From positions 1-44,487 of the forward strand of contig NZ_PZKE01000018.1 of assembly GCF_003034965.1 (NCBI RefSeq): 44,487 bases of DNA, written 5' to 3'. A program made the position numbers and the translations under genes. The notes under the pieces were generated by a model that was given only the letters and a program-made list of their open reading frames with translations, was not told the origin of the DNA and searched no databases. Within the stretch, counting starts at the first letter, position 1; every line of letters starts with the position of its first letter. Source of the DNA: Fuscovulum blasticum DSM 2131 (lineage in GTDB: Bacteria; Pseudomonadota; Alphaproteobacteria; Rhodobacterales; Rhodobacteraceae). This document shows positions 1-44,487 of this stretch, piece after piece.

Positions 1-933
1 GTGGTGCATCACCGGGTTGCACACGATCACCATCTCGTAGATCGCGCCCGGCTCGACGCCGGCTTCCTGCGCGATGGCGCGGGCCAGGCTGTCCAGCGCC
101 TCGCGCACCGCCCGGGTCATCTCGACATCGCCGCCGGGGTTCATCATCGCATAGGAAACCCGGCTCATCAGATCCTCGCCAAAGCGGATCTGCGGGTTCA
201 TCAGGCCGCTGGACGCCAGCACCTTGCCATCCGACAGGTCGCACAGATGCGCCGCGATGGTGGTGGAGCCAAGGTCCACCGCCAGCCCGTACAGCGGCCC
301 GTCATGGAAGCCGGGGAAGATGTCCAGCACGCGATGCGCCGCGTCGTGGTTGCCGCGGTTCAGAACCACCGTCGCCTTCCATTCGCCCTTGCGCAGCACG
401 GGCTGCAACCGGCGCAGGATGTCCAGCCCCGCCTCGACGCCCTCGATCTGCCACTGGTCCTTCAGCGCCTGCACCAGACGTTCGAAATCGCCGGTCGGTT
501 CGTGCATGTCGGGTTCCTGCACCTCGACGAAGACCGCCCGCGTGGCCGGGTCCATCTCGATGTGCCGCTCGGTGGCCGATTTGCGGATCACCTGCTTGTG
601 CACCTGGCTTTCCGGCGGCACGTCGATGACCACATCGCCCATCACCTTGGCCTGACAGCCCAGCCGCCGCCCGTCGATCAGCCCGCGAATGCGCTTGTAC
701 CGCTCTTCGACGGGGTTCCAGTCCGACAGCGCGTCGGCGGCCACGGTCAGCCCGTGCTTGGGAAATTCGCCATAGCCCGGGGTGATCTGGCATTTGGAAC
801 AGATGCCGCGCCCGCCGCAGACCGAATCGAGGTCCACCCCCAACTGGCGCGCGGCCGTCAGCACCGGCGTTCCCAGGGCGAACCGCCCCCGTTTGCCCGA
901 GGGGGTGAAGATCACCAGTGCATCGTCAGCCAT
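1..933 (-). CDS. Ferredoxin/ASKHA-domain protein (DUF4445, corrinoid-activation type), 3' end missing
   Basis: The gene runs off the left edge, so only the N-terminal 311 residues are present. The start at 933 is an ATG about five bases after GGAGAC. A plant-type 2Fe-2S ferredoxin domain opens the protein, with cysteines at 39, 45 and 48 (CX5CX2C) and a fourth at 93. After a linker comes the start of an ASKHA-type ATPase domain, with its phosphate-binding motif VDLGSTT near residues 219-225. This is the domain order of DUF4445 proteins such as RamA and RACo, which use ATP to reduce the cobalt of corrinoid methyl-carrier proteins. In this family the gene usually sits beside methyltransferase and corrinoid-protein genes, which would lie outside the window. 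Family assignment is strong; the partner protein and substrate are inferred. Confidence 0.88.
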   Translation of the reverse strand, partial: MADDALVIFTPSGKRGRFALGTPVLTAARQLGVDLDSVCGGRGICSKCQITPGYGEFPKHGLTVAADALSDWNPVEERYKRIRGLIDGRRLGCQAKVMGDVVIDVPPESQVHKQVIRKSATERHIEMDPATRAVFVEVQEPDMHEPTGDFERLVQALKDQWQIEGVEAGLDILRRLQPVLRKGEWKATVVLNRGNHDAAHRVLDIFPGFHDGPLYGLAVDLGSTTIAAHLCDLSDGKVLASSGLMNPQIRFGEDLMSRVSYAMMNPGGDVEMTRAVREALDSLARAIAQEAGVEPGAIYEMVIVCNPVMHH

Positions 934-1101
934 GTCCGTCTCCTGCTCGCGCGCGATCCTCTTCTTAGGCCCGGTGGCCCCCGGCGCAAGGTTCCAATGC
1001 GGCAAATCAGATGTCGGTTGCGGCGGCGGGCCGGGTTGGCGGCGTTTCGGACCCCGATGCCCCCCGTTGACGGCGGCCGGTTCCCCGCATACCTGCGGCC
1101 C

Positions 1102-2910
1102 ATGGCGCGCGCACCCCTTCTGCAACTGAACCGCATTTCGCTGACCTTTGGCGGCGATCCCGTTTTTGACGACCTGTCGCTGGTGATCCAGCCGGGCGAC
1201 CGGGTGGCCCTTGTCGGCCGCAACGGCAGCGGCAAGTCCACTCTGATGAAGGTCATGGCCGGTCTGGTCGAGGCCGACCGGGGCGAGCGGATCGTGCCCG
1301 CCGGGGTGACGGTCGGCTATATGGAGCAAGACCCGGACCTGTCGGCCTTTGCCACGCTGGGCGACTATGCCGCGCAAGGCCTGCCCGATGGGGAAGCCTA
1401 TCGCCTGGCCGTCGTGGCTGAGGGGCTGAAGTTCAACCCTGAAACCCCGGTTGCCACGGCTTCGGGTGGGGAACGCCGCCGCGCCGCGCTGGCCAAGCTG
1501 CTGGCCGAGGCGCCGGAGCTGATGCTGCTGGACGAGCCGACCAACCATCTGGACATTCAGGCCATCGAATGGCTTGAGGCTGAACTGGCGCAGACCCGCG
1601 CCGGCTTTGTGCTGATCAGCCACGACCGCGCCTTCCTGCGCGCGCTGACCAAGGCCACGCTCTGGATCGACCGGGGCGAGGTGCGCCGCCGCGAATCCGG
1701 CTTCGACGGGTTCGAGGAATGGCGCGAAACCATCTGGGCCGAGGAAGACGAGGCTCGCCACAAGCTGGACCGCAAGATCAAGGCCGAGGCGAAATGGGCC
1801 GTCGAAGGCATCTCCGCCCGCCGCAAGCGCAATCAGGGCCGCGTCCGCGCCTTGCAGGCGCTGCGGGCGGAACGCGCCTCGCAGATCCGCCGGCAGGGCA
1901 CCGCCGCGCTGGAACTGGAAAGCGGCCCGGTGTCGGGCAAGAAGGTGATCGAGGCGAAGGGCCTGACCAAGACCTTCGGCGACAAGACCATCGTCCGTGA
2001 TTTCGACCTGCGCGTGCTGCGCGGCGACCGCGTGGCCTTCGTGGGGCCGAACGGCGTGGGAAAGACCACGCTTCTCAAGATGTTGACGGGCGATCTTCCG
2101 CCGGATTCCGGCAGCGTATCCTTGGGCACAAGCCTTGAGATTGCGGTTTTCGACCAGACCCGTTCGGCGCTGGACCCCGAGGCGACGCTTTGGGACAGCC
2201 TGACGAATGACCCGCTGATGCAGGTCTCGGGCGCGTCGGATCAGGTGATGGTGCGCGGTGTGCCGCGGCATGTGGTGGGCTATCTCAAGGATTTCCTGTT
2301 CACCGACGCGCAGGCGCGGGCGCCGGTCAAATCGCTGTCGGGGGGCGAGAAGGCGCGGCTTCTGCTGGCCCGCATCATGGCGCGGTCGTCGAACCTGCTG
2401 ATCCTGGACGAACCGACCAACGATCTTGACGTGGAAACGCTGGACCTGCTGCAAGATACGCTGGGCGAATTTGACGGCACCGTGCTGCTGGTCAGCCATG
2501 ACCGCGATTTCATCGACCGCGTGGCCACCACCACCGTGGCGATGGAGGGCAACGGGCGCGCCAGCGTCTATCCCGGCGGCTGGTCGGATTATGTTGCCCA
2601 GCGGCCGGAAACGGTGGACGCCGCCGCTGCGGCGCTTCGGCCCGCGGCCCGCAAGGAAGATGCGAAACCGGCAGACAAGCCAAAGGCGTCAGGCCTGACC
2701 TTTACCGAGCGCAAGCGGTTCGACGATCTGCCCGCGCTGATGGAGCGGTTGCAGGCCGAAATCGCCAAGCTGACCGAGTTTCTGGCCCAGCCCGACCTTT
2801 TCACAAAAGAGCCGGTCAAGTTCCGCAAGGCCAGCGACGGGCTGACCGAACGGCAGGCTGCCTTGCAGGCCGCCGAAGAGGAATGGCTGGCGCTGGCCGA
2901 CCGGGCCTGA
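1102..2910 (+). CDS. uup: ABC-F family ATPase, Uup type
   Basis: The protein has 602 residues and two ABC ATPase domains in one chain with no membrane segment, which is the ABC-F plan. Walker A motifs are GRNGSGKST near residue 39 and GPNGVGKTT in the second half. Each domain has an SGGE signature and a Walker B ending in DEPTNHLD or DEPTNDLD. A charged linker separates the domains, and the last ~70 residues form a coiled coil (leucine/glutamate-rich, ending LALADRA), typical of Uup rather than EttA. Uup-type proteins act on ribosomes or on branched DNA intermediates. The reading frame is open far upstream, but that part is antisense to the ferredoxin gene; homology begins at MARAPLLQL, so ATG 1102 is chosen. 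No clear Shine-Dalgarno precedes it, so the mRNA may have a short or absent leader. Confidence 0.92.
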   Translation: MARAPLLQLNRISLTFGGDPVFDDLSLVIQPGDRVALVGRNGSGKSTLMKVMAGLVEADRGERIVPAGVTVGYMEQDPDLSAFATLGDYAAQGLPDGEAYRLAVVAEGLKFNPETPVATASGGERRRAALAKLLAEAPELMLLDEPTNHLDIQAIEWLEAELAQTRAGFVLISHDRAFLRALTKATLWIDRGEVRRRESGFDGFEEWRETIWAEEDEARHKLDRKIKAEAKWAVEGISARRKRNQGRVRALQALRAERASQIRRQGTAALELESGPVSGKKVIEAKGLTKTFGDKTIVRDFDLRVLRGDRVAFVGPNGVGKTTLLKMLTGDLPPDSGSVSLGTSLEIAVFDQTRSALDPEATLWDSLTNDPLMQVSGASDQVMVRGVPRHVVGYLKDFLFTDAQARAPVKSLSGGEKARLLLARIMARSSNLLILDEPTNDLDVETLDLLQDTLGEFDGTVLLVSHDRDFIDRVATTTVAMEGNGRASVYPGGWSDYVAQRPETVDAAAAALRPAARKEDAKPADKPKASGLTFTERKRFDDLPALMERLQAEIAKLTEFLAQPDLFTKEPVKFRKASDGLTERQAALQAAEEEWLALADRA

Positions 2911-3091
2911 CAGGGCGAGGCCGGTCCCGATTGCGTGATCTGGCGCGGATCGGCTGGTTCTGGCCGGTTCGGTGGCGTTGATCGGCCAGCCTCCGCCACC
3001 GCAGCACACGACACTTCAAGCGGTCGTGAGGTGTCATTGCTTCTCCTGCCGCGCGAGCCCAGCCTTAGGGGCGTTGCCGCAGCCGGGCCCC

Positions 3092-3124
3092 CCTTGGGTC
3101 TGGCGTGTCGGCGAACCCAAGGAG
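3092..3124 (+). promoter_or_regulatory. Hairpin covering the Shine-Dalgarno of the beta-barrel gene
   Basis: CCTTGGGT at 3092-3099 pairs perfectly with ACCCAAGG at 3115-3122 across a 15-base loop. The right arm contains the AAGG of the AAGGAG ribosome-binding site (3119-3124) for the ATG at 3131. Such a fold would hold translation down until melted or bound by another RNA. The pairing is seen directly; the regulatory role is inference. Confidence 0.45.
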
Positions 3125-3130
3125 CAGAAC

Positions 3131-3727
3131 ATGAAAAAACTTGCGATCATTCTTGCCGCTTCGGCGCTGTCCGCCCCGGCCTTTGCCGGTGGCCTGTCGA
3201 CCCCGGTGGTTGAACCTGTCGTGACCCCGGCCCCGGCGCCGGTCTACATGCCCTCGACCGACTGGTCGGGCTTCTACGCGGGTGGTCAGGTCGGCTATGG
3301 CGACATCGATTCCAACGGCGCCGGGCTTGACGGCCATGGCTGGGGCGGTGGTGTCCATGCCGGCTATCGCTGGGATCTGGGCAAGACCGTTCTGGGTGTC
3401 GAAGGCAGCTATGACAAGTACGACACCGACCTTGGCGGCAACCTTGGCACGCTGGACAACGTGACCCGCATCAAGCTGATGGCGGGTGCTGATCTGGGCA
3501 AGACGCTGGTCTACGCGACCACGGGCGTTGCCTGGGCCGATGCCACGGTTGGCGGGGCCGGCCTGTCGGACAACGGCTATTTCCTGGGTGCCGGTCTTGA
3601 CTATGCGCTGAACGACAAATGGACGCTGGGCGGCGAAGTGCTGGCCCACAAGTTCGACAACTTCGACAATTCGGGCGTCGATCTTGACGCGACCACGGTC
3701 GCGGCGAAGGTCTCGTTCCGCTTCTGA
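3131..3727 (+). CDS. Small outer-membrane beta-barrel protein
   Basis: The 198-residue precursor starts at ATG 3131, six bases after AAGGAG. It has a classical signal peptide (MKK, hydrophobic core, APAFA at the probable cleavage site near residue 20). A proline-rich stretch follows, then alternating polar and aromatic strands with repeated Gly-Tyr pairs such as FYAGGQVGYG and HAGYRWDLG. The protein ends in Val-Ser-Phe-Arg-Phe; a terminal phenylalanine is the usual recognition signal for the BAM complex. The size and strand pattern fit an eight-stranded barrel of the Omp25/OmpA-like superfamily. No OmpA-type peptidoglycan-binding domain follows. Its role may be membrane integrity or small-solute passage; the exact role cannot be told. 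The ribosome-binding site lies in a hairpin (3092-3124). Confidence 0.85.
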   Translation: MKKLAIILAASALSAPAFAGGLSTPVVEPVVTPAPAPVYMPSTDWSGFYAGGQVGYGDIDSNGAGLDGHGWGGGVHAGYRWDLGKTVLGVEGSYDKYDTDLGGNLGTLDNVTRIKLMAGADLGKTLVYATTGVAWADATVGGAGLSDNGYFLGAGLDYALNDKWTLGGEVLAHKFDNFDNSGVDLDATTVAAKVSFRF

Positions 3728-3743
3728 TCCGCGAAGCGCCCGG

Positions 3744-3765
3744 CGCCTGCCCTCAGGGGCAGGCG
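3744..3765. terminator. Hairpin between convergent genes
   Basis: CGCCTGCCC at 3744-3752 pairs with GGGCAGGCG at 3757-3765 around the loop TCAG. It lies just after the beta-barrel gene. The stop codon of the opposite-strand gene (3753-3755) is in the loop. No T-run follows on either strand, so termination is plausible but not certain. Confidence 0.5.
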
Positions 3766-4229
3766 TCCGCCGGCACGGCCGGCAGCAGGAACACCCGGTC
3801 GTCGCCCGTCGTGCCGGAGAGTTCCAGGAAATCCTGTGCCCCCTCGAACCCGATGCCGCCGCGCCCCAGCGCCATGCGAACGGCGCCGTCACGGCCCGGT
3901 GTCAGAACGAAGCCGCCCGCATCACCCTCCATCTGGCAATAGAGGTGGTCCGACTCGTTCTCGCAATAGGCGACCCCCTGATAGCGTTCCGAGGTGCCGC
4001 GCACATGCAGCGCCACTCTCAGCACCAGATACCGCGGATCGCCCCATTCCCCCGAGACCGGCCCCAGCGCGACAAGCGTCACCCGCTGATCGGGGTGGCC
4101 GGCCAGATGCAGCGGCGTGTATTGCCGCAGGTAGCAGCTTGCATCCGACGGGAACATCATGTCCCGGGGCGATTTCGCAAGGGCAGGGCTGGCCAGCAGG
4201 GCCAGGGCCAGGGCAGGGCGCATCAGCAT
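3753..4229 (-). CDS. Hypothetical secreted protein
   Basis: I do not recognise the family. The 158-residue product begins MLMRPALALALLASPALA, a signal peptide with likely cleavage after ALA. ATG 4229 is chosen because GGAG lies six bases upstream; a second ATG at 4223 would give almost the same protein. The mature part has four cysteines (one near the start, two in YCENESDHLYC, one at the penultimate residues ACP), which could form two disulfides in the periplasm. The gene lies 60 bases downstream of the decarboxylase gene on the same strand and may be cotranscribed with it. Its stop codon lies within a hairpin loop shared with the convergent beta-barrel gene. Confidence 0.7.
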   Translation of the reverse strand: MLMRPALALALLASPALAKSPRDMMFPSDASCYLRQYTPLHLAGHPDQRVTLVALGPVSGEWGDPRYLVLRVALHVRGTSERYQGVAYCENESDHLYCQMEGDAGGFVLTPGRDGAVRMALGRGGIGFEGAQDFLELSGTTGDDRVFLLPAVPADACP

Positions 4230-4289
4230 CGCGATCTCCGTCCGCGGGGGATGGGGCCATTGTGCCACCGGGGCCGACCGCGGGACAGG

Positions 4290-5678
4290 TCAGATTTCCC
4301 GCATCAGCTCGGCCACCACCGCCGGGATCATCTGCACATCCGCGCGGGTGCAGTCGAACTGCCCCACCTGCACCCGGATCACGAATTCCCCCTGGTGGCG
4401 CGTCTGGGTCAGATAGATCCGCCCGTCGTCGTTGATCCGCTGCAACAGCGCCGCCGTTGCCTCCTCAGTCTCCAGCCGGAAGCTGAACAACGACAGAGAG
4501 GGTTCGGTGACGATGGTCAGCCCCGGCAGGGCCCGCAGCGCCTCGCAGGCCTCGCGCGCCCAGTCCACATGGTTGCGGATGCGTGTCCGCAGCCCTTCCA
4601 GACCATAGGCCCGCAGCACGAACCACAGCTTCAGTGCGCGGAACCGCCGGCCAAGCGGCACGGTCCATTCGTTGAAGTTGATGATCTCTTCCCGTCCGGC
4701 GGTTTCCAGATAGCTGGGCCGCAGCCCCAGGGTCCGCACCTGCGGCCCCGGATCGCGCAGGAACTGCACCGCGCAATCGAACTGCACGCCCAGCCATTTG
4801 TGCGGGTTGAAGACGATGGAATCTGCCTCTTCGATGCCCGCCCACAGGTTGCGGAATTCGGGGCAGATCATCGCCGATCCGGCCCAGGCGGCATCGACAT
4901 GCACGGGCAGCCCTTCGGCCCTGGCCACGGCGATGCAATCGGCGATGCGGTCGAAGGCCCCGACGCCGGTCGATCCGGCGCAGAGGATCACGCCTGCCGG
5001 CAGCATCCCCGCCGCCCGGTCGGCCCGGATGGCCCCGGCCAGGGCGCCGGGTTTCATCGACAGGCCTGCGTCGGTTGGCACCTTGACCAGATTGTCCTGC
5101 CCGATCCCGGCAAGCCGCACCGCCTTGTCGATCGAGGAATGGGTTTCGGGGCTGGCATAGATCCGAAGTTGTGGCGCCCCCGACAGGCCCCGGGACAGGC
5201 CGGCCCAGTCCAGCGCCTGTTCGCGCATGGTCAGAACGGCCGACAGAGTGGCTGTCGTGGCCGAATCATGTATCACGCCTACACGTTCTGATGGCAGACC
5301 CAGCGCCTGCGTCAGCCATCCGATCATGACCTGTTCGATCTCGGTCGCGGCCGGACTGGTCTGCCACAGCATCGCCTGCGCCGACATCGCATTGGCCAGT
5401 TGCTCGGCCAGCATCGAGGCGGGTGCGGCATTGGCCGGGAAGTAGGCAAAGAACCGGGGGTGCTGCCAGTGCGTTATTCCTTTGGGGACAATCCGGCAGA
5501 AGTCCTCCCAGATTGTTGCGGGCGAATCGGGGTATTCCGGGGGGGACTGCGGCAATTCCGTGGCAATGGCGCCAGGCTCGACTTTTGCCCTGACGGGGCG
5601 ATCGCGCAACCCTTGGTGGTATTCGGCTGTCCAGTCGGCCGCCCGCTTCGACCAATGCTTCAGCTCTTCATGATCCAT
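4290..5678 (-). CDS. PLP-dependent aromatic-L-amino-acid decarboxylase (group II)
   Basis: The 462-residue protein starts at MDHEELKHW, with AGGAG eight to nine bases upstream; a longer reading frame exists but lacks support. It follows the group II pyridoxal decarboxylase plan. His180 (SPETHSSIDKA) would stack on the cofactor, Asp262 in VHVDAAWAG would contact the pyridine nitrogen, and Lys294 in NPHKWLGVQFDC would form the Schiff base. Length and motifs match aromatic amino acid decarboxylases (DOPA, tyrosine or tryptophan) better than glutamate decarboxylase. The reaction releases CO2 and an arylethylamine in the cytosol. No transporter, amine oxidase or biosynthetic cluster is adjacent, so the substrate and purpose stay open. 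Confidence 0.88.
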   Translation of the reverse strand: MDHEELKHWSKRAADWTAEYHQGLRDRPVRAKVEPGAIATELPQSPPEYPDSPATIWEDFCRIVPKGITHWQHPRFFAYFPANAAPASMLAEQLANAMSAQAMLWQTSPAATEIEQVMIGWLTQALGLPSERVGVIHDSATTATLSAVLTMREQALDWAGLSRGLSGAPQLRIYASPETHSSIDKAVRLAGIGQDNLVKVPTDAGLSMKPGALAGAIRADRAAGMLPAGVILCAGSTGVGAFDRIADCIAVARAEGLPVHVDAAWAGSAMICPEFRNLWAGIEEADSIVFNPHKWLGVQFDCAVQFLRDPGPQVRTLGLRPSYLETAGREEIINFNEWTVPLGRRFRALKLWFVLRAYGLEGLRTRIRNHVDWAREACEALRALPGLTIVTEPSLSLFSFRLETEEATAALLQRINDDGRIYLTQTRHQGEFVIRVQVGQFDCTRADVQMIPAVVAELMREI

Positions 5679-5861
5679 GGCGGCCTCTCCTGCCTGTGAC
5701 ACCCTGATCAGATGGAGAAAAACTCTCGTCAAGTGCTGATGGCTGAGGTATGGGAAGGTCGCTTCGTGCGGAGGCCGGCCCGAAAAAGCCAGTTCCTTTC
5801 CGGGGCGCTGTCATGCCCGCACCCCGCCCGTGCTGGCGGTTTTTCGCTAAGGAGGTACCGA

Positions 5862-6485
5862 ATGCCTGTTTCCCGTCGTTTTGTTCTTGTCGCCGGTGTT
5901 GCCGCGGCTGCCCTGACCGCTGGTTGCGTTGGTGGCACGTTCCACACCGCCTATGCCGCGCCGATCCCCGCCGATGTTTCCCGTCAGTGGAAGCTGGCCG
6001 GTGTGCGCGTGAACGTTCCCCAATCGCTGAAGGTCAGCGAAGCCCACACCTATCTTCCGGCTGCCGACATTGTCTGGCGCGAAGATCCGCTGGGCGACCG
6101 TCATGCGCAAGTCGCGGCCCTGCTGAAGAACGCGGTCACCCGCGGCGCGTCGGGCCTGCGCGGCAAGCGTGGCGTCTATCTCGACATCGTTGTCAGCCGG
6201 TTCCACGCCCTGACCTTTGAAGCCGAACAGCGCTTCCAGAATGCCGGCGTGCACAACATCCACTTCACCGCCAGCGTCGTTGACGCCCGCACCGGCGAAG
6301 TTCTGGTTGCGCCGACCGAGATCGAAGCCTCGCTCCCGGCCCTGTCGGGTGATCAGATGAAGGCGGCCCGTGCCCGTGGGGAAACCCAGCGGTCGCAGAT
6401 CACCGCCCATGTGGCGACCACCATCGCCGGCTGGCTGAGCCTGGCCGCCGATCCGCGCAACAGCTTCAGCCGCGCTGGCGACTGA
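5862..6485 (+). CDS. Probable lipoprotein (DUF6778-like)
   Basis: The product has 207 residues. ATG 5862 has the strong site AAGGAGG seven bases upstream; the open frame before it is ignored. A short basic start (SRR), a hydrophobic stretch and ALTAGC place a probable lipidated cysteine at residue 22, although the residue at -3 is Thr rather than the usual Leu. The rest is a soluble alpha/beta domain without transmembrane segments. I associate it with a small family seen in Rhodobacteraceae (DUF6778) of unknown function, but that is recollection rather than a search result. It is monocistronic: a strong GNRA-loop terminator follows at 6505. Confidence 0.75.
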   Translation: MPVSRRFVLVAGVAAAALTAGCVGGTFHTAYAAPIPADVSRQWKLAGVRVNVPQSLKVSEAHTYLPAADIVWREDPLGDRHAQVAALLKNAVTRGASGLRGKRGVYLDIVVSRFHALTFEAEQRFQNAGVHNIHFTASVVDARTGEVLVAPTEIEASLPALSGDQMKAARARGETQRSQITAHVATTIAGWLSLAADPRNSFSRAGD

Positions 6486-6504
6486 TCGCGCCTTCTTTTG
6501 CGGC

Positions 6505-6534
6505 AAGGGGCGGCAGAGCGATCTGCCGCCCTTT
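6505..6534 (+). terminator. Terminator of the lipoprotein gene
   Basis: GGGCGGCAGA at 6508-6517 pairs with TCTGCCGCCC at 6522-6531 around the tetraloop GCGA. Flanking AAG and TTT extend the stem to 13 pairs (one G-T). TTTGT follows. It separates the lipoprotein gene from the cysS promoter. Confidence 0.75.
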
Positions 6535-6561
6535 GTCATGTGCGGTGCGGATCTTTTCCTG

Positions 6562-6590
6562 TTGGCGACGCCGGAAAAGGGCGCTAACTT
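6562..6590 (+). promoter_or_regulatory. Sigma70-type promoter for the cysS leader
   Basis: TTGGCG (6562-6567) and TAACTT (6585-6590) are separated by exactly 17 bases and sit just after the preceding terminator. The predicted start of transcription, about seven bases past the -10, falls on the ATG of the leader peptide at 6597, so the transcript would be leaderless or nearly so. Confidence 0.6.
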
Positions 6591-6596
6591 CCCCGC

Positions 6597-6641
6597 ATGA
6601 CGACGTTGCGCAACATCCGCATCTGCTGCATTACCCGCTGA
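6597..6641 (+). CDS. Candidate cysteine-rich leader peptide upstream of cysS
   Basis: This is a 14-residue reading frame, MTTLRNIRICCITR, ending in TGA at 6639-6641, about 90 bases before cysS. Two adjacent Cys codons (TGC TGC, 6624-6629) near its end are what an attenuation leader sensing charged tRNA-Cys would need. The start codon coincides with the predicted transcription start and has no Shine-Dalgarno, as in leaderless leader peptides. Competing base pairings follow (6634-6725). Cysteine is rare in proteins, so a Cys-Cys pair immediately ahead of the cysteinyl-tRNA synthetase gene is suggestive. There is no direct proof of translation. Confidence 0.55.
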   Translation: MTTLRNIRICCITR

Positions 6642-6725
6642 CTTCGGTCGCGCGGGCGCTTCGTCATTCCCCCGGATGAAAAGCCGTCCCCGCGCGAGGG
6701 TGAAGCCTGCCTGCGCCTTGGGACG
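6634..6725 (+). promoter_or_regulatory. Candidate attenuator structures between leader peptide and cysS
   Basis: TCGCGCGGG (6648-6656) pairs with CCCGCGCGA (6689-6697), a nine-base stem. Two other pairings compete with it. CCCGC at the end of the leader reading frame (6634-6638) pairs with GCGGG (6652-6656). CGTCCC (6685-6690) pairs with GGGACG (6720-6725), which is the only purine-rich sequence in front of the cysS start. A ribosome stalled on the Cys codons or resting at the stop codon would choose between them. No T-run is present, so control of translation is more likely than termination. The pairings are seen; the mechanism is inferred. Confidence 0.4.
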
Positions 6726-6731
6726 ACTGAC

Positions 6732-8333
6732 ATGACCACCATCCGCCTGACCAATTCCAAGACCCGCCGGAAGGAGGAGTTCGTTCCTCTCGATCCGGCC
6801 AATGTGCGGATGTATGTCTGCGGCCCCACCGTCTATGACCGGGCGCATCTGGGCAATGCCCGGCCGGTGGTGGTGTTCGACACGCTGTACCGGCTGCTCC
6901 GCCATGTCTACGGCGCCGATCATGTGACCTATGTCCGCAACTTCACCGACGTGGATGACAAGATCAACGCCGAGGCGCAGCGCAGGAAGGCGCTTGGCCG
7001 GCCGGAGACGCTGGAAGAGCTGATCCGCGAGCGGACCGAGGAAACCATCGCCTGGTATCATGCCGACATGGATGCGCTTGGCGCGCTGCGGCCCGGCCAC
7101 GAACCGCGGGCGACCGAATTCATCGGCGCGATGATTGCCATGATCGAGGGGCTGATCGGGCGGGGGCACGCCTATGCGGTGGACGGGCATGTCCTGTTCC
7201 GCGTGCGGTCCTACAAGGACTATGGCGCGCTGTCGGGGCGCAGCGTCGATGACATGATCGCCGGCGCGCGGGTCGAGGTCGCGCCCTACAAGGAAGACCC
7301 GATGGATTTCGTGCTGTGGAAGCCGTCGGATGCCGACCTGCCGGGATGGGACAGCCCCTGGGGCCGGGGCCGCCCCGGCTGGCACATCGAATGCTCGGCC
7401 ATGTCATATGAATTGCTGGGCGACAGTTTCGACATCCACGGCGGCGGCCTGGATCTGCAATTCCCCCACCACGAGAACGAGATTGCCCAAAGCTGCTGCG
7501 CCCATCCGCAGGGCCAGTTCGCCCGCTATTGGCTGCACAACGAGATGCTGCAGGTCGAGGGCAAGAAGATGTCCAAGTCGCTGGGCAATTTCTTCACCGT
7601 GCGCGATCTGCTGAACAAGGGGATTCCGGGCGAGGTGATCCGGTTTGTCCTGCTGAGCACGCATTACCGCAAGCCGATGGACTGGCGACGTGGAACTGTG
7701 ACTGCAGCGCGAAAGGAGTTGCGGAACTGGTGGTTTGCGACGGAGGAAGTCAAACTGGCAGCAGGCGCGGATGATACCTTTGTTGATGCATTGGCAGATG
7801 ATCTGAATACTTCGGACGCGATTAACCGCCTTCGTGAGCTGTATAAGGCGAAAGAGTTTTCCAAGCTCAGGGCGTCTGCAAACTTGCTTGGCCTTCTCTT
7901 GCCCGGCACAGACCCGTGGTTCCGTCCTAAAGTAGATGATCTCGTGAGAGGCAAAGTCGAGAGTGTTTTTGCTCTTCGACAGCGTGTTAGGGCGGAGAAG
8001 GACTATGTGACCTCTGACTTTCTTCGTGCGGTTCTAGAAGTCGCTGGGGTTACTGTGGCTGACGGAAAAAATCCAACCTGGATTGCAAGCTTTGCTGGGC
8101 AGGAGCGCGGCTGGAAAAAATTGGCTGAGTTGAGTGAGGACGAAAGCGAGCGGTTCGTGAACTTCGACAGCTTAGCATCAATTGCGCGATCCCGTCACGT
8201 TTGGCTTTCTTCCGAGATTGATAGCAATAACAATCTGACGGATGGCCATGTCGTGATTGTCGACGAGGTGCCTGAGACCATTGATGTCGACTTGCTTTAC
8301 GAATTGGTTCGAGTCGCGGGGTATGATGTATGA
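6732..8333 (+). CDS. cysS: Cysteinyl-tRNA synthetase with an aberrant, low-GC C-terminal third
   Basis: The 533-residue class I synthetase charges tRNA-Cys. The catalytic part is standard: zinc-ligand Cys30 in [10 protein letters not shown], the HIGH-type motif HLGN at 39-42, and KMSKS at 279-283. Up to residue 318 (HYRKPMDW) it looks like any Rhodobacteraceae CysS. From residue 319 the DNA drops to roughly half GC and uses codons rare in the neighbours (TTA, AGA, AAT, AAA). The tail still aligns in concept with CysS ([13 protein letters not shown], then [14 protein letters not shown]), but it ends in about 75 extra residues without familiar motifs. The usual length in related bacteria is about 460. 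The stop overlaps the cimA start (ATGA), so the two are cotranscribed. Confidence 0.95.
7686..8330 (+). other. Low-GC tract replacing the 3' part of cysS
   Basis: Composition changes abruptly after codon 318 of cysS and returns to high GC at the first codons of cimA. For example, bases 7801-7860 contain 27 G/C of 60, while flanking genes are well over 60%. Codons such as TTA, AGA, AAT and AAA cluster here. The tract stays in frame and ends precisely at the cysS stop. It looks like a horizontally acquired 3' gene segment. I see no integrase, direct repeat or IS end around it. Confidence 0.75.
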
Positions 8334-9967
8334 CCCCCGAACGCCTTTACCTTTTCGACACCACCCTGCGCGATGGCCAGCAGACGCAGGGCGTGCAGTT
8401 CTCGGCCGCAGAGAAGGCCCAGATCGCCCAGGCGCTTGACCGGCTTGGCGTGGATTACATCGAAGGGGGCTGGCCCGGCGCCAACCCGACCGACAGCGAT
8501 TTCTTCGCCACGGCCCCGCAGACCCGCGCGCGGATGACCGCCTTCGGCATGACCAAGCGCGTGGGCCGGTCTGCCGCCAATGACGATGTGCTGGCCGCCG
8601 TGCTGAACGCCGGCACCGGCACGGTCTGTCTGGTGGGCAAGACCCATACCTTCCACGTCGCCACCGCTCTTGGCGTGACTCTGGACGAGAACCGCGAGGC
8701 CATTGCCGAAACCTTCCGCCATCTGCGCGCCCTGGGCCGCGAGGCGCTGTTCGATGCCGAGCATTTCTTCGATGGCTACAAGGCCGACCCGGCCTATGCG
8801 CTGTCCTGCCTGCGCGCCGCGCTGGACGAGGGTGCCCGCTGGGTCGTGTTGTGCGATACCAATGGCGGCACGCTGCCGGCGGATGTGGGCCGCATCGTGG
8901 CCGAGGTGATTGCCGCCGGCATCCCCGGCGACCGCCTTGGCATCCATTGCCATGACGATACCGGCAATGCGGTGGCCAATTCTCTGGCCGCCGTCAATGC
9001 GGGGTGCCGCCAGATCCAGGGCACGCTGAACGGCCTTGGCGAACGCTGCGGCAACGCGAACCTGACCAGCCTGATCCCGACGCTGCTTCTGAAGGAACCC
9101 TATGCCAGCCGCTTTCAGACCGGCGTCACGCCCGAGGCGCTGAAAGGGCTGCTCAAGACCAGCCGGATGCTGGACGACATCCTGAACCGGGTGCCGCTGC
9201 GCAGCGCGCCCTATATCGGCGCCAGCGCCTTTGCCCACAAGGCCGGGCTCCATGCCAGCGCCATCCTGAAAGACCCCACCACCTATGAACACATCGACCC
9301 GGCGACGGTGGGCAATGCCCGCGTCATTCCGATGTCGAACCAGGCCGGCCAGTCGAACCTGCGCGCCCGCCTTGCCAGCGCCGGGATCGAGGTTGATCCG
9401 AAGGATCCGCGTCTGGCCCGCATCCTTGAGGTGGTGAAGGAGCATGAGGATCAGGGTTATGCCTATGACGGGGCGCAGGCCAGTTTCGAACTGGTCGCCC
9501 GCCGCGAACTGGGCCTGTGCCCGGCGTTCTTTGAGGTCAAGCGCTACCGCGTCACGGTCGAGCGGCGGAAGAACAAGTATGACCGGATGATCTCGCTCTC
9601 CGAAGCGGTGGTGGTGGTCAAGATCGGTGGCCGCAAGGCGATGTCGGTCAGCGACAGCATGGATGGCACGGGGCAGGACCGGGGGCCTGTCAACGCGCTG
9701 GCCAAGGCGCTGGCCAAGGATCTGGGGCCCTATCAGGCCTGTATCGACGACATGAAGCTGGTCGACTTCAAGGTGCGCATCACGCAAGGCGGGACCGAGG
9801 CGGTGACGCGGGTCATCATCGACAGCGAGGACGGGCAGGGGCGGCGCTGGTCCACGGTCGGCGTCAGCCCGAACATCGTGGACGCCAGCTTCGAGGCGCT
9901 GCTGGATGCGATCCAGTGGAAGCTGATCCGCGACATCGGCCAGCCGGTCGAGGCCGTGGCGCCATGA
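8330..9967 (+). CDS. cimA: (R)-citramalate synthase
   Basis: The 545-residue protein belongs to the LeuA-like acyltransferases. It condenses pyruvate with acetyl-CoA to give citramalate, opening a threonine-independent route to isoleucine. The N-terminal TIM barrel starts [19 protein letters not shown], whose DTTLRDG provides the metal-binding Asp and catalytic Arg. [12 protein letters not shown] supplies further metal-binding His residues. A linker and a C-terminal LeuA-type allosteric domain ([12 protein letters not shown] region) follow, which in this family binds isoleucine. The length and the [10 protein letters not shown] motif fit the long CimA type rather than homocitrate or isopropylmalate synthase. 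It overlaps cysS by ATGA at the 5' end and the next gene by ATGA at the 3' end, so all three form an operon. Confidence 0.92.
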
Positions 9968-10722
9968 GCCTTGAGGCCTGCGCCCGGCTGGTGGAACGCG
10001 GCGATCCAGACCGCTTTCTGACCGTGCGCGCGGCGCCGCTCTGGGCGCGCGAACAGCTTTTGCCGCTTTATGCCTTCAATCTGGAGGTGGCGCGCGCGCC
10101 CTGGGTCACGCAGGAGCCGCTGATCGCCGAGATGCGGCTGCAGTTCTGGCGTGATGTGGTGACCGAGGACAGCCCCCGCGCGCATGAGGTGGCCGGACCC
10201 TTGCAGGCGCTGATCCGCGATGCGGGCCTGCCGGTTGCGGTGCTGGACCGGCTGGTTGCGGCGCGGCGCTGGGATGTCTGGCGCGAGCCGTTCGAGGATC
10301 GCGCCGCCTTTGACGGCTATATTCAGGAAACCGCCGGCGGGCTGATGTGGCTGGCCGCGCGCGCGCTGGGGGCGCCGGACGGGGCCGAGGCCGCCGTGCG
10401 GGCCTATGGCTGGGCGGCGGGTCTGGCGAATTTCCTGCGCGCGGTGCCCGAGTTGGAGGCGCGGGGGCGGCATCCGCTGCCCGAAGGCGTTGCCGTGGCC
10501 GATCTGGCGCAAGCGGGGCTGGACCGGCTGGCGCAGGCGCGGGCGGCGCGGGCCACGGTTCCCCGCGGTCTGGCCCCGGCGCTGCTGGCGGGGTGGCAGG
10601 CGGGCGGCCTGCTGGCACTGGCGGCGCGCGATCCGGCCGCGGTGACCGAGGGGCGGTTGCATCTGCCCGAATTCCGCCGCCGCGGCGGGCTGCTATGGCA
10701 GGCCCTGACCGGGCGCTGGTAA
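9964..10722 (+). CDS. Squalene/phytoene synthase-family protein, probably non-catalytic
   Basis: The 252-residue protein starts at ATG 9964, overlapping the cimA stop as ATGA. The fold signature is clear from EMRLQFWRDVV (57-66) and the NxLR helix at 156-159. True prenyl synthases carry two aspartate-rich motifs that hold Mg-diphosphate. Here the first position reads FNLEVARAP and the second reads NFLRAVPELEARGR, without the conserved acidic pairs. This resembles the NDUFAF6-like branch, whose members assist respiratory complex I assembly and make no carotenoid. No carotenoid or hopanoid gene is nearby. The family is well supported; the absence of catalysis is inferred from the missing residues. 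Confidence 0.8.
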   Translation: MSLEACARLVERGDPDRFLTVRAAPLWAREQLLPLYAFNLEVARAPWVTQEPLIAEMRLQFWRDVVTEDSPRAHEVAGPLQALIRDAGLPVAVLDRLVAARRWDVWREPFEDRAAFDGYIQETAGGLMWLAARALGAPDGAEAAVRAYGWAAGLANFLRAVPELEARGRHPLPEGVAVADLAQAGLDRLAQARAARATVPRGLAPALLAGWQAGGLLALAARDPAAVTEGRLHLPEFRRRGGLLWQALTGRW

Positions 10723-10731
10723 CGACCGCGG

Positions 10732-11937
10732 TCAGCGGCTGCGGAATTCCTGCGGCCGCATCCACAGCCAGATCAGCGCGGCCCCGGCGGCGATCAGGAA
10801 GGGCAGCATGGCCATGTTGACCAGTTGCCAGCCCGCCTCGACCGAGCCGCCCGAACAGTTCATCAGCCCGCCGGACGAGAAGCTGGCCAGCGTCACGCCG
10901 CCAAACACGATCAGGTCGTTCAGGCCTTGCAGGCGGCCGCGTTCCTCGGGGCGCTGCGCGCCGGCCAGCATCGTGGTGGCGCCGATGAAGCCGAAGTTCC
11001 AGCCAAGGCCCAGCAGGATGAGCGCGGCATAGAAATTCTCAAGCTGCACGCCCGACATCGCCACCGCACCGGACCCGGCCAGGATCATCAGCCCAAGCGC
11101 GATGATCCGTTCGACCCCGAAACGGGCAATCAGATGGCCGGTGAAGAAACTGGGCAGATACATCGCCAGTACATGCGCCTGCACGATATTCGCCGCATCG
11201 TCGTTGTGATAGCCGCAGCCAACCACCGCCAGCGGGGACGAGGTCATGACCAGGTTCATCAGCGCGTAAGAGACGGTGGCGCAGATCATCGCCACGGCGA
11301 TGGCGGGGGTTCGGATCAGCTCGCCCCGGCTGCGGCCCAGCGGGGCGCCCTGCACGGGGACCGGCGGGCGCGGGATGCGTAGCAGGGCAAACAGGCCGAC
11401 ACCGACCACGTTCAGCACCACCACCAGCGCATAGGTGTAAAGGAACGAGACGACGTGCATGTCGTCGGTCAGTTTCACCAGTTCGGGGCCGAAGACCGCC
11501 GACAGAAGGCCGCCCGCCATGACCCAGCTAATCGCCTTGGGTCGGAACTCGGCCGAGGCGGTGTCGGCGGCGGCGAAGCGGAAGAACCCTTGCGCGCTCA
11601 TGTAGATGCCGGTGAAAAGAGCGCCAAGGCAAAACAGCGGGAAGCTGGCGATATACAGCGCCCAGGCCCCCAGCGCCCCGCCGATGGCGCCGCCCGCCGC
11701 GCCAAGCGCGAAGCCGGCCGCGCGGCCATGGCGCTGCATGAAGGCCGAGATCGGCGTGGCGGTCAGCATGGAGCCGATCACCGCCATCGAGATCGGCAGC
11801 GTGGCCCAGCAGGCATTCGGCGCCAGCGACTGGCCGGCAAGGCCCGCCACGGTGAAGATCATCGGCAGTTGCGCGCCCAGAATCGCCTGGGCGGCGACCA
11901 GAACGGCGACGTTGCGTTTGGCAATGCGGTCTGACAT
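10732..11937 (-). CDS. Major facilitator superfamily transporter
   Basis: About 401 residues with roughly twelve hydrophobic helices. MSDRIAKRNVAVLVAAQ at the start leads straight into the first helix. ATG 11937 is preferred; a second ATG at 11943 would add two residues, and neither has a good Shine-Dalgarno. Any longer start would run into the opposite-strand glycosylase gene. The helix 2-3 loop has the degraded motif FMQRHGRAAG typical of drug or metabolite efflux MFS proteins. The substrate cannot be read. It converges with the phytoene synthase-like gene (nine bases apart) and diverges from alkA with a 46-base gap. Confidence 0.85.
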   Translation of the reverse strand: MSDRIAKRNVAVLVAAQAILGAQLPMIFTVAGLAGQSLAPNACWATLPISMAVIGSMLTATPISAFMQRHGRAAGFALGAAGGAIGGALGAWALYIASFPLFCLGALFTGIYMSAQGFFRFAAADTASAEFRPKAISWVMAGGLLSAVFGPELVKLTDDMHVVSFLYTYALVVVLNVVGVGLFALLRIPRPPVPVQGAPLGRSRGELIRTPAIAVAMICATVSYALMNLVMTSSPLAVVGCGYHNDDAANIVQAHVLAMYLPSFFTGHLIARFGVERIIALGLMILAGSGAVAMSGVQLENFYAALILLGLGWNFGFIGATTMLAGAQRPEERGRLQGLNDLIVFGGVTLASFSSGGLMNCSGGSVEAGWQLVNMAMLPFLIAAGAALIWLWMRPQEFRSR

Positions 11938-11983
11938 GGGCATCAGGCGTAGGGGGTTCGGGCAGGGCCTGCAAGGGGGGCAT

Positions 11984-12616
11984 ATGGTCGGACGGATCAT
12001 CGAGGGGCCGCAGGACGTGGCCGAAGGCGCGGCCTGGCTGGCGGCGCGCGAGCCGCGCTTTGCCGCCGCGCTGGCCGAGGTGGGGCCGCTGCCGCTGCGC
12101 CGCCATGCCGGCGGCTTTGCCGCGCTGATGGATGCGATCATCGGGCAGCAGGTCTCGGTCGCCTCGGCGGCGGCGATCCGGGGGCGGATGGCGGCGGCGG
12201 GGTTTCTGGATGCGGCCACGGTGGCCGCGACGGAGGAGACGGCGCTGCGGGCGGCTGGCTTGAGCCGGCAGAAGGCGCGCTACGCGCTGGCGCTGGCGCA
12301 GGCCGGCATCGACTATGACGCGCTGGCGCGGATGCCCGACGAGACGGTGATCGCGACGCTGGTCGCGGTGCCGGGCATCGGGCGCTGGACGGCGGAGATC
12401 TATGCCAAGTTCGCCCTTGGCCGCGCCGATGTCTTCGCCGCGGGCGACCTTGCGCTGCAAGAGGGCGCGCGGCTGCTGTTCGACCTGCCCGAACGGCCGG
12501 GCGAACGGGCCTTGCGGGCGCTGGCCGAGGACTGGCGGCCCTGGCGGGCGGTTGCGGCCCGCGTGCTCTGGGCCTACTACCGGGTGGCAAAGGGCCGCGA
12601 AGGAGTGGGCGGATGA
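11984..12616 (+). CDS. DNA-3-methyladenine glycosylase II (AlkA-like)
   Basis: The 210-residue protein of the HhH-GPD base-excision family starts at ATG 11984 behind AGGGGGG. IIGQQVSVASA near 52-62 is the usual helix of AlkA-type enzymes. The helix-hairpin-helix is AVPGIGRWTAE (128-138), and the catalytic aspartate is Asp155 in AAGDLALQE. It lacks the Fe-S cysteines of Nth and MutY. It would remove alkylated bases such as 3-methyladenine from DNA. It is shorter than E. coli AlkA because the N-terminal TBP-like domain is absent, as in many alphaproteobacterial versions. It is joined to the esterase gene by an ATGA overlap. Confidence 0.9.
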   Translation: MVGRIIEGPQDVAEGAAWLAAREPRFAAALAEVGPLPLRRHAGGFAALMDAIIGQQVSVASAAAIRGRMAAAGFLDAATVAATEETALRAAGLSRQKARYALALAQAGIDYDALARMPDETVIATLVAVPGIGRWTAEIYAKFALGRADVFAAGDLALQEGARLLFDLPERPGERALRALAEDWRPWRAVAARVLWAYYRVAKGREGVGG

Positions 12617-13272
12617 GAGAGCTTGAGTTCGGCCGCAAGGGCGCGGCCCCCGGCACGGCGACATCGCTGGTGGTGTTCCTGCATGGCTATGGGGCCGACG
12701 GGGCCGATTTGCTGGGGCTGGCCGACGTGCTGGCGCCGCATCTGCCAGGCACGGCCTTCCTGGCCCCCGACGCGCCCGAGCCCTGTTCGGGCAACCCGTT
12801 CGGCCGGCAGTGGTTCCCGATCCCGTGGCTGGACGGCAGCAGCGAGGAAGCGGCGCGCGACGGGTTGCTGCGCGCTGCGCAAGACCTGAACGGCTTTCTT
12901 GACGCGCGTCTGGCCGAGGAGGGGCTGACCCCTGCCGCGCTGGCGCTGGTCGGGTTCAGCCAGGGGGCGATGATGTCGCTGCAGGTGGCGCCGCGGCGGG
13001 CCGAGGCCATCGCCGGGGTGGTGGCGATCTCGGGCCGGCTGCTGGCGCCTGAGCGTCTGGCGGCCGAGGCGGTGGTGAAGCCGCCCGTGCTGCTGGTGCA
13101 TGGCGATGAAGATCCGGTGGTTCCCTTCGCCGACATGGGCCGGGCGGGTGACGCGCTGGTCGCGGCGGGGTTCCAGACCTATGGCCATGTCATGAAGGGC
13201 ACCGGCCACGGCATCGCGCCAGACGGGCTGGGCGTGGCCTTGCAGTTCCTGCGCGAACGGCTGCCGGGCTAG
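12613..13272 (+). CDS. Phospholipase/carboxylesterase-family alpha/beta hydrolase
   Basis: The 219-residue cytosolic alpha/beta hydrolase has the complete triad: Ser116 in GFSQG, Asp167 in HGDEDPVVP and His199 in GTGHGI. The oxyanion region is FLHGYGADG near 22-30. Size and motif order match the abhydrolase_2 (acyl-protein thioesterase/carboxylesterase YpfH-like) family, with no signal peptide. It is translationally coupled to the DNA glycosylase through ATGA. The physiological ester is unknown, and no lipid genes are nearby. Confidence 0.9.
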   Translation: MRELEFGRKGAAPGTATSLVVFLHGYGADGADLLGLADVLAPHLPGTAFLAPDAPEPCSGNPFGRQWFPIPWLDGSSEEAARDGLLRAAQDLNGFLDARLAEEGLTPAALALVGFSQGAMMSLQVAPRRAEAIAGVVAISGRLLAPERLAAEAVVKPPVLLVHGDEDPVVPFADMGRAGDALVAAGFQTYGHVMKGTGHGIAPDGLGVALQFLRERLPG

Positions 13273-13310
13273 GGGGCGCTGCCCCGTCCTCGCCCCGGGC
13301 GGGCGAGGAC
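13273..13310. terminator. Tandem hairpins between convergent genes
   Basis: GGGGC (13273-13277) pairs with GCCCC (13281-13285). Just after it, GTCCTCGCCC (13286-13295) pairs perfectly with GGGCGAGGAC (13301-13310) over a five-base loop. It lies between the convergent esterase and glucokinase genes, so it probably stops transcription in both directions, though no T-run follows. Confidence 0.55.
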
Positions 13311-13340
13311 GCCCCCGGGATATATTCGGACAGATGAAAG
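13311..13340. repeat. Rhodobacterales intergenic motif (CCCCCGGGATAT...CAGATGAAAG)
   Basis: Directly after the hairpins the sequence reads GCCCCCGGGATATATTCGG, then ACAGATGAAAG. I recognise this arrangement (GC-rich hairpin, CCCCCGGGATATTT, CAGA-GAAAG) as a motif that recurs between genes across Rhodobacteraceae genomes. Only one copy occurs here, so the repeat status rests on memory and not on this window. Confidence 0.45.
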
Positions 13341-13362
13341 CGGGCCGGGGTCGCGGGCCGGG

Positions 13363-14343
13363 TCAGGCCGAGGCTTGCAGCCAGGCGGCGCAGCCGGTGA
13401 GCGCGGCGTAGTCGTCTTCCACCACGGTGACCGAGAAGGCCTGCGTCAGCAGGTCAACCCGGCGCGGTTCGCGGAAGGTTTCGGTCAGGCCGAAGCGGGC
13501 GAAATGCGGGGTCATGGCGCGGGCCATGCCGCCGATCAGGTAGATGCCGCCATAGGGCAGGTGGATCAGCGCCAGATCGGCCAGGGTCTGCGCCAGGATG
13601 CGGGTGTAAAGCCGGGCGGCATGGGTGGCGACGGCTTCGCCCGCCGCCAGATCGGCCAGCACCTCGGCCGACTTGCGGCTGTCTGACCCGCCGGCCTCGG
13701 CCGCGGCAAAGGCGCAAAGATTGCCAAGGCCGCGCCCGGCCAGCACTTCTTCCACGCCGCAATGGGCGATCTCGCCTTCGGCGGCCAGCCGCGCCTCGAT
13801 GAAGCGCATCAGGCGGAAATCCTCATCGTTGCGGACGGGCATGTTCACATGGCCACATTCCGAGGCCGGAACCACCCGCTGCGCGCCGTGGCCATGCACG
13901 GGGGCGGCATTGACCCCGGTGCCCAGCCCCACCACCAGCATCGAGCCGCCCGTGACCTGCGGCCCCTTGATCACCGGGCGCAGGTTTGCGGCGGCGATAT
14001 GCCCAAGGGCATGTCCTTGCGCCTGAAGATCGTTCAGGATCGCCACCCGGCCCGCGCCGCTGGCCGCGCGCAGCTTGGGCGCATCCATCGTCCAGTCGAG
14101 GTTGGTCATGCTGGCAACGCCATCCTGCACCGGGCCGGCGGCGGCCACGCAAAGCCCGGCCACCTGCGCCCCGGTCTGGTCAAGGTAGTCGCGCAGGATC
14201 TGCGCGATGTCCTGACCGCGCGCCTTGTAATCGGCGTTCGGGAAGCGGCGGATCGTGTCGGGCAGCACCTGTGTCCCTTGCGCCAGTGCCACGCGGGTAT
14301 TCGTGCCGCCGATGTCTGCCAGAAGCGCCAGTCCGTCCATCAT
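13363..14343 (-). CDS. glk: Glucokinase
   Basis: The 326-residue protein phosphorylates glucose with ATP to glucose-6-phosphate. The ATP phosphate motif ADIGGTNTR is at the N-terminus and the catalytic base is Asp105 in ILNDLQAQGHALG. The second phosphate motif is VVGLGTGVNAA, and PASECGHVNMP supplies the sugar-binding Glu. This is the bacterial glucokinase (Glk, Pfam 02685) type, not the ROK family, because the CXCGXXGC zinc motif is absent. It starts with two consecutive ATGs (14343, 14340), with AGGA upstream. It is the last gene of the leftward agl arm, ten bases after the beta-glucosidase, and would capture glucose released by both glycosidases. Confidence 0.93.
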   Translation of the reverse strand: MMDGLALLADIGGTNTRVALAQGTQVLPDTIRRFPNADYKARGQDIAQILRDYLDQTGAQVAGLCVAAAGPVQDGVASMTNLDWTMDAPKLRAASGAGRVAILNDLQAQGHALGHIAAANLRPVIKGPQVTGGSMLVVGLGTGVNAAPVHGHGAQRVVPASECGHVNMPVRNDEDFRLMRFIEARLAAEGEIAHCGVEEVLAGRGLGNLCAFAAAEAGGSDSRKSAEVLADLAAGEAVATHAARLYTRILAQTLADLALIHLPYGGIYLIGGMARAMTPHFARFGLTETFREPRRVDLLTQAFSVTVVEDDYAALTGCAAWLQASA

Positions 14344-14352
14344 CGCACCATC

Positions 14353-15684
14353 CTAACCGTTGCGCGCCAGGGCCCGCGCCAGGGCGAGATACGAGGATTT
14401 CGGGGTCCGCTTCAAGCTGTCGAAATCGACATGGACCAGACCGAACCGCTTTTCATAGCCGAGCGACCATTCATAATTGTCCAGCATGGACCAGCAGAAA
14501 TAGCCCTGCACATTGGCCCCCTGCGCAATGGCCCGCTGCACGGCGGCCAGATGCTGCGACAGGTAGTCGATGCGTTCGGGGTCATCGACCATGCCGTCCA
14601 CGACCGGCACTTCCGCCGAGGCCATGCCGTTTTCGGTGATGTAGATCGGCAGGCCGCGGGAATATTCGGCCTGCGTGCGCAGCAGGAATTTCTCAAGCCC
14701 CTCGGGGTAGATTTCCCAACCCATCTGGGTTTTCGGCAGCGGGCCGTCGATCTCGGCATATTGCGGCCAGGGGCCGGGGGCGGGGGCAAGGTTCTTGCGG
14801 GTGTAGTAGTTCAGGCCGCACCAGTCCACCGGGGTGCCGATCAGATCCATGTCGTCCTGCCAGCCGGGGGGCATGTGCGGCTCAAGCCCTTCCAGCGCCA
14901 GCGCGGGGTATTCCTTGCGGAAGATCGCGCCCAGGAACCAGCGGTTGTAGATCGCGTCATACCGGGCGGCGGCGGCGGCGGCTTCGGGGCTGTCATCCAC
15001 CGGATCGGCCCATTCCAGGTTGCAGACCGCGCCAAGGTTGCGGTGGCCAAGGCCGCGCATGACCTCGATCGCGCGGCCATGGGCCAGCAGGACATGGTGC
15101 ATGGCCCGGGCCGTGGCGCGGATGTCGCGCAGGCCGGGGGCGTGGATGCCCATGAAATGCGACAGCCAGCCGACGCACCAGGGTTCGTTGATCGGGGCGG
15201 CGGACCAGACGCGATCCCCGATGCGGCGCATCAGCACCTCGGTATAGTCGGCGAACCAGCCGGCGATGTCGCGGTTGCGCCAGCCGCCAAGGTCGGCCAG
15301 CGCCGAGGGCAGTTCCCAGTGATACAGCGTCAGCGCCGGTTTCAACCCGCGTTCGACCATGCCATCGACCAGCCGGTCATAGAAATCAAGGCCCTCGGGG
15401 TTGGGGGTGCCCCGGCCTTCGGGCAGCACGCGCGCCCAACTGGCCGAGAAGCGGTAGGCATCCAGATTGGCCCCGGCGATCAGGTCCAGATCCTCGGGCC
15501 AGCGGTGGTAATGGTCGCAGGCGCGCGCGCCGGTTTCGGCCCGGACCACATTGCCCGGCGTGTCGGCGAAATCATCCCAATGGGTGCGGCCGGCGCCGCC
15601 GAAGGCATGACCTTCAATCTGATAGGCCGAGGTGGCGGTGCCGAAAAGAAAGCCTTCTGGGAACTGGGCACGGGCAGGCAGCAT
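14353..15684 (-). CDS. GH1 beta-glucosidase
   Basis: The 443-residue glycoside hydrolase family 1 enzyme opens FPEGFLFGTATSAYQIEG, the GH1 N-terminal signature. The acid/base is Glu167 in INEPW and the nucleophile is Glu351 in ITENG, separated by the usual distance. No signal peptide is present, so it acts in the cytoplasm on imported beta-linked disaccharides such as cellobiose, releasing glucose for the adjacent glucokinase. It lies 28 bases after aglR in the leftward arm. Having a beta-glucosidase beside an alpha-glucosidase suggests that the transporter accepts both anomers or that the regulator is shared. Confidence 0.94.
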   Translation of the reverse strand: MLPARAQFPEGFLFGTATSAYQIEGHAFGGAGRTHWDDFADTPGNVVRAETGARACDHYHRWPEDLDLIAGANLDAYRFSASWARVLPEGRGTPNPEGLDFYDRLVDGMVERGLKPALTLYHWELPSALADLGGWRNRDIAGWFADYTEVLMRRIGDRVWSAAPINEPWCVGWLSHFMGIHAPGLRDIRATARAMHHVLLAHGRAIEVMRGLGHRNLGAVCNLEWADPVDDSPEAAAAAARYDAIYNRWFLGAIFRKEYPALALEGLEPHMPPGWQDDMDLIGTPVDWCGLNYYTRKNLAPAPGPWPQYAEIDGPLPKTQMGWEIYPEGLEKFLLRTQAEYSRGLPIYITENGMASAEVPVVDGMVDDPERIDYLSQHLAAVQRAIAQGANVQGYFCWSMLDNYEWSLGYEKRFGLVHVDFDSLKRTPKSSYLALARALARNG

Positions 15685-15712
15685 GGTCAGACCTTTACAG
15701 TGAAAGCGGGGC

Positions 15713-16744
15713 CTAGACGGCCAGGGGGGCAGGGCCGGTGGACTGGCCGATCACTAGATCGGCCTCAAGCAGGCGGGTCGGAGGCACCTCTTGCGGGTGG
15801 GCGATCAGGCCCAGCAGCATGTCGGCTGCGATCCGCCCCGCCTCTCGCACCGAGGACCGGGTGGCGGTGAAGATCGGCACATCCTCGCCGTTCTTCATGT
15901 AGGACAGATCGTCATCATGGATGATGATGCTGATGTCACGTCCCAGCTTCAGGCCATGTTCCTCAAGCGCGCGGCGGATGCCCATGCCAGAGATCATCGA
16001 CGAGGCCAGGAAGGCGGTCGGCGGTGTTGGGGAGGCCAGCATCCGTTTCGCGGCGCGGTAGCCGGAAACCTCGGTCATCTCGTTGCTGTCCATCAGCGCC
16101 GGATCAGGGGGCAGGCCGCGCGCCGTCAGCGCCTCGACATAGCCGCCGCGGCGGCGCATGGCGAAATCCATGAACTCCAGCCCGTTGACCAGCGCGATGC
16201 GCCGGTGGCCAAGATCGAGCAGGAAGTCTGTCGCGCGGTGAAAGGCGCGGCGGTTGTTCACATCGACCCAAGGGTAGGGCAGTGTCACGCCCGAGGCGCG
16301 GCCATGCACCACGAAGGGCAGCCCGATCTCATGCAGAAGGGCGATGCGGTGGTCTTCCATGCGGGGGCCATGCACGATGACGCCATCGACATTGCCCTTG
16401 GAGCGCAGCGCGCGATAGGCCGCGTCTTCTTCGTCATCGGGCACCACGGACAGAACCATGTCATGGTCGTTGCGGGAATAGACCTCTCCCGCGCCGGCGA
16501 TGAAATCGGCGAAGACGGGGTTCACGATCTCATGCCGGGTGGCCAGCGGAATGACGTGGCCGATGGCCATGGCGCGGCCCGTGGCCAGCCGGATGGCGCG
16601 GGCATTGGGGTGATAGTTGTGCCGCTTGGCGGCCGCCTTGACCCGCTGGCGGGTGACCTCGTTCACTTCGGGATAATCGTTGAGCGCACGCGACACCGTG
16701 GTGGGCGACAGGCCCAGCTTGGTGGCGAGTTCCTTCAGGTTCAT
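15713..16744 (-). CDS. aglR: LacI-family transcriptional regulator of the agl cluster
   Basis: The 343-residue repressor has an N-terminal LacI helix-turn-helix (LKELATKLGLSPTTVSRALN) and the hinge helix NARAIRLATG near 48-57. A periplasmic-binding-protein-like sugar domain follows (IGHVIPLATRHEIVNPVF onward). It is transcribed away from aglE and heads the leftward arm, so it likely represses both arms and itself through the palindromes at 16760, 16861 and 16911. The inducer would be an alpha-glucoside, glucose or a related sugar. The name aglR follows the conserved position beside aglEFGAK in Rhizobiales and Rhodobacterales. The start ATG lacks a strong Shine-Dalgarno. Confidence 0.9.
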   Translation of the reverse strand: MNLKELATKLGLSPTTVSRALNDYPEVNEVTRQRVKAAAKRHNYHPNARAIRLATGRAMAIGHVIPLATRHEIVNPVFADFIAGAGEVYSRNDHDMVLSVVPDDEEDAAYRALRSKGNVDGVIVHGPRMEDHRIALLHEIGLPFVVHGRASGVTLPYPWVDVNNRRAFHRATDFLLDLGHRRIALVNGLEFMDFAMRRRGGYVEALTARGLPPDPALMDSNEMTEVSGYRAAKRMLASPTPPTAFLASSMISGMGIRRALEEHGLKLGRDISIIIHDDDLSYMKNGEDVPIFTATRSSVREAGRIAADMLLGLIAHPQEVPPTRLLEADLVIGQSTGPAPLAV

Positions 16745-16759
16745 GGCTGATGTGCGCCC

Positions 16760-16769
16760 AAAACGGTTT
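16760..16769. promoter_or_regulatory. Candidate AglR operator near the aglR start
   Basis: AAACGGTTT (16761-16769) is an inverted repeat AAAC-G-GTTT in the LacI-family style, 16 bases upstream of the aglR start codon. Binding here would repress aglR itself. It resembles the two other sites in the same intergenic region. Confidence 0.5.
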
Positions 16770-16860
16770 CAATCGGATGAACATTATCGCCCCGGTGGCA
16801 GGAGTCAAAGCCATTCGCTTGCAGACAATCCAGTTGATGCAGGTCATTGCTGCGGGTGCA

Positions 16861-16870
16861 AAAGCGCTTT
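16861..16870. promoter_or_regulatory. Candidate AglR operator, perfect palindrome
   Basis: AAAGCGCTTT is a perfect ten-base palindrome with the central CG typical of LacI-family operators such as those of CcpA, PurR and AglR. It lies in the middle of the divergent region, 118 bases before aglE, where it could control both arms. Confidence 0.65.
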
Positions 16871-16910
16871 GAATTTGACTCAGAAGGGCGGATCGGCAAG
16901 GGTTTCCCAC

Positions 16911-16924
16911 CCAAAGCGGTTTGG
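16911..16924. promoter_or_regulatory. Candidate AglR operator upstream of aglE
   Basis: CCAAAGCGGTTTGG is a palindrome apart from its two positions flanking the central CG. It lies 64 bases before the aglE start and shares the AAA-CG-TTT core with the other two sites. Confidence 0.55.
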
Positions 16925-16987
16925 CGTCGATTCTGCCGCTTCGGGTGATCGCCCCGCCGCTGCGCGGGGAAACCGGGAGGGTTGCGA

Positions 16988-18334
16988 ATGATGACGAGGC
17001 TTTATGTCAGCGCCGCGGTGCTGGCTCTGGGGGCGCAGGGTGCGCTGGCCCAGGATCTGAAATTCCCCATCGGCGAAGGGGCCTTCAACTGGGACAGCTA
17101 CAAGGCCTTTGACGAGGCAACCAATCTGGAAGGCCAGACGCTGACGATCTTCGGTCCCTGGCGCGGGGAAGATCAGGTTCTTGTCGAAGTCATGCTGGCC
17201 TATTTCACCGCCGCCTCGGGGGTGAAGGTCAACTATTCGTCGTCCGAGAATTACGAGCAGCAGATCGTCATCGACGCCCAGGCCGGCAGCCCGCCCGACA
17301 TCGCGATCCTGCCGCAGCCCGGCCTGATCGCCGATCTGGTCAAGCGCGGCTTCGTCACCCCGCTGGGCGAGGACACGCAGAAATGGCTGGCCGAGAACTA
17401 TGCCGCCGGGGATAGCTGGGTCGGCCTGGGCAGCTATGCCGGGCCGGACGGAACCAAGGCGCTTTATGCCTTCCCCTACAAGATCGACGTGAAATCGCTG
17501 GTCTGGTACAGCCCCGAGAATTTCGAGGATGCGGGCTATGAAGTGCCGCAGACCATGGAAGAGTTGAAGGCGCTGACCGAACAGATCGTGGCCGATGGCG
17601 GCACGCCCTGGTGCATTGGTCTGGGCAGCGGCGGGGCGACCGGCTGGCCGGCGACCGACTGGGTGGAAGACCTGATGCTTCGTACCCAGCCGGCCGATGT
17701 CTATGACCGCTGGACCACCAATGAACTGGCCTTCAACAGCCCCGAAGTGGTGGGGGCCATCGAAGACTTTGGCTGGTTCGCCAAGAACGATGCCTTTGTC
17801 GCCGGGGGCGCCGCAGCGGTGGCCTCGACCGACTTCCGTGACAGCCCCAAGGGCCTGTTTACCTCACCGCCGCAGTGCTATCTGCACCATCAGGCCAGCT
17901 TCATTCCGTCGTTCTTCCCGGAAGGCACGGTCGTGGGGCAGGATGCCGATTTCTTCTACTTCCCGGCCTATGCCGGCAAGGATCTGGGCAAGCCGGTGCT
18001 GGGCGCGGGCACGCTGGCCTTCATCACCAAGGACACGCCGGCGAGCCGGGCTTTCATCGAATGGCTGAAGACCCCGATCGCGCATGAGGTCTGGATGGCG
18101 CAGAAAAGTTTCCTGACGCCGCTGAAGACCGTCAATGCCGATCTCTACGGCGACCCTACCATGAAGAAGATGGGCGACATCCTGCTGAACGCGACCACCT
18201 TCCGGTTTGACGGGTCTGACCTGATGCCGGGCTCCGTGGGGGCAGGCAGCTTCTGGACCGGCATGGTCGATTTCGTCGGCGGCAAGTCGGCGCAAGAGGT
18301 GGCCGACGCGATCCAGGCAAGCTGGCCCAAGTAA
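16988..18334 (+). CDS. aglE: Alpha-glucoside ABC transporter, substrate-binding protein
   Basis: The 448-residue periplasmic binding protein has a signal peptide (MMTRLYVSAAVLALGAQGALA, cleavage near 21). ATG 16988 is chosen because GGGAGGG ends seven bases upstream; a TTG six bases earlier is less likely. The body is a family 1 sugar-binding protein: FGPWRGEDQVLVEVMLAYF near the start, the PPDIAILPQPGL contact strand, and several tryptophans for sugar stacking. Length and start of the mature protein (DLKFPIGEGAFNWDSY) match AglE of rhizobia, which binds sucrose, maltose and trehalose. It is the first gene of the rightward arm, followed by a stem-loop at 18351 that may keep its mRNA more abundant than that of the permease genes. 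Confidence 0.92.
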   Translation: MMTRLYVSAAVLALGAQGALAQDLKFPIGEGAFNWDSYKAFDEATNLEGQTLTIFGPWRGEDQVLVEVMLAYFTAASGVKVNYSSSENYEQQIVIDAQAGSPPDIAILPQPGLIADLVKRGFVTPLGEDTQKWLAENYAAGDSWVGLGSYAGPDGTKALYAFPYKIDVKSLVWYSPENFEDAGYEVPQTMEELKALTEQIVADGGTPWCIGLGSGGATGWPATDWVEDLMLRTQPADVYDRWTTNELAFNSPEVVGAIEDFGWFAKNDAFVAGGAAAVASTDFRDSPKGLFTSPPQCYLHHQASFIPSFFPEGTVVGQDADFFYFPAYAGKDLGKPVLGAGTLAFITKDTPASRAFIEWLKTPIAHEVWMAQKSFLTPLKTVNADLYGDPTMKKMGDILLNATTFRFDGSDLMPGSVGAGSFWTGMVDFVGGKSAQEVADAIQASWPK

Positions 18335-18350
18335 GCGGGCGCCAGACACC

Positions 18351-18375
18351 GGGGCGGGCCGTCGCGGCCCGTTCC
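18351..18375 (+). other. Stem-loop between aglE and aglF
   Basis: CGGGCCG (18355-18361) and CGGCCCG (18365-18371) pair over TCG; four further pairs, two of them G-T, extend the stem to 11. The 114-base gap is by far the largest within the operon. Such hairpins after binding-protein genes commonly protect the 3' end of the upstream message or partly terminate transcription. Confidence 0.55.
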
Positions 18376-18448
18376 CTTGCAAGACCGGGACAACCGGCAC
18401 GCGGCCCGGACGCCGTCGAACTGTTTGCCAGTGTGGAGGGGACGCCAG

Positions 18449-19675
18449 ATGAACCCGGCCTTTCAGGCCCTACTTGTCATCGCTGTCGGTGTCGGCGGCT
18501 GTGTGGGCTACTTCTATCTTTCGAACCTGTTTCTGGACAAGGTGCTGTTCCCGGCCCGCGGGCCGCAGGCAGGCCGCAACATCAACCGCGCCAATGCCGT
18601 GCGGCCCTGGCTGTTCCTGTTTCCCGCACTCGCGCTGCTGTGCCTTTATCTGGCCTATCCGGTCTTCGCGACCTTCTGGCTGTCGCTGCATGGCAAGGAC
18701 GGCAGCTTTGTCGGGACCGGCAATTACACCGCGATGTTCCAGGAGCCGAAGTTCGGGGAATCGCTGCGCAACAACATGCTGTGGCTGGTGGTGGTGCCTG
18801 CGGCGGCAACGGGCTTCGGCCTTCTGGCGGCGCAACTGACCGACCGCATCAAATGGGGCAATATCGCCAAGTCGCTGATCTTCATGCCGATGGCGATTTC
18901 CTTCGTCGGCGCTTCCGTGATCTTCAAGCTGGTCTATGACAGCCGCGATGCGGCGGTGGCGCAGATCGGCCTTCTGAACGCGCTGTGGCTGAAGTTCGAG
19001 GGCGGGATCTGGTCGGTGCTGTTCCTGCGCGTTCTGCCGGCGGTGCTGGTGGGCGGTCTGCTGCTGGCGGTGCTGTGGGGCGGCTGGCTGCTGCTGCGCC
19101 CCGTGCTGGACGCGCGGCGGCAGGAGAAGCCCCTGATCAAGGCCGCGCGCGTTCTGGGCGGGCTTGTCGCGCTTGTGATCGCCTTTGAACTGGGCGTCTG
19201 GCTGCTGGGCGTCTTTACCAATGTGCTGCCCTATGGCCGTCCGCAGGCCTGGCTGCAGATTCCGTTCTGGAACAGCTTCTTCCTGATGGCGGTGCTGATC
19301 TGGATCCAGACCGGCTTTGCCATGGTGATCCTGTCGGCCGCGCTGCGTGGCGTGCCGGAAGACACGATCGAGGCCGCCATTCTGGACGGGGCCAACCCGT
19401 TCCAGATCTTCTTCAAGGTCAAGGTGCCGCAGATCATGGGCACCATCGTCGTGGTCTGGACCACCATCACCATCACCGTTCTCAAGGTCTTCGACATCGT
19501 GCTGGCCATGACCAACGGCCAGTGGGAGACGCAGGTTCTGGCCAATTACATGTATGACAAGCTGTTCCGTTCGCTGGACTGGGGCATGGGCTCGGCGGCG
19601 GCCATGGTGATCATGGCGCTGGTGACGCCGATCCTGATCTGGAACGTGTGGAACGCGCGCAAGGAAATGCGGTAA
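18449..19675 (+). CDS. aglF: Alpha-glucoside ABC transporter, permease (MalF-like)
   Basis: The 408-residue inner-membrane protein starts at ATG 18449 behind GGAGG. An extra N-terminal helix (MNPAFQALLVIAVGVGG) precedes the core, and the loop around residues 190-260 carries two additional hydrophobic segments, as in the AglF family. The conserved cytoplasmic EAA loop, which docks on the ATPase, is EAAILDGANPFQIFFKVKVP. It pairs with AglG to form the channel. The protein is about 100 residues longer than typical sugar permeases such as UgpA, mainly because of the inserted segments. Confidence 0.9.
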   Translation: MNPAFQALLVIAVGVGGCVGYFYLSNLFLDKVLFPARGPQAGRNINRANAVRPWLFLFPALALLCLYLAYPVFATFWLSLHGKDGSFVGTGNYTAMFQEPKFGESLRNNMLWLVVVPAAATGFGLLAAQLTDRIKWGNIAKSLIFMPMAISFVGASVIFKLVYDSRDAAVAQIGLLNALWLKFEGGIWSVLFLRVLPAVLVGGLLLAVLWGGWLLLRPVLDARRQEKPLIKAARVLGGLVALVIAFELGVWLLGVFTNVLPYGRPQAWLQIPFWNSFFLMAVLIWIQTGFAMVILSAALRGVPEDTIEAAILDGANPFQIFFKVKVPQIMGTIVVVWTTITITVLKVFDIVLAMTNGQWETQVLANYMYDKLFRSLDWGMGSAAAMVIMALVTPILIWNVWNARKEMR

Positions 19676-19688
19676 GGGGGCGGGTCTG

Positions 19689-20828
19689 ATGGACAATATT
19701 GCCGGCAAGAAACCCGCCCTTCTCTGGGCCGTCCACATCTCGGTCGTGGCGCTGGTGCTGCTTTGGGTGGTGCCCACCTTCGGGCTTCTGGTGTCTTCGT
19801 TCCGCACCGGCGACCAGATCGTCAGCTCGGGCTGGTGGCAGGCGCTGACCACGCAGGAAACCCAGCAGGCCGCCGTCCGCATCGCGGGGACCGAGGCCGA
19901 AAAGGACGGGGCCTTCGTGATCGAGGGCAACCTGTTCCCGGCCAAGGGCGTGGAGATCAGCCACTGGGGCACCTCCTCGCGTGAGCCCGAGGCCTTTGCC
20001 CCGGGCGAAACCGCGCCGCTGAACGATGGCATGACGCTGACCGTGCAGGCGGACGGGGCCTTCGTGCTGACCTCGCCCGTCACCACCAAGGACATGCGGT
20101 TGCCGCGGGTGTTTTCCACCGCCTCAAGCCCGCCGGAATTCACCACCCGGAACTATACCAACGTGATCTCGTCGCCGCTGGCGGGGCAGTCCATCGGGCA
20201 GGCTTTCATCAATACGCTGACGGTCTCGATCCCGGCCACGATCATTCCCATTCTGGTGGCCGCCTTCGCCGCCTATGCGCTGGCCTGGATGGAGTTTCCG
20301 GGCCGGGCGCTGCTGGTGGCCTTCGTGGTGGGGCTGCTGGTGGTGCCGCTGCAACTGGCGCTGATCCCGCTGTTGCAGTTCCACAATTGGATTGGCATCG
20401 GCAAGGGATACCTTGGCATCTGGATGGCCCATACCGGCTTTGGCCTGCCGCTGGCGATCTATCTCTTGCGCAACTACATGGTCGGCCTGCCGCGCGACAT
20501 CATCGAGAATGCGAAGGTCGATGGCGCCACGGATTTCCAGATCTTCGTCAAGATCATCCTGCCGCTGTCCTTTCCGGCGCTGGCCAGCTTTGCCATCTTC
20601 CAGTTCCTCTGGACCTGGAACGACCTTCTGGTCGCGCTTGTCTTCCTGGGCACCGGCAATGACCAGCAGGTGCTGACCGGCAACCTGGTGAACCTGATGG
20701 GGTCGCGCGGGGGAGACTGGGAAATTCTGTCGGCCTCGGCCTTCGTGTCCATCGCGGTGCCGCTTGTGGTGTTCTTCTCCATGCAGCGGTTCCTGGTGCG
20801 CGGGCTTCTGGCCGGTTCTGTCAAGTAA
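19689..20828 (+). CDS. aglG: Alpha-glucoside ABC transporter, permease (MalG-like)
   Basis: The 379-residue inner-membrane protein starts thirteen bases after aglF behind GGGGGCGG. The first helix (ISVVALVLLWVVPTFGLLV) is followed by a periplasmic domain of about 130 residues, rich in Asp, Glu and Thr, before the remaining helices. That domain is characteristic of AglG and may contact the binding protein. The EAA-type coupling loop is ENAKVDGATDFQIFVKIILP. It works with AglF, AglK and AglE in uptake of alpha-glucosides. Confidence 0.9.
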   Translation: MDNIAGKKPALLWAVHISVVALVLLWVVPTFGLLVSSFRTGDQIVSSGWWQALTTQETQQAAVRIAGTEAEKDGAFVIEGNLFPAKGVEISHWGTSSREPEAFAPGETAPLNDGMTLTVQADGAFVLTSPVTTKDMRLPRVFSTASSPPEFTTRNYTNVISSPLAGQSIGQAFINTLTVSIPATIIPILVAAFAAYALAWMEFPGRALLVAFVVGLLVVPLQLALIPLLQFHNWIGIGKGYLGIWMAHTGFGLPLAIYLLRNYMVGLPRDIIENAKVDGATDFQIFVKIILPLSFPALASFAIFQFLWTWNDLLVALVFLGTGNDQQVLTGNLVNLMGSRGGDWEILSASAFVSIAVPLVVFFSMQRFLVRGLLAGSVK

Positions 20829-20837
20829 GAGAGAGAA

Positions 20838-22457
20838 ATGACGTTGAAGAAAGACCCTGACTGGTGGCGCGGCGCGGTGATCTACCAGATCTATCCGCGC
20901 AGCTATCAGGATTCGAACGGTGACGGGATCGGTGACCTGAAGGGGATCATCCCCCGGCTGGACCATATCGCCCGGCTTGGCGCCGATGCGATCTGGATCA
21001 GCCCGTTCTTCACCAGCCCGATGAAGGACTTCGGCTATGATGTCAGCGATTATTGCGACGTTGACCCGATGTTCGGCACGCTGGCCGATTTCGACGCGCT
21101 GGTCGCCCGCGCGCATGAGCTGAACATCCGGGTGATGATCGACCTGGTGCTGTCGCATACCAGTGACCAGCACCCGTGGTTCAGGGAAAGCCGCCAGTCG
21201 CGCGACAACGCCAAGGCTGACTGGTATGTCTGGGCCGAGCCGAAGCCGGACGGAACGCCGCCGACCAACTGGCTGTCCATCTTCGGCGGCAGCGCCTGGC
21301 AATGGGATGCCCGGCGCGAGCAGTATTATCTGCACAACTTCCTGACCAGCCAGCCCGACCTGAACTTCCACACCCCCAAGGTTCAGCAGGCCTTGCTGGA
21401 CGCCACCCGGTTCTGGCTGGAGCGGGGCGTGGACGGCTTCCGGCTGGATACGATCAATTTCTACTTCCACGACAAGAACTTGCGCGACAATCCTCCGCTT
21501 CCGCCGCAGGAACGCAACGACCGAACGGCGCCCAAGGTGAACCCCTACAATCACCAGATGCACCTGTTTGACAAAAGTCGGCCGGAAAACCTTGAATTCC
21601 TGCGGAAATTCCGCGCCACGCTGGCGCCCTACGGCGCTGCGGCCGTGGGGGAGGTCGGGGATTCCGAACGCGGGCTGCAGATCATGGCCCAATACACCTC
21701 GGGCGGTGACAAGGTGCAGATGTGCTATCCGTTCGAGCTGCTTCAGCCGGCACGGGTCACGGCGGACGATCTGAAATCGACCTTCGACCAGTTGGCTGCC
21801 GAGGCGCCCGATGCCTGGCCCTGCTGGAGCTATTCCAACCATGACGTGGTGCGCCACATCACCCGCTGGGGCCTGCCCGACACCGCCGCGCGCAGCTATA
21901 TCGTGCTGCTGGCCAGCCTGCGCGGCTCGATCTGCCTGTATCAGGGCGAGGAACTGGGTCTGCCCGAGGCCGAGGTGGGGTTCGACGATCTGCAAGACCC
22001 TTACGGCATCGAATTCTGGCCTGAATTCAAGGGCCGCGACGGCTGCCGCACGCCGATGGTCTGGGTGTCGGACAATGGCAACGGCGGCTTTTCGACCGCC
22101 GAGAAGGGCTGGCTGCCGGTCGATCCCCGGCATCTGGCGCGCGCGGTTGCCGTGCAAGAGGGCGACGCGCAGTCGATGCTGGCCTATTACCGCAGCGTGC
22201 TGGCCTTCCGCCGGGCGCATCCGGTGCTGCGCGACGGCGACATGGGGCCGATCACCACCAAGGGCGACGTGGCGCAGTTCCTGCGCCGGGGCCACGAGAC
22301 GCTGTTCTGTGCCTTCAATCTGGGGGAAGGCGCCGCAAGCGTCCGCTTGCCCGAAGGAACATGGCAGACGGTGGGGGCCGAACTTGGGGCGGTGCCGGTG
22401 GAGACGGGGGAAATCCACCTTCCGGGCTGGGGCTTCGTCCTGGCGCGGCAAGTGTGA
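20838..22457 (+). CDS. aglA: GH13 alpha-glucosidase
   Basis: The 539-residue glycoside hydrolase family 13 enzyme has no signal peptide, so it hydrolyses imported substrate in the cytosol. GH13 motifs in order are DLVLSHTSDQHPWF (region I, near 102-115), GFRLDTINF with nucleophile Asp204, AVGEVGDSE with acid/base Glu272, and SYSNHDVVRH with Asp336. The N-terminal WWRGAVIYQIYPRSYQDSNG is the oligo-1,6-glucosidase/alpha-glucosidase signature. Similar AglA enzymes split sucrose, maltose, isomaltulose or trehalulose. It sits between the permease genes and aglK in the canonical EFGAK order, ten bases after aglG. A GAGAGA sequence serves as the ribosome-binding site. Confidence 0.94.
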   Translation: MTLKKDPDWWRGAVIYQIYPRSYQDSNGDGIGDLKGIIPRLDHIARLGADAIWISPFFTSPMKDFGYDVSDYCDVDPMFGTLADFDALVARAHELNIRVMIDLVLSHTSDQHPWFRESRQSRDNAKADWYVWAEPKPDGTPPTNWLSIFGGSAWQWDARREQYYLHNFLTSQPDLNFHTPKVQQALLDATRFWLERGVDGFRLDTINFYFHDKNLRDNPPLPPQERNDRTAPKVNPYNHQMHLFDKSRPENLEFLRKFRATLAPYGAAAVGEVGDSERGLQIMAQYTSGGDKVQMCYPFELLQPARVTADDLKSTFDQLAAEAPDAWPCWSYSNHDVVRHITRWGLPDTAARSYIVLLASLRGSICLYQGEELGLPEAEVGFDDLQDPYGIEFWPEFKGRDGCRTPMVWVSDNGNGGFSTAEKGWLPVDPRHLARAVAVQEGDAQSMLAYYRSVLAFRRAHPVLRDGDMGPITTKGDVAQFLRRGHETLFCAFNLGEGAASVRLPEGTWQTVGAELGAVPVETGEIHLPGWGFVLARQV

Positions 22458-22472
22458 AAGGGAGGGGTACGA

Positions 22473-23558
22473 ATGGCCGATCTGGTTCTGAAGGACGTCG
22501 AGAAAGCCTATGGCGAGGTCAAGGTGTTGAAAGACATCAACCTTGACATCAAGACAGGCGAGCTGATCGTTTTCGTCGGCCCTTCGGGCTGCGGGAAATC
22601 CACCCTGCTGCGGATGATTGCCGGGCTGGAGCGGATCACCGGCGGCGATTTCAGCATCGACGGCGTGCGGATGAACGATGTGCCCCCGGCACAGCGCGGC
22701 ATCGCCATGGTGTTCCAGAGCTATGCCCTTTACCCCCACATGACGGTGCGCGAGAACATGAGCTTTGCCCTGCGCATCGCCAAGAAATCGCAGGCCGAAA
22801 TCGACCAGGCGGTCGACAAGGCCGCGCGCGTCCTGCAACTGACGCCCTATCTGGACCGTCTGCCCAAGGCCCTGTCGGGCGGGCAGCGCCAGCGGGTCGC
22901 CATCGGCCGCAGCATCGTGCGCGACCCCAAGGTCTATCTCTTCGACGAGCCGCTTTCGAACCTGGACGCCGCCCTGCGGGTGGCGACCCGGCTTGAAATC
23001 GCCCAGTTGAAAGAGGCGATGCCGAATTCCACCATGGTCTATGTGACGCATGACCAGGTTGAGGCGATGACACTGGCCAGCCGCATCGTGGTGCTGGCGG
23101 GGGGCGGCATCGCGCAGGTCGGCACGCCGCTGGAGCTGTATGAACGGCCGCAGAACGAGTTTGTCGCGCAGTTCATCGGCAGCCCGGCCATGAACCTGAC
23201 CCCGGGAGAGGTGGTCGATACCGGGGCGCAGACCACGGTCCGGCTGGCCAATGGCGGCATTGCCGTTTCGGCCGTGCCGACCCAGGCCGCCGACAAGGGC
23301 ATGGCGGTGAACGTGGGCGTGCGGCCCGAGGATCTGGTCGAAACCAAGGGCGACCGCCTGTTCGAGGCCGAGGTCGAGTTCACCGAAGCCCTGGGCGAGG
23401 TGACGCTGCTGCATCTGAAGCGCACGGGCGACCAGCCGCAGGTCGTGGCCAAGCTGCCGGGCATCCGGTCGGAACTGCGGCGCACGCAGGTGCGGCTGAC
23501 CGCCGATCCGAAGAAGGTGCATCTCTTCGCGGGCGGCAAGTCGCTGCTGTACCGCTGA
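22473..23558 (+). CDS. aglK: Alpha-glucoside ABC transporter, ATPase
   Basis: The 361-residue MalK/UgpC-type ATPase has Walker A GPSGCGKST at 36-44, Q-loop FQSYALYP at 81-88, signature LSGGQRQ at 134-140, Walker B VYLFDEP and switch His193. The final ~120 residues form the C-terminal OB-fold (TOBE) domain of MalK-type subunits (NVGVRPEDLVETKGD), which in MalK binds regulatory partners. It dimerises under AglF/AglG to drive sugar uptake. It is the last gene of the rightward operon, with a strong AGGGAGGGG ribosome-binding site. Confidence 0.93.
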   Translation: MADLVLKDVEKAYGEVKVLKDINLDIKTGELIVFVGPSGCGKSTLLRMIAGLERITGGDFSIDGVRMNDVPPAQRGIAMVFQSYALYPHMTVRENMSFALRIAKKSQAEIDQAVDKAARVLQLTPYLDRLPKALSGGQRQRVAIGRSIVRDPKVYLFDEPLSNLDAALRVATRLEIAQLKEAMPNSTMVYVTHDQVEAMTLASRIVVLAGGGIAQVGTPLELYERPQNEFVAQFIGSPAMNLTPGEVVDTGAQTTVRLANGGIAVSAVPTQAADKGMAVNVGVRPEDLVETKGDRLFEAEVEFTEALGEVTLLHLKRTGDQPQVVAKLPGIRSELRRTQVRLTADPKKVHLFAGGKSLLYR

Positions 23559-23564
23559 GACGAG

Positions 23565-23696
23565 TTATCCGGGCCATCCCACAAGGCTGACCAGGCCGAA
23601 CCACAGCCCGCACAGCACCGCGCCCGACACCAGGCCGACCCAAAGGGTCAGCAAGGGCCGGGTTGGGAAAGGGGGCGGGGTCTGGCCATGCCGCAT
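23565..23696 (-). CDS. Possible small membrane protein (43 residues)
   Basis: A short opposite-strand reading frame lies just after aglK. The product starts MRHGQTPPPFPTRPLL and then forms one hydrophobic helix (LTLWVGLVSGAVLCGLWFGL) ending SLVGWPG. The proline-rich basic start and single helix look like a real small inner-membrane protein. There is no Shine-Dalgarno before the ATG, and I do not recognise a family. It fills an otherwise empty gap between aglK and the TDT transporter. It could equally be a chance frame in GC-rich DNA. Confidence 0.35.
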   Translation of the reverse strand: MRHGQTPPPFPTRPLLTLWVGLVSGAVLCGLWFGLVSLVGWPG

Positions 23697-23851
23697 GAAA
23701 GCATGGACAGGTTTCCGCGGCGCTAACATTGCAACGCTGTGGCCTGCCCGACAGGTTTGCGCGGTGGCCCGCCGCAGACGGATGCCAGTGCTGGATAATC
23801 CCGCGAATTCCTGCGAAACCTCGGGCCATGCCGCCGAAGGAGTGTTCTTGA

Positions 23852-24853
23852 ATGGTCCGCGATCCCGCAGGTTTCAAGCCAAGGATGTATCCGCCGCCCG
23901 AGTTTCCGCCGCGCAAGGTGCCGGCCTTTGCCAATACGCCGCCCGCGATCTTTCCGGCTCTGCTGGGGTTGCTGGGGCTGGTGCTGGCGCTGCGGGTCGG
24001 GCTGGCGCATCTGGGGCTGCCGCCGGGGATCGGGGACCTGGCGGCCGGTCTGGTGGTGCCGCTTTGGGCCGTGGGCGTGGTGGCCTATGGCGCCAAGCTG
24101 GCCCGGCGGCCGGGCGTCATCTTCGAGGATCTCAAGGTGATGCCGTCACGGGCAGGCCTGTCGGCGGCGACCATGGGCGGCATGGCGGCGGCGGCGCTGA
24201 TCGCGCCCTATGCCCCGCGCCTTGCGCTGGCGCTGCTGGTCGTGGCGCTGGCGCTGCACGCGGTTCTGGCGCTGCTGGTCGCGCGCGTTCTGTCGGGGTT
24301 GCCGCCCGAGGGGCGTGAGGTCAACCCGACCTGGCATCTGACTTTTGTCGGTTTCATCGTCGGTGGCGTGGCGGCGGCCTTGCTGGATCAGCCGGGCATG
24401 GCGCGCGGGCTGCTGTGGGGGACAGTGTTTGTGGCGGCGGTGATCTGGGGGCTGAGCGGGGTGCAGGCGCTGAAGCGGGTGCCGCCCGCCGCGCTGCGTC
24501 CCTTGCTGGTCATTCACCTTGCGCCGGCCAGCCTGTTCACCTCGGTTGCCCTGCTGACGGGCCACATGACGCTGGCGGTGATCTTCGCCGTCATCGCCAT
24601 CGGCATCTTCCTTGTGCTGGCTGCGTCGTTCCGCTGGATCACGGAAACCGGGTTCTCGCCGCTCTGGGGGGCGATGACCTTTCCGCTGGCGGCCTTTGCC
24701 ACGGCGCTGATCCGGCTGGGCGGCGTCTGGGCCTGGGCCGGGCTGGCCCTGCTGGGGCTGGCACTGGTGGCGATTCCGCTGATCACCTGGAATGTGCTGA
24801 AACTGTGGCCCGGCGGCCGGCTGGCGGCCAGGACCAACGCGGCCGAGGCCTGA
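23852..24853 (+). CDS. TDT/SLAC1-family (TehA-like) membrane transporter
   Basis: The 333-residue integral membrane protein has about ten hydrophobic helices. It starts at ATG 23852, behind AAGGAG. A cytoplasmic N-terminal tail (MVRDPAGFKPRMYPPPEFPP) precedes the first helix. The helix spacing and motifs such as NPTWHLTFVGFIVGG and FRWITETGFSPLWGAMTFPLAA fit the tellurite-resistance/dicarboxylate transporter (TDT) family, which includes TehA and plant SLAC1 anion channels. Members move anions such as sulfite, malate or chloride, and tellurite resistance is usually incidental. The substrate is not evident from the neighbours. It converges with the amidotransferase gene seven bases away. Confidence 0.82.
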   Translation: MVRDPAGFKPRMYPPPEFPPRKVPAFANTPPAIFPALLGLLGLVLALRVGLAHLGLPPGIGDLAAGLVVPLWAVGVVAYGAKLARRPGVIFEDLKVMPSRAGLSAATMGGMAAAALIAPYAPRLALALLVVALALHAVLALLVARVLSGLPPEGREVNPTWHLTFVGFIVGGVAAALLDQPGMARGLLWGTVFVAAVIWGLSGVQALKRVPPAALRPLLVIHLAPASLFTSVALLTGHMTLAVIFAVIAIGIFLVLAASFRWITETGFSPLWGAMTFPLAAFATALIRLGGVWAWAGLALLGLALVAIPLITWNVLKLWPGGRLAARTNAAEA

Positions 24854-24860
24854 GCCGGCG

Positions 24861-27150
<2,290 letters not shown>

Positions 27151-27175
27151 CCTGAGCCTGCACCAAGGGCCGGTT

Positions 27176-27193
27176 CGCCTGAGAAATCAGGCG
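27176..27193 (+). terminator. Hairpin after guaB
   Basis: CGCCTGA (27176-27182) pairs perfectly with TCAGGCG (27187-27193) around the tetraloop GAAA, 25 bases after the guaB stop. No T-run follows, so it may be a 3'-end stabiliser or a rho-linked terminator. Confidence 0.5.
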
Positions 27194-27270
27194 GATGCGG
27201 GTGTCAGAAGGGCAATGAGGATGGGCGGAATGACCCTTGCAACCGGCACTGGCCGGGCCGGGCGGCGCTG

Positions 27271-28422
27271 ATGCAGCCGGCGGCCCGCGCGGCTGCGGCC
27301 ATGGCGGTGCTTGACCGCGTACTGGCCGGCGAACCTGCCGAAAAGGCGCTGACCGCCTGGGGGCGCGGGGCCCGCTATGCCGGGTCGGGAGACCGCAACG
27401 CGGTGCGCGATCTGGTGTTCGAGGCGCTGCGCTGCCGCCGGTCCTTCGCCGCGCTTGGCGGCGGTCTGACCGGGCGCGGCCTGATTCTGGGCGCGATGCG
27501 TTCCATGGGTCAGGACATGCAGCAATGGTATGGCGAAGGTGCATACGCGCCCGCACCCCCCGCCGCCGATGAGGCGGGCCGTGTGCCCGAGGGCGATGAG
27601 GCGCTGGATGTGCCCGACTGGCTGGCGCCTGCGCTGCGGCGCGCGCTTGGCGACGACTATGCCCCGGTGATGCAGGCGATGCGTCAACGCGCGCCGGTGG
27701 TGCTGCGGGTCAACGCGGGCCGCAGCACGCGCGACGCTGCCCGGTCGCGTCTGCTGGCCGAAGGCATTGCCACCCGCCCGCATCCGCTGGCCGCCTTCGC
27801 GCTGGAGGTGACGGAAGGCGTGCGCAAGGTGCAGTCCTCGGCGGCCTATGCCGAGGGGGTGGTCGAATTGCAGGACGCCTCGTCCCAGGCGGTGGTCGAG
27901 GCGCTGCCGCTGGCCGACGGGATGCGCGTGCTGGACCATTGCGCCGGTGGCGGCGGCAAGACGCTGGCCATGGCGGCGCGGGCGCGGCTGCGGCTTTGGG
28001 CGCATGACGCCACCCCCCGCCGCATGGCCGACCTGCCGCCGCGCGCGGCCCGCGCCGGCGTTGCTGTCACGCTGACCGAGCGGCCCGAAGCGACCGCGCC
28101 CTATGATCTGGTGCTGGCCGATGCGCCCTGTTCCGGCAGCGGAAGCTGGCGCCGCGACCCCGAGGGGAAATGGGCGCTGACGCCGGAGCGGCTGGCGGAG
28201 CTGGTCGCCTTGCAGGGGCAGATTCTGGACCGCTGCGCCGCGATGGTGGCCCCCGCCGGCACGCTTGCCTATGCGACCTGTTCCTTCCTGTGCGACGAGA
28301 ACGAGGATCAGGTCACGGCCTTCCTTGCCCGCAATGCCGGCTGGACCTGCACCGGGCAACACCGCTTTTCACCGTTGCAGGGCGGTGACGGTTTCTTTCT
28401 GGCGCTGCTGGCGCGGGCCTGA
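27271..28422 (+). CDS. RsmB/NOP2-family rRNA (cytosine-C5) methyltransferase
   Basis: The 383-residue SAM-dependent RNA methyltransferase has the SAM-binding loop VLDHCAGGGGK (220-230). The two catalytic cysteines of m5C RNA methyltransferases are Cys287 in DAPCSGSGSWRR and Cys337 in YATCSF. The N-terminal ~130 residues resemble the NusB-like domain of RsmB in a shortened, divergent form. The usual target is a cytosine in 16S rRNA. The start codon ATG 27271 lacks a clear Shine-Dalgarno, and no in-frame ATG lies nearby upstream. The gene runs toward cckA but is probably separate, because a CtrA site lies between them. Confidence 0.9.
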   Translation: MQPAARAAAAMAVLDRVLAGEPAEKALTAWGRGARYAGSGDRNAVRDLVFEALRCRRSFAALGGGLTGRGLILGAMRSMGQDMQQWYGEGAYAPAPPAADEAGRVPEGDEALDVPDWLAPALRRALGDDYAPVMQAMRQRAPVVLRVNAGRSTRDAARSRLLAEGIATRPHPLAAFALEVTEGVRKVQSSAAYAEGVVELQDASSQAVVEALPLADGMRVLDHCAGGGGKTLAMAARARLRLWAHDATPRRMADLPPRAARAGVAVTLTERPEATAPYDLVLADAPCSGSGSWRRDPEGKWALTPERLAELVALQGQILDRCAAMVAPAGTLAYATCSFLCDENEDQVTAFLARNAGWTCTGQHRFSPLQGGDGFFLALLARA

Positions 28423-28460
28423 ACCCCCAATTACAACTTGAGGTTGCATTTCGGCTGCGG

Positions 28461-28476
28461 TTAAGTCGCGGTTAAC
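28461..28476 (+). promoter_or_regulatory. CtrA-binding site upstream of cckA
   Basis: TTAA (28461-28464), seven bases, then TTAAC (28472-28476) exactly matches the alphaproteobacterial CtrA consensus TTAA-N7-TTAAC. It ends 21 bases before the first possible cckA start. Since CckA controls CtrA phosphorylation, this would close a feedback loop. Confidence 0.7.
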
Positions 28477-28497
28477 GGTTGTGCGCTTAGGGAAGGG

Positions 28498-30840
28498 GTG
28501 GGGATTTCCGCAGCGGAGGGCCACTTGCTCAGGCCGGACAGCGACATCAGGGCCGCCTTGGTTACGCCGCAGGGGTTGCAGCGGGGTTTGCCCTTGCTGG
28601 TTGCGCTGGCCGCGCTGTGCCTGGCGCTGGCGGCTGCGGCCCCGACCGGGCCGGTCCGGCTGGGGCTGACGACCGGCGGGCTGGCGGTTCTGCTGGTTGC
28701 GGCGGGCCTTGGCGGGGTGATGCGACGGGGCCGGCGGGCCGCCGGGCGGCTGGCCGGGCAGTTGACGATGCTGGTTGGCGGCGATGCCGCGCCCTGTTTC
28801 TCGACCGATGATCTGGGCCAGATCCTGTTCCGCAATGCGGCCGCCATCGCCCGCTTTGGCGAAAACACCGCGCCCACGCTGGTGGGCGTGCTGCATGAAC
28901 AGTTCGCCTCGCCCTCGGCCGTGCTGTTCCGCCTGCAGACCCGCGCCGCCAACACCGGCGCGGCGCGGGAAGATGTGGTGACCCGGCGCGGCCATCTGCG
29001 GCTGTCGGTGCACAGGCTGGGCGAGGGCCGCTTCCTTTGGCGGCTTGAGGAATTCCAGGACCGCACCCCCGCCGGCCGCGGGGCCGAGGGGTTGAGCCTG
29101 CCGATGGTGGTGGCCAATCGCAACGGCGTGGTGCTGTTCTCGAACGAGGCGATGCGGCGGCTGCTGGGCGAACGCCCCAAGCGGCTGGACCGCATCTTCC
29201 TGCACTCCCGGTTCCAGACCGGGGAAGAGGTGACGGTTCACACCCCCGACGGCCAGATCCGCGCCATCGTGGCCGAGGTTGAGGGGGTGGGCGACCGGCG
29301 CGAGATCTTTCTGGTGCCCGCGCCGGCGCGAACGGCTGAAACCGTCAGCGCCGATTTCGAGTCGGTGCCGGTGGCGCTGATGACCTTTGGCCCGGACGGG
29401 GCGTTGCGCACCGCCAACCGCGCCGCGCGCGATCTGCTGGGCGGCGGCCCGCTGACCGGCCTGTCCTTCCACGACCTGTTCGAAGACCTGGGCCGCCCGG
29501 TGAACGACTGGTTGCTGGACGTGATCGCGGAACGCCTGCCCGCGGGGGCCGAGGTGCTGCGCCTGCGCCGCGCCGGGGACGAGGCCTTTGCCCAGGTGCA
29601 GTTGCGCCGCATCGTTGAACAGGGCCGCAGCGGGGCGCTGGCGATCCTGTCGGATGCCACCGCGCTGAAGAAGCTGGAGGCGCAGTTCAATCAAAGCCAG
29701 AAGATGCAGGCGGTTGGCCAGCTTGCGGGCGGGATCGCGCATGATTTCAACAATCTGCTGACGGCGATTTCGGGCCATTGCGACCTGTTGCTGTTGCGGC
29801 ATGACCGCGAGGACGGCGATTTCGCCGACCTTGAACAGATTCGGCAGAACGCCAACCGCGCCGCGGCGCTGGTCAGCCAGTTGCTGGCCTTTTCCCGCAA
29901 GCAGACGCTGAAACCCGAACGGCTGGACCTGCAGGATCTGCTGGCCGACCTGACCCATCTGCTGAAGCGGTTGCTGGGCGAAAAGATCCTGCTGCGGTTT
30001 TCGCATGATCCGCTGCTGGGGCCGATCCGCGCCGACCGGCGACGGCTGGAACAGGTGCTGATGAACCTGGTGGTCAACGCCCGCGATGCCATGCCCGATG
30101 GCGGCACGATCCGCATCGAAACCGAGGCGCTGGCGCTGACCGAACCCTTGCTGCGCGACAAGGCCACGGTGCCGGCGGGCGAGTATTCGGTGATCCGGGT
30201 CAGCGATACTGGCTGCGGCATCGCGCCCGACAAGATCGACAAGATCTTTGAACCCTTCTTCACCACCAAGCGGGTGGGCGAGGGGACGGGGCTTGGCCTG
30301 TCCACCGTCTATGGCATCGTCAAGCAATCGGGCGGCTATGTCTTCGTGCAGTCCGAACCCGGACAGGGCACGCGGTTTGATCTGCTGTTCCCGGTGCATG
30401 ATCTGGCCGAGGGCGATCATGGCGCCGTGCCCGCGCCCCCCGCCGAAACCGCCCCGCGCCTGACGCTGCGCAAGGATGCCGGGGTGGTTCTGCTGGTTGA
30501 GGATGAGGCGCCGGTGCGCGCCTTCGCCAGCCGGGCCCTGCGGCTGCGCGGCTATACCGTGCTGGAGGCGGAAAACGCCGAGGATGCGCTGAAAACGCTG
30601 GAAGACCCCGCGGTCGAGGTGGATGTCTTCGTCACCGATGTGGTGATGCCGGGGCTGGACGGGCCGACCTGGGTGAAGCGCGCGCTGGAGGACCGGCCGG
30701 GGGTGAAGGTGGTCTTCGTGTCAGGCTATGCCGAGGATTGCCTGAGTGAAGATCAGGCCCGCATCCCGAATTCGGTCTTCCTGCCAAAGCCGTTTTCCCT
30801 GACCGACCTGACCACCACGGTGCAGAACCAGATCGCCTGA
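28498..30840 (+). CDS. cckA: CckA-type hybrid histidine kinase
   Basis: The 780-residue membrane-linked kinase/phosphatase sends phosphate through ChpT to CtrA. Two N-terminal helices (about 31-49 and 55-73) anchor it. PAS-like regions span ~95-275 and ~285-390. The phospho-acceptor is His415 in GGIAHDFNNLL. The ATPase domain carries the N-box (NLVVNARDAMPDGG), G1 (DTGCGI, Asp570) and G2 (GEGTGLGLSTVYG). A C-terminal receiver domain has Asp714 in FVTDVVMPG and the conserved Lys in LPKPF. The start is uncertain: GTG 28498 gives the longest protein, while TTG 28525 sits four bases after GGAGGG and may be the real one. A perfect CtrA site precedes it. Confidence 0.92.
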   Translation: MGISAAEGHLLRPDSDIRAALVTPQGLQRGLPLLVALAALCLALAAAAPTGPVRLGLTTGGLAVLLVAAGLGGVMRRGRRAAGRLAGQLTMLVGGDAAPCFSTDDLGQILFRNAAAIARFGENTAPTLVGVLHEQFASPSAVLFRLQTRAANTGAAREDVVTRRGHLRLSVHRLGEGRFLWRLEEFQDRTPAGRGAEGLSLPMVVANRNGVVLFSNEAMRRLLGERPKRLDRIFLHSRFQTGEEVTVHTPDGQIRAIVAEVEGVGDRREIFLVPAPARTAETVSADFESVPVALMTFGPDGALRTANRAARDLLGGGPLTGLSFHDLFEDLGRPVNDWLLDVIAERLPAGAEVLRLRRAGDEAFAQVQLRRIVEQGRSGALAILSDATALKKLEAQFNQSQKMQAVGQLAGGIAHDFNNLLTAISGHCDLLLLRHDREDGDFADLEQIRQNANRAAALVSQLLAFSRKQTLKPERLDLQDLLADLTHLLKRLLGEKILLRFSHDPLLGPIRADRRRLEQVLMNLVVNARDAMPDGGTIRIETEALALTEPLLRDKATVPAGEYSVIRVSDTGCGIAPDKIDKIFEPFFTTKRVGEGTGLGLSTVYGIVKQSGGYVFVQSEPGQGTRFDLLFPVHDLAEGDHGAVPAPPAETAPRLTLRKDAGVVLLVEDEAPVRAFASRALRLRGYTVLEAENAEDALKTLEDPAVEVDVFVTDVVMPGLDGPTWVKRALEDRPGVKVVFVSGYAEDCLSEDQARIPNSVFLPKPFSLTDLTTTVQNQIA

Positions 30841-30868
30841 CCGGGCGGCGGCCCGGTGGAAACGGAAG

Positions 30869-31462
30869 TCAGGGCGTCAGGCTGGCGTAAAGCGCGAAGT
30901 CATCGGCCGCCACCTCATGCAGCAGGGCCTCGGTCTCGGGCGAAAGCTCTGTCGCGCGGGAGGGCGAGACGTTCAGCCGCGGCAGGATGATTTCGCATCC
31001 CAGCCGGTCTTCAAGAAAATGCACGAAACTGTCGATGTCTTCATAGCGGAACAGTCGGCTGACCCCTTCGCCCTGACGCGGTTTCAGGAACCGCGCCTGC
31101 GAGCCGACATCGGCAAAGGCGGGGCGCGGGGTGCTGCACCAGCCGCGCACGAAGTCATCGAAACTCATCCCGGCGGTGCTTTTCGCCGGATCGGTCTGGT
31201 CGGGCCGGCTGCGGAAGCGATACCAGGACGACAGCCAGTCCCGCGGTTCGCGCATCATGGCGACGACGGTCCAGTCGGCCTTGGAGGCGGCTTCCAGATA
31301 GGGGCCGAAGAACCGGCGGAAGCGGTGCACGGTGGTGTGTTTCAGCACGGGCGGCCGCTGGATCGACACCGAGGCCAGCGATTCGAGCGCGGAGGCAATG
31401 GCCGTGGACCCGGTTTTCGGCGTGGCCAGAAAGACCAGCCGCTGTTCCCAGAATACCAGCAT
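30869..31462 (-). CDS. Sulfotransferase-family protein
   Basis: The 197-residue protein has the sulfotransferase P-loop FLATPKTGSTAI near residue 11, which binds the 5'-phosphosulfate of PAPS. MMREPRDWLSSWYRFRS near residue 69 is the 3'-phosphate motif, with its Arg and Ser. The remainder is a compact alpha/beta domain ending without membrane segments. The acceptor is unknown; relatives modify cell-surface polysaccharides or small molecules. It is shorter than typical carbohydrate sulfotransferases (250-300 residues) but complete, from ATG (AAGGGG upstream) to stop. It is divergent from recA. A near-match to a CtrA site lies upstream (31519-31534). Confidence 0.82.
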   Translation of the reverse strand: MLVFWEQRLVFLATPKTGSTAIASALESLASVSIQRPPVLKHTTVHRFRRFFGPYLEAASKADWTVVAMMREPRDWLSSWYRFRSRPDQTDPAKSTAGMSFDDFVRGWCSTPRPAFADVGSQARFLKPRQGEGVSRLFRYEDIDSFVHFLEDRLGCEIILPRLNVSPSRATELSPETEALLHEVAADDFALYASLTP

Positions 31463-31518
31463 TCCAACCCCTTTTTTCTTCCCATGGGCGCCCCGGACCC
31501 CGGTTTGCGTGCGCGGCG

Positions 31519-31534
31519 TAAACTATCCTTTAAC
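31519..31534. promoter_or_regulatory. Near-consensus CtrA site between the sulfotransferase gene and recA
   Basis: TAAA (31519-31522), seven bases, then TTAAC (31530-31534) differs from the CtrA consensus by one base. It lies about 57 bases from the sulfotransferase start and 135 from recA. Single near-matches arise by chance, so this is tentative. Confidence 0.3.
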
Positions 31535-31603
31535 GAAAACGGGCAAAAGCTGGATTCGCGAGAATTTGGTTGAAATGTTCCTGTTTTGATCCCATAAGAA
31601 CGG

Positions 31604-31618
31604 GAACACTTTGGGAAC
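31604..31618. promoter_or_regulatory. LexA (SOS) box upstream of recA
   Basis: GAAC (31604-31607), seven bases (ACTTTGG), then GAAC (31615-31618) is exactly the alphaproteobacterial LexA motif. It lies 50 bases before the recA start. A weaker relative, GTTC-N7-GATC, occurs at 31577-31591 and may be a second half-active site. Confidence 0.85.
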
Positions 31619-31668
31619 ATGTGTCGGGATTGCCGCCCCGGGGTGGCTATGGAATAAGGGAGACAAGA

Positions 31669-32742
31669 ATGTCGGCGGCCAATCTATTCGACCTTGGGAG
31701 CAAACGGGACATGGACAAGCAGAAGGCGCTGGAAAGCGCGCTGCAACAGATCGAACGGCAGTTCGGCAAGGGCTCGATCATGCGCCTTGGCACCAACAGC
31801 CCGGCGATGGACATCGAAGCCACCTCGACCGGCAGCCTGGGCCTGGACATCGCCCTGGGGATCGGCGGCCTGCCGAAAGGCCGGATCGTGGAAATCTACG
31901 GCCCGGAAAGCAGCGGCAAGACCACGCTGACCCTGCATGTGGTGGCCGAGGAACAGAAGAAGGGCGGCGTCTGCGCCTTTGTCGATGCCGAACACGCGCT
32001 GGACCCGCAATATGCCAAGAAGCTGGGCGTCAATCTGGATGAGTTGCTGATCAGCCAGCCCGACACCGGCGAACAGGCGCTGGAGATCGTGGATACGCTG
32101 GTGCGCAGCGGCGCGGTCAGCCTGATCGTGGTCGACTCGGTCGCCGCGCTGACGCCCAAGGCGGAACTGGAAGGCGACATGGGTGACGCCACGGTGGGCG
32201 CCCAGGCCCGGCTGATGAGCCAGGCGATGCGCAAGCTGACCGCCAGCATCGGCCGCACCAACTGCATGGTGATCTTCATCAACCAGATCCGCATGAAGAT
32301 TGGCGTGATGTTCGGCAGCCCCGAAACCACCACCGGCGGCAATGCGCTGAAGTTCTACGCCAGCGTGCGGCTGGATATCCGCCGCATCGGCGCCATCAAG
32401 GACCGTGAAGAGGTGGTCGGCAACACCACCCGCGTCAAGGTGGTGAAGAACAAGGTGGCGCCGCCCTTCAAGCAGGTGGAATTCGACATCATGTATGGCG
32501 AAGGCATCTCGAAGATGGGCGAGCTGGTCGACATCGGCGTCAAGGCCGGGGTCGTGGAAAAGTCGGGCGCCTGGTATTCCTTCAAGGATGAGCGCATCGG
32601 TCAGGGCCGCGAGAATGCCAAGACCTTCCTGCGGGCCAACCCCGCCATGGCGGCCGAGATCGAGGACAAGATCCGCGCCGCGAACGGGCTGGATTTCACC
32701 CTTGTCGACGGCCCCGAGGACGGGGATGCCGTCGAGGCGTGA
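31669..32742 (+). CDS. recA: Recombinase RecA
   Basis: The 357-residue RecA forms ATP-dependent filaments on single-stranded DNA, performs strand exchange and triggers LexA self-cleavage. Walker A is GPESSGKT at 78-85, Walker B is [10 protein letters not shown], and DNA-binding loop L2 contains [19 protein letters not shown] 31669 has AAGGGAGA upstream and gives the alphaproteobacterial N-terminus ([10 protein letters not shown]). The acidic C-terminus ends [10 protein letters not shown]. Regulation by LexA is indicated by the GAAC-N7-GAAC box. A strong intrinsic terminator follows directly, so it is monocistronic. Confidence 0.98.
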
Positions 32743-32768
32743 CCGGCCGCAGGGCGACCAGAGGTCAG

Positions 32769-32799
32769 GGGCCGGAGGGGCAACCTTCCGGCCCTTTTT
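32769..32799 (+). terminator. Intrinsic terminator of recA
   Basis: GGGCCGGAGGG (32769-32779) pairs with CCTTCCGGCCC (32784-32794), 11 pairs including one G-T, around the tetraloop GCAA. TTTTT follows at 32795-32799. This is the textbook arrangement, 26 bases after the recA stop. Confidence 0.9.
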
Positions 32800-32901
32800 C
32801 ATGGTGCGGCCGGTCGTGGCCCGGCGCATCCCCCGTGGACAGGGAAGCCTGCCGCCGCTACATGGGGGCCAATGCAGGAAACACCCTGAAAGGCCCGGCC
32901 C

Positions 32902-35556
32902 ATGGCGTCGCTGAACGACATCCGTTCCACCTATCTCGACTTTTTCGAAAAGAACGGCCACCGGGTCGTGGACAGCTCTCCGCTGGTGCCGCGGAACGAC
33001 CCGACGCTGATGTTCACCAACAGCGGCATGGTGCAGTTCAAGAACCTGTTCACCGGGACCGAGCACCGCGATTACAAGCGCGCCACCACCGCGCAGAAAT
33101 GCGTGCGGGCCGGCGGCAAGCACAATGACCTGGACAATGTCGGCTATACGGCGCGGCACCATACGTTCTTTGAAATGCTGGGGAACTTTTCCTTTGGCGA
33201 CTATTTCAAGGAAACCGCCATCCCGCTGGCCTGGGAGCTGCTGACCAAGGGTTTTGGCCTGGACCCCAAGCGCCTGCTGGTCACGGTCTATCACACCGAT
33301 GACGAGGCGGCGAACCTGTGGAAAAAGGTGGCCGGCCTGTCGGATGACAAGATCATCCGCATCGCCACCAGCGACAATTTCTGGATGATGGGCCCGACCG
33401 GCCCCTGCGGCCCCTGCACGGAAATCTTTTACGACCACGGCCCCCATATCTGGGGCGGCCCGCCCGGCAGCGCGGAAGAGGACGGCGACCGTTTCATCGA
33501 GATCTGGAACAACGTCTTCATGCAATACGAACAGTTCGAGGACGGCAGCCGCCGCGAACTGGACGCCAAGTCGATCGACACCGGCATGGGGCTGGAGCGG
33601 ATCGGCGCGCTGTTGCAGGGCAAGCACGACAATTACGACACCGACCTGATGCGCAGCCTGATCGAGGCCAGCGCCAATGCCACCAGCAGCGACCCGGACG
33701 GCCCCGGCAAGACCAGCCACAGGGTGATTGCCGACCACCTGCGGTCAACCAGCTTCCTGATTGCCGATGGCGTGATGCCGTCGAACGAAGGGCGCGGCTA
33801 TGTGCTGCGCCGCATCATGCGCCGCGCGATGCGCCATGCGCATATGCTGGGCGCGCAAGACCCGGTGATGTTCAAGCTGGTGCCGGCGCTGGTGCGCCAG
33901 ATGGGCGCGGCCTACCCGGAGTTGAGCCGGGCGCAGGCGCTGATCGAGGAAACGCTGAAGCTGGAAGAGACCAAGTTCAAGCAGACGCTGGACCGCGGGC
34001 TGCGGCTGTTGGACGATGAACTGTCGCGGCTGCCTGAGGGCGCCGATCTGCCGGGGGGCGCGGCGTTCAAGCTGTATGATACTTACGGTTTCCCGCTGGA
34101 CCTGACGCAGGATGCGCTGCGCGAACAGGGCCGGGCGGTGGATGTGGCGGGCTTCGATGCCGCCATGGCCGAACAGAAGGCCAAGGCGCGCGCCGCCTGG
34201 TCCGGTTCGGGCGAGGCCAAGGATGCCAAGATCTGGTTCGAACTGGCCGAGGACCGCGGCACGACCGAATTCCTGGGCTATGAGACCGAAACCGCCGAAG
34301 GCGTGGTGCTGGCGCTGGTGCGCGACGGGGCCGAAATCGGCAGCGCCGCCACGGGCGAGGCGGTGCAGGTCGTGGTCAACCAGACGCCGTTCTATGCCGA
34401 ATCCGGCGGGCAGGTGGGCGACACCGGCCTGATCCGCACCGACACCGGCATGATCGAGGTGACCGACACGAAGAAGGCGGCTGGGGTGTTCATCCACATC
34501 GGCCGCGTGACCGAAGGCAGCGTTGCCAAGGGCCAGCCCGCCAAGCTGGAGGTGGGCCATGGCCGCCGCAGCGCCATTCGGGCCAACCATTCGGCCACCC
34601 ACCTGCTGCACGAGGCGCTGCGTCGCGCGCTTGGTGACCATGTGGCGCAGAAGGGCAGTCTGAACGCGCCGGACCGTCTGCGCTTCGACTTCTCGCACAG
34701 CCATGCGCTGACGGCGGCGGAACAGGCGCAGGTCGAGGCCGAGGTGAACGCCTTTGTCCGGCAGAACGCCCCGGTCGAGACCCGCATCATGACGCCCGAC
34801 GATGCCCGCGCCATCGGGGCACAGGCGCTGTTCGGCGAAAAATACGGCGACGAGGTGCGCGTCGTGTCGATGGGCCTGCTGGACGGGTCGGGCAAGGGGG
34901 CTGAGGGCCGCACCTACAGCCTGGAACTGTGCGGCGGCACGCATGTGGCGCGCACCGGCGACATTGGCGCCTTCGTTCTGCTGGGCGACAGCGCGTCGTC
35001 TGCCGGGGTGCGCCGGGTCGAGGCGCTGACGGGTGAGGCCGCGCTGGCGCATCTGCGCGCGCAGGATGCCCGGCTGGCCGAGATTGCCGCCGTGCTGAAG
35101 GCGCCGGCGACCGAAGTGGTCGATCGCGTCAAGGCGCTGTTCGACGAACGCCGCGCCCTGCAGAACGAAGTGGCGCAACTGCGCCGCGATCTGGCGATGG
35201 GCGGCAGCTCTGGCGGGCCGGAGGCCAAGGAAGTGAACGGAATCAAGCTGATCGCGCAGGTTCTTCAAGGGGTGTCGGGCAAGGATCTGCCCGCGCTGGT
35301 GGATGAGATGAAGGCGCGCATCGGCAGCGGTGCGGTGCTTCTGATCGCCGATACCGGCGCGAAACCGGCGGTTGCGGCGGGTGTCACCGCCGATCTGACT
35401 GGCCGGCTGTCCGCCGTGACGCTGGTCAAGGCTGCGGCCGAGGCGATGGGGGGCAAGGGTGGCGGGGGCCGCCCTGACATGGCGCAGGCGGGCGGGGCTG
35501 ACATTGCCCTGGCCGATGCCGCCATTGCTGCCGCCGAAGCCGTGATCGGAGGGTAA
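32902..35556 (+). CDS. alaS: Alanyl-tRNA synthetase
   Basis: The 884-residue class II synthetase attaches alanine to tRNA-Ala and edits Ser- and Gly-tRNA. The N-terminal catalytic domain opens [14 protein letters not shown], with motif [15 protein letters not shown] and the Gly-rich [12 protein letters not shown]. The editing domain carries the zinc ligands HSATHLLH (His563, His567) and CGGTH (Cys677, His681). A C-Ala domain with coiled coil and Gly-rich [16 protein letters not shown] follows at the end, completing the standard architecture. The ribosome-binding site is a modest GAAAGG. Gene order recA-alaS is common in alphaproteobacteria. DUF1330 follows four bases later and is probably cotranscribed. 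Confidence 0.97.
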
Positions 35557-35560
35557 GCCG

Positions 35561-35851
35561 ATGCCGACCGCATTCTGGATCGCCCATGTCCATGTGACCG
35601 ACGCCGAAGCCTATGGCCGCTATGCCAAGGGCGCGACCGAGGCGATTGCCGCGCATGGCGGCGTGTTCCTGGCCCGGGGCGGGCGCTATGTGCAGCTTGA
35701 AGGGAACGACCGCAGCCGCAATGTGGTGGCGCGGTTTCCCAGCCTTGAGGCGGCGGTGGAGTGCTACAACTCGCCCGCCTATCAGGCCGCGCTGGAACAT
35801 GCCAAAGGGGCGGCGGTCCGCGATCTGGTGGTGGTGGAAGCCGCCGATTGA
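35561..35851 (+). CDS. DUF1330 family protein
   Basis: A 96-residue ferredoxin-like alpha/beta protein of the DUF1330 (dimeric alpha-beta barrel) family. It starts MPTAFWIAHVHVTDAEAYGRY, has GGVFLARGGRYVQLEG in the middle and the characteristic VARFPSLEAAVECYNSPAYQ, then ends in a VRDLVVVEA strand. No catalytic residue is established for the family. The gene sits four bases after alaS, so it is translated from the same message; this may reflect position rather than shared function. A stem-loop follows. Confidence 0.9.
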   Translation: MPTAFWIAHVHVTDAEAYGRYAKGATEAIAAHGGVFLARGGRYVQLEGNDRSRNVVARFPSLEAAVECYNSPAYQAALEHAKGAAVRDLVVVEAAD

Positions 35852-35859
35852 CACGAATT

Positions 35860-35900
35860 ATTGCCGAAAGTTTCGCCGTTCGGCGGGAAATCGCGGCAAT
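35860..35900 (+). other. Long stem-loop after DUF1330
   Basis: ATTGCCG (35860-35866) pairs with CGGCAAT (35894-35900), and a smaller hairpin CGCCG-TT-CGGCG (35873-35884) sits inside. No proper T-run follows. It could end the alaS-DUF1330 message. The 187-base gap up to the next gene holds nothing else that I can identify. Confidence 0.4.
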
Positions 35901-36038
35901 TTGTGTGCAAGCCCGGAATTCCGTTGCTTAACGGACGGCGCGGACTCTGTTACTGTTCCGTCATGAGGTAAGACCCCGGCACGCGACAAGGCCCGCCAAA
36001 GGGCCGCGCCGTCGGGTCCGGGCGGAAGGGTGTTGAAC

Positions 36039-36833
36039 ATGTGTCGTTGGGCGGCCTATTCGGGCAAGCCGATCTTTCTGGAAGATATCGTGTCCCGGCC
36101 GGGGCACAGCCTGATCCACCAGTCGCATTGCGCCACGCAATGCCACACGGCGATCAACGCCGACGGGTTCGGGGTGGCCTGGTATGGCGAACGGCCCGAG
36201 CCCGGCCTTTACCGTGACGTGATGCCGGCCTGGAGCGACCCGAACCTGCGCAGCCTGACCGCGCAGGTGAAATCGGGGCTGTTTCTGGCGCATGTCCGCG
36301 CCTCGACCGGATCTGCCACCAGCCGCAACAACTGTCATCCCTTCGTGCATGGCCGCTGGTCGTTCATGCACAACGGGCAGGTGGGCGGTTATGACGCCAT
36401 CCGCCGCGATTCCGACATGCTGATCCCCGAGGATCTGTATCGCCACCGCAAGGGCGCCACCGACAGCGAGGCGCTGTTCCTGATCGCGGTGGCCGAAGGG
36501 CTGGACGATGATCCGCGCGGGGCGCTGGAACGGGCCGCCGCGCGGCTGATCACGCTGGCCCGCGCCAAGGGCGCCGCGCCGCATCTGCGCATGACCGCCG
36601 CGCTGTCGGATGGCCAGCAGCTTTATGCCGTGCGCTATGCGACCGACGATCTGGCGCCGTCGCTGTATTACCGCTGGTCAGACAGCCGGGGCGGCATGGC
36701 CGTGGTTTCGGAACCGCTGGAAAGCGGCGAAGGCGGCTGGACAGAGGTGCCCGCCGCCTCGTTCTGCACCTTCGACGGGGCCAGCGTGCAGGTCGAGGAG
36801 TTCCGCCCCTGCCGGCTGGCCGTCGCCGCCTGA
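36039..36833 (+). CDS. Class II glutamine amidotransferase (YafJ/EgtC-like)
   Basis: The 264-residue N-terminal nucleophile hydrolase has its catalytic cysteine immediately after the initiator Met (MCRWAAYSGKP). This fixes the start at ATG 36039, nine bases after GGAAGGG, rather than the GTG upstream. Glutamine-binding motifs HVRASTGSATSRNNCHPF and FMHNGQVGG are intact. The domain stands alone, without a synthase partner. Homologues include YafJ and the ergothioneine enzyme EgtC, but no ergothioneine genes lie nearby, so the substrate is open. The gene converges with the DUF2892 gene two bases away. Confidence 0.9.
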   Translation: MCRWAAYSGKPIFLEDIVSRPGHSLIHQSHCATQCHTAINADGFGVAWYGERPEPGLYRDVMPAWSDPNLRSLTAQVKSGLFLAHVRASTGSATSRNNCHPFVHGRWSFMHNGQVGGYDAIRRDSDMLIPEDLYRHRKGATDSEALFLIAVAEGLDDDPRGALERAAARLITLARAKGAAPHLRMTAALSDGQQLYAVRYATDDLAPSLYYRWSDSRGGMAVVSEPLESGEGGWTEVPAASFCTFDGASVQVEEFRPCRLAVAA

Positions 36834-36835
36834 GA

Positions 36836-37045
36836 TCAGGAGCGGTTCATCGGGCAGGTCGAAATCCCGACGATGCTGTAAAGCGGGCAGGTGCCCAGAA
36901 GGCCGGTCAGCAGCGGCACGATGCCGATGAGTTTGGCATAGTGCCAGACGCCACTTCCGTTATCGACGAAGAACCAGAGCAGCAGGGCGGCGCCCACTGC
37001 GATGCGCAGAATCTTGTCGATGCCGCCGACGTTGTTTTTCAGCAT
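36836..37045 (-). CDS. DUF2892 (YgaP-like) small membrane protein
   Basis: The 69-residue protein has two hydrophobic helices (around 13-27 and 37-51). It carries the family motif GTCPLYSIVGISTC with Cys53 and Cys64. MLKNNVGGIDKILRIAVG at the start is the classic DUF2892 opening, which decides for ATG 37045 (AAGGAC upstream) over a longer frame. In YgaP this module anchors a rhodanese domain; here it stands alone. It lies 84 bases after a Crp/Fnr regulator gene on the same strand, a pairing that suggests regulation by that protein. Confidence 0.88.
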   Translation of the reverse strand: MLKNNVGGIDKILRIAVGAALLLWFFVDNGSGVWHYAKLIGIVPLLTGLLGTCPLYSIVGISTCPMNRS

Positions 37046-37119
37046 GTTGCGTGTCCTTGTCCGGGTGCCGGGCAAAACCCCGGCCTGCCACAAGGGTAAC
37101 AGGCGGCGCAGGCCGGGTC

Positions 37120-37134
37120 TGTGATCAGGTCACA
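37120..37134. promoter_or_regulatory. Crp/Fnr-like palindrome at the end of the regulator gene
   Basis: TGTGA (37120-37124), five bases, then TCACA (37130-37134) forms a nearly perfect 15-base palindrome. It lies 75 bases upstream of the DUF2892 start and overlaps the regulator's stop codon. Classical Crp sites have six-base spacing, so a variant factor or chance is possible. Confidence 0.4.
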
Positions 37135-37771
37135 CAGTCGCCGCAACGCCGCGCAGGGCCAGGGCATCGGTCAGCCGGACCTGCCCGCGGTCGGTTTCCA
37201 CCCAGCCCTGACGCTGGAATGCCTCAAGCCGCCGCGAGACCACCTCGCGCGCCGATCCGATGCGGGCGGCCAGTTCCGCCTGCGTGGCCGCCACCACATT
37301 GCCCTGCGCCAGTTCCAGAAGTGCTGCCGCCAGCCGCGCCTCGATCCGGCCGAAGGCCACCCGTTCCAGCAGATGCGTCACATCGGCCATGCGGCGGCCG
37401 AAGGCGCGCAGCACAAAGCGGCGGAAGCCGGGTTCCTGATCCATCAGCCGTTCGAAGAGCGCCGCCGGGATCATCACCGCGCGGCTGTCCTCGGCCACCA
37501 GCGCCTCGCCGCTGTAATTCTCGCCGCCGGTCAGGCCCAGCGTGGTTTGCACGCAGCTTTGGCCGGGGCCGACGGCGTAAAGCAGGATCTCGCGCCCGCT
37601 GGCGCCGGTCAGGAACACCTCGACCCGGCCGGACAGCACGATCAGAAAGCCCTGCGGCCGGTCGCCAGGGCGGAACAGCACCGCGCCTTTCGGCAGCGGC
37701 ATTTCATGCAGATGTGCCAGCTCGCGCTGTGCCGACGCCGACAGCGCCCCGATGTCCGAAACCCAGCTCAT
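37130..37771 (-). CDS. Crp/Fnr-family transcriptional regulator
   Basis: The 213-residue protein has an N-terminal cyclic-nucleotide-binding-type sensor (KGAVLFRPGDRPQGFLIVLSG) and a long dimer helix. The C-terminal helix-turn-helix is ATQAELAARIGSAREVVSRRLEAF. It lacks the N-terminal cysteine cluster of oxygen-sensing Fnr; Cys73 (GQSCVQT) is the only one in the sensor. The sensor core FLTGASGREILLYAVGPGQ resembles haem- or NO-responsive members more than cAMP-binding Crp, but the ligand is unknown. The DUF2892 gene lies downstream in the same direction. Confidence 0.9.
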   Translation of the reverse strand: MSWVSDIGALSASAQRELAHLHEMPLPKGAVLFRPGDRPQGFLIVLSGRVEVFLTGASGREILLYAVGPGQSCVQTTLGLTGGENYSGEALVAEDSRAVMIPAALFERLMDQEPGFRRFVLRAFGRRMADVTHLLERVAFGRIEARLAAALLELAQGNVVAATQAELAARIGSAREVVSRRLEAFQRQGWVETDRGQVRLTDALALRGVAATV

Positions 37772-37836
37772 GCGCCCAGTGTGGGCAGACGGGCCGCGAT
37801 GGCAACCGCAAAGCGCCGGCCTGCGCGGAAATGACA

Positions 37837-37861
37837 GGGGGCGGCCCGCCGGGCCGCCCCC
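37837..37861 (-). terminator. Hairpin after mmsA
   Basis: GGGGGCGGCCC (37837-37847) pairs with GGGCCGCCCCC (37851-37861) over a three-base loop, in the gap between the mmsA stop and the crp-type gene. On the minus strand it is followed by TGTCATTTCC, a weak T-rich run. Confidence 0.65.
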
Positions 37862-37885
37862 TTGAAAAACGCGGTCGGGACAGGA

Positions 37886-39385
37886 TCAGTCCAGCGCCTT
37901 GAAGTTCAGGCTGGCGCCTTCCTTGATGCCGCTGAACCAGCGCGCGGTGACGGTCTTGGTCTTGGTGTAGAACCGGAAGGCATCGGGGCCATACTGGTTC
38001 AGGTCGCCGAAGGCCGACCGTTTCCAGCCGCCGAAGCTGAAATAGGACAGCGGCACCGGGATGGGGAAGTTGATCCCGACCATGCCCACGTTGACGCGCG
38101 AGGCGAAATCGCGCGCCGTGTCGCCATCGGCGGTGAAGATCGCGGTGCCGTTGCCGTATTCGTTGTCCATCACCAGCTTCAGCGCGTCGTCATAGGTCTT
38201 GGCGCGGACCTGGGTCAGCACCGGGCCAAAGATTTCCTGCTTGTAGATCTCCATGTCAGCCGTGACGTTGTCGAACAGCGACGGGCCGACGAAGAAGCCG
38301 TTTTCATAGCCTTGCAGCTTGAAGCCGCGGCCATCGACCACCAGTTTCGCGCCCTGGTCCACGCCGCTGTTGATCAGGCCAAGGATGCGGTCTTGCGACG
38401 CCTTGGTGATGACCGGGCCGAAATCGACATCCTCGCCCGCGGTATAGGGGCCGACCTTCAGCTTCTCGATCCGCGGCACCAGCCGTTCGATCAGCGCATC
38501 GGCGGTCTTTTCGCCCACCGGCACCGCGACCGAGATCGCCATGCAGCGTTCGCCCGCCGCGCCGAAGCCCGCGCCCACCAGCGCATCCGCCGCCTTGTCC
38601 AGATCGGCGTCGGGCATGATGATCATGTGGTTCTTGGCACCGCCGAAGCATTGCGCCCGTTTGCCGTTGGTTGCGGCGCGGCCATAGATGTATTGCGCGA
38701 TCGGGGTCGAGCCGACGAAGCCGATGCCCTGGATGACCGGATGGTCCAGCAGGCCATCGACCACCGCCTTGTCACCGTTGACGACCTGCAGGACGCCATC
38801 GGGAAGGCCGGCCTCTTGCAGCAGTTGCGCCAGCAGAAGCGAGGTGGAGGGCACCCGTTCCGACGGTTTCAGGATCATGGCATTGCCGGCCGACAGGGCC
38901 GGGGCCATTTTCCACAGCGGGATCATTGCCGGGAAGTTGAAGGGGGTGATGCCCGCGACCACGCCCAGCGGCTGGCGCATGGCGTAGAGGTCGATACCGG
39001 GGCCGGCGCTGTCCATGTATTCGCCCTTGAGCATGGCGGGCGCGCCCATGCAGACCTCGACCACCTCAAGCCCGCGCTGCACGTCGCCACGGGCGTCGGG
39101 CAGGGTCTTGCCATGTTCGCGGCTGACCAGTTCGGCCAGCTTGTCCATGTTGGCGTTGATCAGCGCGCCGAAGGCCATCATCACCCGGGCGCGGCGCTGC
39201 GGGTTGGTGGCGGCCCAGGCCACCTGGGCCTTGGCGGCCTCGGCAATGGCGTGGTTCAGCTCGGCATCCGAGGCGAGGGCCACCTTCGCCTGCACCTCGC
39301 CGGTGGCGGGGTTGAACACTTCGGCAAAGCGGCCCGAGGTGCCCTTTACCAGCTTGCCGTTGATCCAGTGACCGATTTCCTGCAT
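37886..39385 (-). CDS. mmsA: CoA-acylating methylmalonate-semialdehyde dehydrogenase
   Basis: The 499-residue aldehyde dehydrogenase converts methylmalonate semialdehyde to propionyl-CoA (or malonate semialdehyde to acetyl-CoA) in valine, thymine or inositol breakdown. Nucleophile Cys281 is in GERCMAIS and Asn149 in TPFNFPAMIP. At the position of the general-base Glu of ordinary ALDHs the sequence reads CFGGAKNHMIIMPDAD, the hallmark of the CoA-dependent MmsA/IolA branch. It is complete in length, with GGAAGC upstream of the ATG. It is divergent from a LysR-type regulator, its probable controller. No other valine or inositol genes lie in the window. Confidence 0.95.
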   Translation of the reverse strand: MQEIGHWINGKLVKGTSGRFAEVFNPATGEVQAKVALASDAELNHAIAEAAKAQVAWAATNPQRRARVMMAFGALINANMDKLAELVSREHGKTLPDARGDVQRGLEVVEVCMGAPAMLKGEYMDSAGPGIDLYAMRQPLGVVAGITPFNFPAMIPLWKMAPALSAGNAMILKPSERVPSTSLLLAQLLQEAGLPDGVLQVVNGDKAVVDGLLDHPVIQGIGFVGSTPIAQYIYGRAATNGKRAQCFGGAKNHMIIMPDADLDKAADALVGAGFGAAGERCMAISVAVPVGEKTADALIERLVPRIEKLKVGPYTAGEDVDFGPVITKASQDRILGLINSGVDQGAKLVVDGRGFKLQGYENGFFVGPSLFDNVTADMEIYKQEIFGPVLTQVRAKTYDDALKLVMDNEYGNGTAIFTADGDTARDFASRVNVGMVGINFPIPVPLSYFSFGGWKRSAFGDLNQYGPDAFRFYTKTKTVTARWFSGIKEGASLNFKALD

Positions 39386-39463
39386 CGGAAGCCTCCCATA
39401 TGTGTCTGCCCTGTTCTACTCTTGCGGAAACGCCAGACAAAGCGGCAATATTCCAAACAGGTT

Positions 39464-39477
39464 TTGCAATTTCGCAA
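39464..39477. promoter_or_regulatory. Inverted repeat in the mmsA/lysR divergent region
   Basis: TTGC (39464-39467), six bases, then GCAA (39474-39477) form a small palindrome just before the LysR start. LysR regulators usually bind interrupted dyads in such divergent gaps and repress their own gene. The match is short and tentative. Confidence 0.3.
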
Positions 39478-39488
39478 TGGTGGCCGGG

Positions 39489-40373
39489 ATGGACTGGGAT
39501 GATCTGCGGGTGTTCCTTGCGGTGGCGCGCAGCGAAAGCCTGTCGGGTGCCGGGCGGGGGCTGAAGATCGACCCGGCGACGGTGGGGCGGCGGATTTCAC
39601 GGCTGGAAGATGCCGTGGGCGCGGCGCTGTTTGCGAAGTCACCGCAGGGCTATGCGCTGACCGAGGCGGGGGCGCGGCTGATTCCCCATGCCGAACGTGC
39701 GGAAGGGGCGGCGCTGGCGGCGCGCGAATCCCTGTCCGGCCCGGAAGGGCTGACCGGGCTGATCCGGCTTGGCGCGCCGGACGGCTGCGCGAACTATCTG
39801 CTGCCGGGCGTGCTGGCCCGCATCTGCGACGCCAACCCCGGGCTTGAAATCCAGCTTGTCGCGCTGCCGCGCGTCTTCAACCTGTCGAAGCGCGAGGCCG
39901 ACATGGCCATCGCCGTGTCGCGCCCCGAGGCGGGGCGGCTGACGGTGCAGAAGCTGACCGATTACCACCTGTCGCTGGCCAGCAGCCGCGACTGGCTGGC
40001 CGCGCATCCGATCAGCGGCCCGCAAGACCTGCGGGCGCATCCCTTTGTCGGTTATATCCCCGACATGATCTTCGACAAGGAACTGGACTATCTGGCCGAG
40101 ATCGGCGCCCCGCCGGCGCGGCTGGCGTCGAATTCGGTGTCGGTGCAACTGAACTTCCTGCGGCGGGGGGCGGGAATCGGCGTGGTGCATGACTTTGCCC
40201 TGTCCGCCGCGCCGGAACTGGTGCGCGTGCTGCCCGACCATATCCGCCTGACCCGCAGCTTCTGGCTGATCCGCCATGCCGACGACACCCGCGTCGCGCG
40301 CCTTGGCCGGTTTGCCGACCTGCTGTTGCGCGAGGCGCGGGCGGAAATGGTGTATCTTGAATCCATCGCTTGA
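39489..40373 (+). CDS. LysR-family transcriptional regulator
   Basis: The 294-residue protein starts MDWDDLRVFLAVARSESLSG, the N-terminal winged helix-turn-helix of LysR regulators, with DPATVGRRISRLEDAVG as recognition helix. A C-terminal periplasmic-binding-like effector domain follows (LIRLGAPDGCANYLLPG onward). ATG 39489 is chosen because family similarity begins there; an in-frame ATG four codons earlier is possible. It is transcribed away from mmsA across a ~100-base gap, so control of mmsA is likely, with a pathway intermediate as inducer. That link is inferred from position only. Confidence 0.9.
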   Translation: MDWDDLRVFLAVARSESLSGAGRGLKIDPATVGRRISRLEDAVGAALFAKSPQGYALTEAGARLIPHAERAEGAALAARESLSGPEGLTGLIRLGAPDGCANYLLPGVLARICDANPGLEIQLVALPRVFNLSKREADMAIAVSRPEAGRLTVQKLTDYHLSLASSRDWLAAHPISGPQDLRAHPFVGYIPDMIFDKELDYLAEIGAPPARLASNSVSVQLNFLRRGAGIGVVHDFALSAAPELVRVLPDHIRLTRSFWLIRHADDTRVARLGRFADLLLREARAEMVYLESIA

Positions 40374-40432
40374 CAGGCCGGCCCCGCTGCCCTGACCCTT
40401 GACCCGAAGACCACGGGGAAGGGGGGCCACCC

Positions 40433-40867
40433 ATGCTTGTCAGCCAGATACTCAGATCCAAGACGCAGGGCGGGGTGATCACCGTCGCGCCCGGCAGTAG
40501 CCTGGCCGAAGCGGCGCAGGTCTTGTCCGAGCGCAAGATCGGGGCGGTCATCGTGTCGGAAGACGGCCGCCACGCCGTTGGCATCCTGTCGGAGCGCGAC
40601 ATCGTGCGCGAACTGGGCAGGCGCGGCGCGGCCTGCCTGAGCGACAAGGTGGATGCGGTGATGACCTCGCGGCTGATCTCTTGCGAAAGCACGGACCGGG
40701 CGCGCGACGTGTTGCAGAAGATGACCGATGGCCGCTTCCGCCATATGCCCGTGGTCGAGGGCGGCGTGATGGTCGGGATGATCTCGATCGGGGATGTTGT
40801 GAAGGCGCGGCTGGAAGAGCTGCACGCGCAGAAGGATGCGCTGGAGGGCATGATCAAGGGGTTCTGA
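40433..40867 (+). CDS. CBS-pair domain protein
   Basis: The 144-residue protein is made only of two CBS domains (about 8-62 and 72-130). Landmarks are VSEDGRHAVGILSERDIVREL and GRFRHMPVVEGGVMVGMISIGDVV. Such stand-alone pairs bind adenine nucleotides and act as energy sensors or regulators of other proteins. It starts behind GGGGAAGGGGGG. The gene precedes coaD by 99 bases on the same strand and may share its transcript. No partner domain is fused, so the target is unknown. Confidence 0.9.
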   Translation: MLVSQILRSKTQGGVITVAPGSSLAEAAQVLSERKIGAVIVSEDGRHAVGILSERDIVRELGRRGAACLSDKVDAVMTSRLISCESTDRARDVLQKMTDGRFRHMPVVEGGVMVGMISIGDVVKARLEELHAQKDALEGMIKGF

Positions 40868-40966
40868 CACGCGCCCTGCTGCAGTGCGGCGGTTTTGGCC
40901 TTGCGAAAGCCGCCGCAATCATATTCTCGTGACCGGCGGAAGCAGGGACCAGACGGAGAGCCTTCC

Positions 40967-41458
40967 ATGCGCATCGGCCTTTACCCGGGCACCTTCGATC
41001 CGGTCACTCTTGGACATGTCGATATCATCCAGCGCGCGATGGCGCTGGTGGACCGGCTGGTGATCGGGGTGGCGATCAACCGCGACAAGGGCCCGCTGTT
41101 CAATCTGGATGAACGGGTTGCCATGGTTCAGGCCGAATGTGCCGAGATCGTGGCGCGCACCGGCGGCGAGATTGTCGTGCATCCGTTCGAGAACCTGCTG
41201 ATCGACTGCGCCCGCGATGTGGGGGCCGGGATCATCATTCGCGGCCTGCGGGCGGTGGCGGATTTCGAATATGAATTCCAGATGGTCGGCATGAACCGGG
41301 CGCTGGACAGCACGGTCGAGACCGTGTTCCTGATGGCCGATGCCCGGCGGCAGGCCATTGCGTCCAAGCTGGTGAAGGAAATCGCCCGGCTGGGCGGCGA
41401 TGTCTCGCGCTTCGTTCCGCCGGCGGTCCATTCGGCGCTGAAGCGCAAGTTCGCCTGA
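40967..41458 (+). CDS. coaD: Phosphopantetheine adenylyltransferase
   Basis: The 163-residue enzyme transfers AMP from ATP to 4'-phosphopantetheine, the fourth step of coenzyme A synthesis. It has the nucleotidyltransferase start MRIGLYPGTFDPVTLGH, with the T/HxGH motif at 14-17. IIRGLRAVADFEYEFQM is the substrate and hexamer contact region. ATG 40967 has GGAGAG upstream and is the family start. The C-terminal SSK-like stretch (ASKLVKEIARLGGDVS) is also present. It is an essential housekeeping gene of normal length. Confidence 0.97.
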   Translation: MRIGLYPGTFDPVTLGHVDIIQRAMALVDRLVIGVAINRDKGPLFNLDERVAMVQAECAEIVARTGGEIVVHPFENLLIDCARDVGAGIIIRGLRAVADFEYEFQMVGMNRALDSTVETVFLMADARRQAIASKLVKEIARLGGDVSRFVPPAVHSALKRKFA

Positions 41459-41463
41459 AAACG

Positions 41464-41485
41464 AAAAAGGGGGCACCTGGCCCCC
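41464..41485 (-). terminator. Intrinsic terminator of the DUF1127 gene
   Basis: On the minus strand GGGGGC, the five-base loop CAGGT and GCCCCC are followed by TTTTT (plus-strand 41464-41468). The same hairpin may serve the convergent coaD gene but lacks a T-run in that direction. A second hairpin, GCCGCGA with TCGCGGC (minus strand, about 41496-41515), lies between the gene and the terminator. Confidence 0.85.
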
Positions 41486-41534
41486 GATCATCGCGCCGCG
41501 ACGAAGTTCGCGGCCTCCGCCTTGATCTTCGCGG

Positions 41535-41702
41535 TCAGCCGCGGCCGTAAACAGCGGTCCAGGCGATGCGGTCGGCGTCGCCGGGGTAGATGTCCAGATC
41601 CAGCGCCACATCCAGCGGCATCCGGGCGATTTCATCGCGGGTCTGGCGGTAGAGCGCCCGCTTGCGCGCGGCGTCCTTCAGGTTTTCAATCATCGTCAAC
41701 AT
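41535..41702 (-). CDS. DUF1127 small protein
   Basis: The 55-residue charged protein starts MLTMIENLKDAARKRALYRQT and ends DADRIAWTAVYGRG. The Arg-rich helix, RDEIARMPLDVALDLDI and the final VYG fit the DUF1127 family. Among three clustered ATGs, 41702 has AAAGGA six bases upstream. In Rhodobacter sphaeroides a DUF1127 gene (ccaF1) heads an RpoH-dependent stress transcript and its product acts on RNA. Here too an RpoH-type promoter precedes the gene. Its own 3' region has one hairpin plus the terminator and no obvious CCUCC-type sRNA repeats. A longer upstream frame starting MRQTQCC would cover the promoter and is rejected. Confidence 0.82.
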   Translation of the reverse strand: MLTMIENLKDAARKRALYRQTRDEIARMPLDVALDLDIYPGDADRIAWTAVYGRG

Positions 41703-41747
41703 GGTCATTCCTTTCTGCGGCGTCTGCTTTTTCTTCCGCATGGTCCC

Positions 41748-41777
41748 TAAATGGGGCAATCGGATAGCGCTAACAAG
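41748..41777 (-). promoter_or_regulatory. RpoH (sigma32)-type promoter of the DUF1127 gene
   Basis: On the minus strand CTTGTTA (41771-41777) is followed after 14 bases by CCCCATTTA (41748-41756). This closely matches the heat-shock sigma factor consensus CTTGAAA / CCCCATnT with proper spacing. Transcription would start about 40 bases before the chosen start codon. Confidence 0.68.
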
Positions 41778-41825
41778 GGGTCTTGCTGCAGCGCAGCATT
41801 GCGTCTGGCGCATAGCCGCGGAATG

Positions 41826-41850
41826 AAAAAGGGCGCCCGGGGGCGCCCTT
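41826..41850 (-). terminator. Intrinsic terminator of gap
   Basis: On the minus strand AAGGGCGCC and GGCGCCCTT pair over a four-base loop, and the 3' arm runs into TTTTT (plus-strand 41826-41830). It lies 24 bases after the gap stop codon. Confidence 0.85.
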
Positions 41851-41873
41851 CGTTGTCAGCCTGTGACGGCCGT

Positions 41874-42875
41874 TCAGATCAGCTTGCCCATGGCCACGGC
41901 GGTATCGGACATGCGGTTCGAGAAGCCCCATTCGTTGTCATACCACGACAGGACCGAGCAGAGCGTTCCGTCCATCACCTTGGTCTGGTCCATGTGGAAG
42001 ACCGACGAGTGGGGGTCGTGGTTGAAGTCCATGCTGACGTTCTTGGCGGTGGTATAACCCAGGATGCCCTTCAGCGGGCCGTCGGCGGCGGCCTTGATGG
42101 CGGCGTTGATCTCTTCCACGGTGGTGGCACGCTTGGCGATGAACTTCAGGTCCACCACTGACACGTTCGGGGTGGGCACGCGGATCGCGAAACCGTCCAG
42201 CTTGCCCTTCAGGTCGGGCAGGACCAGACCCACGGCCTTGGCGGCGCCGGTCGAGGTGGGGATCATGTTCAGCGCCGCGGCGCGGGCGCGATACAGATCC
42301 TTGTGCATGGTGTCCAGCGTGGGCTGGTCGCCGGTGTAGCTGTGGATCGTGGTCATCATGCCCTTTTCGATGCCGATGACCTCATTCAGGACCTTGGCAA
42401 AGGGCGACAGGCAGTTGGTGGTGCAGCTTGCGTTCGACACGACCAGATCGTCCTTGGTCAGCGTGTCGTGGTTCACGCCGTAGACGATGGTCTTGTCCGC
42501 GCCATCGCCGGGGGCCGAGATCAGCACCCGCTTCGAGCCGTTTTCAAGATGCGGCAGGCACTTCTCTTTCGAGGTGAAGATGCCGGTGCATTCCATCACG
42601 ATGTCCACGTCGCCCCAGGGCAGCTCGGCCGGGTTGCGCAGCGCGGTCACCCGCATCCGACCACGACCGACATCAATCCAGTCATCGCCGGTGGTCACCG
42701 TGGCGGGAAACCGGCCATGGACCGAATCAAAGCGCAGAAGGTGCGCGTTGGTCTCGACCGGGCCCAGATCGTTGATCGCGACCACCTCGATGTCGGTGCG
42801 GCCCGATTCGATGATTGCGCGCAGCACATTGCGCCCGATGCGGCCGAAACCGTTGATGGCGACCTTCACAGCCAT
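41874..42875 (-). CDS. gap: Glyceraldehyde-3-phosphate dehydrogenase, type I
   Basis: The 333-residue glycolytic enzyme oxidises glyceraldehyde-3-phosphate with NAD+ and phosphate. [12 protein letters not shown] is the nucleotide loop, and Asp36 in VVAINDLG favours NAD+. Catalytic Cys151 lies in [12 protein letters not shown]. The C-terminal [13 protein letters not shown] is complete. ATG 42875 lies six bases after AGGAGGA; the ATG two codons earlier touches the Shine-Dalgarno and is less likely. It would connect with the glucose supply from the agl cluster, though it is not linked in transcription. A 47-residue membrane-protein gene lies 87 bases upstream on the same strand. Confidence 0.97.
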
Positions 42876-42962
42876 GTCCATTCCTCCTGAAACCAGCGGG
42901 CATTTGCCCTGCCACTGCTCAGAACCGCACTTCCGGCCGGATTGCAACCGTCTCTCGCGCCG

Positions 42963-43106
42963 TTAGCGCCAGAACACCACATGATCCAGCAGGACAAGGA
43001 ACTTGCGCGCCAGAAACAGCAGGGTGGCGCCGCCGGTCAGCGCCAGATCGGCCAGCCCGAAGGCGACAAGAAGGATCACAAGATACAGCGCCAGTCTTTC
43101 CGTCAC
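42963..43106 (-). CDS. Small membrane protein (47 residues), GTG start
   Basis: The product starts MTERLALYLVILLVAFGLAD, a hydrophobic helix. LALTGGATLLFLARKFLVLL then forms a second helix, and the C-terminus is DHVVFWR. It begins at GTG 43106 behind AGGGGTG. The pattern FLARKFLxLLDxxxFWR is familiar to me from Rhodobacteraceae hypothetical proteins, which supports a real gene despite its size; this is memory, not a search. It lies upstream of gap on the same strand and could share its message. The function is unknown. Confidence 0.62.
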   Translation of the reverse strand: MTERLALYLVILLVAFGLADLALTGGATLLFLARKFLVLLDHVVFWR

Positions 43107-43269
43107 AAAACACCCCTGCGGCCGTGATCCGCGTTGACGGGGCAACCATAGTCGATGCCGGCAGGGGGGTGAAGGGCGGGGCAGGGTGCGCGCGGGGACC
43201 AGGCCGACGCCGCCTTTGCCAAGGGGCCGCGTCTGCGCTATCTCGACCCTACCTTGGACGGAGCGGGTG

Positions 43270-44244
43270 ATGAGCGGACTTCTGGCGCTGTTGGACGATG
43301 TGGCGGCCATCGCCAAGGTGGCGGCGGCCTCGGTGGACGATGTGGCGGCGGCGGCGGCCAAGGCCGGGGCCAAGGCCGCGGGTGTGGTGATCGACGATGC
43401 CGCGGTGACGCCGAAATATGTGCACGGCTTTTCGGCCGACCGGGAACTGCCGATCATCCGCCGCATCGCCACCGGATCGCTGAAGAACAAGCTGATCTTC
43501 CTGCTGCCGGGCCTGCTGGCGCTGGATTACTTCCTGCCGCAGGCCATCACGCCGCTTCTGATGCTGGGCGGGGCCTATCTGTGCTTTGAAGGCGCGGAAA
43601 AGCTGGTTCACGCCTTTGCGCCCCATGCCGATGCCGAGGTGGCCGAAGATTTCGACACCCGCGATCCGGCGCATCTGGAAGAGGCCAAGGTGGCCGGGGC
43701 GATCAAGACCGATTTCATCCTGTCGGCCGAGATCATGACCATCGCGCTGGCCACCATCGAAAGCCCGTCCTTTGCGATGCGCGCCATCACGCTGGCGATT
43801 GTGGGCACGCTGATTACCGTTGCGGTCTATGGCGCGGTGGCGCTGATCGTGAAGATGGATGACATCGGCCTGCATATGGCCGCCAACCGCCGCACCCGCG
43901 CCGCACGGGCCTTTGGCCGGGGGCTGGTGCTGGCGATGCCGAAGGTCATGGCCTTCCTGTCCACCGTGGGCACGGCGGCGATGCTGTGGGTGGGCGGCAA
44001 TATCGTGATCCACGGGCTTGAGGTCACGCATCTGTGGCCCGCGCCCTATGAGGCGATCCACCATATCGCCGAAACCGCCGCCCATGCGGTGCCGGCGGCG
44101 CCGGGGCTGGTGGCCTGGGTGGTGACCGCGGCGCTGGATGGTGTCTGCGGGCTGATCCTGGGGCTGGCGCTGATTCCGCCGGTGACCCGGGTCATCGGCC
44201 CGCTTTGGGCGAAGCTGACCGGATCACAGGGCGCGGCCCATTAG
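43270..44244 (+). CDS. DUF808 family membrane protein (YedI-like)
   Basis: The 324-residue integral membrane protein of the DUF808 family starts MSGLLALLDDVAAIAKVAAAS, followed by the DDVAAAAAKAGAKAAGVVIDDAAVTP stretch typical of the family. GSLKNKLIFLLPGLLALDYF and later segments give about six to seven helices, and the conserved IKTDFILSAEIMTIAL is present. The function of the family is not established. ATG 43270 is behind GGAGCGGG; a longer frame has no support. The stop overlaps, by convergence, that of the RarD-like gene. Confidence 0.9.
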   Translation: MSGLLALLDDVAAIAKVAAASVDDVAAAAAKAGAKAAGVVIDDAAVTPKYVHGFSADRELPIIRRIATGSLKNKLIFLLPGLLALDYFLPQAITPLLMLGGAYLCFEGAEKLVHAFAPHADAEVAEDFDTRDPAHLEEAKVAGAIKTDFILSAEIMTIALATIESPSFAMRAITLAIVGTLITVAVYGAVALIVKMDDIGLHMAANRRTRAARAFGRGLVLAMPKVMAFLSTVGTAAMLWVGGNIVIHGLEVTHLWPAPYEAIHHIAETAAHAVPAAPGLVAWVVTAALDGVCGLILGLALIPPVTRVIGPLWAKLTGSQGAAH

Positions 44245-44487
44245 CCGCGCCGCAGCACCGTTGCGGAATAGATCGCCAGCGCCGCCCAGATGAAGCCGAA
44301 GGCCACCATCTTGGTCTGGCTGAAGGGCTCGCCGAACACGAAGACAGCCGTCAGGAAGATCATCGTCGGCGAGACATATTGCATGATGGCGATGGTCGAG
44401 AGCCGCAACCGCTTGGCGCCGTTGGCATAAAGCATCAGCGGCGCCGCCGTGATGATGCCGCAGCCCAGCAAGAGCCAGGTATCGCGC
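44241..44487 (-). CDS. rarD: EamA-family transporter RarD, 3' end only
   Basis: Only the C-terminal ~81 residues lie in the window; the gene continues past the right edge. The visible part contains three hydrophobic helices with LMLYANGAKRLRLSTIAIMQYVSPT and FVFGEPFSQTK, the conserved second EamA repeat of RarD proteins. These are ten-helix drug/metabolite transporters of unknown substrate (chloramphenicol-sensitivity protein). The end reads SATVLRRG. Stop codons of this gene and the DUF808 gene overlap on opposite strands, so transcription is convergent without a terminator between them. Confidence 0.88.
   Translation of the reverse strand, partial: RDTWLLLGCGIITAAPLMLYANGAKRLRLSTIAIMQYVSPTMIFLTAVFVFGEPFSQTKMVAFGFIWAALAIYSATVLRRG

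Follow-up and report, generated by a model that had tools for sequence, protein, structure and literature searches.

The closest described relative of the element studied here is the uORFC-8-2 motif, of which 145 examples are known, exclusively upstream of cysS in Rhodobacterales, and which combines an AUG-started uORF carrying tandem Cys codons with stems and a U run, an arrangement for which ribosome-mediated attenuation has been proposed (PMC8632094). Polycysteine leaderless uORFs of mycobacteria are likewise thought to sense cysteine supply (Canestrari et al. 2020, cited in PMC13236596), and a 2005 account of actinobacterial cys leader peptides reported that no conserved hairpin fit to act as a terminator was found (PMC1262725). 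In Sinorhizobium meliloti, trpL encodes the 14-residue leader peptide peTrpL from a leaderless frame whose translation is seen by Ribo-seq (PMC7298713, PMC10117765).

The window analysed here, a stretch of 44,487 nucleotides from Fuscovulum blasticum DSM 2131, contains a short leader frame followed by a set of pairing segments ahead of the cysS and cimA genes (Table 1). Citramalate is a precursor of isoleucine, which makes CimA a route to this amino acid. Judging from sequence comparison, the element is probably a ribosome-mediated attenuator of cysS-cimA that reads both Cys and Ile. An earlier note on this DNA had named cysS-cimA as the target, an assignment that is supported, but had taken a leader of this kind to be undescribed in Rhodobacteraceae, when it corresponds to the uORFC-8-2 motif as published (PMC8632094). 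In the CysS of the window, of 533 residues, the TIGR00435 match stops at residue 449 and leaves the C-terminal 84 residues (8079-8333) outside it.

Table 1 Features of the leader region and operon in the window
Feature	Position	Strand	Basis or remark
Hairpin ending the upstream gene (6503-6536) and short T-run	6503..6540	+	Fold -29.1 kcal/mol, z -6.0; boundary of the element
Promoter P1 (TTGGCG 6562-6567, spacer 17, TAACTT 6585-6590)	6562..6590	+	Sequence and TA spacing in relatives
Leader frame MTTLRNIRICCITR, 14 codons, probably leaderless	6597..6641	+	Sequence; leader in 12/13 genus genomes
Segment 1 (last codons of the leader with the stop), forming the 5' arm of hairpin 1:2	6634..6642	+	Comparison, folding
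Segment 2, arm shared by both hairpins (3' side of 1:2, 5' side of 2:3)	6647..6656	+	Comparison
Pyrimidine-rich tract 3' of hairpin 1:2, a poor terminator tail	6657..6672	+	Terminator score -31.9
Segment 3, 3' arm of 2:3 (6689-6697); 6685-6690 can pair with 6720-6725	6685..6698	+	Comparison, folding
Segment 4, weak cysS Shine-Dalgarno region (TTGGGA)	6718..6731	+	Sequence; swap test
cysS, cysteine--tRNA ligase	6732..8333	+	TIGR00435
cimA, citramalate synthase, start overlapping the cysS stop	8330..9967	+	TIGR00977

Two sets of cysS loci were compared. Set 1 held 93 loci (80 named loci, the window and 12 relatives from its genus), of which L047 and L077 had too little upstream DNA for a leader to be judged, and its frames were chosen with some weight on Ile. 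For set 2, 120 loci were taken, with no genus of the family represented by more than one genome; they were the best-scoring among the matches listed, and leaders were found there by a rule that required Cys and the hairpin arm and ignored Ile. Six genomes were common to both sets, and 234 distinct cysS loci remained after the removal of repeats, extra searched loci included. A leader was present at 72 of the 93 loci of set 1, with a length of 13-14 codons in 65 of the 72, and at 99 of the 120 loci of set 2, where 95 of those found by the rule were kept for counts and 10 more leaders were added by eye. Within the genus the leader was kept in 12 of 13 genomes, the window included, with Cys-Cys in 11 of the 12 and a single Cys in L084. 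L092 has an apparently decayed leader, in which the ATG and the Cys pair are lost and flanking remnants are still recognisable. The coordinates given in the earlier note are all correct, and the frame in the window has, as stated there, 14 codons with TGC TGC near the end (6624-6629, positions 10 and 11 of 14); it also carries Ile codons at 6615-6617, 6621-6623 and 6630-6632. As a measure of chance, the two strands of the window together contain 284 short frames of 8-25 codons that begin with ATG, and 5 of these have Cys-Cys within the last 8 residues.

A profile built from the alignment was also searched against whole genomes. In the window's own genome it returned the window copy, a match by construction since the window is in the model alignment, and a single further match (E 0.27) that was rejected as a second copy because it lies at chance level. 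Across 289 genomes of the class, searched with filters under which weak matches drop out, it matched in 5, four of them within the family (the window's own included) and one in another family, where the match also lies upstream of cysS. No Rfam 15 family reached its gathering score in the window; of seven sub-threshold matches in 6500-6760, the best three fall on the upstream hairpin. We judge the element to be real because the leader is conserved and the arms co-vary across relatives, which is the outcome of the Rhodobacteraceae comparison that the earlier note had suggested for the tandem Cys codons and the stems.

The leader frame is probably leaderless, its transcript starting on the A of the ATG, as promoter spacing and the lack of a Shine-Dalgarno (SD) sequence suggest. 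In the window, the leader ATG at 6597 is +1 if the TA of the -10 box is placed at -12/-11. Across relatives, TA is found at -14 to -12 from the leader ATG in 63/72 (set 1) and 91/95 (set 2) leaders and TTG at -37 to -35 in 57/72 and 73/95, the two occurring jointly at canonical spacing in 69 of the 95 leaders of set 2, 94 of which also have a pyrimidine directly 5' of the ATG. These distances are the canonical places of the -10 and -35 boxes if +1 is the A of the ATG. An SD-like sequence precedes the leader in 9/72 and 19/95 loci (sets 1 and 2) and cysS in 61/72 and 83/95. The promoter call rests on this comparison; a generic scan of 6400-6800 for sigma-70 and terminator consensus sequences misses P1, returning no promoter and no terminator. 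The promoter TTGGCG-17-TAACTT was correctly located in the earlier note, and the leaderless leader peptide with Cys control codons proposed there is supported, its probable leaderless start by promoter spacing and the absence of an SD; of the strong terminator placed upstream, the hairpin holds, and the T-run after it (TTTGT) is short. One sub-clade of the genus (L088-L091, L093 and L094) has no promoter at leaderless spacing upstream of cysS, and four of its members (L090, L091, L093 and L094) carry an SD-like GAAGGGG ahead of the leader.

The composition of the leaders points to a second amino acid. In set 1, Ile makes up 26.8% and Cys 21.3% of 917 residues, and in the 95 leaders of set 2, chosen without regard to Ile, 361 of 1207 residues (29.9%) are Ile, compared with Ile counts of 66.7 +/- 7.3 in composition shuffles and 198.8 +/- 8.5 in position-wise shuffles. 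The other two frames of the set 2 leaders contain 0.5% Ile, and the CysS and CimA proteins of the window 4.3%. Both Ile codons are in use (ATT 196, ATC 163 in set 2). The earlier reading as a Cys attenuator stands in large part, but it overlooked the Ile codons, which fit cimA.

A Cys-only attenuator, as published for uORFC-8-2, in which the Ile codons would do no more than hold the leader RNA poor in G and free of structure or act through the nascent peptide, is the principal alternative on what is sensed, and we regard it as unlikely. The published motif and its target CysS call for cysteine (PMC8632094), and many of the Ile codons lie at -6 to -9, a poor placement since a ribosome there would mask segment 1 only partly. 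Cys codons moreover persist without an Ile run in two genera that lack an adjacent cimA, so Cys alone can suffice. This account is at odds, however, with an Ile content that is higher than either composition null gives and almost nil in the other frames, with the rarity of other hydrophobic residues (Leu 0.035, Val 0.009 and Phe 0.010 versus 0.268 for Ile in set 1), and with the conservation of Ile three codons before the stop (68 of 72 leaders in set 1 and 89 of 95 in set 2), which is higher than that of Cys at -4 or -5 (59 and 55 of 72; 61 and 66 of 95).

Leader content was also compared with operon content. The cimA gene adjoins cysS at 171 of 179 testable leader-bearing distinct loci, and at least two Ile residues are present in 166 of these 171 cimA-linked leaders versus none of the 8 leaders without adjacent cimA; among cimA-linked leaders found by the rule, the count is 157 of 161. 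Ile is retained in every one of the 14 cimA-linked leaders that have just one Cys, for example MSIMGTIITICIIR, and in one genome of another family (G298) an Ile-plus-Cys leader, MSNAHTIFICPIICR, stands ahead of an adjacent cysS-cimA pair. Five cimA-linked leaders have fewer than two Ile, which speaks against a dual reading. The 8 leaders without adjacent cimA are confined to two genera and are also shorter, and all of them keep Cys (MDWICCLCRA, MEWICCPC and M-x-WRC), with a mean Cys fraction of 0.29, compared with 0.22 where cimA is adjacent. In the genus with the MDWICCLCRA and MEWICCPC leaders, a search for cimA in 3 of 3 genomes returned distant matches only (34-35% identical), presumably LeuA, and in the M-x-WRC genus cimA lies elsewhere in the four genomes searched. 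M-x-WRC leaders occur in 7 of 20 genomes of that genus, the other 13 being without such a leader; these five-codon mini-leaders, M-[I/N/K]-W-R-C-stop (L219-L222 and L225-L227), vary between TGA and TAA as the stop and keep the peptide. An Ile leader ahead of a detached cimA was looked for and not seen in 6 loci.

On the CysS tree, Ile content and cimA adjacency gave two independent pairs, both in the expected direction, a number that leaves the association short of significance. Leader presence and cimA adjacency gave eight supported pairs; in the median pairing, six of these agreed in direction and none ran the other way (median p 0.031, range 0.016-0.22). At the 46 testable loci without a leader, cimA was adjacent in 17 and not in 29.

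Comparison also supports two hairpins and the arm that they share. In the window, 6648-6656 and 6689-6697 are perfect reverse complements over 9 bp (hairpin 2:3), and 6634-6638 pairs with 6652-6656, extended by 6640-6642 with 6647-6649 (hairpin 1:2); the two are mutually exclusive because segment 2 is common to both. The earlier note had described the nine-base stem and its alternative exactly. Folding alone is unexceptional (z -1.85 for 1:2, -1.35 for the 2:3 stretch and -0.65 for the whole leader). In a 60-row alignment, pairing held in 88.0% of the cells of hairpin 1:2, where double changes numbered 20 (7.3 in shuffles), and in 80.8% of those of hairpin 2:3, where they numbered 40 (25.0 in shuffles), one pair of 2:3 being CG in 24 rows and GC in 20. 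Paired cells, double-changed cells and the covariation score exceeded every shuffle for both hairpins, while two of five covariation measures were not clearly above shuffles for either, namely pairs in which both sides had changed (2 versus 1.7 for 1:2 and 3 versus 3.2 for 2:3) and further pair types (10 versus 8.9 and 11 versus 11.2). With 2:3 slid by +2 columns, pairing was still 58.6%, and the RNAalifold consensus contained no more than five 2:3 pairs (-2.1 kcal/mol, covariation term 0.01). When cognate arms were compared with arms swapped within GC bins at 118 loci, z was -10.9 for 1:2 and -6.3 for 2:3. Within the genus (9 loci), 1:2 held (z -2.7), and 2:3, whose arms hardly vary there, was not better than swaps (z +1.95). 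By eye, six loci (L109, L113, L116, L125, L138 and L212) seemingly have an extra hairpin that follows the leader stop and precedes the GGCGGG arm.

The control codons are placed in a way that suits masking of an arm, with Cys-Cys-Ile at -5 to -3 and segment 1 made up of the last two codons and the stop. In the mechanism that we propose, ribosomes would load on the leaderless 5' end, transcription having begun on the A of the ATG. With ample Cys-tRNA and Ile-tRNA, the leader would be completed and released, segment 1 would pair with segment 2, and cysS-cimA expression would be low. If either charged tRNA were scarce, the ribosome would stall with one of the codons -5 to -3 in the A site and mask segment 1, so that segment 2 would be available to segment 3 and the operon would be expressed, and the output would be more CysS, which charges tRNA-Cys, and more CimA for the route to Ile. 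The stalling, the direction of control and the form of the output, whether termination (intrinsic or Rho-dependent) or translation, are what we infer from this arrangement.

Two forms of output were weighed. Termination at hairpin 1:2, either intrinsic (the published form) or brought about by Rho at the pyrimidine-rich stretch, comes close to an even chance in our assessment. The published motif has a U run (PMC8632094), and the 148 relatives outside the genus have a U-rich stretch 3' of segment 2 (T about 40-80% per position), but the U-rich part begins about 4-5 bases past the stem. The terminator score was above zero for 3 of 155 relatives, for none of the 12 genus members and for 1 of 60 shuffles, and the medians of -33.3 and -28.8 are hardly better than the -41.6 of shuffles. 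In the window, neither the consensus scan nor the terminator score indicated a canonical intrinsic terminator. Because transcription reaches segment 3 only past the U-rich tract, 2:3 is no classical antiterminator, and this lateness favours the other form of output, in which 1:2 would free segment 3 to mask the cysS SD (3:4) and a stalled ribosome would lead to 2:3 and an open SD.

This translational output appears rather doubtful on balance. The earlier note had proposed the hiding of the SD by pairing of 6685-6690 with 6720-6725, and these two stretches do pair, with a duplex energy of -13.5 kcal/mol between segment 3 and the SD in the window, where the minimum-energy fold contains 1:2 together with 3:4. 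Pairing of segment 3 is also stronger with the cysS SD region of the same locus than with those swapped in from other loci (z -3.6 in 118 relatives, 1 of 2000; z -2.0 at 9 genus loci), compared with z -0.2 and -0.9 for two coding-region controls. The change in accessibility that the proposal implies did not follow, however. Removing the leader frame in silico raised SD accessibility by a mean of +0.049 at 155 loci, less than the +0.088 obtained with a shuffled frame, and by +0.004 at 12 genus loci; in the window, SD accessibility went from 0.31 to 0.39 and that of the start codon fell from 0.96 to 0.78. The failure of 2:3 in the genus-only swaps also counts against this output. Pairing of the pyrimidine tract with the cysS SD was tried and rejected, as it gave no specific signal (z -1.1 and -1.3). 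With terminator scores near those of shuffles and the change in SD accessibility absent, neither termination nor SD hiding is established, and we lean slightly towards termination, perhaps Rho-dependent.

Relatives outside the genus usually carry a second promoter-like element, TTTCCA-N17-TAAGCC with TG ahead of the second box, in the 2:3 loop between segments 2 and 3 (for example at L027, L050 and L148; the corresponding stretch of the window is 6660-6692). A two-block matrix detected it in 56 of 60 training loci from outside the genus and in 8 of 18 loci without a leader, and in an independent set in 85 of 106 loci with a leader and 3 of 7 without, compared with 0.7% of shuffles; none of 13 genomes of the window's genus had it above the 99% cut. 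In the independent set, the TA of this putative promoter lies a median of 35 bases upstream of cysS. Leader and second element look separable, since the element occurs without a leader and the genus has the stem without the element.

Taken across the family, these patterns are compatible with a leaderless attenuator of two inputs (Cys and/or Ile) whose codon content is tuned by the operon, with Ile codons beside Cys where cimA is adjacent and, where it is not, a mini-leader with Cys and no Ile run, as short as five codons (M-x-W-R-C-stop). The second promoter in the 2:3 loop would then provide a basal supply in most genera examined; its loss in the window's genus would make the operon there dependent on the attenuator. 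We advance this extended reading tentatively and with somewhat less than even confidence. If it is true, a published cysteine attenuator is a two-amino-acid sensor, and the shift of leader content with operon content is a natural experiment in which sensing can be tested by comparing operons. It would also offer a simple reporter test, inhibition of IleRS, for a whole bacterial family, and an uncommon leaderless design that may attenuate without a canonical terminator.

In the thr (Thr and Ile) and ilv (Ile, Val and Leu) attenuators of E. coli, one leader peptide likewise serves several amino acids. There the amino acids share a pathway, whereas Cys (through the synthetase) and Ile (through biosynthesis) are here joined solely by operon membership. 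The mycobacterial and actinobacterial Cys leaders also rely on a Cys-codon leader but, in the accounts consulted, belong to a different phylum and to other target operons (PMC13236596, PMC1262725), and Sinorhizobium trpL is an alphaproteobacterial precedent for a leaderless leader that belongs to the trpE tryptophan attenuator (PMC7298713, PMC10117765). The element of the window resembles uORFC-8-2 in lying directly upstream of cysS and in its AUG-started uORF with tandem conserved Cys codons, and its two mutually exclusive stems may or may not correspond to the two stems given for that motif (PMC8632094). The Cys codons of uORFC-8-2 are usually, not necessarily, at positions 14-15, compared with 10-11 in the window if the numbering is the same, and a U run follows the last stem in all published cases, whereas the window lacks a good one (PMC8632094). 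By title, the literature searched held nothing bearing on an Ile-plus-Cys leader ahead of cysS-cimA; the description of uORFC-8-2 makes no mention of Ile codons, cimA or a second promoter in the portions consulted, and the word "leaderless" is absent from its main text (PMC8632094). The Ile content, the apparently leaderless start, the link to cimA, the arm shared by hairpins 1:2 and 2:3 and the putative second promoter are thus points that go beyond that description as consulted (PMC8632094).
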